Assembly (NCBI RefSeq): GCF_028583425.1
Contig: NC_072795.1
Coordinates: 5,975,001-6,039,000, forward strand
Reading direction: 5' to 3'
DNA from: Eublepharis macularius
Taxonomy: Eukaryota > Chordata > Lepidosauria > Squamata > Eublepharidae
Length of the DNA stretch: 64,000 nucleotides
Part shown: in pieces, positions 1-64,000 of the stretch
Numbering within the stretch: position 1 is the first letter of the stretch
Layout of the letters: every line of letters starts with the position of its first letter
Translations under genes and position numbers: made by a program
The notes under the pieces: generated by a model
Seen by the model: the letters and a program-made list of their open reading frames with translations, nothing else
Told to the model about the DNA's origin: nothing
Databases searched by the model: none

Positions 1-82
1 CTTGAAAATGGTCACATGGCCGGTGGCCCCGCCCCCTGATCTCCAGACAGAGGGGAGTTTAGATTGCCCTCCGCGCCACTGC
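1..82. mobile_element. partial family B MITE at window edge
   Basis: Matches the arm of family B (GGTCACATGGCCGGTGGCC) and is cut by the start of the window; the complete copy at 93-386 lies directly beside it. Confidence 0.75.
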
Positions 83-92
83 ACCTTTTAGC

Positions 93-386
93 CTGGGCTT
101 TTTTTCAGCTGGAACACGGTGGAACGGCGTTCCGGCACCACTTGAAAATGGTCACATGGCCGGTGGCCCCGCCCCCTGACCTCCAGACAGAGGGGAGTGT
201 AGATTGCCCTCCAATCTACACTCCCCTCTGTCTGGAGATCAGGGGGCGGGGCCACCGGCCATGTGACCATTTTTGCCAAGGGCAATTTAAACTTTTAAAA
301 ACTCCCCCCTTGTTCCAGCTGATCCAAAGTGACGTCATTGTGTGGTCCTGAGTTCCACCACCTCTTTTCCCAGAAAAAAAGCCCTG
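93..386. mobile_element. hAT-like fold-back MITE family B with 8-bp duplication
   Basis: Near-palindromic element with ends CTGGGCTTTTTTTC and GAAAAAAAGCCCTG, flanked by the exact 8-bp duplication CTTTTAGC (85-92 and 387-394). Interior carries the inverted GGGGGCGGGGCCACC arms and one consensus CRE motif TGACGTCA at 330-337. No coding capacity; mobilised in trans by a hAT transposase (inferred from ends and duplication length). Confidence 0.85.
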
Positions 387-394
387 CTTTTAGC

Positions 395-1110
395 TGAGGA
401 CATATAGTTGGAAAGAAACATCAGGCAGGAAATGACCCATAAAAGCAGCTTTAAAAAGGTGAAATCCTTTCACTAAAAAGCTGGGTAAGAAAAGCTTTGG
501 CCTGGCATCAAAGAAGGGTAAGGTGGGTGAACCTTAAGGGAGAGCATTCCATGGATAAGGTGCCATAGCTAAGGTGCTGCTTTCGAAAATCCTTGTTTCT
601 GGTCGCCACCCGCCTCACCTCTGCAGGCCGGGGCACAGAAAGTGGCGCTGGGGAAGAAGCTCTCAATTGGCAGGGCAGTTAAATAGGTACTACAAAGGCA
701 ATATTCTTCCTCCAACCTCAGCTCTCATGATGGGACGGGCCAGATGTCTGTGTTGACAGCTGAAAACTCTCCGTATAAATCTAAAGAAATAGTAGGGGAA
801 CCACACAGCGCCTGGCCCGCCTCAACAAGGAAACTTTTGCATAGCACTTTGCGTTGAAACAAATCAGATAAGATCCAAAGTCTACACGGGCAAGTGGACT
901 GACTCGGAAAGATGACAGGGGAATGTGGCTGTGCCAGTTCCAGGGGCCATCTGCCCTGCTGCTCAGGCTGCTTGCAGCTTCCTGGAAACGACAAGAGAGT
1001 AAAAGGACACACCTGTGTTGAACTTGGCCTCCTGCAGGCAGAGTGACACGCTCTGTCATGCCATCGTCACCAGAACGACCCCAGGTTTCTCGAGAGGTTT
1101 AGCAGCCCAA
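395..1110. other. no gene seen
   Basis: No recognisable repeat, RNA gene or convincing coding frame; overlapping minus-strand frames of under 100 codons have no family resemblance. Confidence 0.5.
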
Positions 1111-1117
1111 CAACCTG

Positions 1118-1446
1118 GCATGGAGTTGCTTTCCGTTGCCCCAGAAGATCGGACCAGAACCACCGGGTTGAAATGAAATCAAAAGAGTTTTTAGCTAAAC
1201 ATTAGGAAGAACTTCCTGACAGTTGGAGCGGTCCCTTGGTAGAACAGGCTTCCTCGGGAGGTGGTGGGCTCTCCTTCTTTGGAGGTTTTTAAGCAGAGGC
1301 TAGATGGCTGCCTGACAGCAATGCTGATTCTGCGAACCTGGGCAGATCATGAAAGGGAGGGCAGGAAGGGCTACATCAGTGCTTAGTTCTTGTGGCCCCT
1401 TCTTACATGTGCAGCGTAAGGTCGATCGCCTCTTGGGGGTCAGGAA
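1118..1446 (+). mobile_element. CR1 LINE 3' fragment (left part)
   Basis: Contains the CR1 3' coding remnant and UTR motifs CAGAACCACCGGGTTGAA, TTAGGAAGAACTTCCTGACA and GGAGGTTTTTAAGCAGAGGC. Interrupted by a MITE at 1447; continues at 1676. Confidence 0.85.
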
Positions 1447-1675
1447 TAGGGTTGCCAACCTCCAGGTAGTGGCTGAAGATCTCTCGGATTTACAACTGGT
1501 CTCCAGGCCACAGAGATCAGTTCACCTGGAGAAAATGGCTACTTTGGGGGGTGGACTCTATGGAATTATGCCATGCCAAGTTTCTTTCCCTCCCCAAACC
1601 CCACTTTCTCCAGGTTTCTCCAGGTTTCAACCCCTAGAGCTATAGGAATTTCCCAACTTGGAGCTGGCAACCCTA
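1447..1675 (+). mobile_element. hAT-like MITE family A inserted in CR1
   Basis: Ends TAGGGTTGCCA and TGGCAACCCTA are inverted repeats, flanked by the exact 8-bp duplication GTCAGGAA (1439-1446, 1676-1683). Removing element and one duplication restores the CR1 sequence. Non-autonomous; younger than the CR1 copy. Confidence 0.9.
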
Positions 1676-1860
1676 GTCAGGAAGCAATTTTTTCCAGGCC
1701 AGTTTGGCCAGGGATCCTGGAGGTTTTTTGCCATCTTCTGGGCATGGAGCAGGGGTCACTGGGGGTGTGGGGTGGGAAGATAGTTGTGAATTTCCTGCAT
1801 TGTGCATGGGGTTGGACTAGATGACCGTGGAGGTACCTTCCAACGCTATGATCCTCTGTT
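1676..1860 (+). mobile_element. CR1 LINE 3' fragment (right part)
   Basis: Continues the CR1 UTR to its end: GGTTGGACTAGATGACC and a terminal ATGATCCTCTG, the usual CR1 3' octamer-like end. Confidence 0.85.
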
Positions 1861-2267
1861 AAGTTTCTAACCTCAAAGTATAAAGCCAGGCCAAATCTAA
1901 AAGGAAAGCCCCTAGAGATGCCAGGAAGAGGAGCAAGTGAGGACTCGAACTCTTTGCAGATGACTTATCTGGGCAGGGGGGCCACCCCAGGTAGGGGTAT
2001 CCCTTGGCTTCGGGATTTCAAGAAGGAAGGCGTGATGGAGAGGGCAGAATGAGAGAAATAACTTCCCTCGGGCCTTATGGCTGCTACACTTTCTGGTCCC
2101 TCGTTTTATTTGTTTAAACTTCAGCTGTCCACAACTCGTAAAAAAAGGGGGGGATACATGCTTTGATTAAATGGTTGGTAAACTTTGTGCTCCCTACAGG
2201 GCACTCATTTGGGACCCTACTAGAATAATGTCTTTAATCGTGAGGTAAGTATCAACTTCTTTTCACA

Positions 2268-2483
2268 TAGGCTTGCCAACTTCCAGGCGGTGGCTGGAGA
2301 TCTGGAATTACAACTGATATCCAGGTGACAGAGATCAGTTCCTCTGGAGAAAATGGCTGCCTTGGAAGGTGGACTCTATGGCATTATCAGCAGCTGAAGC
2401 CCCTCCCCTCTCCAAATCCCACCCTCTCCAGGCTCCTCCTCCCAAATCTCCAGGAATTTCCCGTCAGGAGCTGGCAACCCTAA
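2268..2483 (+). mobile_element. hAT-like MITE family A
   Basis: Ends TAGGCTTGCCAAC and GCTGGCAACCCTAA with 8-bp duplication TTTTCACA immediately before and after (second copy 2484-2491). Confidence 0.85.
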
Positions 2484-2491
2484 TTTTCACA

Positions 2492-3575
2492 GCTGTTTGG
2501 ACTGGACACAGATGGTGAGGAACAATGAAGATTTATTTAGCTGGCAGGCCAGGACTAGTTGTTTAGAAACTAAATCTTGTCTAGTTTCTTGTGATATTAT
2601 CTACTACAGGAAACTGATTTATTTTTTCCCTGTTTGATTCATTCTCAGGCGGCCACGACTGGTCCGGTTGTCGGTAGACCACAGGCTGGTTTGGTCTCAG
2701 TTTTCTGGTTTTCAAAAATCCTTTGAACTTCTCTTGGTTGATGATCCAATTTTTATACCCAGAATTATATGAGACACCGTCTCTTTAATTATATGATCTG
2801 TTTATATCCTTCTATTAAATTCTCCAGGTATTTTAAAAATTGGGCGTATCTGGGTACTGCAATTGCCAATTTTAAATTTCTCTATTCAAATCATTGATTT
2901 CTGCTTGAGGGCGGGGAAGAGCTTCATGACAGAATTTGTAGAGAGGATGAAACTTCTGTGACCTAATAATATGATGATGAAACTTCTGTGAACTAATAAG
3001 GAAGATGAACCTTCTGGGACCTAAAAGCAAAGAATCTTGGCTTGGCATGGTTTAATAGACAGTCCAAGGATGCTGGGTTTAAAGCTTGAATTGGCCAAAT
3101 TTGATTTACAAATTGTAAATGGATGCCTTGGGGTTGGTAACAAACTTTGCCTGTAAAGAGCCAGTTTGATTGACTACTTTGTGACTTCAGGTGAGCTTAT
3201 TACTCTATGGGAAACTTATTTTACTAATCTGTTTTCTATTAATCTAATGACGGTGAATCCAACACCAGTTGCCTCCCTTGCCCAGTTACCAACATGGCCA
3301 CCTGTTACCTGTTACTGATAACAAAGTAGTTAACATTGGGGGGAAATTCCTGGGTCAGATCTCATTCTCAATGACTTGTTTAAAGTGAATCCACTTCGGT
3401 GGGCTCAAATTTTAGCTCCTCTTTTCAGGTACTTAAACTCTGGGCTGGGAACAAACAGACTTCAGAAGAGGTTTCTCTGTCTTGGATCCTTGCTTAGTGT
3501 TTTATCATCGAGCTGAGAAACAGATTTGCTTGGCAGTTATCTTTTTGCAAGGTTTATGGATCTTAAGGGGGCTTT
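2492..3575. other. no gene seen
   Basis: About 1.1 kb of A/T-rich single-copy-looking DNA with no repeat I recognise and no frame worth reporting. Confidence 0.5.
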
Positions 3576-3593
3576 TGATTCCCTTTGTGGAGT

Positions 3594-3895
3594 CAAAAAG
3601 AGTCCAGTAGCACCTTTAAGACTAACCAATTTTATTTTATTGTAGCATAAGCTTTCGAGAATCAAGTTCTCTTCATCAGATGCCTGATCCGAAATTGCAT
3701 TCTGTCTTCTTGTGATATATGTCCTGTTCTTTCCCCTCCCCTCCTCTTCTGTATTTGACCAGTTCGGATCAGGCATCTGATGAAGAGAACTTGATTCTCG
3801 AAAGCTTATGCTACAATAAAATAAAATTGGTTAGTCTTAAAGGTGCTACTGGACTCTTTTTGATTTTGCTACTACAGACTAACACGGCTAACTCC
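3594..3895. mobile_element. fold-back element, family F, with 12-bp duplication
   Basis: Inverted arms begin AGAGTCCAGTAGCACC and close with GGTGCTACTGGACTCT; arms of about 95 bp enclose a spacer of about 75 bp. On the right only, a tail of about 50 bp (TACAGACTAACACGGCTAAC) follows. The 12-bp sequence CCTTTGTGGAGT stands on both sides, the second copy right after the tail. No coding capacity. Class unassigned: the duplication is longer than for hAT. Confidence 0.75.
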
Positions 3896-3954
3896 TCTGG
3901 ACCTTTGTGGAGTGAGATTATGGGCTAAATTAGCCACTACTACTACTATACTAT

Positions 3955-4072
3955 GGGCCAAGCTACACATGACAAATGACACTTGAACAGCAAGTGTATT
4001 TCTCCCTGTTCACTTGCCCTCCACTCAATCCACTTGCCGTTCAAGTGTCATTCGTCATGTGTAGCTTGGCCC
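3955..4072. mobile_element. 118-bp fold-back MITE (GGGCCAAGCTACAC ends)
   Basis: Terminal inverted repeats GGGCCAAGCTACACATGAC and its complement; interior CAAGTG palindrome. An equal-length copy lies at 63404-63521 with TGA on both sides, suggesting a 3-bp duplication and a PIF/Harbinger-like origin. At this copy the duplication is not clear. Confidence 0.7.
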
Positions 4073-4076
4073 TAAG

Positions 4077-4170
4077 AGCCCTGTGGCGTAGAGTGGTAAG
4101 CTGCAGTACTGCAGCCCAAGATCTGTTCATGACCTGAGTTCGATCCTGGCGGAAGCTGGGTTTAGGTAGC
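4077..4170 (+). mobile_element. Sauria-type tRNA-derived SINE, left part
   Basis: Head with A box TGGCGTAGAGTGG and B box GAGTTCGATCC, then the family body up to GGTTTAGGTAGC, where a long-inverted-repeat element interrupts it. Continues at 4771. Confidence 0.8.
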
Positions 4171-4770
4171 CAAACAGTTGAGAGAGGCACGGAAAAAACT
4201 GTCTATCTGAATACCAAACCGTGACCAACTTACTCAAATTCAGTGAAATACACTATAACTCAAATATATGAAACTTGAAATACACAACTTTATTAAATTT
4301 GTTATATTACTCTATATGCAGCAGCTAGCTTATACCAGCTCCAAACAAGTCTGCTTCCAGAGTAAGTAGAGTTATTTATATTACATGCAAGCAGCAGTAA
4401 ATTGAAACAATCTCAAACGGCGTGATAAATTCATAGAGAGACCATCTAACATAACATATAACATATAGGGTCTAACATAAATATAATTCATTCAAGACTT
4501 GCCGAGACACAATCAGCTTTACCAAACATCAATTTTAACAATGAAATTTCTAAAGTACTCATGTAACCGCTGACGGGTTCGCCAGCAAGAGGTTCCCGTG
4601 TTTGGATGCCCCTTTCTCAAAGCTGTAACTGCTGGTATAAGCTAGCTGCTGCATATAGAGTAATATAACAAATTTAATAAAGTTGTGTATTTCAAGTTTC
4701 ATATATTTGAGTTATAGTATATTTCACTGAATTTGAGTAAGTTGGTCACGGTTTGGTATTCAGATAGACA
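4171..4770. mobile_element. DNA-type element with 140-bp inverted arms inside the SINE
   Basis: Arms 4200-4340 and 4631-4770 are nearly perfect inverted copies starting TGTCTATCTGAATACC. The SINE sequence GGTTTAGGTAGC (12 bp) is present both at 4159-4170 and 4771-4782, so the insertion duplicated it. Between the left duplication and the left arm there are 29 extra bases (4171-4199) with no counterpart on the right. Interior of about 290 bp is non-coding. Arm identity suggests a recent insertion. Class unassigned. Confidence 0.75.
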
Positions 4771-4990
4771 GGTTTAGGTAGCTGGCTCAAGGTTGACTCA
4801 GCCTTCCGTCCTTCTGAGGTCGGTAAAATGAGTACCCAGTTTCCTGGGGGTAAAGTGTAGATGACTGGGGAAGGCAATGGCAAACCACCCCGTCAAAACT
4901 CTGCCAAGAAAACGTCGTGATGCGACGTCCCCCCCATGGGTCAGTAATGACTCGGTGCTTGCACAGGGGGGCTACCTTGACCTTTACTAT
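4771..4990 (+). mobile_element. Sauria-type SINE, right part
   Basis: Continues GGCTCAAGGTTGACTCAGCC, GAGGTCGGTAAAATGAGTAC and ends in GGTCAGTAATGACTCGGTGC then GCTTGCACAGGGG. The antisense copy at 62850-63648 shares this body. Family naming is from memory. Confidence 0.75.
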
Positions 4991-6990
4991 AGATTAATGA
5001 TTTGCGGAGCTCATTCAGAAATTCCATACTGTCCTTAACTGTTTAGGTTTTTGCCTAGCAGGCCAATTATCTGGACTATTGAAATTAGACAAATGAGCGA
5101 GGCAAGGATTCCTCTTAACCCGTTTCATTCAATTTCTACATAAGGGACAGGCATTTGCAGTGAATAGACTGAGACCATTGGCCTGTGAAACTCAATACAG
5201 CATCTTCCAATTTATCAAAACCTTCCCAAGCTGAGGCTTCGCTACTGCAAAGCTCACGCATCTGCAACTTGGGCCCTTCCCATTGCGCCTCCTTGTGGTG
5301 AACAGGTGGAAATGCCTGATGCAGAGACGGGCACAGTCTCTCCGGGGGCTCAGGCCTTTCCCAGCCCCTTGCGCCCTGCGATCCTCTTGTAGCTGCATGC
5401 AGTCAGGACTGAGCGTGGCCTCTTCTGCCACTGAGTTAGGGCCGCTGCTGTCATTTGCTCTTGACGCTGGAGAGAGCAACGGGATAAACAAAACGACTAA
5501 ACCTAAGGAGGCTTTCCTGGAACCTACGAAACTGGAAGGTGTCATGTTTCCCAGAGGCTAGGGGACAAAGTTAATGTTCTAGGAGAGCCGAAGGATGCAT
5601 GTTTGGCTACCGAGTACGTTGGTTGTGCAACCCTGGTGCCCACTGCAGCTCCTGTGCCAGGGCCAACAGACGATGGAGGACGTTCTTTGTTAATCTAGCA
5701 GCTTGAAGCCACAATGCAAACATTCCAGAGCGCAATAAACGAGGAAATGCCATAAACGGCTGCTGCGACATCAAGGAAGTTTGAGGGCAAGGGGGGAGTT
5801 TTAAGGATATCAGTGAACCAAGAATGGGCACCCTACAGACCTTTTAGACTTCGTTGCTTAACAGGGTCCAGGTGCTTCCCATTTTCCCAGGGTTGGCCCT
5901 TCTGCCAGGACAGGTGGAAAATTTGCTCTTCAAAGACTGTCAGCGAGGCAAGAGTAAAACGTCTGTCGCCCACGCTTTCTAAGATTACAACACCTTAATT
6001 TGTGTGTGTGGAGGTCATACATACATCTTACTACATAAAAGGATAAGCGTGTTCCAGACCACTCACCCTGTTATCCTGGCGCAGGCGCAATCTGTGAAGG
6101 CCTCTGCAGGTCGGCTCTGCCCTCCCCAGTCCCGATTAGGCCAGCCGGCATGGGGCATGCCCGGCTGGTCTGCGCTCTGCCCTCAAGCGTTCCCCCCAAG
6201 GCTGGATCCGAGGCAGGGGGCACAGGGGGCAGCGCGGCTTGCCTGTCATTCCACCCCAAAGCGCAGAGAAGTGCAATGGCCTGATTTCCACCTGTTTGAG
6301 GCCAAAATCGGCCCACTGCGGAGCACAGGAACACTGTTGGGGCGGTGCATGCCGTCACAAGGCCCCGCTAGAGCCTGTTGAATTGTCAAACACAACGGGC
6401 TTTGTTGCTAGTAGCACATAAAGTGGGTCACACATTCATTGTACTACCACCAATTTACTTTTTCTGGTTAAGCCTCTTTAATAAAGGCAGGCATGTAAAA
6501 GCAGAAAAGATTTTTAAAAAGGCCAAACCAAACCCTGAGTTGCCAAACCAGATTTTGCTACACCCCAGGCATAATTTTTTTAAATAGATTCAAATTAGTT
6601 TGTAAGCCATGATTTGCCCCAACTGTGCCTCCATGTTGAAAAGACACAGAATTAGCCAGATATCAAGAATAGGGGCGACATCTCCGAGACAGGCTCAACA
6701 GTGTGAGGGAGGCCAGGTCCTAGAATTGCCTATGAGGAAGTCAAAGAAAAAGATGTTCCATGAGGCTATATGGTAAGAAGTCAGTATTTTCTGCCCTGAC
6801 ACTGAGATCCATAGGCTGTTGCACCTGTGAAAAGGAAGACTTGCCAAACGGAGAACCAGCAAGGCAGAGAATAGTCTGAGCAATACTCCAGGGAAACCTC
6901 TGCTCAAACCTCCTGTTGGGATGAAGTAAGCCGCTCTCAAACTCAGCTTCCACTTTCCACCCCTACAAGGACTTGCGAGGGGCACCTCAA
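4991..6990. other. no gene seen
   Basis: Frames of 90-125 codons occur on both strands at 5190-6380 but overlap each other in opposite orientations and show no domain or codon pattern. No RNA gene recognised. Confidence 0.45.
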
Positions 6991-7139
6991 TTTCCTGTTT
7001 CTCCCTCTCCGCACAGTTTTTTCTTTCCTTCCATCTGGCAGCACCAATATCCTCAACTCTCCCCACTTGCTTCTCTCTCTTCCACCCACCCACACTTTTA
7101 TGTGCCCCCCTCCCATCTTCAGATATATTTATTAAGCCA

Positions 7140-7325
7140 GTGAAGTGACCCAGGTTGGAATTCCTGCACTGCCATGGGGTGACCATGAGCAAGTTCTACT
7201 CTCAGCCAAACCTACTTCACAGGGTTGCTGTGAAGATAAAAATGGAAGAGAGGATAATGGTGTAAGCTGCTTTGGGTCCCCATTGGGAAGAAAGGCGGTA
7301 TATAAACAAAATTATTTGCTACATT
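7140..7325 (+). mobile_element. tRNA-derived SINE fragment
   Basis: Body and 3' end of the common family: CTACTTCACAGGGTTGCTGTGA, then GCTTTGGGTCCCCATTGGGA and GGCGGTATATAAAC. Head degraded. Confidence 0.65.
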
Positions 7326-8181
7326 TATACCTATGTATTTCTCCCAGTGTGGATTTAAAGCATTGTTTTCCAGTTTAACGCAACAACAACCCTATAAGGT
7401 AGGTTCATCCAAAGTCACCCAGCAAGATTCTATGGCAGAGTTCAAACCCAGATCTCACAGGTGCTAGTCTGAAGCTGGATATTGCGGGGTGGTGGCTATT
7501 GAGCAGCTGGGCCTAGGTGAATTATACACGTTGCTTCTGGGTCTGGACCTAAGGAGCCCTTCCTCAAAGGCCAAAATAGCCTTGGAAGGGCCCTGCCTTT
7601 TACTTAACAGAAACACAGGCTGTTGTGGTTGCCTAGCAATTGCTACTGAAAGCATTAATTTCTTAAAGCTGGAGGAGCTCGTTTTATCTTTTGGGAGGGT
7701 TTTAACCCCCCAATGTATTCTTTTTAAAGATTTCCGATGTCTGCAAACGTGGCACTTTTCTCAGATTTCATCTGTTCATGTCCCCAGTCTACAGATTTAA
7801 GTAAGACGGGGTCATCTTACTGTGTTGAATGTGTATTTTAACTTGGTTTTAATTATTTGGATAATGAGATTTAGTTTTAAAGGTGTTTTTTATGATGCGT
7901 GTTTTTAATCTGACCCCTTGGTGGTCCTGATGAGGGCAGAAAGCCAGGTGTACGTTCTGTAAATAATAATGTTATATTTTGAACATTCTGGAAGCCCAAC
8001 TGAACTGCTAAGTGTGTGATTTTTGCCACTGTTGTCCAGCACCTAAATAAGAGGCATGTTAGGGAAACTGCAGTTGTTTGTTGAGTTTGGAAAAGAGGAC
8101 ATATGTAGACTGATAAAGCTACACAGTTGGTGTTAAAAGGGCTAGAAGGGAATAGTCAAAGGGCTTAGCTGAAGCCTGAAG

Positions 8182-8400
8182 TAGGGTTGCCAGCTCCAAG
8201 TTAGGAAATTCCTGGAGATCTAGGGAGTGAAACCTGGAGAAAGTGGGGTTTGCGGAGCAAAAAGACCTTGGCATGGCATCATTCCATAGAGTCCACCCTC
8301 TAAAGCAGCCATGTTCTCCAGGTGAACTGATCGCTGTGGCCTGGAGACCAGTTGTAATTCCAGGAGATCTCCAGCCACTACCTGGAGGCTGGCAACCCTA
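8182..8400 (-). mobile_element. hAT-like MITE family A
   Basis: Complete with ends TAGGGTTGCCA and TGGCAACCCTA; the flanks show no clean 8-bp duplication, so it is older than those at 1447 and 58527. Confidence 0.85.
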
Positions 8401-10000
8401 GCCACTGCTTTTGGAACCTGATTTTGCAAAGGCACAAAACGAATGCGCCCACCTGCAATAACCTCCCTAGCTTCAAAACTTCAGCTAACACAAAAGTACT
8501 TTCCTTATAAGACTTTCATTTCCTACTAAGATTTTCATTTAAAACTGACGCCTCCTTTGCCATTCTGCAAAGCAGCTTTGAAATACATCAAAGGTTTCAA
8601 GCGCCTCGCCGTGTTCTTCCCTTGTGCACTGCTGCCCTCTAGTGTCCAGAGAATTCTTCAGCCAAACCACTTCTTCCATTTGCTCAGTGGCCTTTAGGCG
8701 CTTCTCCAACACAATTTTTCAAAATGGCTGCATTTCCCTAGCTTTTTCTCCTCTCTAATTTGCATACCCCGCAGGGATTTCTAGGCCTCATTTCAGGCAC
8801 TCTCACAACCACCAGGACAATTTAGGTCTGATTTAGCAATCTCACGAGCTCTTTATTTTCTTGCATTAAAAGTCATACTGCATCTCATAGGTGGGAAAAG
8901 AGGCTCCAGTTTTCCTCCACCCACCCTCTTAAGCTGACTAACGCAGATCATATCAATGCCGAGACCTTTGGTCTCATACTCCCGGCTGGAAAGGGTGGGG
9001 TGGGGGACTTAAGGACAATCTTGATACTTTAAAAGGCTTATTTGCAGAGCGTTAGGTTTTAGGTTCAGCCCTCAGCTGAAATTATCTTTGAGACACCTCT
9101 GAGATCCTGCAGTACTGTTGCCAGTAGACAACACTGATTCAACAGCATTCAGAGTTCATTTCATTCCCACATCATTTGAGGGGGAGAATAGATGAAGCCT
9201 GTACAGTCCCTGGGCCACCCAGCAGGTTACACAAAAGAACAAGGATTTTAACTTTGGCCTCCCCTAGCCCCCAGTGCCTTTCACCATCAGGAAGTTGGAA
9301 GGGGCTTATAAACCATGCAGCCCATCTTCTACGCAAAGCAGGAAAATCAAGTTAGAGCCTCTGATGGATGCTTGAGAGCCGCCACTTAAAGTCCCTCTTG
9401 GTGGGAGTTGGTGAACACCCTTTGCGAGTTTCTCCTAATGGTTTATGCTTTGCTACCCTCACAGGAGAGGTCTTGCCCTATTCTGTGCAACAGTCCTTCA
9501 GTTATTTGAAGCGCACGATCATCACAGCAGACTTAAGCAAACACAGGACTTGCTTCTCCAAACAGCTGAGTGTTCGTCTTCCTTTCTCAAAAGTGCTGCT
9601 CCACGGTGTCGCCATTCCTCCATTTAAGAAGTTCCCAAGTCTGCTGTCACAACCTAAAATGGTCTTTACCTGGGTTGCAGACGACTCATGCTGCCACTTC
9701 AACTCCAAGCCCGAGATCCTTTTGTTAACACAAACAACGCTGGGGCAGAACATGGTATATGGTAGTGAAGCCAGATGCTAGAGGAAATTTTTCCTTAAAG
9801 CACTACCCGTTTTTGCACTGGTTTGTCTCTTTTCCCCTTTTACCAGAAAGCTGAATGTTTGGGATGCCGAATTCTCCACATCATTATGCGCTCTGCAACC
9901 ATTCAAGATAAAAAAAACATAGATGGCACTTGGTGCGAGCTTTCAAGTTGCATAAAACGCTTCACAAGTCAGTGCTCGGAACTGTCGTCAATGGGGTGTG
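8401..10000. other. no gene seen; degraded repeat-like stretch
   Basis: A 137-codon plus-strand frame at 9368-9781 has no recognisable domain and is covered by opposing frames. About 9290-9620 reads like an old LINE- or SINE-derived sequence, but I cannot assign it. Confidence 0.4.
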
Positions 10001-10004
10001 TGTG

Positions 10005-10242
10005 TGTTAAATATTCGATTTATATACTGCCCTTCAGGATGATTTAACACCCACTCAGAGCGCTTTACAAAGTATGTCATTATTATCCCAACACCCTGTG
10101 AGGTGGGTGAGGCTGAGAGAGCTCCAGAGAGCTGTGACTGAGCCAAGGTCACCCAGCTGGCTTCAAGTAGAGGAGTGGGGAATCAAACCCAGCTCTCTAG
10201 AGTCCCGCGCTCATAACCACTACACCAAACTGGCTCTTTTCT
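10005..10242 (-). mobile_element. tRNA-derived SINE, near full length
   Basis: Minus strand begins AGAGCCAGTTTGGTGTAGTG, has B box GGTTTGATTCCCC, then GTGACCTTGGCTCAG and ends in a variant of CAGTATATAAATCGAAT. Lies just downstream of the NCL poly(A) signal. Confidence 0.8.
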
Positions 10243-10589
10243 GACTCCTACTTTGTTCGTTAGTGTTGGCCATTGACAAACACTGCTGCACACTAGTTGC
10301 CTCTTGGAATCAGCATGTGGCTGTGCCAGAACTTGAAGTCAGCCATTTGCCCAATTCTTCCCTAAAACAGCATTACGAGGGCTCATGAAAAGATACACAG
10401 GTCGGCAGTCACCCGGCATTTATTTTCAGAGTCATATGAATAGTAGATCCTTCTTCCAAAATCCACCTAGGCAACCTTCTGGCCGCAGAAAGGCACAAAC
10501 CTTTCTCCTCCCTCTGAAATAAGCTAGCTGGTCACGTACAGCTGTCGACATTGCATGAAAAGGAAACATGGAATTATATACCTTTTTAA

Positions 10590-11331
10590 AAATTAAAGAG
10601 TACCTAAGACTTTATTAAAAATTATTCAGCCTCTCATACAGCAAAACCATGACAAACACAGCTTCTTCTGTGCCATCTAACTCAATGAGCTCTGGCATAG
10701 GAGACCCACAGACAGAGTGAGGCATTTTCATTTTTATGATGCACCCAACCAACAACCTAAACGGAAACAGACTATGCAAGACAGTTAACTCTTCTGAAAA
10801 ATTTCTAATATCGCAAGGGGGGGGAGGAGGATGCACAGTTAAGTAGCACTGCCAATTCTACGCTTTGTCCTTCTTCCCAGCCTCCCTCCTCCACCAGGGA
10901 AGACGACCTAACGTGCAGCTTGTTCGGGTATTCTGCAAGGACACACGCGAATCCATTTAGGCCCTTTAATCTGTCCACGACAGTGTGCCAAGACAAGTGA
11001 TAAAACATTTTGCATTTTTACAGCAAGAAATAAACAAAAAGGAGGAACTACAGAAATGTATAAGGAAGTTATTTTTTTGTACATGGGGGTAAAACATTAT
11101 AAATTCGGGACAATGCACGGACACAGGTCAACTCCCAACATCTCTTGTTGCTCTTTAAAAGTTCATTATGTGTGGCAAGGCAGTCAAAATGGCTGTTTCT
11201 TCATTGAAAGGAATTTTTCCCAAGTAACTCTTAAGGGACTGCGACGCATCTTGGAATGTCCTCAGAAGGCTCCGTCATTGTTTGGTGACAGAATTAAAAA
11301 CCCCAGAGTCCTTTCAGATACAACAAGCCAC
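10590..11331 (-). other. NCL: NCL 3' untranslated region with poly(A) signals
   Basis: Downstream of the stop there is no repeat and no frame for about 740 bases. On the minus strand a canonical AATAAA lies at 10616-10611 and an ATTAAA variant at 10971-10966, so two alternative 3' ends are plausible. The feature end near 10590 is an estimate from the distal signal. Confidence 0.65.
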
Positions 11332-11414
11332 TCAATCGTCAAATTTTATCTTTTTCCCTTGTGGTTTGTGATCTCCGCCACCACCTCTGCCTCCCCGGAA
11401 GCCGCCTCCTCTGC
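11332..11414 (-). CDS. NCL: NCL exon 15, end of RGG tail and stop
   Basis: Starts after tcttag, finishes the RGG tail and ends GDHKPQGKKIKFDD then TGA at 11334-11332. Human ends KKTKFE, so the last residues differ slightly and are one residue longer here. Confidence 0.94.
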
Positions 11415-14400
11415 CTAAGAGAGAGATGAGAAAATTCAGATGCAAATCCACAGCTCAAGAGTGCTCCAGTTAAATGCCGAAAGAGCTTTCTCAGCAAGTG
11501 GGGCTTGCAACAGCAGTTACCTCCAAAGCCTCTGCCACCTCGTCCGCCGAATCCTCCTCTGCCGCCTCGTCCGCCTCGACCACCTCGGCCGAAGCCACCG
11601 CCCCCACGTTGATCACCCCCCTTGGGCTTGGCAAAGTCAAGTGTCACTTTGTTGCCATCTATCTCCCCATCTTCCATGGCTTCTTTTGCTGCTTTGGCAT
11701 CTTCTGGGCAGCTGAAGTCCACAAAGCCGTACCTAGAAAAGGAAACGTTTCAAGGTGGCAAATACACTCCGCCCACGCAGTAGGCAAACATGTTCGGAAA
11801 TGGCCCTTTGCTGCCATTCCACTTGAAAGCAACGCTTGAGGCAAGGAAGATGCTGTTGCCAAGAGATGCAGCTTCTACAGATGAGCTCTTAACCTTTACT
11901 TCAGATCTAAGGAGCCAGATTAGATATTTTAAGGAGATGGACGGGCCGCAAAAAGAAAACGGTGTATGACATGCCTCTAACCACAGCCAGCTCTCATCTC
12001 TTTGCTTGTCTGGCTTGGCTCTTGGTACAGGAAGCACACAAGACCTTCCTAGCCGGAAAAGATGCACCTCAAGCTCTGAAGTTGCTTATTCAAACATCAA
12101 GGCCTGCCTCTTGGATTTCTTAGCCCACCTTTCTGCCAAAAGACCTCCAGGCATCTGCAAAGCATTAGCATCACTCTCACTGAAGATCTGAGACATTCAC
12201 AGAAAACGTAGCCTTCCTAATGCTTGCAGAAAGCCGGCATTTTAAGTCTTCTGCACACTGAGCTATGCGGACAACTTCTGAGAGCAGATTCTCCAGTTAC
12301 AATGTTATCTGACCTGGTGCTCTGTACTCACACAGAGCCTCTAGAAACACAGCGAATCTTCAGTTAACCTCATGGAGGGGGAAGTCATAACACAGCTCCC
12401 CTCTGTAGTCATTCTGCACCTGAGCAAGTTAGGGTTTTAAAAAGGCAAGCACCGATCAGGGTTTTTCAGCAGGAAATCAGTCATTTCCCAGGCTAGTGTG
12501 TCCTCATTTTGTTCCCCTGGCCAAGCCCCCAGTATCTACGCCACTTTAGGAATGGCTGCTTGGAGGGAAGGCAAACCATGAGCTGCACTGGGGTGGGGAC
12601 GGGCTACAGCCAACCTAGGCTTACTGCATGCTCTAGAACCTGCAGACAACTGGCAAAGCTGTGCCACGGGACGACTGTTGTGCGCACCTGAAGCACACAG
12701 AGGCGCTCAACAATCAGCACTGTGGTCTTGCTCTTCTTCTCGGGCGAATCCATTACCTGCCACTGGGTTCACAGCAGGAAGGAGCTCATTGAGAAGGGCA
12801 GAAAGTCCCATTTCTCACTTAAAAGTGCTTCGGCTATGCGGGCTTTCCAGCGCAGGCCAGCAGCCTTTCCCCATGCTCAACAAAGCACTCTTGGGCTCTG
12901 CGCATACCCTTTGGATGAACCCGTGTCTCTGTCTGTGACGATTCTTGCACCGACAGAACCATCAAATGACTCTCGCAGCGTTTCTTCTGTGGTGTCCTCG
13001 GACAGGCCTTTCACAAAGAGGGTCTTGCTTTGTTCTAAATAGAAGGGGAAACAGCCACAGATTAACTTCTAGAGTGTTGACTTTAAGGAGGGGGGGGGGC
13101 ATCTCCCCGACCGCACACTTTACTGACATGCTTAGAACGGAGGCACCAGGAAAGTACAACCCCCCCCCCCACTATTTCATTCCAGAATTGTAATAAGAAT
13201 TAAGAACTGGGCCGCCTTCCCCCAATTAGCTTGACTAGGGCTGGCTTACGGCCAAATCCTCCTCTACTGTTGAAGTTCCTGTTTTGGCCTCCAGGAGTGC
13301 TGTATTCCAATCTGATTGTCCGGCCTTCAATCTCTGTTTTGTTGCAGGAACTCATGGCTTCCTTCGCATCTTCGACTGTGGGGAACTCTACAAAAGCATA
13401 CCTGGACCGAGAGAAGTTGGATTTTTTTAAAAAAGGGGGTGTATATATACTCTTGCACGAGGTGACAGCAGACAGTGATTTGCAGAGGGAAGTCCCATGA
13501 CCCCACCTGCTCGCAGACTTTGCTCCCATGAAGCCGCCTCAAGCCTGTCCCTACGTACCCTTTAGGCCTCCCCTGGGGGTTCTGCGGGATCCTGATAGCC
13601 GACGCTTTCTCAAACACATCCTGGAGAGCTTCCTCTGTGGCGTCGTAGGCGAGGTTGTTCACAACAAGGGTTTTGGACTCCGCACCTGCGCAGAAGACAC
13701 ACCGGACTATTCCGCGTTCTAAGCAGACCTCCGAGGCGCCTCTCTTGGCACTGGAATCCTGACTCAATTTACCCTTCTGTGACTTGAGTTAAATGGTTTT
13801 TGTCGTAAAACGTGTTTTCACACACGTTTTTGTGGCTATTGGGGGGGGGGGTAGGATGCAGCCCCTCAGCTGTGTTTATAGAGGGAGGGAAGAAATATCC
13901 CAAGGAAGCCCATTTCCTTTCTTGCCAAGGCCACAGATGGAGGCACGCCCCCCCCCGCTAATATGGTAGGCTCCCAAAGACAACGGCGGCTCCTGTATGG
14001 TGCCTTTGGCAGCCCGTGACATCACTGCATTTATTGCGTTACCTGGCTGTGGCTTAACGCCCTGCTGGCTTTTCTCTCCTGTGTAGTCAAGGATGATGGA
14101 ACGACCCTCAAGTTCCATTCCTTGTTTCTCCTCCATTGCTTTCTCCGCATCGGCTTCAGATTTAAATTCAATGTAGGCAATCCTAAAATTGGGAGAGGTT
14201 TTTGAGCCAACATTTCTCCTTAGGGAAATGGTTTCTAACAGTTGTATTAAATGCAGCCCCAACTGATATATTCTGGCAGTAAGCTGGTGGGGGGGGGGGG
14301 AGGGGGGGAGAGTAACACATGGTATACTTTCCCAGGAATTTAAACAGATGACAACAACCGCAACTCCATACCCTTTGCTGCTTCCATCCTTGAACACCAG

Positions 14401-17400
14401 CCTGATTTCCACGGCATCCGCAAACACTTCCTGCAGGTCCTCTTGGGTTATATTGTAAGCAAGGTTCTTCACAAACAGGGTTCTTGCATCTCTCTCTGAA
14501 AGGAAGACGAACAAGGAAACTTTAAACCGCTAGCACTGATTCCTACTCAGAGAGCTCTAGGGAAACCAGGGAAGACCCAACTGTACCAGAAGGGGAGCTC
14601 CGCTAGGGAAGTCTCTACCAAGGCCTGCCTTCAAACAAATTCAGATTGCACCCCGCCCCCCCTGGGGGGGGGGGTTAGAAATGCATCCGCAAGAATGCTG
14701 AGCTGGTGAAATAGCATGGCATGAATACAAAATGAAAGCAAGGCGGTCTAGCACCTCTTTAACCTCGGCAAGAGCCAGCCAAGGCAGCTGTGCTTACCTT
14801 TCTTGTTCTCTATTATGCTCTCTTTACTCTTTGCCTTCTCCAGTTTCATTTCCAAGCCCATGAACTTCTTCCCGTTGAGCTTTAGCGCTTTATCCAGCTC
14901 TGCTTCTGAAGAGAAGTCTACATAGCCAAACCTCCTGTGGCACAAAAGGGAGAACTATTAATATTCATCCCTAACTATAAATTTTCATTTGACTCTGGAT
15001 ACAACTGAAAGCAGCTAACTCCTTGCGCAAACAGGGCTCTCGCCTTCCGGAAATACAAAGAAAATCATGGTATTTTGTGGATGAGCTGCCGGTTTGCAGT
15101 GCTTCCAAAACTACAGCAAATTGAAGCAAGCGTAACAAAGTTTCCTTCTGCTACCAGAGCCTTCCTGTGTCAAAAACGCACCCGGCTTCTGGCACAGGCA
15201 AAGTGACTAAACAAGATCTCACCCCAAGCAAAACTCCCCGACTGCGTTACTTTAATGCAGAGGAGTTCGCCGTGTTAGTCTGCAGCATGAAATGCCTTCT
15301 TCCCAAGCTCTTGCTGTCATAACTCTCCACCCCCCCCGATCCTCAAGATGCAAACACTGCTGTAATCACCCTGCAGCCCAACGTTTTTGATCCTGCAGGC
15401 AACTTTACACAATTTTGAGCGCACCCACAAAATGGGTGCCGCAGGAGGTAGACCCAGCCACAAAATGGCTGCTGCCGCTTAACTCGGTCACACAGTGAAG
15501 ATCCTTCTATAGTGGTGGCAGATACTACCAAAGCAATATTAAAGAATTCTGCACTGCCAAATCTCCCATGGAGAATCAGAAGCCCCTCCGGGCAAAAGCT
15601 TCCCCTGGTCCCATCAGCTTTCTAAAACACATCTGGTGGTCGCCAGGAAAGGGGTCATCAGCAGGTACCACGGCACCCACGGGCACCACGCTGGAGGCCC
15701 CTTTGTAAACCCTCCCGGGCCCGCTGCTTCCAGATGCAACAGGCACAGGTTGGCTGTTAAGAGCTGCACCCCCTGGAGACTTCCAAGCTGAACCAGTGAA
15801 GGATGTTTCATATAGCAAAGCTCTTACTTTTTGAAGTCAGTCATGGCTGAGCAAGTGCAGTTCTTACTTTGAGTTGCCTATTCTGACTTCTTGGACTTGC
15901 AGGTCCTTTTTGGCAAAGAAATCCCGGATGGCAGCCTTCAGTTCATCAAAGTCCTTGTTCGCGTTCAGATTACCCATGAAGAGGGAAAAGGAAGTTTCTA
16001 AAAAATTAATTGAAAACCCGTTATACTAGCGACTTTGAATAATGAGCAGAGTGGGCTACGTCAAACCACAGCGACTTTGAATATACCAGCTTCCAAAGAA
16101 AAGATCTTTGGCATTTAGTCACAGTAAGCTTGCAAGACCTGAGCAATGCTGTCAATTATGGAACAGTTTGGAGGTCACTAACTCACAGGGGTTGTCAAAA
16201 GTCGGAAGCGACTTGACAGCAGGTAACACACACATGCGCACGGACACAGCGCTCATACTGGCAGCTACACAATATTAAGACTGCTGCAGATACAAATGGA
16301 AGAAAACCCCAAAAACAGCAACAACTTTTTCAGCGTTTACGAGGTACTGAGATCTTTTTTCTCCTTTGGCAGCTGGATTTGAGTGGCAGGACACCCATAA
16401 TGAGGCATGTATGGAAGATGAAGTTTGTATTTTGCCTGAATCCCAGGGAAGGAGGATGGAAGCACCTACCCAGAGGACGACATCAATGAGACCTAGGATA
16501 CTCACTCCCAGCGACAGAGTTAAGCAAGACTGCCACTCACAGCAAGACTGTCCTAATTGCTGCACTAGAAGGGGGACTGGAACATGCGAAAGGGCTCACA
16601 CAGGGACAGACACTAATCCCTCTCTCATTCCCCAACATGCCCAGCCACTGGATATCAGGCATGCTCCTTTTGACAGACATCCCCTAAGATTTGATTCCTG
16701 AACATGCCACACTGTCAGAATGGTGACACTGGCTTGTATATCTACAGCTGCTTACCCTTGGAAAGAATAATTATCCTTGGAAAGAATAATAGGATAGGGA
16801 GAGATGCGGGACGGACACCACAAATTCAAGAACAATTAGCCATTGTAAGGCGAACACTCAGGACGCTGCTGGCCACTCACCTTCTATTTTCTTTTTCTTG
16901 GCATCTGGAGTGCCTTTTTGTTTGGCCATTTCCTTCTTCCGCTTTCCAGATTTTTCTGCAGTTTCTATCCGGGGGTGGGGTGGGGGGTTGGAAACAAAAA
17001 AAGATAACACAGCTGTCAGAAAGATCTCAGAGGGGGAGACAGAGCACGTGTCACAAAAGACAGCTGGATCAGGACTTGACTATCTTTTGTGGAGTTCATA
17101 TGTGAATTTTATCACATCACCTCAGCGAGGAATCATCATTTCCAGCATCGGGATCAAAAAGGAAAGGCAAGAGAAGCTCTTCAAGATACAGACAGACTAA
17201 AGGACTAGATCGATTCTTCACATAATAAAAGCAAACGGGCACATTCAACTCACCTTCTTCCTCTTCCTCCTCCTCCTCGTCATCATCATCTTCGTCGTCA
17301 TCGTCATCTTCTTCATCTTCCTCATCCTCAGAATCTCCTGCGGCAGCCTTTACTGGGGCAAGCTTGGCTGGAACGGCTTTCTTCCCTTTGGCTGGGGTGG

Positions 17401-20400
17401 TGTCCATAAGCTCCTCTTCAGAGTCTGAAATAAGGCAGCCGATTTATTAACAGGTCACAAATGGAGCCACAGCACAAGCGCCACTGCAATTCTTCTTGCT
17501 CCTTTCAGAAGAGGAGCCGGTTAAGGAAATCGCGGTACTCTAAGGCAATGGCGGGCGTTGAATCACAGCTGAAGGCTTTGGGTTTATTCAAAGGAGCGTA
17601 TGCCCCCTAGGTGTAGAAAAGCTGCCCCCTTCCGCTCATTCGACACCATCAGATTTCACGAAGAATGGAAGTAGTGGCAGTATTTTAAACTAGACAGTTT
17701 TGAATGTTGTATAAATAATCAACTGGACCCGTTAAATCCAAATATAAATATACAGCGCAATTCTTTTAGACACTAAATTGTGCAACCCAAAGATTTAGAT
17801 AACACAGTTTCATTACGTACAAACATTTAAATGACCATTATAGTCGGCTAAGTACAAAGAACAGTCTTAGTCAATTGACTAAAGACTGTTCTTTGTACTT
17901 ACCCGACTATGATGGCCATTTAAATTTCCTCAATAATGTTTGTACATAATGAAATGGTGTTATCTAAATCTCTGGGTTGCACTATTCCGTGTCTAAAAGA
18001 ATTACACTTTATATTTATATTTGGATTTAACTGGTCCGATTGATTACTTATCCCTAGGTTTTGTTTACATATTTTGTACTGGTTCTGTGCACTCAGGGTT
18101 GCCCTCGGTTTGTCACTACTTAGTGTTGACTGTTGGGCAAGTCTGGCCCAGAGTTGCCTGGATTTTTTGGGACGTCTCAGCAGCACGGGTGACACACACA
18201 CACACACACACACCCCGACCCCACATGCTGTCCCAGTTCAGCGAAGCCAGAGGATCAGAACTCTGCTCCACAACTATGCTTGGGCCCAACACATCAGTAC
18301 GCAACTGAGACATCACAGCAAACATCAGTATTAAGTCCCAATGCTCATCATTTGTGCTGGCCATCAAGGAAACCCAAGGCGGCCAAGCTCTCTCTCTCTG
18401 ATTTTTAATTAAGAATTTTATTATGGCAAAGAAATTAAAGTAAAAGAAGTGCATAATATAAAAGTTATACAGATTCTAACTCAGACAGTAAACTGAATGT
18501 TATACAATCTTATATAGCCAATAAACATATAAACAATACAGGTATCATAGCTTTGGGAGTAACAGTACGTTTAAATTTCCTTAAACCTAACTACATAACA
18601 TTTCCCCTTCTCTCTCCTGCCTTCTTTTGAGAATTTGATCCTTCAATCTCGATACTATTTGGTGATAAGTCCACCAGGGAATGTTTTTGCCATGGGCCTG
18701 GATTTCTTGCCAAGCTCTTTCTCACAGCGCTCCTTGAACCTTCACTGGCCACGTGGGGCCCCCCACATCCTCCCCTCTCTGCTTACTGGCTATCTGAAGC
18801 AAGTGCAACGATCGCTGGCAAGGTCTAGCCATTTTCACGAAAGGCTCTTCTTTTCCAACCCGGTATTTCTCTTCAGCAACTTTACACACCAGGGTAGTCG
18901 GCTATCTAGCCAACATCCTGTACGCAAGACTTCTGAGAAAACACGACTCACCATCTTCTTCGTCATCCTCGTCGTCCTCTTCATCGTCTTCCTCATCTTC
19001 AGACTCCTGTTTAGCTGATGCAGCTACAGGTTTCTTGGCTGCAATCTGGGCTCCTAGCTTCTTTACTGGCACAGGAGGCTCTGTCTCGGACTCATCTGTA
19101 GCAAGCAATTTGATTGTTCGCTAGTACAGGATACAGAGAACCACTAGTGTGCCTGCAAGTAATATGCCCACTGAGCCCTCTCCTACAAGGCAGAGAACCG
19201 AAAACCATCTCTCGGATCCTCAGCTTTCAAGGCAGTTTACACACAGGAGTGTGTATAACCTGCCTTGAAAGCTGTGTGTGTGTAACAGTTTAAGAATAGT
19301 TGAGAAGCTGGAGCGAGTGCAAAATGCCACAGTCTAGCTTTGCACTGTCGCTGATCTTAAAATCCAAGTCGCTTCATGCAGCGGTCACATGCTTACTACA
19401 TGGTGTCCCCGAAAGCTACCATTAAAATCATCTCTTTTAGAGAACAATGAAACCGTCCCTACAACTCCAAGCCAAACAGCCAAAGGCGCCAAAAGCGAAC
19501 AGGAAATTGGAGTACCTTTTCCTAAAATGTGTTTTGGGCTTTCCCGTTAGAAAAAAAGTTGACTAATGGGAGGAAAGAATTCAAAGGTTTATAAAATCAT
19601 GAAAATTCCACCCCCCCCTCCAAACACTAGAACTTGGAGATACCCCCAACTAAGTTGATATGCAGTGCCTTGTTGACACGTAAAAATAGGTTTTTAGATA
19701 ACACATTTAACTTGTGGAACTAATTATCGCAAAATATAAAGAGGACCATAAGCAGAGGGGACTAATGGCTAAAATGGAAACATTTTGTTCAGAGGCGGTA
19801 AAGCTTGACTGGGCAATCCTAAGAAGAGTTTCTCCAATCTAAGCCCAAAGTAAAAAGTACTTTGGGGCGACGTGGCAACAATGAATGAAGGCTCTGGCCT
19901 TTGCGTTCCTGTCTGCAGGCGATTCGGCACATCTGGGAAAAGGTGCTGCACCAGGCAGACCAGTCATCGGAGGCCGCAAGGCTGCTGTTACAAACATTAA
20001 GTGCTCAGCACACACAGCAACTTCTGCACAAGAACTTCTGCTTCTAATCCCTTTCTTCTTTTGAATAAGCAGATAACTTCCCAACACTTTGCCCTGTCTT
20101 TCTATTTAAATCGAATAAACAAGGCAATAAACTCAGAAAGTAGTGTTTTCACCTGATTCACCTTCATCTTCACTATCTTCTTCGTCCTCCTCCTCCTCCT
20201 CATCTTCCTCCTCGTCACTCTCTTCTTTCTTTGCATTCTTCCCGTTTTTTGCTCCTTTGGTAGGGACTGGAGTCTTCTTTGCTGGAGGAGTAGCAACCTT
20301 CTTTGCCGGGGTTGCGACTGCTTTCTTGGCCGGGGTTGCGACTGCCTTCTTGGCCGGGGTAGCTGCTTTTTTGTTAGCAGCTTTTGCTGGAGTGACTGCT

Positions 20401-23400
20401 TTCTTCTGAGCGAGCATCTGAGGCAAGGCAAGGAGCAGAGTGCACCATCAGCAGTGCTACCCAGAGGTACTAAGACACAGGCAGAAAGACATAACCCACC
20501 AAGAACCAGGAATATCAAGCTTATCCTACAGCATACCTGCCAAACTTGGGACTTTCCTTACAAGGCACTGTTCGACAAAAGATTATGTGAAAAAGAACGG
20601 GGAAAGTTGTCTAGGCTGCAATACATATTGTTATAAGAGACGTCCAAATTAGATTCAATATATATTACCATGTGGCAGGACTGCTGCAAGGAACGATAGC
20701 TGGGTGGGTGCCATTTGAAATGAGGCCGGTTTTCATGATGTGGTTTTGCACGTGGCCTGTGCACTTTGTCTATCACATCTACCTGTGGTTTTTTTGGAGG
20801 GGTAGGTGGGCTCTGCAAGGACAGCTGAAAATACCTTAGCAAAACGGGAAGATGTTGTATAGCGACAGCTTTCCACCACAGAAACGCTGACATACCTAAC
20901 CGTTTCTATGAAAATCACTCTGCCCCACTCTGGGGGGCAGAGGCAAATAAATTCGATACAGAAAAATGTACAGAGGTGTCTTGAGTGCCCACGTGATAAA
21001 TTCTCACCTCTTCCTCACTGCTCACTTCCTCGTCCTCTGAAGAATCCTCTTCTTCACTATCATCGACTTCTTTCGGTGGAGGGGGAGCCATTTTTTTCGG
21101 TTTAGGTTGGTTTTTAACGTTCTGAAAGAAATAGTACAAGCGAAGATTAAGCTTTTACTACAGCCCAAATAATTAAAAAACAGCAATTTAAAATGGACTA
21201 ATGAACTGATTTGATATGTGCAGAAAGCAGGCAATATGTTGGGAATTTGAGCACTGAAGCTTTTGAGAATTTCTTACACGCCTTTAAGTCATAGCAGCAT
21301 AGAAAACATTTGCTACTGAGATATTTTATCTCAGAGGCCCAGGGTACAACTCTAACACTTTGTGAAGTCGCTTAGGCTTGGAGTGTGACTGGCCCAGAGT
21401 CACCCACTGAGCTTCCATTACAGAGTGGGGATTTAAACCTGGGTCTCCTAGACCCTAGTCCTTTACACCATACCAGCTCTTTGGTTTAAGTCCAGCTTTT
21501 CTCTTGGGAGATTTTGGAGGTGGAGCCTGGAGAGGACGAGGTTAGAAAAGGGGCAGGACCTCAGCAGGATATAATGCCATAGACCCCACCCTCCAAAGCA
21601 GCAATTTTCTCCAGGGGAACTAATCTCTGTAGCTTAGAGATCATGTGTAATTTGATGAGATCTCCAGCCACCACCTGGAGGTTGGCAGCGCTAGATCGAA
21701 TGCCACCCTGCCCATGGCTGAAACAAAACTCAAGTTCAGAGAATGACATACATTTTCTAGGAATAAAATCAAGCATACGCTGTCTGTGCCTTCCTCGATG
21801 CAATGTTTGGAAAGCAAACACTGCTAATTTAAACAGGTTCCAATAAAGCACGCCATATCAAGCTTTTACTTTTCATTTTTCCTGGAACAAAAACCAACTG
21901 CAGATTTAACAGATGGCAAAAAAAAGAGAAGAGAATCTCAACTAATATTAGCCCTTTACAACAGTGGTGGTGGAAGAAAGTGGTGTCAAGTCATAGCTGG
22001 CTTATGCTGGGAGTTTCAGGGCAAGAGACTAACAAAGGGTGGTTGGCCATTGCCTGCCTCTGCAACCCTGGAGGTCTCCCATCCAATGAGTAACCCAGGC
22101 TGGCTTTGCTTAGCTTCTGAGATCTCACAAAATTGGGCTAGCCAGGTCAAGGACCCATCCCCTTCTTACCGGCAGCACTAAGGAGTCTGAATGTGGCCCA
22201 AGGGCTTTTGGTTGCTGACCACTGTGGTTTTGGCAGCTCTTGTAAGGGGAAAAAAGGTGTGCAGCTTGCATGTTGACAGTTCACTTTATAATGTAAGCTC
22301 AACCCATTAAGATCTCAGTACTTTCCCAGAGTACAGCTTACTGACAGCATGCAATGTACCACATGTACCCACCAGCTCTTTTAGACGTCCCTCACATCGT
22401 GCCAGTTTCAGGTGGTTAGATGTAACGCCTGCATAAGCGCAAGATCTGGGTCCAACAACACCTTAAAAGACCAACTAGATCTCCAAGCTATGAGCTTTGG
22501 AGAGCCACGGTTATAGAACGCGAGCAGGATTTGCAGACCCAGGTGCGAGCCACCACTGAAGAGAAGCACGCCAGGCGCCTGGGGACCAGTCTGCCTAACC
22601 CGCCTCGCTGTGCGAACGAAAAGGGGGCGGTAGTGGAGTGTATCGTGGCTCTCCCGAGTTCCTCGGGCTGCGAACAGGAAATTAAACGCCACGAACCAAC
22701 CCAGCAAGCGCTCCCCCGGGCAACTGAACAGGACTCGCCCCCTCGGGGCAGGCATGGGCGTGCACAGCACGTGGAGAAGGGCGCGGGCCGCAGGAGGCCT
22801 CTGCCCACGTGGGACCTCCAGCGGGCCTCCCTCGCCAGCAGAGGCGCCGCTCCCGTCAGGGATCCCCGGGCCTCGCTCCTGTGAGCAGCACCGCGTGGCG
22901 CTGCAAAGGGCGAGAGAAGCGGCCGCGGGGGCAATTTCCTCCCCTTCCACGTGCCGCCCCGACTCCAGGGCCGCATCACGTGGCGGCAAGAGGAGGAGGG
23001 AGAAAAAGCGCGCGCGCGCGCACGCACAAAAGGAAAGGGGGCAGGCGCGCGCCTCTCCTCCCCTCGCGCCAGCAGGCCGCTTACTCGCGCGCGCGACGTC
23101 GAGCGAGGGGCGCCTAGAAACTCCGGCCGCGCACGCGCTCTCTCCTCCTCGGCTTTGAAAGGGGGAGAGCGCGGCGCGCGGGAGGAGGGGGAGCCTGAAA
23201 ACCGCCGAACGTTCTATGGCGACGCGCTCGCCTCACAAGCCAATAAGGGAGCGGTGAAAAAAAGGGGGGATTAAGAATGGTGGGGGGTGGGCTTGAAACG
23301 GCAATTCCCTCCCTTTTTTTCTCTCTCGCTTCCCTCATAGAATAATGCGCGGGAGGGCCCTTGAAACTGCACTGCACGCGCCAGGCCGAGGCCCTCCCCA

Positions 23401-23529
23401 CTTCGCCGCCTCAGCAGCTTTTCGAAGCCCCTTCAGGGATTTTTAAAAAAAAGGCCCTTTCCCCGCCGGCGCCCGCTCCCCTTCTCCCTCCGTTAGGCCG
23501 CGCGGGCTCACCTTGGCGAGCTTCACCAT
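11332..23529 (-). CDS. NCL: nucleolin, spliced from 15 coding exons
   Basis: Nucleolin is an abundant nucleolar RNA-binding protein and histone chaperone acting in rDNA transcription, pre-rRNA processing and ribosome assembly. Joining the exons listed below gives about 675 residues (human 710). Order: start MVKLAK; acidic and TPAKK-repeat N-terminus (about 7-240); bipartite basic nuclear signal with KRKKEMAKQK (about 245-265); RRM1 (about 268-343, RNP2 LFMGNL, RNP1 RFGYVDF); RRM2 (357-430, LFVKNL, GIAYIEF); RRM3 (445-520, LVVNNL, GYAFVEF); RRM4 (538-612, LFVKGL, GYGFVDF); glycine/arginine-rich RGG tail ending KKIKFDD. Every intron is GT-AG and all phases agree, with no stop before 11332-11334, so the gene looks intact. 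Each RRM is split by one phase-2 intron just before or within RNP1, the known NCL pattern. Introns 4, 5 and 13 host snoRNAs. Identification is secure; the exon 6 acceptor is the one ambiguous junction. Confidence 0.97.
11521..11732 (-). CDS. NCL: NCL exon 14, second half of RRM4 and start of RGG domain
   Basis: RNP1 YGFVDF, then EDAKAAKEAMEDGEIDGNKV and the beginning of the RGG domain with repeated GGRGG units. Acceptor ttctag, donor G|gtaact, phase 1. Arginines in RGG contexts are the known methylation sites of nucleolin. Confidence 0.94.
12657..12800 (-). ncRNA. SNORA75: H/ACA snoRNA SNORA75 (U23) in NCL intron 13
   Basis: Read on the minus strand: lower stem CTTCTC (12796-12791) with GAGAAG (12741-12736); an upper hairpin CCTGC/GCAGG; a pocket formed by AATGAGC and TTCGC that pairs with 18S GCTCATT and GCGAA and leaves U93-G94 unpaired; then H box AGAGCA (12734-12729), 14 bases from the pocket. 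A second hairpin follows (TGTTG-A-GCGC with GCGC-A-CAACA, lower stem CCAC/GTGG) and an ACA box at 12662-12660, three bases from the predicted 3' end. U93 is the known U23 target and the host intron, between the two RRM4 halves, is the mammalian U23 intron. The 5' end is uncertain by a few bases. Confidence 0.82.
12908..13034 (-). CDS. NCL: NCL exon 13, first half of RRM4
   Basis: Encodes QQSKTLFVKGLSEDTTEETL and RIVTDRDTGSSKG, nearly identical to human RRM4. Acceptor atttag, donor GG|gtatgc, phase 2. The following intron 13 carries SNORA75. Confidence 0.94.
13250..13401 (-). CDS. NCL: NCL exon 12, second half of RRM3
   Basis: RNP1 YAFVEF, then DAKEAMSSCNKTEIEGRTIR and a glycine/asparagine-rich linker ending GGFGR. 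Acceptor gtccag, donor C|gtaagc, phase 1. Confidence 0.93.
13559..13685 (-). CDS. NCL: NCL exon 11, first half of RRM3
   Basis: AESKTLVVNNLAYDATEEAL with RNP2 LVVNNL, ending PQNPQGRPKG. Acceptor cgcag, donor GG|gtacgt, phase 2. Confidence 0.94.
14043..14182 (-). CDS. NCL: NCL exon 10, second half of RRM2
   Basis: Starts in RNP1 (IAYIEF) and continues KSEADAEKAMEEKQG, ending in the linker YTGEKSQQGVKPQP. Acceptor ttttag, donor G|gtaacg, phase 1. Confidence 0.94.
14372..14495 (-). CDS. NCL: NCL exon 9, first half of RRM2
   Basis: Encodes ERDARTLFVKNLAY with RNP2 LFVKNL, through EIRLVFKDGSSKG. Acceptor tttcag, donor GG|gtatgg (phase 2). Very close to human ERDARTLLAKNLPYKV. Confidence 0.94.
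14798..14934 (-). CDS. NCL: NCL exon 8, second half of RRM1
   Basis: Starts with RFGYVDF (RNP1) and runs through the second helix to KSKESIIENKK. Acceptor gccacag, donor G|gtaagc. Its intron sits at the same RRM position as those in RRM2, 3 and 4, as expected for repeat-duplicated RRM exons. Confidence 0.93.
15868..15997 (-). CDS. NCL: NCL exon 7, first half of RRM1
   Basis: Carries RNP2 as LFMGNL and the first helix and strand of RRM1 up to VRIGNSK. Phase 1 in, phase 2 out at AA|gtaaga. The split codon joins exon 8 as lysine before the RNP1 motif. Confidence 0.93.
16881..16964 (-). CDS. NCL: NCL exon 6, bipartite nuclear localisation signal
   Basis: Encodes KSGKRKKEMAKQKG and DAKKKKIEG, the two basic clusters of the nucleolin nuclear signal. 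Two AG acceptors 9 bases apart keep the same frame: one at ggatag (exon start 16964) and one at ctgcag (start 16955). The choice adds or drops three residues (ETA). The pyrimidine tract upstream could serve either. Donor G|gtgagt at 16880. Confidence 0.88.
17063..17146 (-). ncRNA. SNORD20: box C/D snoRNA SNORD20 (U20) in NCL intron 5
   Basis: Perfect 6-bp terminal stem GCTGGA/TCCAGC encloses box C ATGATGA (17139-17133) and box D CTGA (17072-17069). Upstream of D, AGATAGTCAAGT is a 12-base complement to 18S rRNA ACTTGACTATCT near the 3' end; the fifth base before D pairs with the uridine at human position 1804, the U20 target. Length 84 nt fits the family. Internal D'-like CTGA at 17125-17122 lies too close to box C to guide. 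In mammals U20 is reported in NCL intron 11, between RRM3 and RRM4; the equivalent intron here (13035-13249) has no UGAUGA or U20 guide, so the location differs. Confidence 0.86.
17254..17424 (-). CDS. NCL: NCL exon 5, METTPAKGKK-like segment and fourth acidic tract
   Basis: Fifty-seven codons in phase 1: DSEEELMDTTPAKGKK, close to human DSEEEAMETTPAKGKK, then an almost uninterrupted run of about 30 acidic residues encoded by GAR/GAY codons. Acceptor atttcag, donor G|gtgagt. Confidence 0.95.
17721..18036. repeat. 316-bp palindromic element in NCL intron 4
   Basis: Two arms of about 155 bp are inverted copies of each other around a centre at GTCAATTGAC (about 17870-17880); arms begin AACTGGACC and end GGATTTAACTGGTCC. 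The arms differ by scattered substitutions and small gaps, so the copy is not new. It looks like a fold-back, MITE-like DNA element. I found no clear target duplication. It lies about 250 bp downstream of SNORD82 in the transcript. Confidence 0.75.
18189..18212. repeat. (CA)n microsatellite in NCL intron 4
   Basis: About eleven CA units, directly between the palindrome and SNORD82. Confidence 0.9.
18286..18360 (-). ncRNA. SNORD82: box C/D snoRNA SNORD82 (U82) in NCL intron 4
   Basis: On the minus strand an 8-bp terminal stem, CCAGCACA with TGTGTTGG (one G-U), encloses box C ATGATGA (18351-18345) and box D CTGA (18297-18294). An internal CTGA at 18328-18325 serves as D'. The bases before D', GGGACTTAAT, are complementary to 18S rRNA ATTAAGTCCC; the fifth base upstream of D' pairs with the adenosine at human position 1678, the known U82 target (rRNA numbering from memory). 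The RNA directs 2'-O-methylation and is expected to be released from the spliced intron. Mammalian U82 is also in an NCL intron, reported as intron 5. Confidence 0.87.
18952..19095 (-). CDS. NCL: NCL exon 4, third acidic tract
   Basis: Forty-eight codons, phase 1 in and out: a lysine/alanine/proline segment (PPVPVKKLGAQIAAKK) followed by a glutamate/aspartate run. Acceptor ctacag, donor G|gtgagt. Rodent and human NCL are described with 14 exons, so this separate exon probably accounts for the fifteenth. Confidence 0.9.
20153..20417 (-). CDS. NCL: NCL exon 3, TPAKK repeats and second acidic tract
   Basis: Starts after a cctcag acceptor with MLAQKKAV and carries five TPAKK-like basic units, the known mitotic CDK1 target motifs of nucleolin. 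A linker with KGAKNGKNAKKE follows, then a long E/D run. The exon ends after one base of a codon (phase 1) at G|gtgaaa. Confidence 0.95.
21008..21121 (-). CDS. NCL: NCL exon 2, first acidic tract
   Basis: Thirty-eight codons in phase 0, from NVKNQPKPKK and MAPPPPKEV to an acidic serine/glutamate run ending SSEEE. Acceptor tttcag|A and donor GAG|gtgaga are both good. It matches the nucleolin segment that carries casein-kinase-2-type sites in acidic serine clusters. Confidence 0.95.
21335..21482 (-). mobile_element. tRNA-derived SINE fragment in NCL intron 1
   Basis: Minus-strand head with a GTGTAAAGGACTAG-type A-box region and CCCAGGTTTAAATCCCC B-box-like sequence, then GTGACTCTGGGCC. One of about ten copies of this family in the window. 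Confidence 0.65.
21497..21692 (-). mobile_element. hAT-like MITE family A, truncated, in NCL intron 1
   Basis: Carries the family body (minus strand CCACCTCCAAAATCTCC, ATGGCATTATATCC) but lacks one clean terminus. Diverged relative to the copies with intact ends elsewhere in the window. Confidence 0.7.
21985..22150 (-). mobile_element. 5S-rRNA-derived SINE in NCL intron 1
   Basis: On the minus strand it has the 5S rRNA core (GAAGCTAAGCA, then GGATGGGAGACC) followed by the family body with GGCAATGG and AGTCTCTTGCC. Diverged, and in the same orientation as NCL. Confidence 0.75.
23512..23529 (-). CDS. NCL: NCL exon 1 (coding part)
   Basis: Encodes MVKLAK, identical to the known nucleolin start. 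The ATG is at 23529-23527 and the donor reads AAG|gtgagc; the exon ends in phase 0. It lies in the CpG island directly downstream of the predicted transcription start. Confidence 0.95.
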
Positions 23530-23960
23530 AATGGCGGCCGAGTTGTCCGGATGTCGAGCGAGCCGAGAGCACCACCGCACGACGCTAGCGCCACACTCGA
23601 GTCTCGGCCTGAGTCGGAAAGAGTGAGGTCGAGGCTGGCGACGCTCCGCCTCCCGGCCACCCCCCGCAAGCTGCCGCCTCAGCCAATCAAAGGTCGTACA
23701 GCCTCCCTCGGCCCGCCTCCTCGCTGAGATGGACGGCCACTCAGTGGGCTTTCCCTTCCCCCGAAGCAGGCGGAGTTTAACAATGGCGGCGGCTCCCGTC
23801 TCGCCCAGTTAGAAAGCGCGTCCCGGTGAGAGGCGGGGTGAAAGAGGCGGCAACCAATGGGGAGGCGGAATTGGGCAGTGCGCGCCCCGCGATTGGTCCG
23901 TTCCGATTGGCGGAAGTGGCTAGGAGGAAGTAGAGCACGTGTATGAGTGCTGGGGTTTCA
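23530..23960 (-). promoter_or_regulatory. NCL: NCL CpG-island promoter and 5' UTR
   Basis: GC- and CpG-rich DNA spans about 22.5-23.95 kb across exon 1. A pyrimidine run CTCTTTCC on the minus strand (23623-23616) followed by GACTCAG resembles the 5' TOP-type start of nucleolin mRNA, which would place the start near 23622 and give a 5' UTR of about 90 bases. Upstream are four CCAAT motifs, two on each strand (23683-23687, 23854-23858, 23892-23896, 23906-23910), typical NF-Y spacing for a TATA-less housekeeping promoter. The exact start is inferred. Confidence 0.7.
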
Positions 23961-24254
23961 GCCGCGTGGTGGTGCGCGTTTGTTGGCTTGGGGCGTTTTG
24001 GCTGTGTTGGGAGTGAAGGGCGGGAGGAAGCGGCTTCTCTACCTCGGCAGGGATAGGCATTGAGGAGGGTGCGCAGGAATGGGCCACATCGTGCTTCGCA
24101 GTCACGTCTCCCTTACTCCGGAGTAAACTGCAGTTTGGGGCTGGGGGATCACTCCCAGGGGAGGGTCCACAGAATTCCAATCTGAATGTGATGCTCGTGC
24201 TGACAGTCTGCAGGGAGGAGATAATGACTGGGTTAAGTAACCATTATGTGTAAG

Positions 24255-24350
24255 TGTGGAAACCTGGGCTGGGAAGGCTGAAAATGTTGTTAGCCGCCCT
24301 GAGCCCGTCTGTGGGCAGGGCGGGGTATAAATCAAATAAATAAATAGGTA
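24255..24350 (+). mobile_element. LINE 3' end (L2/CR1-like) with AAATAAAT tail
   Basis: Contains GCCGCCCTGAGCCCGTCTG, GGGCGGGGTATAAAT and short AAATAAAT repeats, the same 3' end as the longer LINE at 34200-34895. Confidence 0.65.
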
Positions 24351-24395
24351 CAATCCTCTCCTGAGCCTGATGAGCCCTAAAAGAGACGTCTCATT

Positions 24396-24480
24396 AGGTT
24401 GCCAACATCCAGGTGGGGGCCCGGAATTAGAACCGATCTCCTGACTACAGAGCACAGTTTCCCTTGAGCACTCAATGACA
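24396..24480 (+). mobile_element. MITE family A fragment
   Basis: AGGTTGCCAACATCCAGGTG start of the family, then diverged; the rest is missing. Confidence 0.5.
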
Positions 24481-24660
24481 ATTTCCACCATGTATTGAGG
24501 ATTCTTAGCCGTGCACACATGTCTGTTGGGTTGTAGATAGAGTGTTTTAAATTGGAGGACTTCCTACTGTCTAGTGTGGAGACAACGAAGCTGTCAGGTC
24601 TTTCTTAATGAATCTTTTCAAGTTGAATCGGGGCCAGACCAGACAAGTGTTGGAAGGTCT

Positions 24661-24890
24661 CAAAAGAGTCCAGTAGTACCTTTAAGACTAACCAACTTTA
24701 CAGTAGCATAAGCTTTGGAGAATCACAGTTTTCTTCGTCAGATGCGGGAAAAGAATCTGACGAAGAGAGCTGTGGTTCTCAAAAGCTTATGCTACAGTAA
24801 AGTTGGTTAGTCTTAAAGGGGTTACTGGACTCTCTTCGATTTTGCTACTACAGACTAACATGGCTAACTCCTCTGTATCTATGACGTTGG
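24661..24890. mobile_element. fold-back element, family F, with 12-bp duplication
   Basis: Arms AGAGTCCAGTAGTACC and GGGGTTACTGGACTCT, right-hand tail ending GGCTAACTCCTCTGTATC; GTTGGAAGGTCT occurs directly before the left arm and directly after the tail. Same architecture as the copy at 3594. Confidence 0.75.
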
Positions 24891-25319
24891 AAGGTCTGTG
24901 TCTGAAGTTTTAAATTCAAATTTCAATCTTTTGTCTGATGGCTGTGTTTATAACATGGTTGGATATTTCATGCACATGTATGATTTGGCTCTTATGAATC
25001 AAGCTTGAGAATAGGCAGAATTGACATCTTTCCGTGGCTGGTTCCATTTCTTAGATTGCTGAGGGAAATTGGACTTACCTTGTGACAGTTTCCTAGCTCC
25101 TGTGTAGCTAGCTTTCAAACAATGCTTGAGGGAGATCAAGTGGAAATCCCCTGTTTGCCTTTTGGAAATCCCACACAGTTCAATTGAGCATGCTGTAAAA
25201 TGTAATAGCCCTTTAACATATTGTGTTAATACTTGTGCTTTTCCCCCCCAGCTTTGGTTTCAGCAATCCTCTCTCATTGCTTACTGTGACATCCCGTTGA
25301 TGGTATTGACCTGCTCTGT

Positions 25320-25382
25320 GTAATCCGTGTTAAGTTTCAGCGAGAAAGGTGGACTATAAGTAACGTAAATAAAATTTTTAAA
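25320..25382 (+). mobile_element. L2-like LINE 3' end
   Basis: TTTCAGCGAGAAAGGTGGAC and CTATAAGTAACGTAAATAAA match the 3' end of the LINE at 34898-35610. Confidence 0.55.
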
Positions 25383-25559
25383 ACTCGTTATCTTTGCCTG
25401 GACGCAGTCCGTTTATATATACCAGAAGGGGAAATTCTTCAAGAAGATGTCACATCCACTGCACAGTCTATATCACTTCAGATCTTAGAGAATTAGCTGT
25501 GTTTATTGGTCACCGTAAGTTGGCTATGACTTGGTGGCATTTTCTAACAACGAGTTAAA

Positions 25560-25978
25560 ATTAAAGCAAGAGTTTTCGGCTAAACATTAGGAAGAACTTC
25601 CTGACAGAGTGGCTCCCCAGTGGATCAGGCTTCCTTGGGAGGTGGTGGACTCTCCTTCCTTGGAGGTATTTAAGAAGAGGCTAGATGGCCACCTGACAGC
25701 AATGATAATTCTGTGACTGAAAGGATGAACCCGTGCTAGGCTCTTTGGGCCCTTTCTTATATGCTCAGGGTAATGCCGATCGCCACTGTGGAGTCAGGAA
25801 GGAATTTTGCTCCAGGTCAAATTGGCTGGGTATCTTGGAGGTTTTTTGCCTTCCTCTGGGCATAGAGCAGGGGTCACTGGTGGAGGTGGGGGGGGAGATA
25901 GCTGTGAATTTCCTACATTGTGCTGGGGAATGGACTAGATGTCCCTAGGGATACTTTTCGGCTTGATGTTTCTATGTT
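25560..25978 (+). mobile_element. CR1 LINE 3' fragment
   Basis: TTAGGAAGAACTTCCTGACA, GGAGGTATTTAAGAAGAGGC, GAGCAGGGGTCACTGG and ATGGACTAGATGTCCC show the same 3' UTR as the copy at 1118; ends at GATGTTTCTATGTTTC. Confidence 0.8.
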
Positions 25979-26099
25979 TCAAAGTGCAAGAAAGAAAGAC
26001 GCATAGCGTAGAAAGGCACAGTTGATGGCTGTTCCACAACTTTATGAATTCACCCAACTAAACTTCTGCTCGTAAGGCAAAGAAGATGCTGTGACTCCT

Positions 26100-26280
26100 T
26101 AGAAGAATATCTGCTTTACATACGGAAGGTTCCAGCTTTAATCCTGGCCTTTTCAGTTTGGAAAAGATCAGGTAGGTGGTATGAAAGACCACTGCCTAAG
26201 AATTAGATACACTTCAGTTTCTAGAAAAGTAGCTGTGTTTATGGGTTAAATCAGCTATGATGTGATGGCATTTTCTACCA
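26100..26280 (+). mobile_element. tRNA-derived SINE (GGGGCTGCAGCTCAGTG family), degraded
   Basis: TTCCAGCTTTAATCCTGGC B-box region, AAAAGATCAGGTAGGTGGT body and GAAAGACCACTGCCT match the better copy at 36695-36900. Confidence 0.5.
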
Positions 26281-26654
26281 CCACCAGCTTTCATGGACTG
26301 GGGTTCCACATCATAAAATGCATGAAGTGCTATCTTAATTGGTGGATAGATAAACCCACGGGTACAGAAGGAAGGGGGGGAGAAACCTTAAAAAGCTGCA
26401 CCAAACGACTCAGAAACGTAAGATGCAGCCATAGGGGCTGGGCAAAGCCCAAATGAGCACAAACCGATAACAGCATGGAACAGTCACAAGAGCAAGAGAC
26501 AAATGTTATTGGAATAGTTGTGTCTTACGTACATTTCAGTTTTGCAAAACCCACAGGCCTGTACCTCTGACATTCCGATCCATCAATGTCTAGAGGCCAT
26601 GAACAGCTAAAAGTGGAATCAATAAGATCAAGATGGGTAGCCATATTTGTAGCA

Positions 26655-26815
26655 GCAGAAAAGAGCAATAGCACCTATAAGACTAACAAAATTTGTGGTA
26701 GGGTATGAGCTTACGTGGGTCACGCTCAGCTGTAACTCACGGAAGCTCATGCCCTACCACAAATTTTGTTAGTCTTATAGGTGCTACTGGACTCTTGCTC
26801 TTTTCTACTCAATAA
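26655..26815. mobile_element. fold-back element, family F relative
   Basis: Inverted arms AGACTAACAAAATTTGTGGT and ACCACAAATTTTGTTAGTCT around a short centre; a subfamily of the elements at 3594 and 24661. Confidence 0.65.
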
Positions 26816-27814
26816 ATAAGGATCCACAAAATGGATAATCAACTCTGCCTCCCTCCCACACCTCATTTCCCTCCCCCTCCCTCCAGAGTTGTTACTAGAA
26901 TTGAAAGGAACATTGCAGGTGCAAACCAGATGTCTCTCCTTTTTGTCTACTAGTAGCCTGAAGTACAATTTCTTTGGGAGGAATGGGATAGATGGAAGGA
27001 AAAAATTACTTCCTCCTGTACCTGCACCACAACCATAATACAAAATAGCCTCACCCCCCCAGCTTAAATTACACATTGGGAGGTTAGATCACTCGCTGCT
27101 CCCCAAACTATCGCGTTATAATTGTTTTTGTAATAAGTACAAATGTGTGTGTGTAATTTTGCAGTGGCGGTTCATTCACTGTCATCCTGTCTTTTTAAAA
27201 AACCCAATACCTGGCTCTCCATTTCAGAATTAAAATGGAATACTCTACCTGCTTTGCCCTTCCATCCCTAAACCATTTCTTGTAAAGTGTATATGACATT
27301 GCCTGCCGTTAGCCAAGCACCTTCCCAATGTTTCTGTGGGAATCGCTATTCAAGGTGGACCTGCTGCCTGAGAAGACTCATGCAGGGACACAACGGGCAC
27401 TGAGGATGGGTAATTCGTGCCTTTGTATTGGGGATTGTAATGAATTGTGGGCATGGTTGCCATAGGTTTGTTATGATGTTTTGCTGACTTTCCTGGCCCC
27501 CATGCCATTTCCTTCATGGAATAACCTTAGATGCTGGAGCATATCTCTCTCTCTGATATTTGAGCCACAACTAAGCAGCCATGTGTTTAAAAGAAAGTTT
27601 ATTTCTCTCTTCCTTCCAGTGCTATCTTGGCTAAGAATGTATTCCTGACAAGTCCCAGGAATATGAGCCCAGTCAGAGCTCAAAGTTAGGCACGGCATCA
27701 CTTGCCAGCTTCCCTCCCAAGGAGTTTAGGTGTCCTTCCCCCCACCCCAACTTCCTTTGGACTTGTTAGCCCTGATCAAGACAAGTAACCTTGTAAGTCT
27801 GTTCGTAGGAGTAG

Positions 27815-28212
27815 AAAAGAGCAAGAGTCCAGTAGCACCTCTAAGACTTAACAAAATTTGTGGTTGGGTATGAGCTTTCGTGAGTCACGGCTTCTTCAGA
27901 TACAGCTAGAATGTGAGTCTATCTGTCCTTATATCTTGGAGAGTGATTTCAGATGCCGAATGATAATAGCTGTTGAATGACAATGGCAAGCATGATTGGA
28001 TAGGGTGGGGTATGGCAGAAGGGTAGCGAGTGTGGCGAAATCAGCATTGATAATGAGACAGAAAGCCTAGGTCTTTATTCAGTCCTGGTTGATGCAGTGT
28101 CTTGAGCTTTCTCAGTTGCAATTCAGGAGTTGCAATTCTCAGGAAAGTTCATCCCCTACCACAAATTTTGTTAGTCTTATAGGTGCCACTGGACTCTTGC
28201 TCTTTTCTGCTG
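27815..28212. mobile_element. fold-back element, family F relative, long spacer
   Basis: Left arm AGAGTCCAGTAGCACCTC and right arm GGTGCCACTGGACTCTTGC enclose about 250 bp of spacer. Confidence 0.6.
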
Positions 28213-28219
28213 GTAGCCC

Positions 28220-29290
28220 TGAGTTAAGTTTACTTTTGGCCAGACTTCAGAGCTTTTGTTTTATTGAAAGCACAATTTAAATTCCAGAACTACGGCTGTA
28301 CTGTCTCACCTCTTTCAGTGCAAGCCACGCTGCAATAACTTTTGTGCAAATCCCAATCTTTTGACCCTAATCTGATTGAGCAACACAATAACAAATGGTG
28401 CAGTGAGGAAAAATAGTTTTATTCTGTTATCCACCCTTATGCATTTCACTTATGCTTCTTCAGGGGGATCTCTAAACATAGAAATAAAAACAAGGAGAAA
28501 TATTTTTTCATTACAAATGATTAAAAGACACAGTAAAAGATAGTACACACTGAGCATATGAAAAGTGCAAGGATGTATACAGAGCCACAAATCCATGGAA
28601 ATGTTACAGATGTTATGCAGGTGCAATACATGTCTGGAAACAGATCTTAGAACAAAGTTTGTTTACAGCACTGCTAAGCTTTCACAGGTAAGAAAGATAT
28701 AATTCCCTCAGCTGCAAAATTTCAAGGAGAGAAGTGTGCTTGTCTGGCTTGACTTATCTCATATGAGAGATAAGAATTCAAGGCTCTTGTTTAACCCAAG
28801 AAGGATCAGTTTGAAGAGCTCCTCGGGCCACTTTCCTCAATAGAACTTTATCCTTAGGGCGTTCAGATTTAAAGATAGCCCCAAATGTAAATTATGTTGG
28901 ACCTTGATTATGCTCTAGGAAACGTTGAACCAAAGGTTTTTAAAGATGGATGTTGCTTTTGAGTTCTGTGGTATGTATTCAGAGTTTGACAATGTACAAT
29001 TTCTCACAAGGACATTTAATAATAGGCACTAGCCCAGAAGAGGTACAAAGGGTGAAATTTTGGGGAGTGTGTCGTTTCTTGCCTTGTGAGTTTGCAGAAA
29101 GAACAGCTTCCACAAGGAAAAGGTCCTAAAAGTGGGTTGGATCCCAACAACATCTGTGTTGAATTTACAGGTTGGTGTGCATTGCTATGCACCGATTGGT
29201 CTTTCAGATTAAATGTTCTTTTGAATGAAATGATGGATTTCATGTCATGCAAAGGAATGTCACACAGTATATTCCAATTTCTGTATATGC
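28220..29290. other. no gene seen
   Basis: A/T-rich DNA. A 107-codon frame on the minus strand at 29016-29339 runs into the adjacent repeat and shows no family. Confidence 0.45.
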
Positions 29291-29303
29291 TCTTCTTGAG
29301 GCT

Positions 29304-29617
29304 AGCAGGATTTAAGTCCAGCGGCACCTTAGAGACCACAAGATTTTCAGGGTGTAAGCTTTTGAGAGTCAGAGCTCCCTTCTTCAGACAAGAGATACAA
29401 GAAGGGAGGTCTGACTTGAAAGCTTACACCTTGAAAATCTTGTTGGTCTCTAAGGTGCCACTGTACTAAATCCTGCTGTTCTACTGCAGACCAATATAGC
29501 TACCCATCTAACTATCCATGGCCCCAGAAGTAGCTAACCTGTACATGGGTCATTTTTAAGAGCAAATCCTGCTGTTCTACTGCAGACTAACACAACTACC
29601 AACCTAAAACTATCCTC
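29304..29617. mobile_element. fold-back element, family F relative, with 9-bp duplication
   Basis: Arms AAGTCCAGCGGCACCTTAGA and TCTAAGGTGCCACTGTACTA, followed by two copies of the tail motif TGTTCTACTGCAGAC. CTTGAGGCT lies at 29295-29303 and 29618-29626. Confidence 0.6.
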
Positions 29618-30245
29618 CTTGAGGCTGACACATTCAAGGTTAGGCTACATCGGAGTATTCTAAGGTCATTTTTTCCCTTACTTTGTAACAACTCCTGTTA
29701 CAAGCAGTGGCCTTGGAATAAACAGGTTGCAACACCTGATGTGGGTAAACTCTGCTTGCCAAATTCTGTTCTAGAATAGTAGCCTCCCTGTGGAAATCTT
29801 GTAAATTGCTACAGTTTCTCTTAATCCTCAAAAATGGACTGTATGGCAAATTCTTCAAATGAGAAATGAGTTTTTAATTGATAGATCTTTTAAAAGTATT
29901 TAGTATTTCTTATATAGACTCACAACAACCTCTTTATCTTTCTTGCTAACTGTGACGTTCAAGAAATTAATTTGCATGCAATTAAAATCTGATTTTTCAT
30001 AACTGGGCCAATGTCCAGGATAAGGACATCAGATTTGAATTGCATGCAAATGATAGAAAACTTAAATGTTCTTCAAAATGACCCATATACAGGTTTGCTA
30101 ATTCTGATGCCACAGTTAGTTAGGTGAATAGCCGTGTTGGTCTGCAGTAGAACAGTGGGATAGAGACAAGAAGGTGTCAGAAGATGGGAGCTCTGACTCT
30201 CGAAAATCTTGATGGTCTCTAAGGTGCCACCAGACTAAATCCTGC

Positions 30246-30512
30246 CAAAGCGATATCTTTATTTTATTTTATTCGGCTTCTATTCCGCCCTCCCTGCAAG
30301 CAAGCTCAGGGCAGATCACACCATTTACAACACAATACATAATTAAATGTGGTTCCATAAAAACACATAAAAGCATTATAAAATCCTACCAAAGCTATAT
30401 CTTTATTTTATTCAGCTTCCATTCTGCCCTCCCCGCAAGCAAGCTCAGTGCACATCACACCATTTAAAACACAATATATAATTAAATACGGTTCCATAAA
30501 AGCATTATAAAA
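30246..30512 (-). repeat. tandem duplication of a LINE 3' end
   Basis: Two adjacent copies (about 30246-30388 and 30389-30512) share ATATCTTTATTTTATT, CGCAAGCAAGCTCAG-like and ACCATTTAAAACACAAT-like blocks. On the minus strand the unit is the L2/CR1-like LINE 3' end (CTGAGCTTGCTTGC). Confidence 0.65.
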
Positions 30513-30519
30513 TCAGTTT

Positions 30520-31500
30520 GATACAAAAATTAACTTGCCATTGAATTTATCATGGAATGCAAAAAATAAAAGGCAAGGGGATTCTCTAGATCCCCCCAAA
30601 TAAGGAACCTCAAAACTCGAGTGGTAGAAGTGGATTACTGACTGTATCTGGTCTCTTCAGATGGTTAAGAGATGTAGGTGGAAGAAGATGAGAGGTGGTT
30701 GGGTGGGTGCAGATCCATTTTTCGCCCAGGACGGACCTCTTAAGCTAATTCCCTCTCCCCAGTCCGAACACCCTTACACCTCAGAATTCATATCAAACTT
30801 TACAACAATCAAGTCTGCACTCTGTATATGCTGGGAGAGTGCTGTGTGCCTTTTACAGGTACATGAGGAAAAAGCAGGATAGGTATTCCTCCCAACATAA
30901 AAGTCATCTAGCTCAACAGATATACAGATAACCCAGCCAAGAAAGACCAAAGGACAGAAAAGTCACATGCAAATCACAGAGCTTGGGAAGCCAAAAGAGA
31001 CAGAACAAATCTTATTTTTCAGATTATAAACTCCCTGATTTCTTTGTCATCTTGCCTTCTTACTGGAGCTGTCTTACACCTGAGCATCACAGTGACAGCT
31101 GTGATCATGTGTTGCTGAACCGAGAGGAGAAATCCCACGTGATGAAACTAAAAGAATGGATAATTTCTGAACTTCTACAACAAACAGCCTGTCGTTATTC
31201 TAAGCATCTTTAGGGCATGAACGCTCTTAGGGTTCAACAACTGCAGTATTACTGCTTTTTCTGGGATCCTTGCTCAATTTTACTGCGCATATAGACTGTG
31301 TACTCTTTTTTTAGTTATTAAACTTTATATTTTGAATGCTGGTAGTCTGCACTCACATCCAGTCATGCTTATCAAGGAGAAATAAGGAGAGAAGGAAGCA
31401 GTCAATCTCTTCATCCCTTGAGCTAGTTCCCACAGTAGCTAGTGCGAGCGAAATGGCAGATGCGGAAAAGAGTGGAGCCTTTAAGTGGTAACATAGTAAA
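30520..31500. other. no gene seen
   Basis: Frames up to 76 codons only; none has a recognisable product. Confidence 0.45.
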
Positions 31501-32170
31501 GAGGGAAGATCAGCAAGTTTGGGGTCCGGTAGCATCTTAAAGCCCGACTAGATTTTCAGGGTATGAACTTTTGAGAGTCAAAGCTCTCTTTGTCTTGTAG
31601 TACGCAACTGGTACTTCGAATGTCCCTCTAGCCAATCATAATAAGAGACAGACACGGAGTCCTGCAGATGAAGCAATCTATAACCGTTTATTAAACGATG
31701 GAGGAACGGTGGTTACACAAAGAGTCAAAGGTCCCCTCGTGCCCAACGCTCATCAAAGCTACAACAGCAGCACAAAGCAATTAATACCTTCTGGTTAATT
31801 ATAATACTTGTTATTCTGTTGGCTCAGAAAACACAGTGGCCCCCATTGGCTCAAGTGGGCAACCACCTTTCATGATACAAATGTCTAAGGGTATTCTGAG
31901 GCGCCCCGATGTCGCTTCTTGCAGCCTTGTAGTTCTCTGGGTTCCGTGGGAGAGAAGCGCTCTCCCCTCCCCTGGAATGTGCTTATAATTACATTCAGTC
32001 CCCCTTCTCTGCTTTGTGGTTTCCTCTCTCAGCCTTGAGAGATGTTGTTGATCTAGGTAGCTTTCATTGCAACATTTTGCATGGACAGTTTCACAAAGGG
32101 GTTTCTGTGTCAAGTAAGAAACAGGTGTCAGGAAACAAACAGGTGCTTATTAAACTTATTAAGCGCAATC
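31501..32170. other. unassigned region, partial family F tail at left
   Basis: 31540-31590 matches the family F arm (GGGTATGAACTTTTGAGAGT). The remainder may be an old dispersed repeat but lacks termini I can defend. Confidence 0.35.
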
Positions 32171-32620
32171 CAGGGCTCATTTCGAGGGGGAATGCACAGG
32201 GGGAACGCACCTCTCCAAAGAGGTCACATGTCAGGTGGCCCCACCCACCTGACTCTCGGCCATTTTGGGCCCATTTCAGCCGGGATTGGGGCCAAAATGG
32301 CCTGGATCGGGTCTCTGACAGGTGGTAGATCACTCTCCTGCTCATCAGCAGCCTGATCCTGACCATTTTGGGCCCCCTTCCAGCCATTTTCAGCCCCTTT
32401 TCAGCCATTTTCAGCCCCTTTTTGCCATTTTGGGCCCAATTTCGGCCCTGAATGGCCAGGATTGGGTCCCAAACAGCCAGAATAGGTGATGTCAGGGGGC
32501 GTGACATATGCAAATCAGTGATGCTAATGACACACTTCTGGTGATGGCAAGAGGCATGGCATATGCGAATGAGTTATGCTAATGAGTTCCTCCAGCTCTT
32601 TTTCTATGAAATGACCCCTG
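32171..32620. mobile_element. hAT-like MITE family C with perfect 8-bp duplication
   Basis: Ends CAGGGCTCATTTC and GAAATGACCCCTG are inverted repeats, flanked by GCGCAATC at 32163-32170 and 32621-32628. The 450-bp interior is full of CCATTTTGGGCCC / CCATTTTCAGCCCC variants and has no coding capacity. Confidence 0.9.
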
Positions 32621-32824
32621 GCGCAATCTACCTGGTGGCAAGCTTCACAGTGCGTTTGATCTTACATCTCACAGTGATTTACATGTGTACCATACATTCT
32701 GCTTTGGTCTTTTGTTTCAAGTTTCTTGCAAGTTGCATTACGAATACTACATTGGCTCCTGAGAATAGTAAAGGTGCATAACAGTGATAGAAGGCATGTA
32801 AGGTACATAAAATCTCTTTCATTA

Positions 32825-32990
32825 AATCCATTTCCCAGAGTCTGATATCTGATGAAGGGAGCTGTGAGTTTTGAAAGTTCACACCCTGGAAATCTAGTTG
32901 GTCTTTAAGGAGCTACTGGACTCGAATCTTGCTCTCGAATCTTGCTCTTCTACTACAGACCAATGCAGCTATCTGCTTGTAACTATTTTT
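32825..32990. mobile_element. family F relative, partial
   Basis: TCTGATGAAGGGAGCTGTGA, TCTAGTTGGTCTTTAAGGAG and CTACTGGACTCGAATCTTGC, then the tail TTCTACTACAGACCAATGC. Confidence 0.55.
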
Positions 32991-32999
32991 TAAGACTAG

Positions 33000-33950
33000 T
33001 TGGTAGCAGTGGGAATATTCAGAGAGAAGTTACACAGGAGTAAGGAAAAGAGGGGCCTTGCAAGGTGAAAAATTGGGACAAATACATCATTTCCAAGCTC
33101 CCACAGGCTGGTGAGACCATTTCCCCACATGCTCTGCTAAGGGTGTTACCGAACGGTTGTCCTTACATCCAGTGCAGAGTTGGGGCAGAATGACTCACTT
33201 CCATCAGAGAGGAAGGAAGGAGGAAGAAAAGGACAGATTATGTTTTGAGTATAAATATGGCATCATGCAAAGCTGCAGTGGGCTGCTGGTGGCTTCTCTG
33301 GACCTTTAATTAAACCTATTTCTTACAGCACGTTGGTGTGCCCAGACACAGTCTGCAATTGTGCATATCAACTAAGTTTTAAAAGAACTTTTTGGCTGTT
33401 CTCCTCCGTCTTTCCCTAAGGGATCGGGAAAAGCTCGTGTGGCTGTTCTAGAAGTGCTACAAAGATGCATGCGGACTCTCTGTGACATCTCGGGTATCTT
33501 TAATGTTGCATGTAAATCTCACTTCAGCAGTTTATGTAACCAGTTGCTTTCAGAGACAAATTGCCAGACTCGGACCCTTGGCTGGCTGAGCCAATGTTCT
33601 GCATTTCATTTTTGCAGATGTGCCGTCTTTGTGTGGTGGAAATAGTTCCACCAGGTGGCAAAAGAGAGCTATTTTGTGTTCTTTAGATAAGGGTTTAGTC
33701 GAAGGAGATGGTCTAATTAGCGTATGCAGTACTTTGGCACATTTCAAAAATGATTTTTTAATGAACAGCACAAGCCCTTTGCCTTGAGGAGCTTAGAATC
33801 TCTCTTTGGGTCTGTCACAGGTGGCACAAGATGGTTTGTGCTCAGGGAAGAATGTGGTTAAGAAAACTTAATGTTCAGGGGATCAGTACAAGAGCTGCTG
33901 TCTACTTCAGTATCTGGACAGTCACAGAGAGGGAATGATGTTTGGAATGG
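33000..33950. other. no gene seen
   Basis: No repeat or frame that I can support in about 950 bases. Confidence 0.4.
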
Positions 33951-33959
33951 AAAGGAAAG

Positions 33960-34185
33960 GAGAGCCAGTTTGGTGTAGAGGTTAAGAGTGGCAGGACTCT
34001 AATCTGGAGAGCCAGGTTTGATTCCCCATTCCTCCTCATGAAGCCAGCTGGGTGACCTTGGGTCACTCACAGCTCTTTCAGAGCTCTCTCAGCCCCACCC
34101 ACCTCACAGGGTGATTGGCGTGATGATAATAATAACACACTTTGTAAACTGCTCTGAGTGGGCATTAAGTTTGTAGCACTTTGTA
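33960..34185 (+). mobile_element. tRNA-derived SINE, near full length
   Basis: Head GAGCCAGTTTGGTGTAGAGG with A box, B box GGTTTGATTCCCC, GTGACCTTGGGTCACTC, then CACCTCACAGGGTG and an AATAATAAC-like 3' part. Confidence 0.8.
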
Positions 34186-34199
34186 GAACAGCCGCATGG

Positions 34200-34895
34200 A
34201 AAGACCAATTGGTGCAAAATGCTGCCGTGTGACTGTTAATCTATGCGGGGCTGTCCTTGAGTCTGACCCGGAGATTGCAGCTGGTACAAAATGCAGCAGC
34301 ACGTGTTATTACGAGAGTACCAAATAAGGCGTATATAATACTGATCTTATGTGAGCTGCATTGGTTGCCAGTGGAGTACCGGATCAGATTCAAGGTTCTG
34401 GTATTGACCTATTAGGCCCTGTGTGGACTGGGACTAGCATATCTACGGGACCGTCTCTCCCCTATATTCCCCGGAGGACACTCCGATCAGGGGACAAACA
34501 GCTGTTGGTGGTCCCTGGCCCCAAGAAGGCCTGCCGAGCCTTGACTACAGGCCTTTTCGATCCTGGCTCTTACCTGGTGGAACGCTTTGTCTGCTGAGAT
34601 CAGGGCCTGGCAGGACCTACTGTCCTTCCACCGGGCCTGCAAGACAGAGTTGTTCTGCCAGGCATATGGCTGAGGCTGGGCCTCCGCCAGCCTGGAAAAA
34701 GGGGTGTATAAAATCTTAACCCTCCCTGTGAAGGCTGTCCACCATCCTGTTTTAAATGTTTATTAATACACTGCTGTTTTAATGATGTTTTAATGCAGAT
34801 GAATTTTTATTGTATTTTAATATGTTGTTATCCACCCTGAGCCCGCTCACAGGGACGGCGGAATAGAAATTTGAAATAAATAAAATAAATAAATA
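34200..34895 (+). mobile_element. L2/CR1-clade LINE, C-terminal RT remnant and 3' end
   Basis: Broken frames resemble the post-RT region of L2-type LINEs: LVQNAAARVITRV, LHWLPVEYRIRFKVLVLTY, then a WNALSAEIRAWQDL block and CKTELFCQAYG. The 3' end reads CCACCCTGAGCCCGCTCAC and closes with AAATAAATAAA. Multiple frameshifts; 5' truncated. Confidence 0.75.
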
Positions 34896-34897
34896 AT

Positions 34898-35610
34898 CAG
34901 GAGCAAGCAGGAGCATGAACATCACCCCCATTCTGCAGCCACTCCATGGCTACCCATCACTTACCATGCTCAGTTCAAGGTATTGGTTTTTACATACAAA
35001 GCTCTTCACGGCCTTGGTCCATCATACTTATGAGACTGCCTCCCTCCCTATGTTCCTCCATGGCAACTTTACTCATCCTAACAGGGTCTCCTGCAGGTGT
35101 CACCCTACACATGGGTGAAATCAACAGCAGCCCATGCATGGCCTTTCTCAGTGGTGGCCCCTACCCTGTGGAACGGCCTGCCTGAGGAGGTCAAGACAGC
35201 CCCCACTCTCCTAGCTTTCTACAAACGATGCAAAACCAAATTATTCAAAAAGGCTTTCGTATTGTGGGGAGGGGATCTCAGATGCTTCGCTAATGAGTTA
35301 GGGACCACAGACTTCACCACTATGTTACCTTACATACTATCTATGTGCCCCTATGATCTACTTGCGCTTCATGTTGGCTAATGTCAGCCCTAGAATTGCT
35401 TGTGTTCTCTTACAGCCTTTCTTCAACTCTGTATTGGATTCCTGCTAATGCGATGACTTTGTAAATATGTGTTTATTTGTCCTATGGCATTGTTTATGGA
35501 AATGTTGTAGATATTGACTGTACTAATCTCACACTGTGTAATCTGCCTTGAGTCTCAGTGAGAAAGGCAGACTATAAATGACATAAGTGAAATAACATAA
35601 ATAATAACAG
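34898..35610 (+). mobile_element. second L2-like LINE fragment
   Basis: Segments SPYTWVKSTAAHAWPFSVV, APTLWNGLPEEVKTAPTLLA and KRCKTKLFKKAF match the same LINE C-terminus; the 3' end is CCTTGAGTCTCAGTGAGAAA then AAGGCAGACTATAAATGA. Directly follows the previous fragment but is a different subfamily. Confidence 0.75.
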
Positions 35611-35619
35611 AAGTTGTCC

Positions 35620-36690
35620 TTTAGGGCGGTATATAAATTGAATGTTACATTAAACGTATTATGATTGCAAGATGCCATGCAAAGTCTCTATGCGTGACCA
35701 AATCCTGCCAGCTGGCTTCCGATCTTAGTTAATAATAATTAAAAAACCCTAGAAAGCACACAGTTACAATTGCAGCAACTTTGTACAGCCAAGTAGTGCC
35801 TCCCTTGCTTCTCTCTCCCCGTAGATGTAGCTCCTCTACTGCCTGGGGCAGGGTCTTTTCAATTTCATGCTTAGCTTGCACCCAGCTCTGCCAGGCTCCT
35901 TGGAAATCATAAATACGGCAAAGTGGAAGTGGGCAAGGAGTCAACAGTTTGGAAGTTGCTCCCTTCCTAAAAGCTGTCCAGGGTTCTGGACTCTCAGCAA
36001 GTTGAGCTGCTAATGTCCCCTCCCCTTGTTTCCATTTAAGAGGCCCTCAGCTCAGCAGTTCTCAACATTTCTGTTTTATTGTCTAGGGCCAAATTAAGGA
36101 TAAATGGCTCCCCCGGCCCAGGATAAGTTAAGCGTTTTGCTAATCCGTTAACTGCCAGGGAACAACTCAAACCTTCTTGTTTCTTTCTGGTTCATTTAAG
36201 ACATTTTGGAGGGTCCCCCCTCCCCAAAGATTCAGGAAGCAAGCAGGTACCAAGATACCATGCCACCTTCGGGCACCATATTAGGTATCTTTCTCACCTC
36301 CCATTTCCATCCACTTTACTGAACAGTGGCTTGGAGACAATAATTTCCTCTAGAGCAATTAATGCTATCTTCTTATTCTGCGGCTGCTTCCATTTCTTTC
36401 TGGCTTTGCACTTCTCAAGTTTTGCTGTTTTTTTTTGTTTGGAGATAGTTGCACTTGATACCTTGCAAACTGTTGGTGGCCCCAGATGAGCCAAAAGATA
36501 AATGTGTCTGTCAAATCTTTTTTATTGCTCTTCGGGTACAATGCTACGTGATATCAAGTGGGCAATGCGGAAATGTCTCCCTGGCATTTTGTTCAAAAGA
36601 ACAGCCTTCTCTCCAGAGCAGAGATCGGAGACGATGGGTTTGTTTATTATTGATTTCTGTCATTTACATTTTCAAGATTTAGCTTTGATT
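35620..36690. other. no gene seen
   Basis: No recognised repeat; small frames only. Confidence 0.4.
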
Positions 36691-36694
36691 TCAG

Positions 36695-36900
36695 AGGGGC
36701 TGCAGCTCAGTGATGGAACATCTGCTTGGCATGCAGAAGATCGCAGGTTTAATCCTGGCATATGCAGTTAAAAGGATCAGGTCGGAGGGAATATGAAAAA
36801 TCTTGACCTGAGACCCTGGAGAACTGCTGCAACTTTGAGTAGACTTGACTGACCTTGATGGACTTACGGTCTGATTCAATATAAGGCAGTTTCATGTGTG
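36695..36900 (+). mobile_element. tRNA-derived SINE (GGGGCTGCAGCTCAGTG family)
   Basis: A box GGCTGCAGCTCAGTGATGG, CATGCAGAAGATCGCAGG, B box GGTTTAATCCTGG, body CCTGAGACCCTGGAGAACTG and end GGTCTGATTCAATATAAGGC. Confidence 0.8.
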
Positions 36901-37221
36901 TGTGCTCCAAGTGGTATTTAATGCCATGCAAACAAGTCTTGCCCAGGGGTAACGGGTAAATGGACCACCCCTCAATTTGCATTAGGGTCTTTGGAAGGGC
37001 CATGATGTAGAGAGGCAAATTCTTAATACTTAAATTAGCAGAGTTTAGCCAAAATGCGCATTGGATATAATGAGAACTCACAAACACTCCAGTTTAGCTC
37101 TATAAAATAGTTTACTACATAAAGGATAAAAATAGGGTTACACCGGTAGAAAATAAGAAATAGCTGACTACATCTTTGTGTTAAGTTAGAGACAACTAGT
37201 TTGCATGAGACCAGTTAGATG

Positions 37222-37720
37222 TAGAATCATAGAGTTATAGAGTTGGAAGGGGCCATACAGACCATCTAGTCCAACCCCCTGCCCAGTGCAGGATCAGCCT
37301 AAAGCATCCCTGACAAATATCCATCCAGCCTCTTCTTGAAAACTGCCAGTGAAGGGGGGCTCACCACCTCCCTAGGCAGCAGATTCCACTTTTGAACTAC
37401 TCTGACCGTGAAGAAGTTCTTCCTAATATCCAGCCGGTACCTTTGTGCATTTAGTTTTAGCCCATTGCTTCGCGTCCTACCCTCTGCTGCCAACTGGAAC
37501 AGCTCCTTGCCCTCCTCCAAATGACAGCCTTTCAAATATTTAAAGAGAGCAATCATGTCCCCCCTCAACCTCCTCTTCTCCAAACTCAACATTCCCAATG
37601 CCCTCAGCCTTTCCTCGTAGGGCTCGGTCTCCAGACCCCTGATCATCCTCGTCGCTCTCCTCTGCACCCTCTTGATTTTGGCCACATCCTTTTTGAAGTG
37701 AGGCCTTCAGAACTAGAGTT
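37222..37720 (-). mobile_element. CR1 LINE, C-terminal ORF2 fragment and 3' end
   Basis: A 128-codon minus-strand frame (37685-37299) reads IKRVQRRATRMIRGLE, SLEKRRLRGDMIALFKYLKG, RTRSNGLKL and VVQKWNLLPREVVSPPS, the conserved last part of CR1-type ORF2. It is followed by the UTR and an end with TATAACTCTATGATTCTAC. 5' truncated, but this frame is open to its end: one of the better-kept LINE copies here. Confidence 0.88.
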
Positions 37721-38099
37721 TAGTTCTTCCTACCAGGCTAAAAGGGGAGTTGCATGCTTAATGAACAGAACTAGGATTGATTATTAGCTGACCAGTTTTA
37801 TTGGGGGGCAATTGATATCTTTCTCATTCTCAGGACACCATTGCTCTCCAGTTAGTTAGACTTGGATCAGCTGGATGTAAGGACGTAGGAGCTAAGTTAG
37901 CAATTCTTTATTTTATCTCCAATGTACCCTATTTTCCCCTATATGTAGTAAACACTTATTCTAGAAGCTAAAAGGTTTCCACCAAATGAGCCTCTTTCTC
38001 GGTCTCCTCTATGTCTGTAGGGGGTACTGACCATCTACCCCCCCCACCATATATGAGCGACCACGCGTGGTTAAGCCGCACCTCCACCTCCACCAGATG

Positions 38100-38214
38100 T
38101 TATATGGTTTTTTATTAGTTTTATTAGAAAGTTGTGTTAATTTATTGTGATTTTATTTTGTATATTTTATCTTCTGTTGTAACCTGCCCTGAGCCCACTT
38201 GCGGGGAGGGCGGG

Positions 38215-38275
<61 letters not shown>
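38100..38275 (+). mobile_element. LINE 3' end with (TAA)n microsatellite
   Basis: CTGCCCTGAGCCCACTTGCG and GGGGAGGGCGGGATATAATA, then about 18 ATA/TAA units at 38218-38273. Confidence 0.75.
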
Positions 38276-38689
38276 GCACGCGTGTGACTGTGATTCTTTA
38301 TCTGCTGTGACTATTCCATTCTGCAACAATACTTATCCAACAAACACACTATGAGCTCCCCCCGCCCGCCCCAAGCGCAGTAGGCTCAATTATGCTTGTG
38401 GCAAAGGCAAACAGAATCCAGTAACGAGAGAAGGCCCTTTGCCACAGCCAAGTTTGACCTCTTCTTCGAAGGAGTGAAGAGTGAGGTGAGCTGGCGCGCT
38501 GTGCCTGGAAGGCTGTGCCAAAGAACGGAAATGGCCCGATCCCTAAAGGAGGCCAGCCGGACAAGCCGTGAGGATGATCAAAGATCTCCACCAGAACTAA
38601 GGGGCCACATGGCGCATACTAGGACAGGCGATCCTCCCTGTGCACGAGCTCCAGCTTGTTACATCCGCACAGCTTCCGCCTGCACCCAA

Positions 38690-39365
38690 GCTGGATGTCC
38701 AGAGGAGGGCAACAAAGTTGGTGAGGGCTCTGGAGACCAAGTCCTATGAGGAAAGGTTGAAACAGGTTGGTATGTTTAGCCTGGACAGAAAGTAACTGAA
38801 AGGTGATATGATAACCATCTTCGAGCACATGAAGGGCTGCCATGTAGAGGATGGCACAGAGCTGTTTTCCGTCACCCCAGAAGGTCGAACCAGAACCAAC
38901 GGGCTGAAATTAAAAGAGTTTTCAGCTAAACATTAGGAAGAACTTCCTGGCAGTTAGAGCGTTCCCTCGGTGGAACAGGCTTCCTCGGGAGGTGGTGGGC
39001 TCTCCTTCTTTGGAGGTTTTTAAGCAGAGGCTAGATGGCCACCTGACAGCAATGCTGATTCTGTGAACCTGGGCAGAGCATGAGAGGGAGGGCAGGAAGG
39101 GTTACATCAGTGATTAGTTCTCATGGCCCCTTCTTCCACGCCCAGGGTAAGGCCGATCACCACTTTGGGATCAGGAAGCAATTTTTCCCAGGCCACTTTG
39201 ACTAGGGATCCTGACGGTGTTTTGCCATTTTCTGTGCATGGAGCAGGGGTCACTGGAGGTAAGTGTGTGTGGGGGGGAGGTAGTTGTGAATTTCTTGCAC
39301 TCTGCAGGGGGTTGGACTAGATGATCCTGGAGGTCCCTTCCAGCCCTATGACTCTGTGATTCTAC
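38690..39365 (+). mobile_element. CR1 LINE 3' fragment
   Basis: Degraded ORF2 end (GTCCAGAGGAGGGCAACAAA, GACCAAGTCCTATGAGGAAA) followed by the full CR1 UTR and the terminal GACTCTGTGATTCTACG. Same family as the copies at 1118 and 50015. Confidence 0.85.
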
Positions 39366-40890
39366 GCACTCGCAGAACCCATAGAGAGCATCATTTTCTT
39401 GGGAGTCAATGCCTTTTGGCTTTCCTGGGCCGCCCAGGGCATCAGCCATGGCCCCACAGCATCTGCACCCACCTCCTTGTGCTGCCTCAAGCAGGCACCC
39501 AAGTGGCTGGGCCAGCCCCTGTTTGGCTAGCCTGGAGGCTTCTGAACTGGGGAAGGGGCCTGAAGTACATCGAAGGCACTTTGAAAATAACTGCTGCAGA
39601 CCTAGCTGACGGGAGGAGAGAGATGAATGGTTATGGTGATCTACCTATGCACCCATCAGAAGGACTAGGGACCTGTTGCTAGCAGGTTCAAGAAGTGTCG
39701 ACATCAGCCGCATCTTTTACAATCCACCCAGGAGTTGTTTTTCATCTTTTCTTTTCCATGTGCTTTTTACGTCTAACTAGGGCAGTGCAAAGCATGAAAT
39801 CAACCTCGAAAAGCTGTTATGAATCATTCACGGCCCCTCATCTCCTTCCAAGCTTGTCACAGAGACATCTGCAAGCTGTGGCTTGATGGATATTTCGGCA
39901 GCAGCTCCTCAGAGGACAAGAGCTGAATTCGAATGACGCGCATCCTGTCTCATCCGTTGTGTGGATCCGAATTCCTTTAGAAGAAGCATTCACATATGTG
40001 CTGATCCTCTTCAAACGGAGCAAGCACATGCCTCATTCAAAGGGCTTGCTCCATTCTATTTAATTGGTAGGTAGGTTCAGTTTTGCAACAAACGTTGCGG
40101 CAAAGATTGGATGCTATTGCTATTGAAGGGATGCTTGAAAGAAGAAAGGGTCGTCTTCGCAAGGAGATGGAGCTCTTGTTCTTGAGAACACCATTAGAAA
40201 ATAATGAGCAAAAAATCTATCTAGTTCAGAGTCTCATAAATGGCCCAAAGCAGGGTATGAAGCACTTGCTATTCAGTGGTAGACTGCCTCAGAACATGGA
40301 AGCTGCCTTTCACTGTCAGGGATATTGGCCTTTGACAGATCTTTCCTCCATGAACCAATCAAATCCTTTAAAAAGAAACATGTCAGCCAGCCAGTTGTCT
40401 TTGCTATATCTTGTGGCAGTGAGTTCCACAGCAACCTCCCCCTCCATTGAAGCCTATACTCAGCTTCAGAGGGTGACCTTGAGTTCTAGCACGGCAAGAG
40501 GAGAAAAAACTAGCTCTCTTTCTCTCTACCTCATTGATAATTGTGTAAGCCACTTATTCTACTCGCTCTGTTAGTTGTCTGTTTTCGTTCTCTTCAAAGC
40601 ATGGATTTCTGCTTTGATGTTTTACTGAGCCACGCAAAGGCCAGCGACATGGATCTGAAGACATGGTTCACATGCATCCTCTTTAAGATCTGTTCCATTT
40701 AAAAAGACACGGATCCCGCAGAGAGTTTCGCACCAGTTTGCTCCACAAAAAAGGTACAAACACTGCTGGTTATTTGCAGAGTAAACAACAACAACTGGGG
40801 TCCCAGTCCCACACACCATGTGGCCCATTCACTGTCTCCCACATTCCAACCTACTTCACAGGGTTGTTGTAAGGATAAAATGGAGGAGAG
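39366..40890. other. no gene seen
   Basis: A 163-codon plus-strand frame at 40083-40574 has no recognisable domain; parts (40240-40340) resemble an old SINE. About 39690-40060 is repeat-free. Confidence 0.4.
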
Positions 40891-40893
40891 GTA

Positions 40894-40915
40894 AGGTTGC
40901 CAGCCTCCAGGTGGT
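40894..40915 (+). mobile_element. MITE family A, left stub
   Basis: AGGTTGCCAGCCTCCAGGTG, then interrupted; the remainder resumes at 42105 after the insertion. Confidence 0.75.
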
Positions 40916-42104
40916 AACCAAATCAATAATCGTGAAAGCTAACGAAATCAACTAGTAAACAATTAATTACAAATCCAATTTTCTTATTATTTCACAATTA
41001 CAAATCCAGTTTTCTTATTATTTCACAATATAAAGCAATTGCCTTCAGCTAATAAATGTACACGCAAGCCTCATCTCCAGACCTATACATAAAGTGCTAG
41101 TGCATTCGGTACACTTGATAGTAATTCCTATGAGCAATATTAGTACATCATTCAAAAAAGCATATTAAGCAATTACTAGTTCAATCAATAAGTTCATAGG
41201 ATCATAGCCGAGTATAGGTCCGACTGTGCAGAGTTCAGTAGACCACCTAACGGGCAAACCAGTTCATTTGGAGGGTCCCGTTTCCATTTCTTTGTCAAAG
41301 ATGGTTACCAAGCTGACATCACTTGCATCATTTCAAAAACCTTATATAAAAAAATCATATGCAGTACTGGAATATCTCAATACATTCAGTAACAATTTTA
41401 ATTATCATAATGTACTTCTATCCTATTCAAACACCGATATCTCAAACGTTGGGTATTGCTCCCCCGGAAAGGCTGTGTGAAAACCGAACCTCAAACTGCC
41501 TTTTTATACTAATCAGTATCAGCTGGCAAACAAATATATCAATTGAAGTAACATGCAGCGGAGATAGACCTCCACTATAGGAAACACGTGTAGTCATTAT
41601 TGATGTTCAACCCGCTCAGGGCTAGAGTATTAAGCTTATATATCCAAAAAGCCTCCTTCCTGTGTAAATCTGTGTTTATTGCTTCCAGAATAGAAAAGAG
41701 TCCAGTTGCACCTTTAAGACTAACCAAATTTACTGTAGCATAAGCTTTTGAGAACCACAGTTCTCTTCATCAGATGCATGGAGGGTAAGAAGAAACTGAA
41801 GTTATGAAGAGAACATCAGATGCATATGACGAAGAGAGCTGTGGTTCTCGAAAGCTTATGCTACAGTAAATTTGGTTAGTCTTAAAGGTGCTACTGGACT
41901 CTTTTCTATTTTGCTACTACAGACTAACACGGCTAACTCCTCTGGATCTATTGCTTCCAGAAATCTTTCTTTTGATATATACAAAACCGTATATTTTAAA
42001 TCCATTTCCTTGTGTCCAGCCCCCCCCAAATGGTTTACCATTTGTTTACTAGTTTATTTTGTTAGCTTTCATGATTATTGATTTGGTTACTGACACTCAT
42101 GAGT
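40916..42104. mobile_element. long-inverted-repeat element inside MITE A
   Basis: Ends TAACCAAATCAATAATC and GATTATTGATTTGGTTA; CTCCAGGTGGT (11 bp) is at 40905-40915 and 42105-42115. Fifteen bases (42090-42104) stand between the right arm and the right duplication. The interior contains a later family F insertion. No long coding frame. Confidence 0.7.
41692..41946. mobile_element. fold-back element, family F, with 12-13-bp duplication
   Basis: Arms AGAGTCCAGTTGCACC and GGTGCTACTGGACTCT, right-hand tail TACAGACTAACACGGCTAAC ending GGATCT; ATTGCTTCCAGAA lies before the left arm and after the tail. Nested within the element at 40916. Confidence 0.75.
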
Positions 42105-42295
42105 CTCCAGGTGGTGGCTGGAGATCTCCTGGGATTACAACAGATCTCCAGGCCACAGAGATCAGTTCCCCAGGAGAAAATGGCTGCTTTGGAGGGTGGA
42201 TTCTAATGAGGTCCCTCCCCTGTCCAGCTCTACCCTCTCCTGGCTCTACCCCCAAATTCTCCAGGAATTTCCCAACCTGGAGATGGCAACCCTGT
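42105..42295 (+). mobile_element. MITE family A, right part
   Basis: GGTGGTGGCTGGAGATCTCC through CAACCTGGAGATGGCAACCC, completing the copy begun at 40894. Confidence 0.8.
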
Positions 42296-42822
42296 GAGAG
42301 GAGAACAACATAGCCTGCTTTGGGTCTCCTTGGGGAGGAAGGTGAGGTGTAAATGAAGTAAGTAAATAAATACCTTGCTCGAGGCAACAAACCACCTTGA
42401 GTCAGCCCTCAAGTTGGTTCATTAGCTGCCATTTGCTATTCAACATAAGGAAACAGCCAAATGATACCTTTGATAGGACTAACTGGGACTAACAGAATTG
42501 TACAATAGGGGGAGCCAGCAAGCCAGCTAACAAAGTGCTCACCACCACCAAGCTTTGTCTGACACGGTGACCTCCTTTGATCACCAAATTAACCTCCCCT
42601 GATTCTTGTAAACTTTAAGCAAATACAATTTGGCCGTTTTTTTTGCTTCTGTCTGCGCTCTGCTTTCCAAGGGAGAGAGGCTGAAATGGAAGCAGGAGTA
42701 GAATTAGGTTGAAAACTGGAGACTGTCTGGTGTTTTTATAATGTCCCAGTTTTAAAAGTCACAATGTTTGAAATCACTGGCTACTTCTGGCTAGGAGTGC
42801 ACGAACTGCAAATCTGTCAGAC

Positions 42823-43210
42823 AGGGCTTTTTTTCAGCTGGAACACAGTGGAATGGCATTCCGGCACCTCTTGAAAATGGTCATGTGGCCAGTGGCCCTG
42901 CACCTGATCTACAGATAGAGGGGAGTTTAGATTGCCATCCATGCCATTTAAACTTTAAAAACTTTAAAAATTGTGTGCAGTGCGGGCGATTTAAACTCCC
43001 CCCCTTGTGGAAATGCTCCTTTGGGGTGGCTGCGCCCTGTGTGATGATGTCACTTCCCGGAAGTAATGTCATCACGTGGTCCCGGGAGTGCATGTGTACT
43101 TTGCATGTATGCATGTGGTACCAAGGGCACCACCTCCTGCCGAGAGTTGCCCCATGTGCTGGCAACCCACTGAGTTCTACCACCTCTTTTCCCAGAAAAA
43201 AACTCCTGCT
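42823..43210. mobile_element. MITE family B, long diverged copy
   Basis: Left end CAGGGCTTTTTTTCAGCTGG, right end near CCCAGAAAAAAACTCCTG. The CRE motif has decayed to TGATGTCA, consistent with CpG loss and greater age. Confidence 0.75.
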
Positions 43211-43839
43211 ATTAGACATTGCACACCCCTCCTTTGTTCTCCCAACAGTAAAGAACGTATGCAAAATCTGGATACGTAAGAACTTGCAAGGTGATGGTTG
43301 TTGCCTGAACAGCTTTGCAAGGCAAATGTGAACACTCCACAGGCCAGAATGTTCATTGGCATAACAAATGCCCCTTTCATAGCAACGATCATCACACTCT
43401 CTCCTAAATAGTGAGAGATGGCCAGCTGCCAATTTCATCTTGTTTTTACCTGCGCTCAGCAATGCAACGTCATATTACAACTTGTCCTGGGAAACGGAGG
43501 TTTTTAGCTTCTCTTTCTAATAATGTCCCCTCGCCATCTTTCTTTGCTGTTTGCCACTTGGGGTTTAAATCTCTCGGCCAACTGAATTAGTGCTACCAGT
43601 TCAGAAGGTCATGTCACAATAAATTCAAGGTGTCACACAACTCTTTCTTATGGTCCTCACCCGCAGTTTCCCTTGCTCTGACATCCTCTGCAAGTCTACG
43701 GCTCTTCTACTGCAGGGGCAGTGGCTACGTAGCTGCATATTGATTCCAAATGGTCCTGGAGCATTTTCAATAGTGTGGCCTATGCACTTGTCATGTCTCC
43801 CCTCCCTTCCCCATTCAGCCTTCATGGACTATTAATGAC

Positions 43840-43940
43840 TTAGCATAGTGGCTAGACTGTTGGACTAAGAGCTGGGATACCCCGGCTCAAATCCTCAGTC
43901 TGCTGGTAAAGTTTGCTTGGTGACTTTGGTCCAGCCATTG
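43840..43940 (+). mobile_element. tRNA-derived SINE head
   Basis: CATAGTGGCTAGACTGTTGG and CCGGCTCAAATCCTC B box, then cut by the neighbouring CR1. Confidence 0.6.
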
Positions 43941-43941
43941 A

Positions 43942-44435
43942 ACCATAGAATCATAGGGTTCGAAGGGACCTCCAGGGTCATCTAGTCCAACCCCCTGCAC
44001 AATGCAGGAAATTCCCAAATACCTCCCCCCCTCCCACACACACCAGTGGCCCTTACTCCATGCCCAGAAGATGGCAAAACACCGTCAGGATCCCTAGCCA
44101 ACTGGCCTGGGAAAAATTGCTACCTGATCCACAAGGTGGTGATCAGCATTACCCTGGGCATGTAAGAAGGGGCCACGAGAACTAAGCACTGATGTAACCC
44201 TTCCTGCTCTCCCTGTCATGACCTGCCCAGGTTCACAGAATCAGCATTGCTGTTAGATGGCCATCTAGCCTCTGCTTAAAAACCTCTGAAGAAAGAGAGC
44301 CCACCACCTCCTGAGGAAGCCTGTTCCACCGAGAGACCGCTCTGTCAGGAAGTTCTCCTAATGTTTAGCTGAAAACTCTTTTGATTTAATTTCAACTCAT
44401 TGGTTCTGGTCCAACCTTCTCTGAGATAGCTACAA
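43942..44435 (-). mobile_element. CR1 LINE 3' fragment
   Basis: On the plus strand it starts CCATAGAATCATAGGGTTCG (CR1 3' end reversed) and continues GTCCAACCCCCTGCACAATG to the AACTCATTGGTTCTGGTCC coding remnant. Confidence 0.85.
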
Positions 44436-44571
44436 AGCCCGACTGGTGTTTACATCTGTTCTTGGTGGGGTAGGTTTGAAGGCCATGTAGGTTTCCATCA
44501 TGGGCTCAGGAAGCCCAATTGTCTATTTTTCTCTTTCGATTCTCATCATTGTCGTCCTCAGGGAAAGGAAG

Positions 44572-44718
44572 AAGCTGGTGTGGTACAGTGGTTAGAGTGT
44601 TGGATTGTGCCCTGGGTTCAAATTCCCAGTCATCCATGAACGAAGCTTCTTGTGAGGACGGTATGGGAAGGGGAGAGAACCGTGTAAGTGGACCTGAGCT
44701 CTTTGGAGGAAAATGGAT
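44572..44718 (+). mobile_element. tRNA-derived SINE
   Basis: CTGGTGTGGTACAGTGGTTA A-box head and GGTTCAAATTCCC B box; body diverged. Confidence 0.65.
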
Positions 44719-44769
44719 AGATAGGTAGATAGCTGGTGCTCCCCCTGCCCTCCACAGATGTAACTGCCT

Positions 44770-44950
44770 TAGAATCATAGAGTTGGAAGGGACCGCCAAG
44801 GTCATCCAGTCCAACCTCTTCACAGTGCAGGAAATTCACATCTATCTCCCTCCAATACACCCTAGTGACTCCTGCTTCATGCCCAGAAGATGGCAAGACA
44901 CCGTCAGGATCCCTAGCCAAACTGGCCTGGGGAAAATTGCTTCCTGACTC
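44770..44950 (-). mobile_element. CR1 LINE 3' fragment
   Basis: TTAGAATCATAGAGTTGGAA and GGGACCGCCAAGGTCATCCA start, ending in the GGAAAATTGCTTCCTGACTC block. Confidence 0.8.
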
Positions 44951-45085
44951 CAGCCACAGACCTTCAGCCTGACCTACCTCACAGGGTTGCTGTGCATATA
45001 AAATGGATGAGAGGAGAATTATGTGAGCTGCTTTGGGTTCCCACTGGCAAGAAAGCAGGGTATGAAAAAAGCAAATAAATGAGAT
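44951..45085 (+). mobile_element. tRNA-derived SINE 3' half
   Basis: CCTACCTCACAGGGTTGCTG, ATGTGAGCTGCTTTGGGTTC and GCAAATAAATG tail. Confidence 0.65.
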
Positions 45086-45505
45086 GCCCATGTGCGTTGT
45101 GTTGATTAAAATGTCAACACAATGAATTTTGCCCAAACCATGAAAGGGTCGCCTCGACAGTGTATCTGAATTTTTGAAATAATTTCACCCGCCAAAATGC
45201 CAACTTTCAGATCAGGGCTAGAGTCAACACATGGCAAGATGGGGCAGCTTCCAGGACTGACTCCCTATTCATGCATCCCCTCCGATGCCTGCACTCACAC
45301 TCTTCCACTGCCTGCTTCTGCTCCAAGCTGCACATCATGCCTAGCGCTGCTGGAGAAGGGCATGTGGGCAGAGCACAAAGTATCAGCATTCTTGGTGGCC
45401 ATGGCAGCAGCAGTCCTAGCTACACCCACCATCCTGCCCCACTGGGGAAAGGGCATGCAGGTAGTGTGGATAGCTGTAACTGCAGGTGATGAGAGAGCTT
45501 CCGAG

Positions 45506-45904
45506 TAGAGATGGGCACAAACCAAAATACGAACCAAAATTACGCACGAACCAGGCTGGTTCATGGTTTGCGAACCAGCGGTTCGTCAGATCCCATTTCT
45601 GATGCACCACCACGACCTTTAGGCTGATTCGTTTGGTTCGTTTTTTGGTTCATCATCACTGCAGACAGCCTGGTGCCAATCAGTCCGTTTCCTACGCAAC
45701 AAGGGATGGACTTCCTGCAGACCTTCTGCTGACCTGGAAGTGACCTTCTGCTGGCCCGGAAGTGATGATTTTCTGACCTGAATGTGATGTTTTCACGAAC
45801 CAAACGAACTGGTTCGCGAACCAGGGACAGGTTCATGAAAGTTCGTGGTTCGTGAAATTTGACGAACCACGGGGTTTGTTTTTTCTGGTTTGTGCCCATC
45901 TCTA
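45506..45904. mobile_element. hAT-like MITE family D with 8-bp duplication
   Basis: Ends TAGAGATGGGCACAAACC and GGTTTGTGCCCATCTCTA; exact duplication CTTCCGAG at 45498-45505 and 45905-45912. Interior rich in GAACCA/TGGTTC inverted motifs. No coding capacity. Confidence 0.9.
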
Positions 45905-46069
45905 CTTCCGAGTGGGCAAAGGAAAGCTGTACAGGCAGGTAGGGGCACATGGATGGAAGGGCAAGAAGGAGGGCCTAGTAGAGAGCATTTCTGCCCAGGG
46001 CCTTCCTATTTACATGGGATACATTTCAATCAGCAGACATTTTGCTAGAATCAAAGACCCACCTCTCCC

Positions 46070-46265
46070 CAGAAACTGTAAAGCGTGCCATCAAGTTGCA
46101 ACCAAATAATAGTGACTCCATGAAGTTCCACCACATTGGGTTTTGAAGAGATGAGGTGGTTTGCCATGCCCTCCTCTGCATAGCATTTTCTGTGGTCTCT
46201 CATGCAAGTACCGACCCTGCTTAGCTTCTGAGCTCTGATTAGATCATGCTAGCCTGGACTATTAG
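46070..46265 (-). mobile_element. 5S-rRNA-derived SINE, diverged
   Basis: Minus strand has GTCCAGGCTAGCATGATC, CAGAAGCTAAGCAGGGTCGG and GAGAGACC, the 5S core, then the family body. Confidence 0.65.
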
Positions 46266-47074
46266 GGCTGCGACATGTCTTTAATTTGGCCATTTTTGAC
46301 CCAGCATTTCTGAAATTTGCTCAGGTTGCACACCTTGTCAAGAAGACTGCCCGCCCTCCCCACAGCCATCTTGAGTTCTGATAGAACAAACTGGATTCAT
46401 TTGATCATAACACGTTTTCCATAGATCTTAACGGCAGAACCCCCCCCCCGCTGCTTTTTAATGAACAGTATTGCTGCTGCCGTTGCTATATGACAACATG
46501 AAAGGCCTTTCATAGCTCTCTGAGGAGACATTCGCCTGGGCATTGCATTAAAAGTTGTCAAAACAAAAAGAAAAAGATGTTATTACAGTTGGGGATCTTT
46601 CTTGTCACTCACAGCCCTTTTTCCTGCCTTGCCAGTGAAACATAGACTAAATGTTTATGAGAGCATGATTAAAATTTAAGGCTGTCGAGGACCTGATGGA
46701 ATTTATTCGGAGGCTGGATTCTGCTCACGGATTTGCAGTTCTCTTAGATCAGCACAATAATATCTCTCAAACTGATTTAACAGCTGTCAGCATCACTGCC
46801 CCTTACTTTATTATCTGGGGTAGCATAACTGTCCCCAGGTTTTAATCCCACCGCAGCCACCAACCTACAGCAAGCCACTTTCTCTCAGCCCTGACTCTGT
46901 AATACAGGGTTAATAAAAACACTTGAATTGTGCTTTGCAGGGAATTAAGTCCACTTTGTGGACTTTCCTTTGCTTAATAGGATCTATATTCTGGGATAAG
47001 AAGGCTGATTTCCTTTTAAGGACTTGCTCTAAATATTTTTGTCTGACTAAGATGTAGTCAGCCTTGACTTGAAT

Positions 47075-47185
47075 AGTCCAGGCTAACCTGATGTCATCAG
47101 ATCTTGGAAGCTAAGCAGGGTTGGCTTTGATTCCTAATTAGATGGGACGCTACTGAGGAAGACCAGGGTCGCTGTCTAGAGGTAG
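47075..47185 (+). mobile_element. 5S-rRNA-derived SINE, left part
   Basis: CTAACCTGATGTCATCAGAT, TTGGAAGCTAAGCAGGGTTG and GATGGGACGC align with the internal promoter region of 5S rRNA. Interrupted after TAGAGGTAG and continued at 47822. Confidence 0.8.
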
Positions 47186-47812
47186 ATAGCCATGTTATTC
47201 TGTAGTTGCAAAATAATAAAGAGTTTAGTAGCACCTTTAAGACTGTGGTTCTCAAAAGCTTATACTACAAGAAAGTTGATTAGTCTTAAACAGGGCTGGT
47301 GCCTCCATTGAGGCAGGTCTGGCAGCCGCCTCCAGTGTTGAGGCACCGGAGGGGGTGCCGGAGGCAGGGGCGCGCACTGGTGGCAGAAGCATGCGGGCAA
47401 CTGAGCAGGAGGGATGGGAAGCTGCCTGCGCGCAGCCCCAGCCACCTGCCATGCCTGGCCTACGGTTACTGCAGCTTTCCAGCCCTCCTGTGCTGCTGCC
47501 ACTGCCAGCATGTGCCCCGGCCGGGAGCAGCAGCCACAGGCCAGGTGCGGCAGGTGTCCGGGGCGGTGCACTGAGCAATGGAGCAGGAGGGCTGGGAGGA
47601 TGCACACGTGCCTCCCCAGCCACCTGCCATGCCTGGCTGGGAGCGCGGGCCAGAGGTGGCAGCGCTGGGCAGTCTGAGCGGGCAGTTTCCCATCCAGCTG
47701 CCTGCTGCCCCGCAGTCCAGGTGCATGTGCGCGCAAGCTGCCCCCAGCCTCAGGCACCAGAAACGCTGGTGCCGGACCTGGTCTTAGAGATGCTACTGGA
47801 CTCTTTACTATA
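47186..47812. mobile_element. family F element inside the 5S SINE
   Basis: Left tail TAGCCATGTTATTCTGTAG and arm GAGTTTAGTAGCACCTTTAA, right arm GAGATGCTACTGGACTCTTT. TAGAGGTAG flanks both sides (47177-47185, 47813-47821). Its right arm is split by a family E element. Confidence 0.7.
47291..47780. mobile_element. hAT-like GC-rich MITE family E nested in family F
   Basis: Ends CAGGGCTGGTGCC and GGTGCCGGACCTG; flanks GTCTTAAA and GTCTTAGA match in 7 of 8. Very GC-rich, so it holds overlapping open frames up to 165 codons on both strands that are chance. Confidence 0.75.
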
Positions 47813-47821
47813 TAGAGGTAG

Positions 47822-47905
47822 GCAATGACAAACCACCACCTCTGTTAGTCTCTTGCCTTGAACACCCCAGCAGGGGTTGCCATAAGCCAGCTATAACTTA
47901 CTGGC
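47822..47905 (+). mobile_element. 5S-rRNA-derived SINE, right part
   Basis: GCAATGACAAACCACCACCT, TTAGTCTCTTGCCTTGAAC and TTGCCATAAGCCAGCTATAA complete the SINE body. Confidence 0.8.
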
Positions 47906-47948
47906 GTTCTCCAGCATCAAGATGCAGTCAGAGATACAGAGAGTGTGA

Positions 47949-48440
47949 CTACAAGTGACTTTCTTCACGTGGAGAACACTAGATTTTTCTCGCAAGTTTA
48001 CCTGGGAAGTGAAGTCAGAGTGGTCCTTCCCCTCTCTGTTAGAATCGCTGCCTGAAGAGCCACAAGAGGGCTTCATTTGGAGGTGGGCAGCTGCTACTTT
48101 CTCCTAGGGCGTGCTGCAAGCTGCCTGCTCCCAGGGAGCTTCTCTGGAGAAAGCCACCGCGTTGGTGAAGCTCCAGCTGCAGCGACAGTGGAAGGATCTG
48201 CAGTCATTGTGGCTGAAGCTTCACCGACACGGCCGCTTCCTCCAGAGCAGCTCCCTGGGAGCAGGCAGCCCGCAGGACGCCCTGGGAGAAAGTAGCAGCT
48301 GCCTGCCCCCAAACAAAGCCCTCTTGTGGCTCTTCAGGCAGGGATTCTAACAAAGAGGGGAAGGACCACTCGGACTTCACTTCCCAGGTAACCTTGTGAG
48401 AAAAATCTAGTGTTCTCCATGTGAAGAAAGTTACTTGTAG
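47949..48440. repeat. 492-bp palindromic element
   Basis: Outer ends CTACAAGTGACTTTCTTCA and TGAAGAAAGTTACTTGTAG; inverted arms of over 200 bp meet near 48190. As a result opposite strands carry two mirrored 72-codon frames (48077-48295 plus, 48094-48312 minus) that are near copies of each other. These are a by-product of the palindrome, not genes. Confidence 0.75.
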
Positions 48441-48444
48441 CTTT

Positions 48445-48615
48445 GCTCAGACTCGGACTGGAGAGACCCAGGTTCAAATCCCTGCTCAGCCATGAAGCAA
48501 ACTGGGTGACAGCCATTGTTCCTCGGTCTAACCTACCTCGCAGGGTTGTTGTGAGGGGAGTACCATGTAACCTTCCCTGAGCTCTTTTGAAAAATGGTGG
48601 GATAAAAATGAACTC
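48445..48615 (+). mobile_element. tRNA-derived SINE, partial
   Basis: GACCCAGGTTCAAATCCCTG B box, then CTACCTCGCAGGGTTGTTGT body. Confidence 0.6.
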
Positions 48616-48749
48616 TTCACATTTTATTAAGCTGACATCTGAGGATGGAATGCACATTCCCTCCTGAGGTAAAATAGATATCTGGTTAGTTCAATGATAG
48701 ATATCTGGATAGATACCGGGTTAGTTCAATGGCGATCCATGTATAGATC

Positions 48750-49400
48750 TTAATTGGCATCTGCAACATGAACGGAAAGCTCCTTCCATGCATGAATCCT
48801 CCTTGTTGGAAATGGAAGGCAGAAAGACATCCAGATTTGATGGAATGGAAGAATGAATAATACAAATATGTGACGATAGCAAAGCTAGCATCTTATATAA
48901 ATAATAGACTGATCTCAGAATTTCAAGAAAAATGGAAAGTATTTTTTGACTATTTAGTTAGAAATCAAAAAGAAGTAAGAATAAACTTAAGTTAAATTAG
49001 GATAGAAAGTAAAGAGATTGGCAATATATGTTTGTAATCTTTGTAACAAAATATTTTTGTCTAAGATGTAGTCATCTTTATATCTAATAGTGAACACTAT
49101 TAGATATGAAGACAGATGGTAAAGATAGAATAGAGATATTTAAACAGAAGTGAAAAATCAAGAATATATAAGGCAAGTTCTACATAGATATGCGAACCAT
49201 GTGATTTGAATGATTTTAGTTTATGGTTAAATGTATATGTTTAGTTTATGCCTATGTTTTATAAGTTTGTTTGGGTATATAATTTAAATGATGATATTTA
49301 TGTTTTATATAGATAAATGTAGTAGTAGATGGTAGTGGATGTATGATTTAAGTGATAGTATGATCCTATTTTTGAGTTTATTAACTGAAATTTTTTTTAA
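48750..49400 (+). mobile_element. L1 LINE 3' end
   Basis: Conceptual reading gives CWKWKAERHPDLMEWKN, then YINNRLISEFQEKWKVFFDY and a stop, as at the C-terminus of squamate L1 ORF2, followed by an A/T-rich 3' UTR. 5' truncated, with an in-frame stop. Confidence 0.65.
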
Positions 49401-50014
49401 AAAGAATTCTCCTTGCTGGATCGGAGTGCCTCCACTTCCACCAACAACGCAAGGTATCCGAGAATCAAAGTTCACATTATCTCAGACAACTCGGCTTCAA
49501 TATCAGCAAGACTCTCTCCACTCATCTTTCAAAGCCACCTTAAAGAATGAAGATTTACTGAACGCCCAAGATGAGTCTAGGCCAGTTGGCTTCCAGTGTA
49601 GCTTTGAGTGTTAACAGACCATGGTGGGATTGAATCTTGGCTCAGGGGTGTCTTTATAAGCTGTCTGGGAAAACTGACAAAATCCAGATGTTGGGAGAAG
49701 CCATCAAAGCATCAAGTGAGTCTCTTTCCCCACATCACAATGCTCGGCTTGTCTCCTGAAGGCCCAGCCCCCCTCTGCAAAATGTCACACTTGAATAATG
49801 CTTCCGAAAGTTGCCAGACTTTCCCCAGAAACTCTGTCAAAAGTGCATTTCAAATGTCACCAAGGCTTGTGACAACATCATGCTCGGACAGCTGGAGTGA
49901 CAAATAGGAGCTTGTAAAATTGGAGCCCTTTTTGTTTTTAAAGGGTGTCTTTTTATAGTTCACTCTCCCCCTGCCATAAAGTTCTTATTTGTGAGCTTTT
50001 TCTGTAAGGTTAAA

Positions 50015-50435
50015 ATCATAGAATCACAGTGTTGGAAGGGGGTCTATAGGGTCATCTAGTCCAACCCCCTGCAGAATGCAGGAAATTCCCAAATACCCTC
50101 CCCTCCCTCACACACCCAGTGGCCCTTACTCCATGCCCAGAAGATGGCAAAACACTGTTAGGATCCCTAGCCAACTGGATGGGGGGGATTGCTATTTGCT
50201 ACCTGACCCCCAAGGTGGTGATCAGCATTACTCTGGGCATGTAAGAAGGGGCCATGAGAACTAAGCACTGATGTAACCCTTCCTGCCCTCCCTCTCATGA
50301 CCTGCCCAGGTTCGCAGAATCAGCACTGCTGTCAGGTGGCCATCTAGCTTCTGCTTAAAAACCTCCAAAGAAGGAGAGCCCACCACCTCCCGAGGAAGCC
50401 TGTCCCACTGAGGGACTGCTCTAACTGTTAGGAAG
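50015..50435 (-). mobile_element. CR1 LINE 3' fragment
   Basis: CATAGAATCACAGTGTTGGA start (reversed CR1 end), then the whole UTR to GTCCCACTGAGGGACTGCTC. A short L2-like 3' end (about 50436-50510) interrupts it. Confidence 0.85.
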
Positions 50436-50510
50436 TTCTTCTGTTATCCGCCCTGAGCCTGTGAAAGCGGGGAGGGCGGAATATAAATACAATAAATTAA
50501 ATTAAATTTC

Positions 50511-50719
50511 TTAATGTTTAGCTTAAAACACTTTTGATTTCAACCTGTTAGTTCTAGTCCGACCTTCCGGGGCAGCGGAAAACAACTCCACACCAACCTC
50601 TATATGAGAACCCGTCAAGTACTTGAAGATGGTTATCCTATCACCTCTCAGTCTTCTCCTTTCCAGGCTAAACATACCAAGCTCCTTCAACCTTTCCTCG
50701 TAGGACTTGGTCTCCAGAC
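50511..50719 (-). mobile_element. CR1 LINE, ORF2 remnant
   Basis: Minus-strand frame reads SYEERLKELGMFSLERRRLR and ALF/IFKYLTG-type sequence, the same C-terminal CR1 block as at 37299-37685. Continues at 51475. Confidence 0.8.
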
Positions 50720-51474
50720 TAGACATGGGCACGAACCGCGTTATGAACCAAAAAACCCACGAACTGCCTTATGGTCTGTTCGCGAACCGGCGGTTTGTGA
50801 GGGTTCATGGCCAATGAACCAGTGTTTGTTGGAAGCCCGGTTCGGTGCGTTTGCCCGCGGTTCGTGAAGCCAGACAGTCAGGCACCATCAATCAATTCCC
50901 TTGGAAATGGAGCTGGGGGAATGCCTGAACTCTGTCTGCACTCCTTCTGTCGCCCTGGAAACCTGAATCGAAGCCAAGCTTACCTTGATTGGCAGGTCTT
51001 CCTTCCAGCCATGGAGCTGCAAATTAGTTACGATTGGTTACATGGGAGAAGACACCCGGGGGGGAGGAGGGGGAAGGGGGGTGTTCTGTAGCTATGGGCA
51101 CTCCAATCTCATCCCTGCAAACCCTGATATGCAGTTCTGACGGCCAACCCCTTGTACGCTGGCCCAATGTCAACTGGTGGCTCTAATTGTACCGAATGGG
51201 AGTTTCCTGGGGGCCTCAGATTGGAGAGGGTATAACTCCAAGATCCCTATTGCAATATTGACCAAACTTGGTTGCTGGCTGGAGGAGAACCTGCTAAACA
51301 CTCCCTGGGAATATGGGCTCTCTAAGTCCAACGGGGGCTGTTCTGAGCCCCATGAACCATGAACCAGTTTGTCAGCGGGAAATGTTCATTGCGGTTCACT
51401 GGTTTGGGTTTGTTGTTGCCACCGAACCATGAACTGCTGGTCCATTAAATTTTTTTGGTTCTTGTCCATGTCTA
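50720..51474. mobile_element. hAT-like element family D, 755 bp, inside CR1
   Basis: Ends TAGACATGGGCACGAACC and GGTTCTTGTCCATGTCTA; duplication CTCCAGAC at 50712-50719 and 51475-51482. Nearly twice the length of the copy at 45506, with the same GAACCA-rich subterminal parts but a different middle. Confidence 0.88.
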
Positions 51475-51595
51475 CTCCAGACCCCTCACCATCTTCGTTG
51501 CCCTCCTCTGGACACATTCCAGCTTGTCTATATCCTTCTGAAACTGTGGTGCTCCAAACTGAACACACAATACTCTAGGTGAAGTCTAACCAGAG
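51475..51595 (-). mobile_element. CR1 LINE, continuation
   Basis: GTTGCCCTCCTCTGGACAC and TTCCAGCTTGTCTATATCC continue the CR1 ORF2 remnant after the family D insertion. Confidence 0.8.
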
Positions 51596-51674
51596 CAGTG
51601 TAGGGAAGGGGTGGGGTTGGAGATGTTTTGGTTCAAGGCTCTCAAGTTTAAGCAATGACCCATGGCTGAAGCTG

Positions 51675-51865
51675 GAGGCCAACTCAGTTGGGAAATTCCT
51701 AGATATTGGGGGTGGGGCCTACAGAGAGAGGTTTGGGGAAGATTTGGAGATCAGAAGGAGTATGATACCATAAAAGCTACCTCCCAAAGCTTCCATGTTC
51801 TTCAGGGGAGCTGTTCTCTGTAGTCTGGAGAGCAGTTGAAATTATGGGAGAACTCCAGCCTCAAC
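51675..51865 (-). mobile_element. MITE family A, diverged
   Basis: GTTGGGAAATTCCTAGATAT, GGGGCCTACAGAGAG and CTGTAGTCTGGAGAGCAGTT match the family; ends lost. Confidence 0.6.
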
Positions 51866-51876
51866 TGTGTCGGCAG

Positions 51877-52205
51877 TAGGGCTTTTTTTCAGCGGGAACG
51901 CGGTGGAATGGAGTTCCAGCACCTCTTAAAAATGGTCACATGGCCGGTGGCCCTGCCCTCTGCTTTCCAGACAGAGGGGAGTTTAGATCACCCTCCGCAC
52001 CACTCGGCGTGGAGGGCAATCTAAACTCCCCTCTGTCTGGAGATCAGGGGGCGGGGCCACCAGCCACGTGACCATTTTCTCCGAGAGCGATTTAAACTTT
52101 AAAAAACTCCCCCCTTGTTCCGGCTGACCCAAAGTGACGTCATTGTGCAGTCTTGAGTTCCACCACTGAGTTCCACCACCTCTTTTCCCAGAAAAAAAAG
52201 CCCTG
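51877..52205. mobile_element. MITE family B with 8-bp duplication
   Basis: Fold-back copy from TAGGGCTTTTTTTC to GAAAAAAAAGCCCTG. GTCGGCAG before and GTTGGCAG after differ at one base. CRE motif TGACGTCA intact at 52135-52142. Confidence 0.85.
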
Positions 52206-52902
52206 GTTGGCAGAGTAGCGAATAACACAGCGGTAGTTACGCAGTACTGATTAAAAGTTAAAAGAGTTTATTTAGGAACTACATATCGGATAGTGAAGAG
52301 GAGAGCCAGCGATAGATGCTATCTATCTAACTACGTAGTAGAGTGTGTGCAGAGGAGAGAGAAGGAGGATATTGCCCTATTTACCCCAACAGGATACAAG
52401 ACAAGGAAATGACCTTTAGGAGACAACAGAAGTGCTGCCCTCACTGTCCCTTCTAACTGATTCTTGCTGCCCCCTGTATGGAAGGGTCTTCTTCTCTTCT
52501 TCCTTCTTGCTTCTTGTACACCAGACATTGCTATTTCCAACAAACTGGAGGCTGGCAACCCTGTTGGTCACATTGCTGCTAAATGAAATTATTCTGCTGC
52601 CTGTGAAGTCTGTAGAACGGAACAGCAAATCGCCTTGCTCGATTCCCCCTGCTACAAACACATCAGGCAGACTTAGGGTAGCCCCCTTCCTACCTCCTAC
52701 TTTCTCGTGCAATTTGGGAATAGTAAGATTAAAAAAATACCAAGTTGCTACAAAGACTAAAAGATAAAGTACATGAGATGCGTTGAACAGCCAAAAGTGG
52801 TCAAGAGAATTATGATAAAAGAATAGCTGTTGCCTACGAACTTGTGGAACAGACTAAAGAGGAAAGCTAGTAGGTGAGAGAAGATGCACGAGGTAGCCTT
52901 AG
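52206..52902. other. unassigned, no gene seen
   Basis: Includes a short MITE A end near 52545-52562. A 111-codon frame at 52432-52767 has no recognisable family. Confidence 0.4.
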
Positions 52903-53106
52903 GGCTGCCAGTTCGGGTTTGGGAAGTTCCTGGAGATTTTGGGGCAGAGTCCTGAGAGGGCAGAATTTGGGAGGGGACGGAGCTCAGCAGGTATATGATG
53001 CTATAGAATAAACCTTTAAACATTGCCATTTCCTCTAGGGAAACTGATCTCTGTAGTCTGGTGATCAGCTGGAATTCTGGGAAAACTCCAGGACCCCCTG
53101 GAGAAT
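52903..53106 (-). mobile_element. MITE family A, diverged
   Basis: TTAGGGCTGCCAGTTCGGGT start, TTGGGAAGTTCCTGGAGATT body, ending in ACTCCAGGACCCCCTGGAG. Confidence 0.65.
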
Positions 53107-53112
53107 GTAAAA

Positions 53113-53205
53113 CTTGGGTTGCCAACCTCCAGAAGGGGCCTGGAGATCTCCTGGATTTACAACGGAGCTCCAGACTACAGAGATCTGTCCCCTTAGAGAA
53201 AATCA
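53113..53205 (+). mobile_element. MITE family A, interrupted copy
   Basis: GGGTTGCCAACCTCCAGAAG start, head to head with the previous copy. Its far end appears about 530 bp away (53735-53800, ATCTCCAGGAATTTCCTGCC), so 53206-53730 holds a later, unclassified A/T-rich insertion. Confidence 0.6.
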
Positions 53206-53810
53206 AGCAGGGACAAGGGCACAGCCTCTTGGAGGGCACACAGAGTATACAACCAATATTACTAAATTCCTATTTATTTTTTATATTATGAAGTGTCTAT
53301 GTGCAAAAAGTGCTCAATTACTGTATAAATGTTGTCCGAATCAATCACTCATTATAAACAACAATATACTCAATAACATAAAGAGGGGGGTCACTATATC
53401 AATGCTATGTACATATACACCATCGGTATAGGAAAATTCAAATATTCATATTCATAAATAGTAATACAATTTTTTCTTTTTCTTTCAGTTGTCTGAAGTT
53501 GACTTCAATGGTCGGGTGTGCCTTCAGCAATTTCTTCTTATTTAGTTGTATTAAAGTCAATAAAGTTCATCGTACTGATGATATATTGATCCAATTATTG
53601 GGGTGAAGCCCAATTATTAGGGTGGAGCCTGACGGGCATGTGCCAGCAGTATGTTCCCGTTTCATGTAACACACTTTATCAAAGGCGCATTGTGACCAAG
53701 ACAATTGAACAAGCAGAATCGCAGTTTCTCAACCAAATGGTGCTCCCCAGGCCCCACCCCTAAATCTCCAGGAATTTCCTGCCCCTGAGTTGGTAATGCT
53801 ATTGGTAACT

Positions 53811-55310
53811 CTAGGAAGCCCAGATGGAAGAAAGAATGTAAAAGCTTCAACAGGAAAGATTCCTTTAGAGGAGAGCACGGAAGTCTAACGCTCCAATTCT
53901 TAGGTGTATTTACTCAGGAACAACCCCCCGTGGAACTCTGTAGGGTTTACCTGTGAGTAAGCATGCGCAGACACAGACTGCAAAGGGGAGTGTACGGGCG
54001 GCGTATTATATATGCGAAAAGTCACAAGGGCTAGTTTCCATTTGCATTCTTTCAGCTGCTTTTGCAACTATCCGCCAAGCTCTGCTTTTTCATTCTCTAG
54101 AGCTCGGTGGTTTTGTCTTCTCTTCATTCCACTTTTGACTCACGAGTCATTCTTGTGAAGCCTCTATATCCTGTTTGTGTAGGGATCTTCGCCCCCACTT
54201 AATGCTCTTATTTTTTCTTTTGGCTTTAGCTGATGATCCCCAGTTGTACCTTTCTCTCCCCCCCTCCTTCCCCTCTGTTCTTAATAATTTTCACAGTTCT
54301 TGTTGATATTTCTGTACGAGTGTCAGCTCATTACCTCAAATGCCATATGCAAGGGACAGAATTCACTGTGCTTCCTCCAAACCTTCGACCGTATTTTGCA
54401 GCTGGCAACCTCTCTCAGCAAATTAAGAGTGTGGGCATTTTATCTTTGATCCTCCCATTTCTTTCTCAGCTGACATTATTTAGTTAAGGTTTGTCATTTT
54501 CCGCCTAATAATGTTTCTAAAATTCATCGTTTTAATATCTGGCTCTATTAAAACTCTATTCAGACTCTTGAGCCAGCCATTTTAATGTTTTGCTTATCAG
54601 TCTTTTTCTCGGTCTATCCCCTTATCTCTGGTCGCCTCCTTTTGCTTCCCGAATTTTTTTTATCTCCTGGCGCTTCAATCATTTTATGCCTCTGTTGCGT
54701 TGCTCTTTGCTGGCCTCCTTTATTGTTTTGTATTAAGTTCAAGCTGCTTCTTCTAGCCAAGTATCATGAAGGTCTTGCCCCTGAACTGACTTTGTTCTTT
54801 TTTTCTCTGTTCTTATTATCATCAGACACTGATCTTACTAAACTTGCTGTGTGGGCTATTTCTTAACTGAACTGTAGGCTTTCTTTCATGCATTCTCTTT
54901 GGATATTCTGATGGTTCCTGTAAAGAATTATTAAAAACTCATCTTTTCTCTTGCCTTCATCTTTGTCTAATATTCGAATGCTTTTCCTACTTATAGATTG
55001 TTACTAGAAAATTTCGGTTTTTTTTCTTTGCTCTTGTTATTAATTAGTGCCAAATTTTCTTCTTTTCTTTAGATTTGATGGGTTTTGAATTGGATGCCTG
55101 GAAGCAGGGGGCTTGTTCATTTTATTTCCTGAAATGTCTAGTACAGTCAAGTTCCTTAGCGACATTTATTTTGTATAGTTATTAAAAGATTTTTATGGCA
55201 CCTGTCCACAAATCAGAGCATCACAAAAGCGTTCTTTTGTATGCAAGTTTTAAAAACACGTAGAACTGTTGCGGAAACTGTAGAGAAACTATAGCTCACC
55301 TGTCATACCT
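53811..55310. other. no gene seen
   Basis: About 1.5 kb, T-rich on the plus strand from 54150 to 55080. Frames of 84-93 codons at 54233-54487 and 54585-54866 are hydrophobic, as expected from T-rich DNA, and have no domain. Confidence 0.45.
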
Positions 55311-55326
55311 AGGGGTTACATGCAAC

Positions 55327-55709
55327 CAGGGCTTTTTTTCTGGGGAAAGAGGTGGTGGAACTCAGTGGATTGCCAGCACAGGGGGCAACTCTTGGTGGGA
55401 GGTGGTGCCCCTGTTACCACATGTGTGCACACAAAGTGCACGCATGCTCCCAGGCCCAATGATGTCACTTTGTGTCAGCTGGAACAAGGGGGGGAGTTTT
55501 TAAAAGTTTAAATCGCCCTTGGTGAAAAGGGTCACATGGCTGGTGGCCCCGCCCCCTGATCTCCAGACAGAAGGGAGTTGAGATTGCCCTCCGCGCCAAT
55601 CTAAACTCCCCTCTGTCTGGAGATTGGGGGCGGGGCCACCAGCCATGTGACCATTTTCAAGCGGTTCCGGAACTCCGTTCCACCGCATTCCAGCTGAAAA
55701 AAAGCCCTG
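55327..55709. mobile_element. MITE family B with 8-bp duplication
   Basis: Ends CAGGGCTTTTTTTC and GAAAAAAAGCCCTG; CATGCAAC before and CTTGCAAC after. CRE motif decayed to TGATGTCA. Confidence 0.82.
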
Positions 55710-55720
55710 CTTGCAACTCT

Positions 55721-55905
55721 AGGTTGGGAAATTCTTGGAGGTTTAGGGGGTGAAGCCTGGAGAGGGCTGGGATTGCGGAGAGGAAGGACCATAGAGTCCA
55801 TCCTCCAAAGTAGCCATTTTCTCCAGGGGAACTGATCTCTGTAATCTGGAGAACTGTTCTAATTTGGGAGATCTCGAGGCAACACCTGGAGGCTGGCAAA
55901 CCTAG
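55721..55905 (-). mobile_element. MITE family A
   Basis: Starts at CTCTAGGTTGGGAAATTC and ends CTGGAGGCTGGCAAACCTA; left terminus lost beside the family B element. Confidence 0.75.
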
Positions 55906-55966
55906 TCAGACTCCGGTTGAGTGTTCATCATGTAGAGAGGCTAAAGTTCCTCCTCTTTCTACTAGG

Positions 55967-56178
55967 TAGGGTTGCCAACTCCAGGTTGGGAAATTCGTGG
56001 AGATTTGGGGGCGGAACCTGAGGAGGCTGGAGATTGCGGAGGTGGATCATCAGGGAAGTGATGCTGCAAAGCCTATCCTCTAGAGCTACCATTTTCTCCA
56101 TGGGAACTCATCTCTCTAGTCTGGGATCTGTTGAAATTTCAGAAGAATTCTGGATCCCAACTGGAGGTTGGTAGCCCT
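55967..56178 (-). mobile_element. MITE family A
   Basis: TAGGGTTGCCAACTCCAGG to CTGGAGGTTGGTAGCCCTA; complete but diverged. Confidence 0.8.
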
Positions 56179-56344
56179 ATTTAGCCAGTGAGCTTGTGCA
56201 CCAGATTGGCATTCACACCAGCAATTCTTCCAGAAAGAAGTTTTCTTGCAGTCTCGTAACAGGAAAGGTAGTCCTCCAGATATGATTATGATAATCACAG
56301 TAAAGGGTAATGCAGATGATGAGTATATTGTTTATTTATAACGT

Positions 56345-57000
56345 GCAGGTTGTGTGTGTTATGTGCTGTCAGGTCACCTCTGACCTATGGCGATCCTATG
56401 AATGAAAGACCTCCGAAACATCCTATCATTAACACACTTGCTCAGATCCTGCAAACTGGAGGACGTGGCTTCTTTTATTGAGTCCAGCCATCTCACTTTA
56501 GGTCTTCCTCTTTGCCTCCTGCCTTCCACTTTTCCCAGCATTATTGACTTTTCCAGAGAATCTTGTCTTCTCATGATGGGACCAAAGTACAATAGCCTCA
56601 GTTTGGTCATTTTAGCATGTAGGGATAATTCAGGCTTGGCTTGTTTTGATCTGGTACCCACTTATTTGACTTTTTGGCCATCCATGGTATCCACAAAACT
56701 CTCCTCCAGCACCACATTTCAAATGAATCTATTTTCTTCCTGTCAGCTTTCTTCACTGTCCAGCTTTCACATCCATACATAGTAATGGGGAATACCATTG
56801 TTTGGATTATCTTGATCTTGGTTCCCGGAGAGACATCTTTATTTTTAAGGATCTTCTCTAGCTCCCTCACAGCTGCTCTTCCAAGTCTCCATCTTCTTCT
56901 GATTTCTTCATTGCAGTCTCCCTTTTGGCTGATGATTGAGCCAAGGAATAGAAAATCTTGAACAATTTCTGTTTCCTTATTGTCAGGTAGAGTTGTGCAG
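56345..57000 (-). mobile_element. BovB/RTE LINE, C-terminal ORF and 3' end
   Basis: Two overlapping minus-strand frames read FLGSIISQKGDCNEEIRRR, FPITMYGCESWTVKKADRKK, SFEMWCWRRVLWIPWMAKK, then LRLLYFGPIMRRQDSLEKS and GKVEGRRQRGRPKVRWLD, the signature end of RTE-BovB reverse transcriptase proteins. A frameshift near 56610-56660 separates them; 5' truncated. The 3' end has the BovB motif GTCAGGTCACCTCTGAC. Confidence 0.88.
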
Positions 57001-57034
57001 GTTGAGTTGGCAGTAATATGAGGGTGGAGAAGCA

Positions 57035-57226
57035 AGCACACCAACATAAAAATGTTTCATAGATGCAGATGAGTTAGCCATGTTAGTCTGTGGTAGCAAA
57101 ATCAAAAAGAGTCCAGTAGCACCTTTAAGACTAACCAATTTTATTGTAGCAGAACTTGATTCTCGAAAGCTTATGCTACAATAAAATTGGTTAGTCTTAA
57201 AGGTGCTACTGGACTCTTTTTGATAA
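57035..57226. mobile_element. fold-back element, family F, inverted orientation
   Basis: Here the tail (GAGTTAGCCATGTTAGTCTG) is on the left, followed by arms AGAGTCCAGTAGCACC and GGTGCTACTGGACTCT. ATAAAAATGTTT flanks both ends (12 bp; left copy near 57046-57057, right copy near 57223-57234). The left arm is internally shortened. Confidence 0.75.
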
Positions 57227-57234
57227 AAATGTTT

Positions 57235-57425
57235 GTTTTGTTTGCTTAGTTTATGTCCCACTTTTGTCTCCAATGGGGATCCAATGTGTCTCTCTCCCCT
57301 TCTCCACCGTCTCCTCAAAATAACGCCATGATGTTGGTTTAGGCTGAGAATGTGTGACTGGCCCAAGGTCACCCAGCGAACTGCCACGGCAAGATGGATC
57401 TCGCGATCCTAGCCCAACTCTCTTA
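57235..57425 (-). mobile_element. tRNA-derived SINE
   Basis: Reversed body GTGACTGGCCCAAGGTCACC on the plus strand and GGGATCCAATGTG; the head is degraded. Confidence 0.6.
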
Positions 57426-57439
57426 ACTATTACAGCATA

Positions 57440-58115
57440 TCAAATACCAAAGTCATTTCAGCCTTCTTCCCCCCAAAGGCACCTCAGTTACCCAGCTAAT
57501 CTCTAACGCCTGTTATTCAGCTGTCCTTGAATATGTCGTCTTCACCGACCCCCCCCACCCACTCCGAGCCCCAATTCCGGCAAATGAGCGTAACATTCTA
57601 TGAATTCCATCTTCCTCTGTCAATGTCCCATCCATAATAAAGCCCAGAGGCAGAGATAACTCGCATAATGTGACAGCGTGGCTCAGAACAATAAAACACT
57701 TCCATCTAAACATTTCCTCGAGCATTAAAAATGAATGCTAAACTGTTTCGGGGTCAATGAATATGAATAGGTTGTATTTTATATATACAGTTTACCAGGA
57801 TGCGGTAAATTGTAATCTATGCAGAAGCCCCCTGACATAAAACACAGTTGGTTTAGGTAGGAGATGGCAAATGAGCGTAAGAATCCCAAGTGAATATATT
57901 ATTAAACTATACCAGCATGGGCTGCTGGCATAAATACCCTGCCTTATTAATGTCATATATCACTCGCTAAGCCCTTTCTCTCTCTAATTGGACTTTCCTC
58001 ATTAGCCCTGTGTGACAGTACATCCAGATGACAGCTAGTGAAGGTGGCTGGGTAACGTCACATCCAGATTTTTGAAGCTGTAACCTCGCAAGGAATCAGA
58101 ATGACAAATTGTTTT
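57440..58115. promoter_or_regulatory. candidate conserved non-coding element
   Basis: Repeat-free, A/T-rich, with no coding frame of note. Dense in short motifs of developmental regulators: SOX-like AACAATAAA, MEIS-like TGACAGC, homeodomain-like TAATTGGA and CATTAG. Conservation itself cannot be seen from one sequence; this is an inference from composition. Confidence 0.35.
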
Positions 58116-58219
58116 TCATTAAGGTGGCCAGTTTCCAGCCTGACTCATGTTCAAGCTCCAGGAGCATCTCTGTGGATGATGTCCAATGGCAGAAACCCTC
58201 CCCCCAATATCACAGTATT

Positions 58220-58278
58220 TCAGGTGGGTAGCCATGTTGGTCTGTAGTAGAACAACAAGATTTGGGTCCAGTAGCACC
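58220..58278. mobile_element. family F relative, left part
   Basis: TCAGGTGGGTAGCCATGTTG tail and GGGTCCAGTAGCACCTTGAA arm, interrupted by an L1 fragment at AAGACAAACT. Confidence 0.65.
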
Positions 58279-58289
58279 TTGAAGACAAA

Positions 58290-58912
58290 CTGACACGCCA
58301 GAGTAGCTAGATAAGGTTTACGAATATGCCTCAATGGCCAATTAACTTCTTATGTGCACAATAGACCGATAGTGGAATTCTGGAAAGAAATGGAAAGGTT
58401 TCTTCAACTATTTAGGTTAAAACTAGGATAAATTAAGGCAATAGGATACAAAGATAAAACACAGGAGAAATGATTAAAAATTATTGATACTAATGTTTGC
58501 GTATAAGCAACTAAGGAGAGGGAATAGGGTTGCCAGGTCCAGGTTGGGAAATTCCTGGAGATTTTTGGGGTGGAGCCTGGAGGGGGCAGAGTTTGAGAGG
58601 GGAGGGGCCTCAGAATGGTATAATGCCATAGAGTCCACCCTCCAAAGCAGCCATTTTCTCCAGGTGAACCGATCTCTGTCACCTGGAGATCAGTTGTAAT
58701 TCTGGGAGATCTCCAGCTACCACCTGGAGACTGGCAACCCTAAGAGGGAATGAGAGCTATTATATAATTAAGTTGTGTTGCTATATACTCTGAATATGTC
58801 TTTCTATTAGCCTAATCTAAATTCAAATGTAATACTTGTATAATTTCTTATGCACTTTCTATTGTTATATCTTTTCTTTTTAAATAAAATCTTTAATTTT
58901 TTTTTAAAAAGA
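58290..58912 (+). mobile_element. L1 LINE 3' end inserted in family F
   Basis: TGGAATTCTGGAAAGAAATG coding remnant, A/T-rich UTR and AAATAAAATCTTTAATTTTT end. AAGACAAACT occurs on both sides, a target duplication of about 10 bp. A MITE A lies inside it. Confidence 0.7.
58526..58741 (-). mobile_element. hAT-like MITE family A with perfect 8-bp duplication
   Basis: TAGGGTTGCCAGGTCCAGG to CTGGCAACCCTA, flanked by AGAGGGAA on both sides. Inserted into the L1 3' end, giving the order family F, then L1, then MITE A. Confidence 0.9.
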
Positions 58913-58914
58913 CA

Positions 58915-59100
58915 AACTAGATTTCCAGGGCAGGAGCTTTCGAGAATCAAAGCTGGACCTTTGTTTCTGGTGGGTAGCTGTTTCGGTCTGTAGTAGAACA
59001 GCAAGGTAGGGGTCCAGTACCACCTTAGAGACCAACTGGATTTCCAGCGTGTGAGTTTTCGAGAGTCAAAGGTGCTACTGGACCTGAATCTTGCTCATGT
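58915..59100. mobile_element. family F relative, right parts
   Basis: TAGATTTCCAGGGCAGGAGC continues the interrupted copy; a second copy follows from GGTGGGTAGCTGTTTCGG to GGTGCTACTGGACC. Confidence 0.6.
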
Positions 59101-59365
59101 ATTACTATGAGTCCCCTTGCCAGAGTTTCTGCAGGAATGGGTTTTCTTTAGAGTAGAGAACACAGGAGATGTATAAACGTGTTAGCAAATATACAAACTG
59201 AGAAATAGAGGGTTACAGTAGCCAGTGGAGAAGATTCAGTGGAAGGCAGTCAAATTAATCGAGGGCTGTGCAGGTACCTAACAGTGCATATGATAGTGGT
59301 ACTTACTCTGCAGTTCATGGAGAGCCACATTAATAACAATAATAACAACAACAATAATAAACTGA

Positions 59366-59560
59366 CCTGGATAGCCCAGGCAAGCTCGATCTCATGAGAT
59401 ATTGGAAGCTAAGCAGAGTTGGCCTTGGTTAGTAATTGGATGGGAGACCTCCAAAAAAGACCAGGGTTGCAGAGGCAGGCAATGGCAAACTACCGAGTCT
59501 CTTGCCTTGAAAGCCCCATTGCCGGTTGCCGTAAGTCAGCTGTGATTGAAGGTAATTCTC
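59366..59560 (+). mobile_element. 5S-rRNA-derived SINE
   Basis: TGGAAGCTAAGCAGAGTTGG, CTTGGTTAGTAATTGGATG and GGAGACCTCC align with the 3' two thirds of 5S rRNA; the body has GGCAATGGCAAACTACC and AGTCTCTTGCCTTGAAAGC. Best 5S copy in the window. Confidence 0.85.
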
Positions 59561-59841
59561 CTCCTCTTATTATTTATAGTCTGCATTTCTCACAGAGATC
59601 CAAAGCAGGTCACACAGTGTGAATAATAGTACAACATAGTTAACAGCTAGGACATTCACCAAACAAAGTACAGTAACGAACAACAGTTAGGACATTCAGT
59701 GAAAGAGATATAATAGCAGAAAATTTGAAAAAAACAAGCATAAAGCCTAGCATAGAGATGAAATCTTTCTGAAACAAAGCGTAAATAATTTTAATGGCTT
59801 GTTTAGCAACGTGGAAACTTCCTAGTAGGCATGTATCTACA

Positions 59842-60166
59842 CAGGGCTTTTTTTTCTGGGAAAAGAGGTGGTGGAACTTAGCGTGGAACTCAGGACCGCA
59901 CAATGACGTCACTTTGGGTCAACTGGAACAAGGGGGGAGTTTTTTAAAGTTTAAATTGCCCTTGGCGAAAATGGTCACATGGCTGGTGGCTCCGCCCCCT
60001 GCTCTCCAGACAGAGGGGAGTTTAGATTGCCCTCCGCACTGTGCAGCATGGAGGGCAATCTAAACTCCCCTGTCTGGAGATCAGGGGGCGGGGCCACCGG
60101 CCATGTGACCATTTTCAAGAGGTGCCGGAACGCCGTTACACCGCGTTCCTGCCGAAAAAAGCCCTG
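59842..60166. mobile_element. MITE family B with perfect 8-bp duplication
   Basis: CAGGGCTTTTTTTTC to GAAAAAAGCCCTG with TATCTACA on both sides (59834-59841, 60167-60174). CRE motif intact at 59904-59911. Long near-perfect palindrome around 60040-60060. Confidence 0.9.
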
Positions 60167-60174
60167 TATCTACA

Positions 60175-61560
60175 TAAGCAGACAGTACACAACAGAATAG
60201 CGTCCAGTCCTTGTCCCTAGTACCAATGCATCTCTCTGAGCTGCTACTTACGACACAGCCCTATAACCTGAGTTGAAAGCCTTCTTGAATAATGCAGTTT
60301 TGCATAGTTTACGCCCATCCCTGGCACAAGTATGGTTGCCAACCTTCAGGTGTGGTAGGGATCCCAGGTCCCCTGGTGGGGGCAGAGGATCTCTCGCTCC
60401 CACCCTCCACCCCCCACCCCCACTCACCCTGCAGGCAGGGGGGGGCACCGAAACGGTGTTGGGTATATTAATTAGTAACAGAGTATGAGCAATGGACATA
60501 ATAAGAACAGTTTAGTGCTATAAAATACTTTACTACATAAAAGAATAAAAGGTTACATTGGTAGAAAAAAAAGAATGGCTATTTGGCTACATCTTGTTGA
60601 TTAGAGAGACTGAGCTGAACAGACTTAGAACTGAACAAAGAGCAATAAAGCCTTAGTATATGTTTTCAGCTAATTGCCTCCCAATAAACTGGTTGCCCAA
60701 TAGAGAATCCCACCTCTACTTCATTAAGCATAAAGACTCCCTTTTCTATGGAGGGAAATCTAAGTCGACAGCTAAGTGGTTGCACACAAATAAGTTTACT
60801 AAGTAAGTAACACAAACAGTTTAACTCTTTCATGATTGAATGAAAACACTTGCTAATTCCCAACAAATGGGCCTCCAGGGCGTGCTCCGGGGCCGGTATG
60901 ATGTCACTTCCTGGGAGTGGCATCATTGCACTGTCCCGAGACTGCTCCTGTGCTTCGTAGTGGGTCCGCTGTGAAGCGTGCACACGCAAGGAGCAAAGAC
61001 AAAGTTGTTGGAATAGGCGGCTCAGCCTGCCTTTGGACACTGGGGGGCGCTGCATGTCTCTTTGAATGTAATGTACAAGTCTAGCAATCTGCCTCTCTCT
61101 TGTCTAAGGTGGGAACGCCTCCTGACTCCTCTCTTGCCTCTGTGCCTCTTGGGAAATCTCTCTCTCCCTCTTGGCCTTCCAAGGAGCAAGATATGAATCC
61201 TCGAAGTTCCATGGACCCTTTTGTCCACAGACCTACACCTACAACCTCGCTGCCTCCTTTTTCAGGCCATGGTATTAGAACAGGGAATGTAACTCTTTAG
61301 ATTAGGATCTTTCCCTTTTCTTTTTTTTTACTAGAAGATATTGCTATGGAAGAAATCTGCTCCAATAAACTGTAAGTTCTATCTTTCTATGATTTTGTCT
61401 GAAGATTAATTAATTAATGCACGTTTTTAAGGGTTTAAACGCTTCTGCCTAAATAACTCTGCTATGTTACTCTGCTAAGTTACTAAACTAAACCAAACTA
61501 AATATATATTCCCAATAAAGGTGATTGCTGGCATTCCTCGTCCCGCCAGCAGGGTAAGGA
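60175..61560. other. unassigned dispersed repeat, no gene seen
   Basis: 60505-60600 closely resembles 37095-37180 (TTTACTACATAAAGGATAAA-like, TTACACCGGTAGAAAATAAG-like), so both are copies of one unclassified repeat. Weak inverted ends near 60459 and 61517. Confidence 0.4.
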
Positions 61561-61571
61561 CACCTGGCCAC

Positions 61572-61765
61572 CCCAAAGGGAGGCCTGGAGACTTTCCAGA
61601 ATTACAACCAATCTCCAGAGATCAGCTCCCCTGGAGAAAATGGCAACTTCAGAGGGCAGACTCTATGGTATACCATAGGCTTTTAGGTGAAATCCCTCCC
61701 TAGATTTCCCCCACAGTCTCTGCCTCTAAATCCTTAGGAATTTCCTCAGGGAGGCTGGCAGCTTC
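61572..61765 (+). mobile_element. MITE family A, diverged
   Basis: AGGCCTGGAGACTTTCCAG, GAGAAAATGGCAACTTCAGA and ATCCTTAGGAATTTCCTCA keep the family order; termini lost. Confidence 0.65.
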
Positions 61766-62024
61766 TCTGTTCTTCCAGTGGTGGCTGGTTCAAGGAGGGA
61801 ACCGTTTGCCAACCACAAGCCCCACCAGGCAATGTCCTTGTTCCCTTTTTTGAAACATGGGCTGGAGCCGCACCAGGGAAAGGTGCTCAGAAGAGCCACA
61901 GAGTGAGTATCACTGCCATACACTGTTCTGACATGGAAGCAAGTGGGAGTGGCAGATGTACAGTCCCTGTCCCTCAACATCAGCTGCATAAACAGGAATC
62001 TTCCGGCACCTTCCATGAAGATAG

Positions 62025-62210
62025 TTTCAGGTGGGTAGCCATGTTGGCCTGCAATAGAAGGACAAGATTTGGGTCCAGTAGCACCTTAGAGACCAACTAG
62101 ATTTCCAGGGTATTTTGACTCTCAAAAGCTCATACCCTGGAAATCTAGATAGTCTTTAAGGTGCTACTGGACCTCAATCTTGCTCTTCTGGCACCTTGAA
62201 GAATAACAAG
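62025..62210. mobile_element. family F relative
   Basis: Left tail CAGGTGGGTAGCCATGTTG, arms GGTCCAGTAGCACCTTAGAG and CTTTAAGGTGCTACTGGACC around a short centre. Confidence 0.65.
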
Positions 62211-62472
62211 ATTTTATTCTAAAATAAGCTTGACTCTTTCACGTGCCAAGAGATTCCTGCTTATTTTGCTGCAACAGATTAATACGGCTCCCCCTTTAGA
62301 ATTATGTTCACCTATGTGTAGTGGTCACTGTGTCAGGATGCTGGTAACATCTGCCATACCCATACCTGGGGTGGGGGGTTTGAGGCTGGAGATTATAATG
62401 TTATGTTTATCAGTTGCAGATGTGGTTCTCAACTCTCCCAAGATGTGAATTCTTGCTGGAATTCTTTCTCTT

Positions 62473-62708
62473 AGAGCAGAACCACAAGTGACAAAAGGCA
62501 CAGATTGGACACTTGTCAGCTTCCCTCAAGTTTTGATGGGAAATGTCGGCGCCCTGGTCTTGCAGCTTGGCTCTCCGACTGCTGTCCAACGAACTTTTCA
62601 ACTGTCACTTGTCCAACATTCCGCCAAGCTGCCTACCTTTCCCGCCAAAACTTGAGGGAAGCTGACAAGGGTCCAATCTGTGCCTTTTGTCACTTGTGGT
62701 TCTGCTCT
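62473..62708. repeat. 236-bp palindromic MITE-like element
   Basis: Ends AGAGCAGAACCACAAGTGAC and its complement; arms of about 95 bp around a diverged centre. No clear duplication. Confidence 0.7.
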
Positions 62709-62849
62709 GTGACTATGCTTGTTCCTAGCCTCTGGGGAAGAACCTTGAACCTTGTATCCTCCTCAGTACAGATAGTTGCCAGCAGTTCTCAGGAAGGGGA
62801 ACGGGCAGAATGCTAGCCTGTGAATGATATAGGGAAATGTAGTCCTCTG

Positions 62850-62868
62850 TGCAAGCACCGAGTCATTA
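62850..62868 (-). mobile_element. Sauria-type SINE, left stub
   Basis: TGCAAGCACCGAGTCATTA is the reversed 3' end of the SINE; interrupted here by an L1 fragment. Confidence 0.7.
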
Positions 62869-63403
62869 TTATTTTTTAATTATTAATTTTTATTAATTTT
62901 TCAAATAAGAAGTAAATAGAAAAGAAAGAAGCAAAAAGAGAAAAAAATAAGTTTGGGAGAAAAAAGAAAAATGTATCCATTATGGTCTGCTTACAATACT
63001 CAGTATATCATTAAACATACTTAGTAAATATATGATACTATTAATAATGAAACATTCAGGTCCTTTTACATTCTTGGCGAGTTCAAACCTTTATGCTTAT
63101 TTTTAATCCAGTTATAAAACGGTATCCAAGGTCTGGCAAACTCCTCTTCCATTTTCCCGTTTAATATCATTGTCAATTTATCCATTTCCACTGTTTCCAT
63201 AGTCTTTTCCACTAGTTCTTCTTGAGTTGGTGTTATTTGCTGTTTCCAATGACATGCTAATAAAATTCTAGCTGCGGTCACTGCATGTATTATAAAATGT
63301 TTTGGGTCTTTGTTGAATTCATCTGAGATGCAGTTCTGTAGGAACAGTTCCGGTTTAAAAGGTATTGGTGTCTGTAAAATTGTATGGAGTAGTGTAGCTC
63401 TGA
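62869..63403 (-). mobile_element. L1 LINE, ORF2 C-terminus and 3' end, inserted in the SINE
   Basis: Minus-strand frame reads HAVTAARILLACHWKQQITP and EMDKLTMILNGKMEEEFA, typical of the vertebrate L1 ORF2 C-terminus, followed by an A-rich 3' end. GAGTCATTA is duplicated at 62860-62868 and 63523-63531. 5' truncated. Confidence 0.85.
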
Positions 63404-63521
63404 GGGCCAAGCTACACATGACGAATGACACTTGAACGGCAAGTGGATTGAGTGGAGGGCAAGTGAACAGGGAGAAATACACTTGCTGTTCAAGTGTCAT
63501 TCGTCATGTGTAGCTTTACCC
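63404..63521. mobile_element. 118-bp fold-back MITE with TGA duplication
   Basis: Same element and same length as at 3955-4072. TGA at 63401-63403 and 63522-63524. It sits exactly at the 5' junction of the L1 fragment with the SINE. Confidence 0.75.
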
Positions 63522-63522
63522 T

Positions 63523-63648
63523 GAGTCATTACTGACCCATGGGAGGACGCCGCATCACGTTTTCTTGGCAGACTTTTTCTTACGGGGTGGTTTGCCATTG
63601 CCTTCCCCAGTCATCTGCACTTTACCCCCTGGAAACGGTACTCAATTT
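63523..63648 (-). mobile_element. Sauria-type SINE, continuation
   Basis: GAGTCATTACTGACCCATGG, GGTGGTTTGCCATTGCCTTC and CAGTCATCTGCACTTTACC are the reverse of the body at 4790-4960. Cut at 63649 by a family C MITE. Confidence 0.8.
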
Positions 63649-64000
63649 CAGGGGTCATTTCGTAGAAAAAGAGCTGGAGGAACTCATTAGCATAACGCAT
63701 TAGTACAACTCATCAGCATATGCCATGACCCTGGACAGCACCAGAAGTGTGTCAGTAACATAACTGATTTGCATATGCCACACCCCCTGACATCACCTAT
63801 CCTGGCTGTTTTGGACCCAATCCTGGCAATTCAGGGCCAAATTGGGCCCAAAATGGCCAAAAAGGGTCTGAAAATGGCCAAAAAGGGGCCCAAAATGGTC
63901 AGGATTGGGCCACTGCTGAGTGGGAGAGTGGTCCAGCACCCGTCAGAGGCCCTATCCAGGCTGTTTTGGCCCCAATCCAGGCCAAAATGGGCCCCAAATG
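63649..64000. mobile_element. hAT-like MITE family C, runs off the window
   Basis: Starts CAGGGGTCATTTC next to CTCAATTT (expected 8-bp duplication; the second copy would lie outside). Same CCAAAATGGCC-type interior as 32171-32620, opposite orientation. Confidence 0.8.

Follow-up and report, generated by a model that had tools for sequence, protein, structure and literature searches.

The nucleolin gene (NCL) is a textbook snoRNA host, and one of its residents, the stable, fibrillarin-bound nucleolar RNA U20 (SNORD20, ~80 nt), is located in NCL intron 11 in mammals. In a 64-kb window of the Eublepharis macularius genome, by which we mean the whole stretch of DNA analyzed, U20 sits in a different intron of the same gene. 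Has the snoRNA moved within its host, was it there from the start, is it a decaying copy, or do the intron numbers simply refer to different introns? The intron number is the same in chicken as in mammals: a chicken snoRNA table puts U82 in NCL intron 5 and assigns to NCL intron 11 a U20 whose antisense element is 18 nt long (PMC2653536). Similarly, a mouse study describes a snoRNA transgene inside “nucleolin intron 11”, referring to the U20 paper at that point (PMC2248623).

NCL has 15 exons and hosts U20 in intron 5

The gene, the host intron and the parts of the snoRNA are as follows.

11332..23529, minus strand: NCL coding exons 1-15, from ATG to stop, encoding 675 aa
16965..17253, minus strand: NCL intron 5, host of U20; 289 bp, phase 1
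17063..17146, minus strand: SNORD20 (U20), a box C/D snoRNA of 84 nt including the terminal stem, identified by Rfam RF00217, boxes and stem
17133..17139, minus strand: C box ATGATGA of U20
17074..17085, minus strand: D guide AGATAGTCAAGT of U20, antisense to 18S rRNA
17069..17072, minus strand: D box CTGA of U20

The exon bounds of NCL were set from the sequence, independently of transcripts, and checked by reading frame and splice ends. The resulting frame is uninterrupted over 675 residues and all 14 introns have GT-AG ends. The placement of U20 in intron 5 made by the first-pass annotation of this DNA holds in the full gene model. Human nucleolin RRM1-4 (PDB 9cb5) aligns to NCL residues 269-614 (E = 1.8e-133). 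Exon 7 begins at residue 266, which is also where the alignment of a single-domain RRM1 chain begins. Introns 7, 9, 11 and 13 interrupt RRM1, RRM2, RRM3 and RRM4, respectively, and intron 12 lies at the RRM3/RRM4 boundary. Separately, a Pfam search of 8 of the 70 stop-to-stop open reading frames of at least 110 aa from the window returned no family at E up to 0.001.

Intron 5 separates the final acidic exon from the NLS exon, and with RRM1 starting at exon 7, U20 is upstream of all four RRMs. The snoRNA is on the strand of its host, as are SNORD82 and SNORA75 (see below). Its end is separated from the 3' splice site of intron 5 by 98 nt, which is about the range favorable for intronic C/D snoRNAs.

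At curated Rfam thresholds the 64-kb window has two matches, SNORD82 and SNORD20. The SNORD20 match (RF00217; 17064-17144, minus strand; E = 9.9e-05 over the whole window) scores 44.8 bits against a gathering score of 43; although the margin is only 1.8 bits, this agrees with the earlier identification of the element as U20. The boxes C and D, 6-bp stem and 12-base guide that had been noted with it are likewise present: ATGATGA and CTGA, six of six pairs between GCTGGA (17146-17141) and TCCAGC (17068-17063), and a perfect 12-nt antisense run to 18S rRNA. This run compares with 21 nt in the Rfam consensus and with the 18 nt given in the chicken table. Between guide and D box stands a single unpaired C, a U in the Rfam consensus, and the alignment shows that outside the boxes and guide the U20 described here is clearly unlike that consensus. 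Eight stretches of the window match AGATAGTCAAGT with at most 2 mismatches, and the sole exact match is U20 itself. The fifth nucleotide before the D box points to a position that we take to be U1804 of human 18S rRNA.

The predicted fold of U20 is no stronger than that of shuffled sequences (z = -1.3). When 20 upstream and 60 downstream bases are included, the guide is predicted to pair with the 3' flank (-37.3 kcal/mol) in preference to formation of the terminal stem (-32.5 kcal/mol). The C/D motif is normally bound and held by snoRNP proteins, which are absent from such a prediction. As a separate observation, the 3' flank and the guide form a 12-nt inverted repeat that is 11/12 complementary (17052-17091, minus strand). 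An equally good guide/flank 12-mer arose in 6 of 5000 single-base shuffles of the flank, and an equally good match to any 12-mer of U20 in 4 of 500. Under dinucleotide-keeping shuffles, made with our own routine that reverts to single-base shuffles upon failure, guide pairing was equally high in 225 of 300 and the energy equally low in 19 of 300. A candidate anti-guide hairpin at U20 therefore has ordinary guide pairing and mildly unusual energy by the dinucleotide measure, and we use it in none of our conclusions.

No U20 was found in the RRM3/RRM4 intron

To compare intron 5 with the reference position, the introns have to be matched between genes with different exon counts. NCL has 15 coding exons here, compared with the 14 exons stated for rat (PMC2711064); the intron by which the two differ is probably amino-terminal. 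When introns are counted backwards from the last one, intron 11 of a gene with 14 exons corresponds to intron 12 here, the RRM3/RRM4 intron. U23 (SNORA75) gives a fixed point for this count. In mammals U23 is found in NCL intron 12, and in our gene model it is in intron 13, in agreement with an offset of one; its place in the intron inside RRM4 fixes the matching of introns toward the 3' end of the gene.

13035..13249, minus strand: NCL intron 12, 215 bp, separating RRM3 from RRM4; the inferred counterpart of the chicken and mammalian U20 intron
12657..12798, minus strand: SNORA75 (U23) in NCL intron 13, inside RRM4; Rfam RF00072, 66.6 bits, E = 1.2e-08

SNORA75 comes from a relaxed-threshold Rfam run over 9000-23500, which gave 21 matches in all; its score is under the gathering score of 80, and it is therefore missed at curated Rfam thresholds.

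Several searches bear on whether intron 12 holds a U20. TGATGA is absent from it, as is any C/D candidate whose stem reaches 4 pairs, and the exact guide occurs solely at U20, so the earlier statement that this intron lacks both UGAUGA and the guide stands. SNORD20 was not among the matches at E up to 10 in an Rfam scan of 279 bases around intron 12; there were 2, both to MIR2118, at ~12 bits against a cut-off of 85. When the U20 of the window was locally aligned to intron 12, 125 of 500 single-base shuffles did equally well or better, as did 74 of 500 for the Rfam U20 consensus. In contrast to these values, local alignment to intron 5 was equaled by none of 500 shuffles for either query (trivially so for the window's own U20). 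A second U20 in intron 12, which the first-pass annotation had named as an observation that would count against its reading, was thus looked for by Rfam and C/D scans and not found, and together with the local alignments these scans show neither a copy nor a relic there. Elsewhere in the gene, Rfam at E up to 10 gave no further SNORD20 over 9000-23500, which covers the 14 introns minus the first 11 bases of intron 1. A C/D scan of the 14 introns recovered U82 and U20 along with three loose candidates, each with a single mismatch in its C box. Of these, one overlaps U82 and two overlap U20; there were none in the other 12 introns.

U20 has probably been relocated within NCL

U20 is found here in a non-homologous intron of the same host and no copy was found in the reference intron, the reference position being given by intron number rather than by aligned sequence. 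We therefore think it likely that this is a working U20 in a new slot of NCL, which was copied into intron 5 and lost from the RRM3/RRM4 intron after the split from the chicken line. Given that chicken and mammals agree on the position of U20, a move in the lineage of Eublepharis macularius is the most parsimonious account. In an ancestor living after that split, a copy of U20 would have arrived in NCL intron 5, and the RRM3/RRM4 intron would have lost its own. In the present gene, intron 5 would be spliced out of NCL and debranched, whereupon exonucleases would trim it up to a C/D snoRNP held via the C/D boxes and the 6-bp stem. The mature U20 would then guide 2'-O-methylation of 18S U1804. 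We infer the expression, processing and methylation activity of U20, as we do the direction and mechanism of the move.

No trace of how U20 arrived was found in its flanks. The longest word common to the 54-nt and 58-nt flanks is 7 nt, a length reached in 193 of 500 shuffles and no sign of a target-site duplication, and the 3' flank shows no A-tail. The signature of a retroposed copy (snoRT) is thus lacking at intron 5, although an old insertion could have lost both features. Nor is there a sign that U20 brought neighboring intron 12 sequence with it: its flanks in intron 5 resemble intron 12 no more than shuffles do, 149 of 500 being equally good. The missing traces may mean simply that the event is old. 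By analogy, the likeliest path would be duplication into intron 5 followed by loss from intron 12; we favor it because the study of chicken snoRNAs gives intragenic duplication as the source of almost all snoRNA paralogs (PMC2653536).

The same fact about chicken paralogs can be turned to a different history, in which U20 started out in the acidic-domain intron of the amniote or sauropsid ancestor, or once occupied two introns and was lost differentially, mammals and chicken each keeping the intron 11 copy and the lineage of Eublepharis macularius the other. The clear differences between the present U20 and the Rfam consensus, away from boxes and guide, would also fit. Against this, neither the Rfam search at E up to 10 over 9000-23500 nor the C/D scan of the 12 introns other than those of U82 and U20 turned up another copy, and matching losses would be needed in mammals and chicken. 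The first-pass annotation had itself named a pattern that would weigh against its reading, U20 in an acidic-domain intron of all other amniotes, and the chicken table gives NCL intron 11 instead. We regard such an ancestral or double placement as unlikely. A mere numbering effect, with the printed “intron 11” being something other than the RRM3/RRM4 intron, is far less credible still, and we consider it highly improbable. Published intron numbers do vary with the gene model used, the exon counts are unequal (15 here, 14 in rat; PMC2711064), and the chicken numbers stand in a table without sequence (PMC2653536). However, a shift by one or two cannot make intron 11 into intron 5, and U20 here precedes all of the RRMs, whereas intron 11 of a 14-exon gene is the third from the 3' end.

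Could the copy in intron 5 instead be a decaying pseudogene, with U1804 guided by another copy or left unguided? The shortened guide complementarity (12 nt, against 21 in the Rfam consensus), the C adjoining the D box in place of the consensus U, the Rfam score barely over its cut-off, a fold no stronger than shuffles and the preference of the predicted precursor for the guide-flank hairpin over the terminal stem could all be read this way. However, both boxes and all six terminal pairs are intact, guides of 12 nt are nothing unusual (9-19 nt among the available rows of the chicken table; PMC2653536), and the guide has no other exact copy in the 64-kb window. We hold a pseudogene to be quite improbable, and a working U20 that was relocated within NCL remains our preferred explanation.

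U82 and other features of the NCL introns

Two further features lie in intron 4.

18289..18358, minus strand: SNORD82 (U82) in NCL intron 4; Rfam RF00158, 53.9 bits, gathering score 43
17711..18051, no strand assigned: near-palindrome of 341 bp in the part of intron 4 downstream of U82

Intron 4 continues for 864 nt past U82 before its 3' splice site. In the predicted fold of a 92-nt stretch around U82 (-28.2 kcal/mol, z = -2.19), the stem reaches past the ends of the snoRNA. Downstream, the 864-nt stretch is predicted to be closed by a single outer helix, 18286/17471, that would bring U82 near the splice site.

The position of U82 raises the same question as that of U20. Rat NCL has four RRMs of two exons each. 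Combined with the 14 rat exons, this layout would give five amino-terminal exons in rat compared with six here, such that the printed chicken “intron 5” would correspond to intron 6 in our gene model, just before RRM1. SNORD82 was not among the 6 matches that an Rfam scan of 15960-16920 returned at E up to 10. Since U82 is in intron 4 and not in the presumed counterpart of the printed intron 5, it may have shifted as well, a possibility that we advance only tentatively from printed numbers and a presumed exon layout. It is similarly conceivable, if doubtful, that U82 and U20 both shifted upstream into acidic-domain introns in this lineage while U23, an H/ACA snoRNA, stayed, with the order U82-U20-U23 kept. 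If true, C/D snoRNAs would tend to land by recombination among the acidic exons, whose ends are repeat-like and whose introns share phase 1.

The arms of the near-palindrome match over 117 nt at 88%, with an inner 44 nt at 93%, and it is probably a remnant of a palindromic transposon. It accounts for the sub-threshold microRNA matches of the relaxed Rfam run, namely MIR6149 (E = 1.1e-05) and mir-86 on both strands (0.00069 and 0.0035), all of which fall inside it. Beyond U20, U82 and SNORA75, the other 18 matches of that run are all under their cut-offs and include, besides these, CncR1 at 19552-19704 (E = 0.0033) and 14 more at E of at least 0.13, four of which overlap U20 or U82. We take the 18 as hairpin artefacts, cross-matches or chance.

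Comparison with known systems

Finding U20 elsewhere in NCL implies that the pairing of snoRNA and intron is not fixed even for U20. The position of U20 is also a marker that could be dated within reptiles, and a relocated U20 offers a natural test of what a snoRNA needs after a move, for example a given 3' splice site distance or an external stem. Among the matches listed from the CC-licensed literature, no title or abstract was on the topic of the U20 position in reptiles. A comparison of the chicken snoRNA loci with those of lizard, frog and others is described as Additional file 3 of PMC2653536, and it may already give the position of U20 in a lizard. Outside reptiles, the U20 guide pattern had no match in a viral or a prokaryote collection; viral contigs gave no match to an 18S stretch and no relative of NCL, with 2 stretches fitting a pattern and neither confirmed.

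Compared with U20 in chicken, as tabulated, and in mammals, the U20 described here shares the snoRNA family, the host gene, the host strand and the rRNA target. It differs in its intron, which is intron 5 and not the RRM3/RRM4 intron indicated by the intron numbers of chicken and mammals. The shuffling of snoRNAs among introns of one host has been described before, and U20 of NCL looks like a clean further example. A published text on snoRNA movement deals with the same phenomenon, with no occurrence of nucleolin, NCL or U20 in it. In a published host-gene case, as in NCL, the snoRNAs stay in their host while their intron arrangement is unlike that of human. The two cases differ in extent: eight snoRNAs are reordered in the published one, whereas in NCL one, perhaps two, have shifted and the order is intact.
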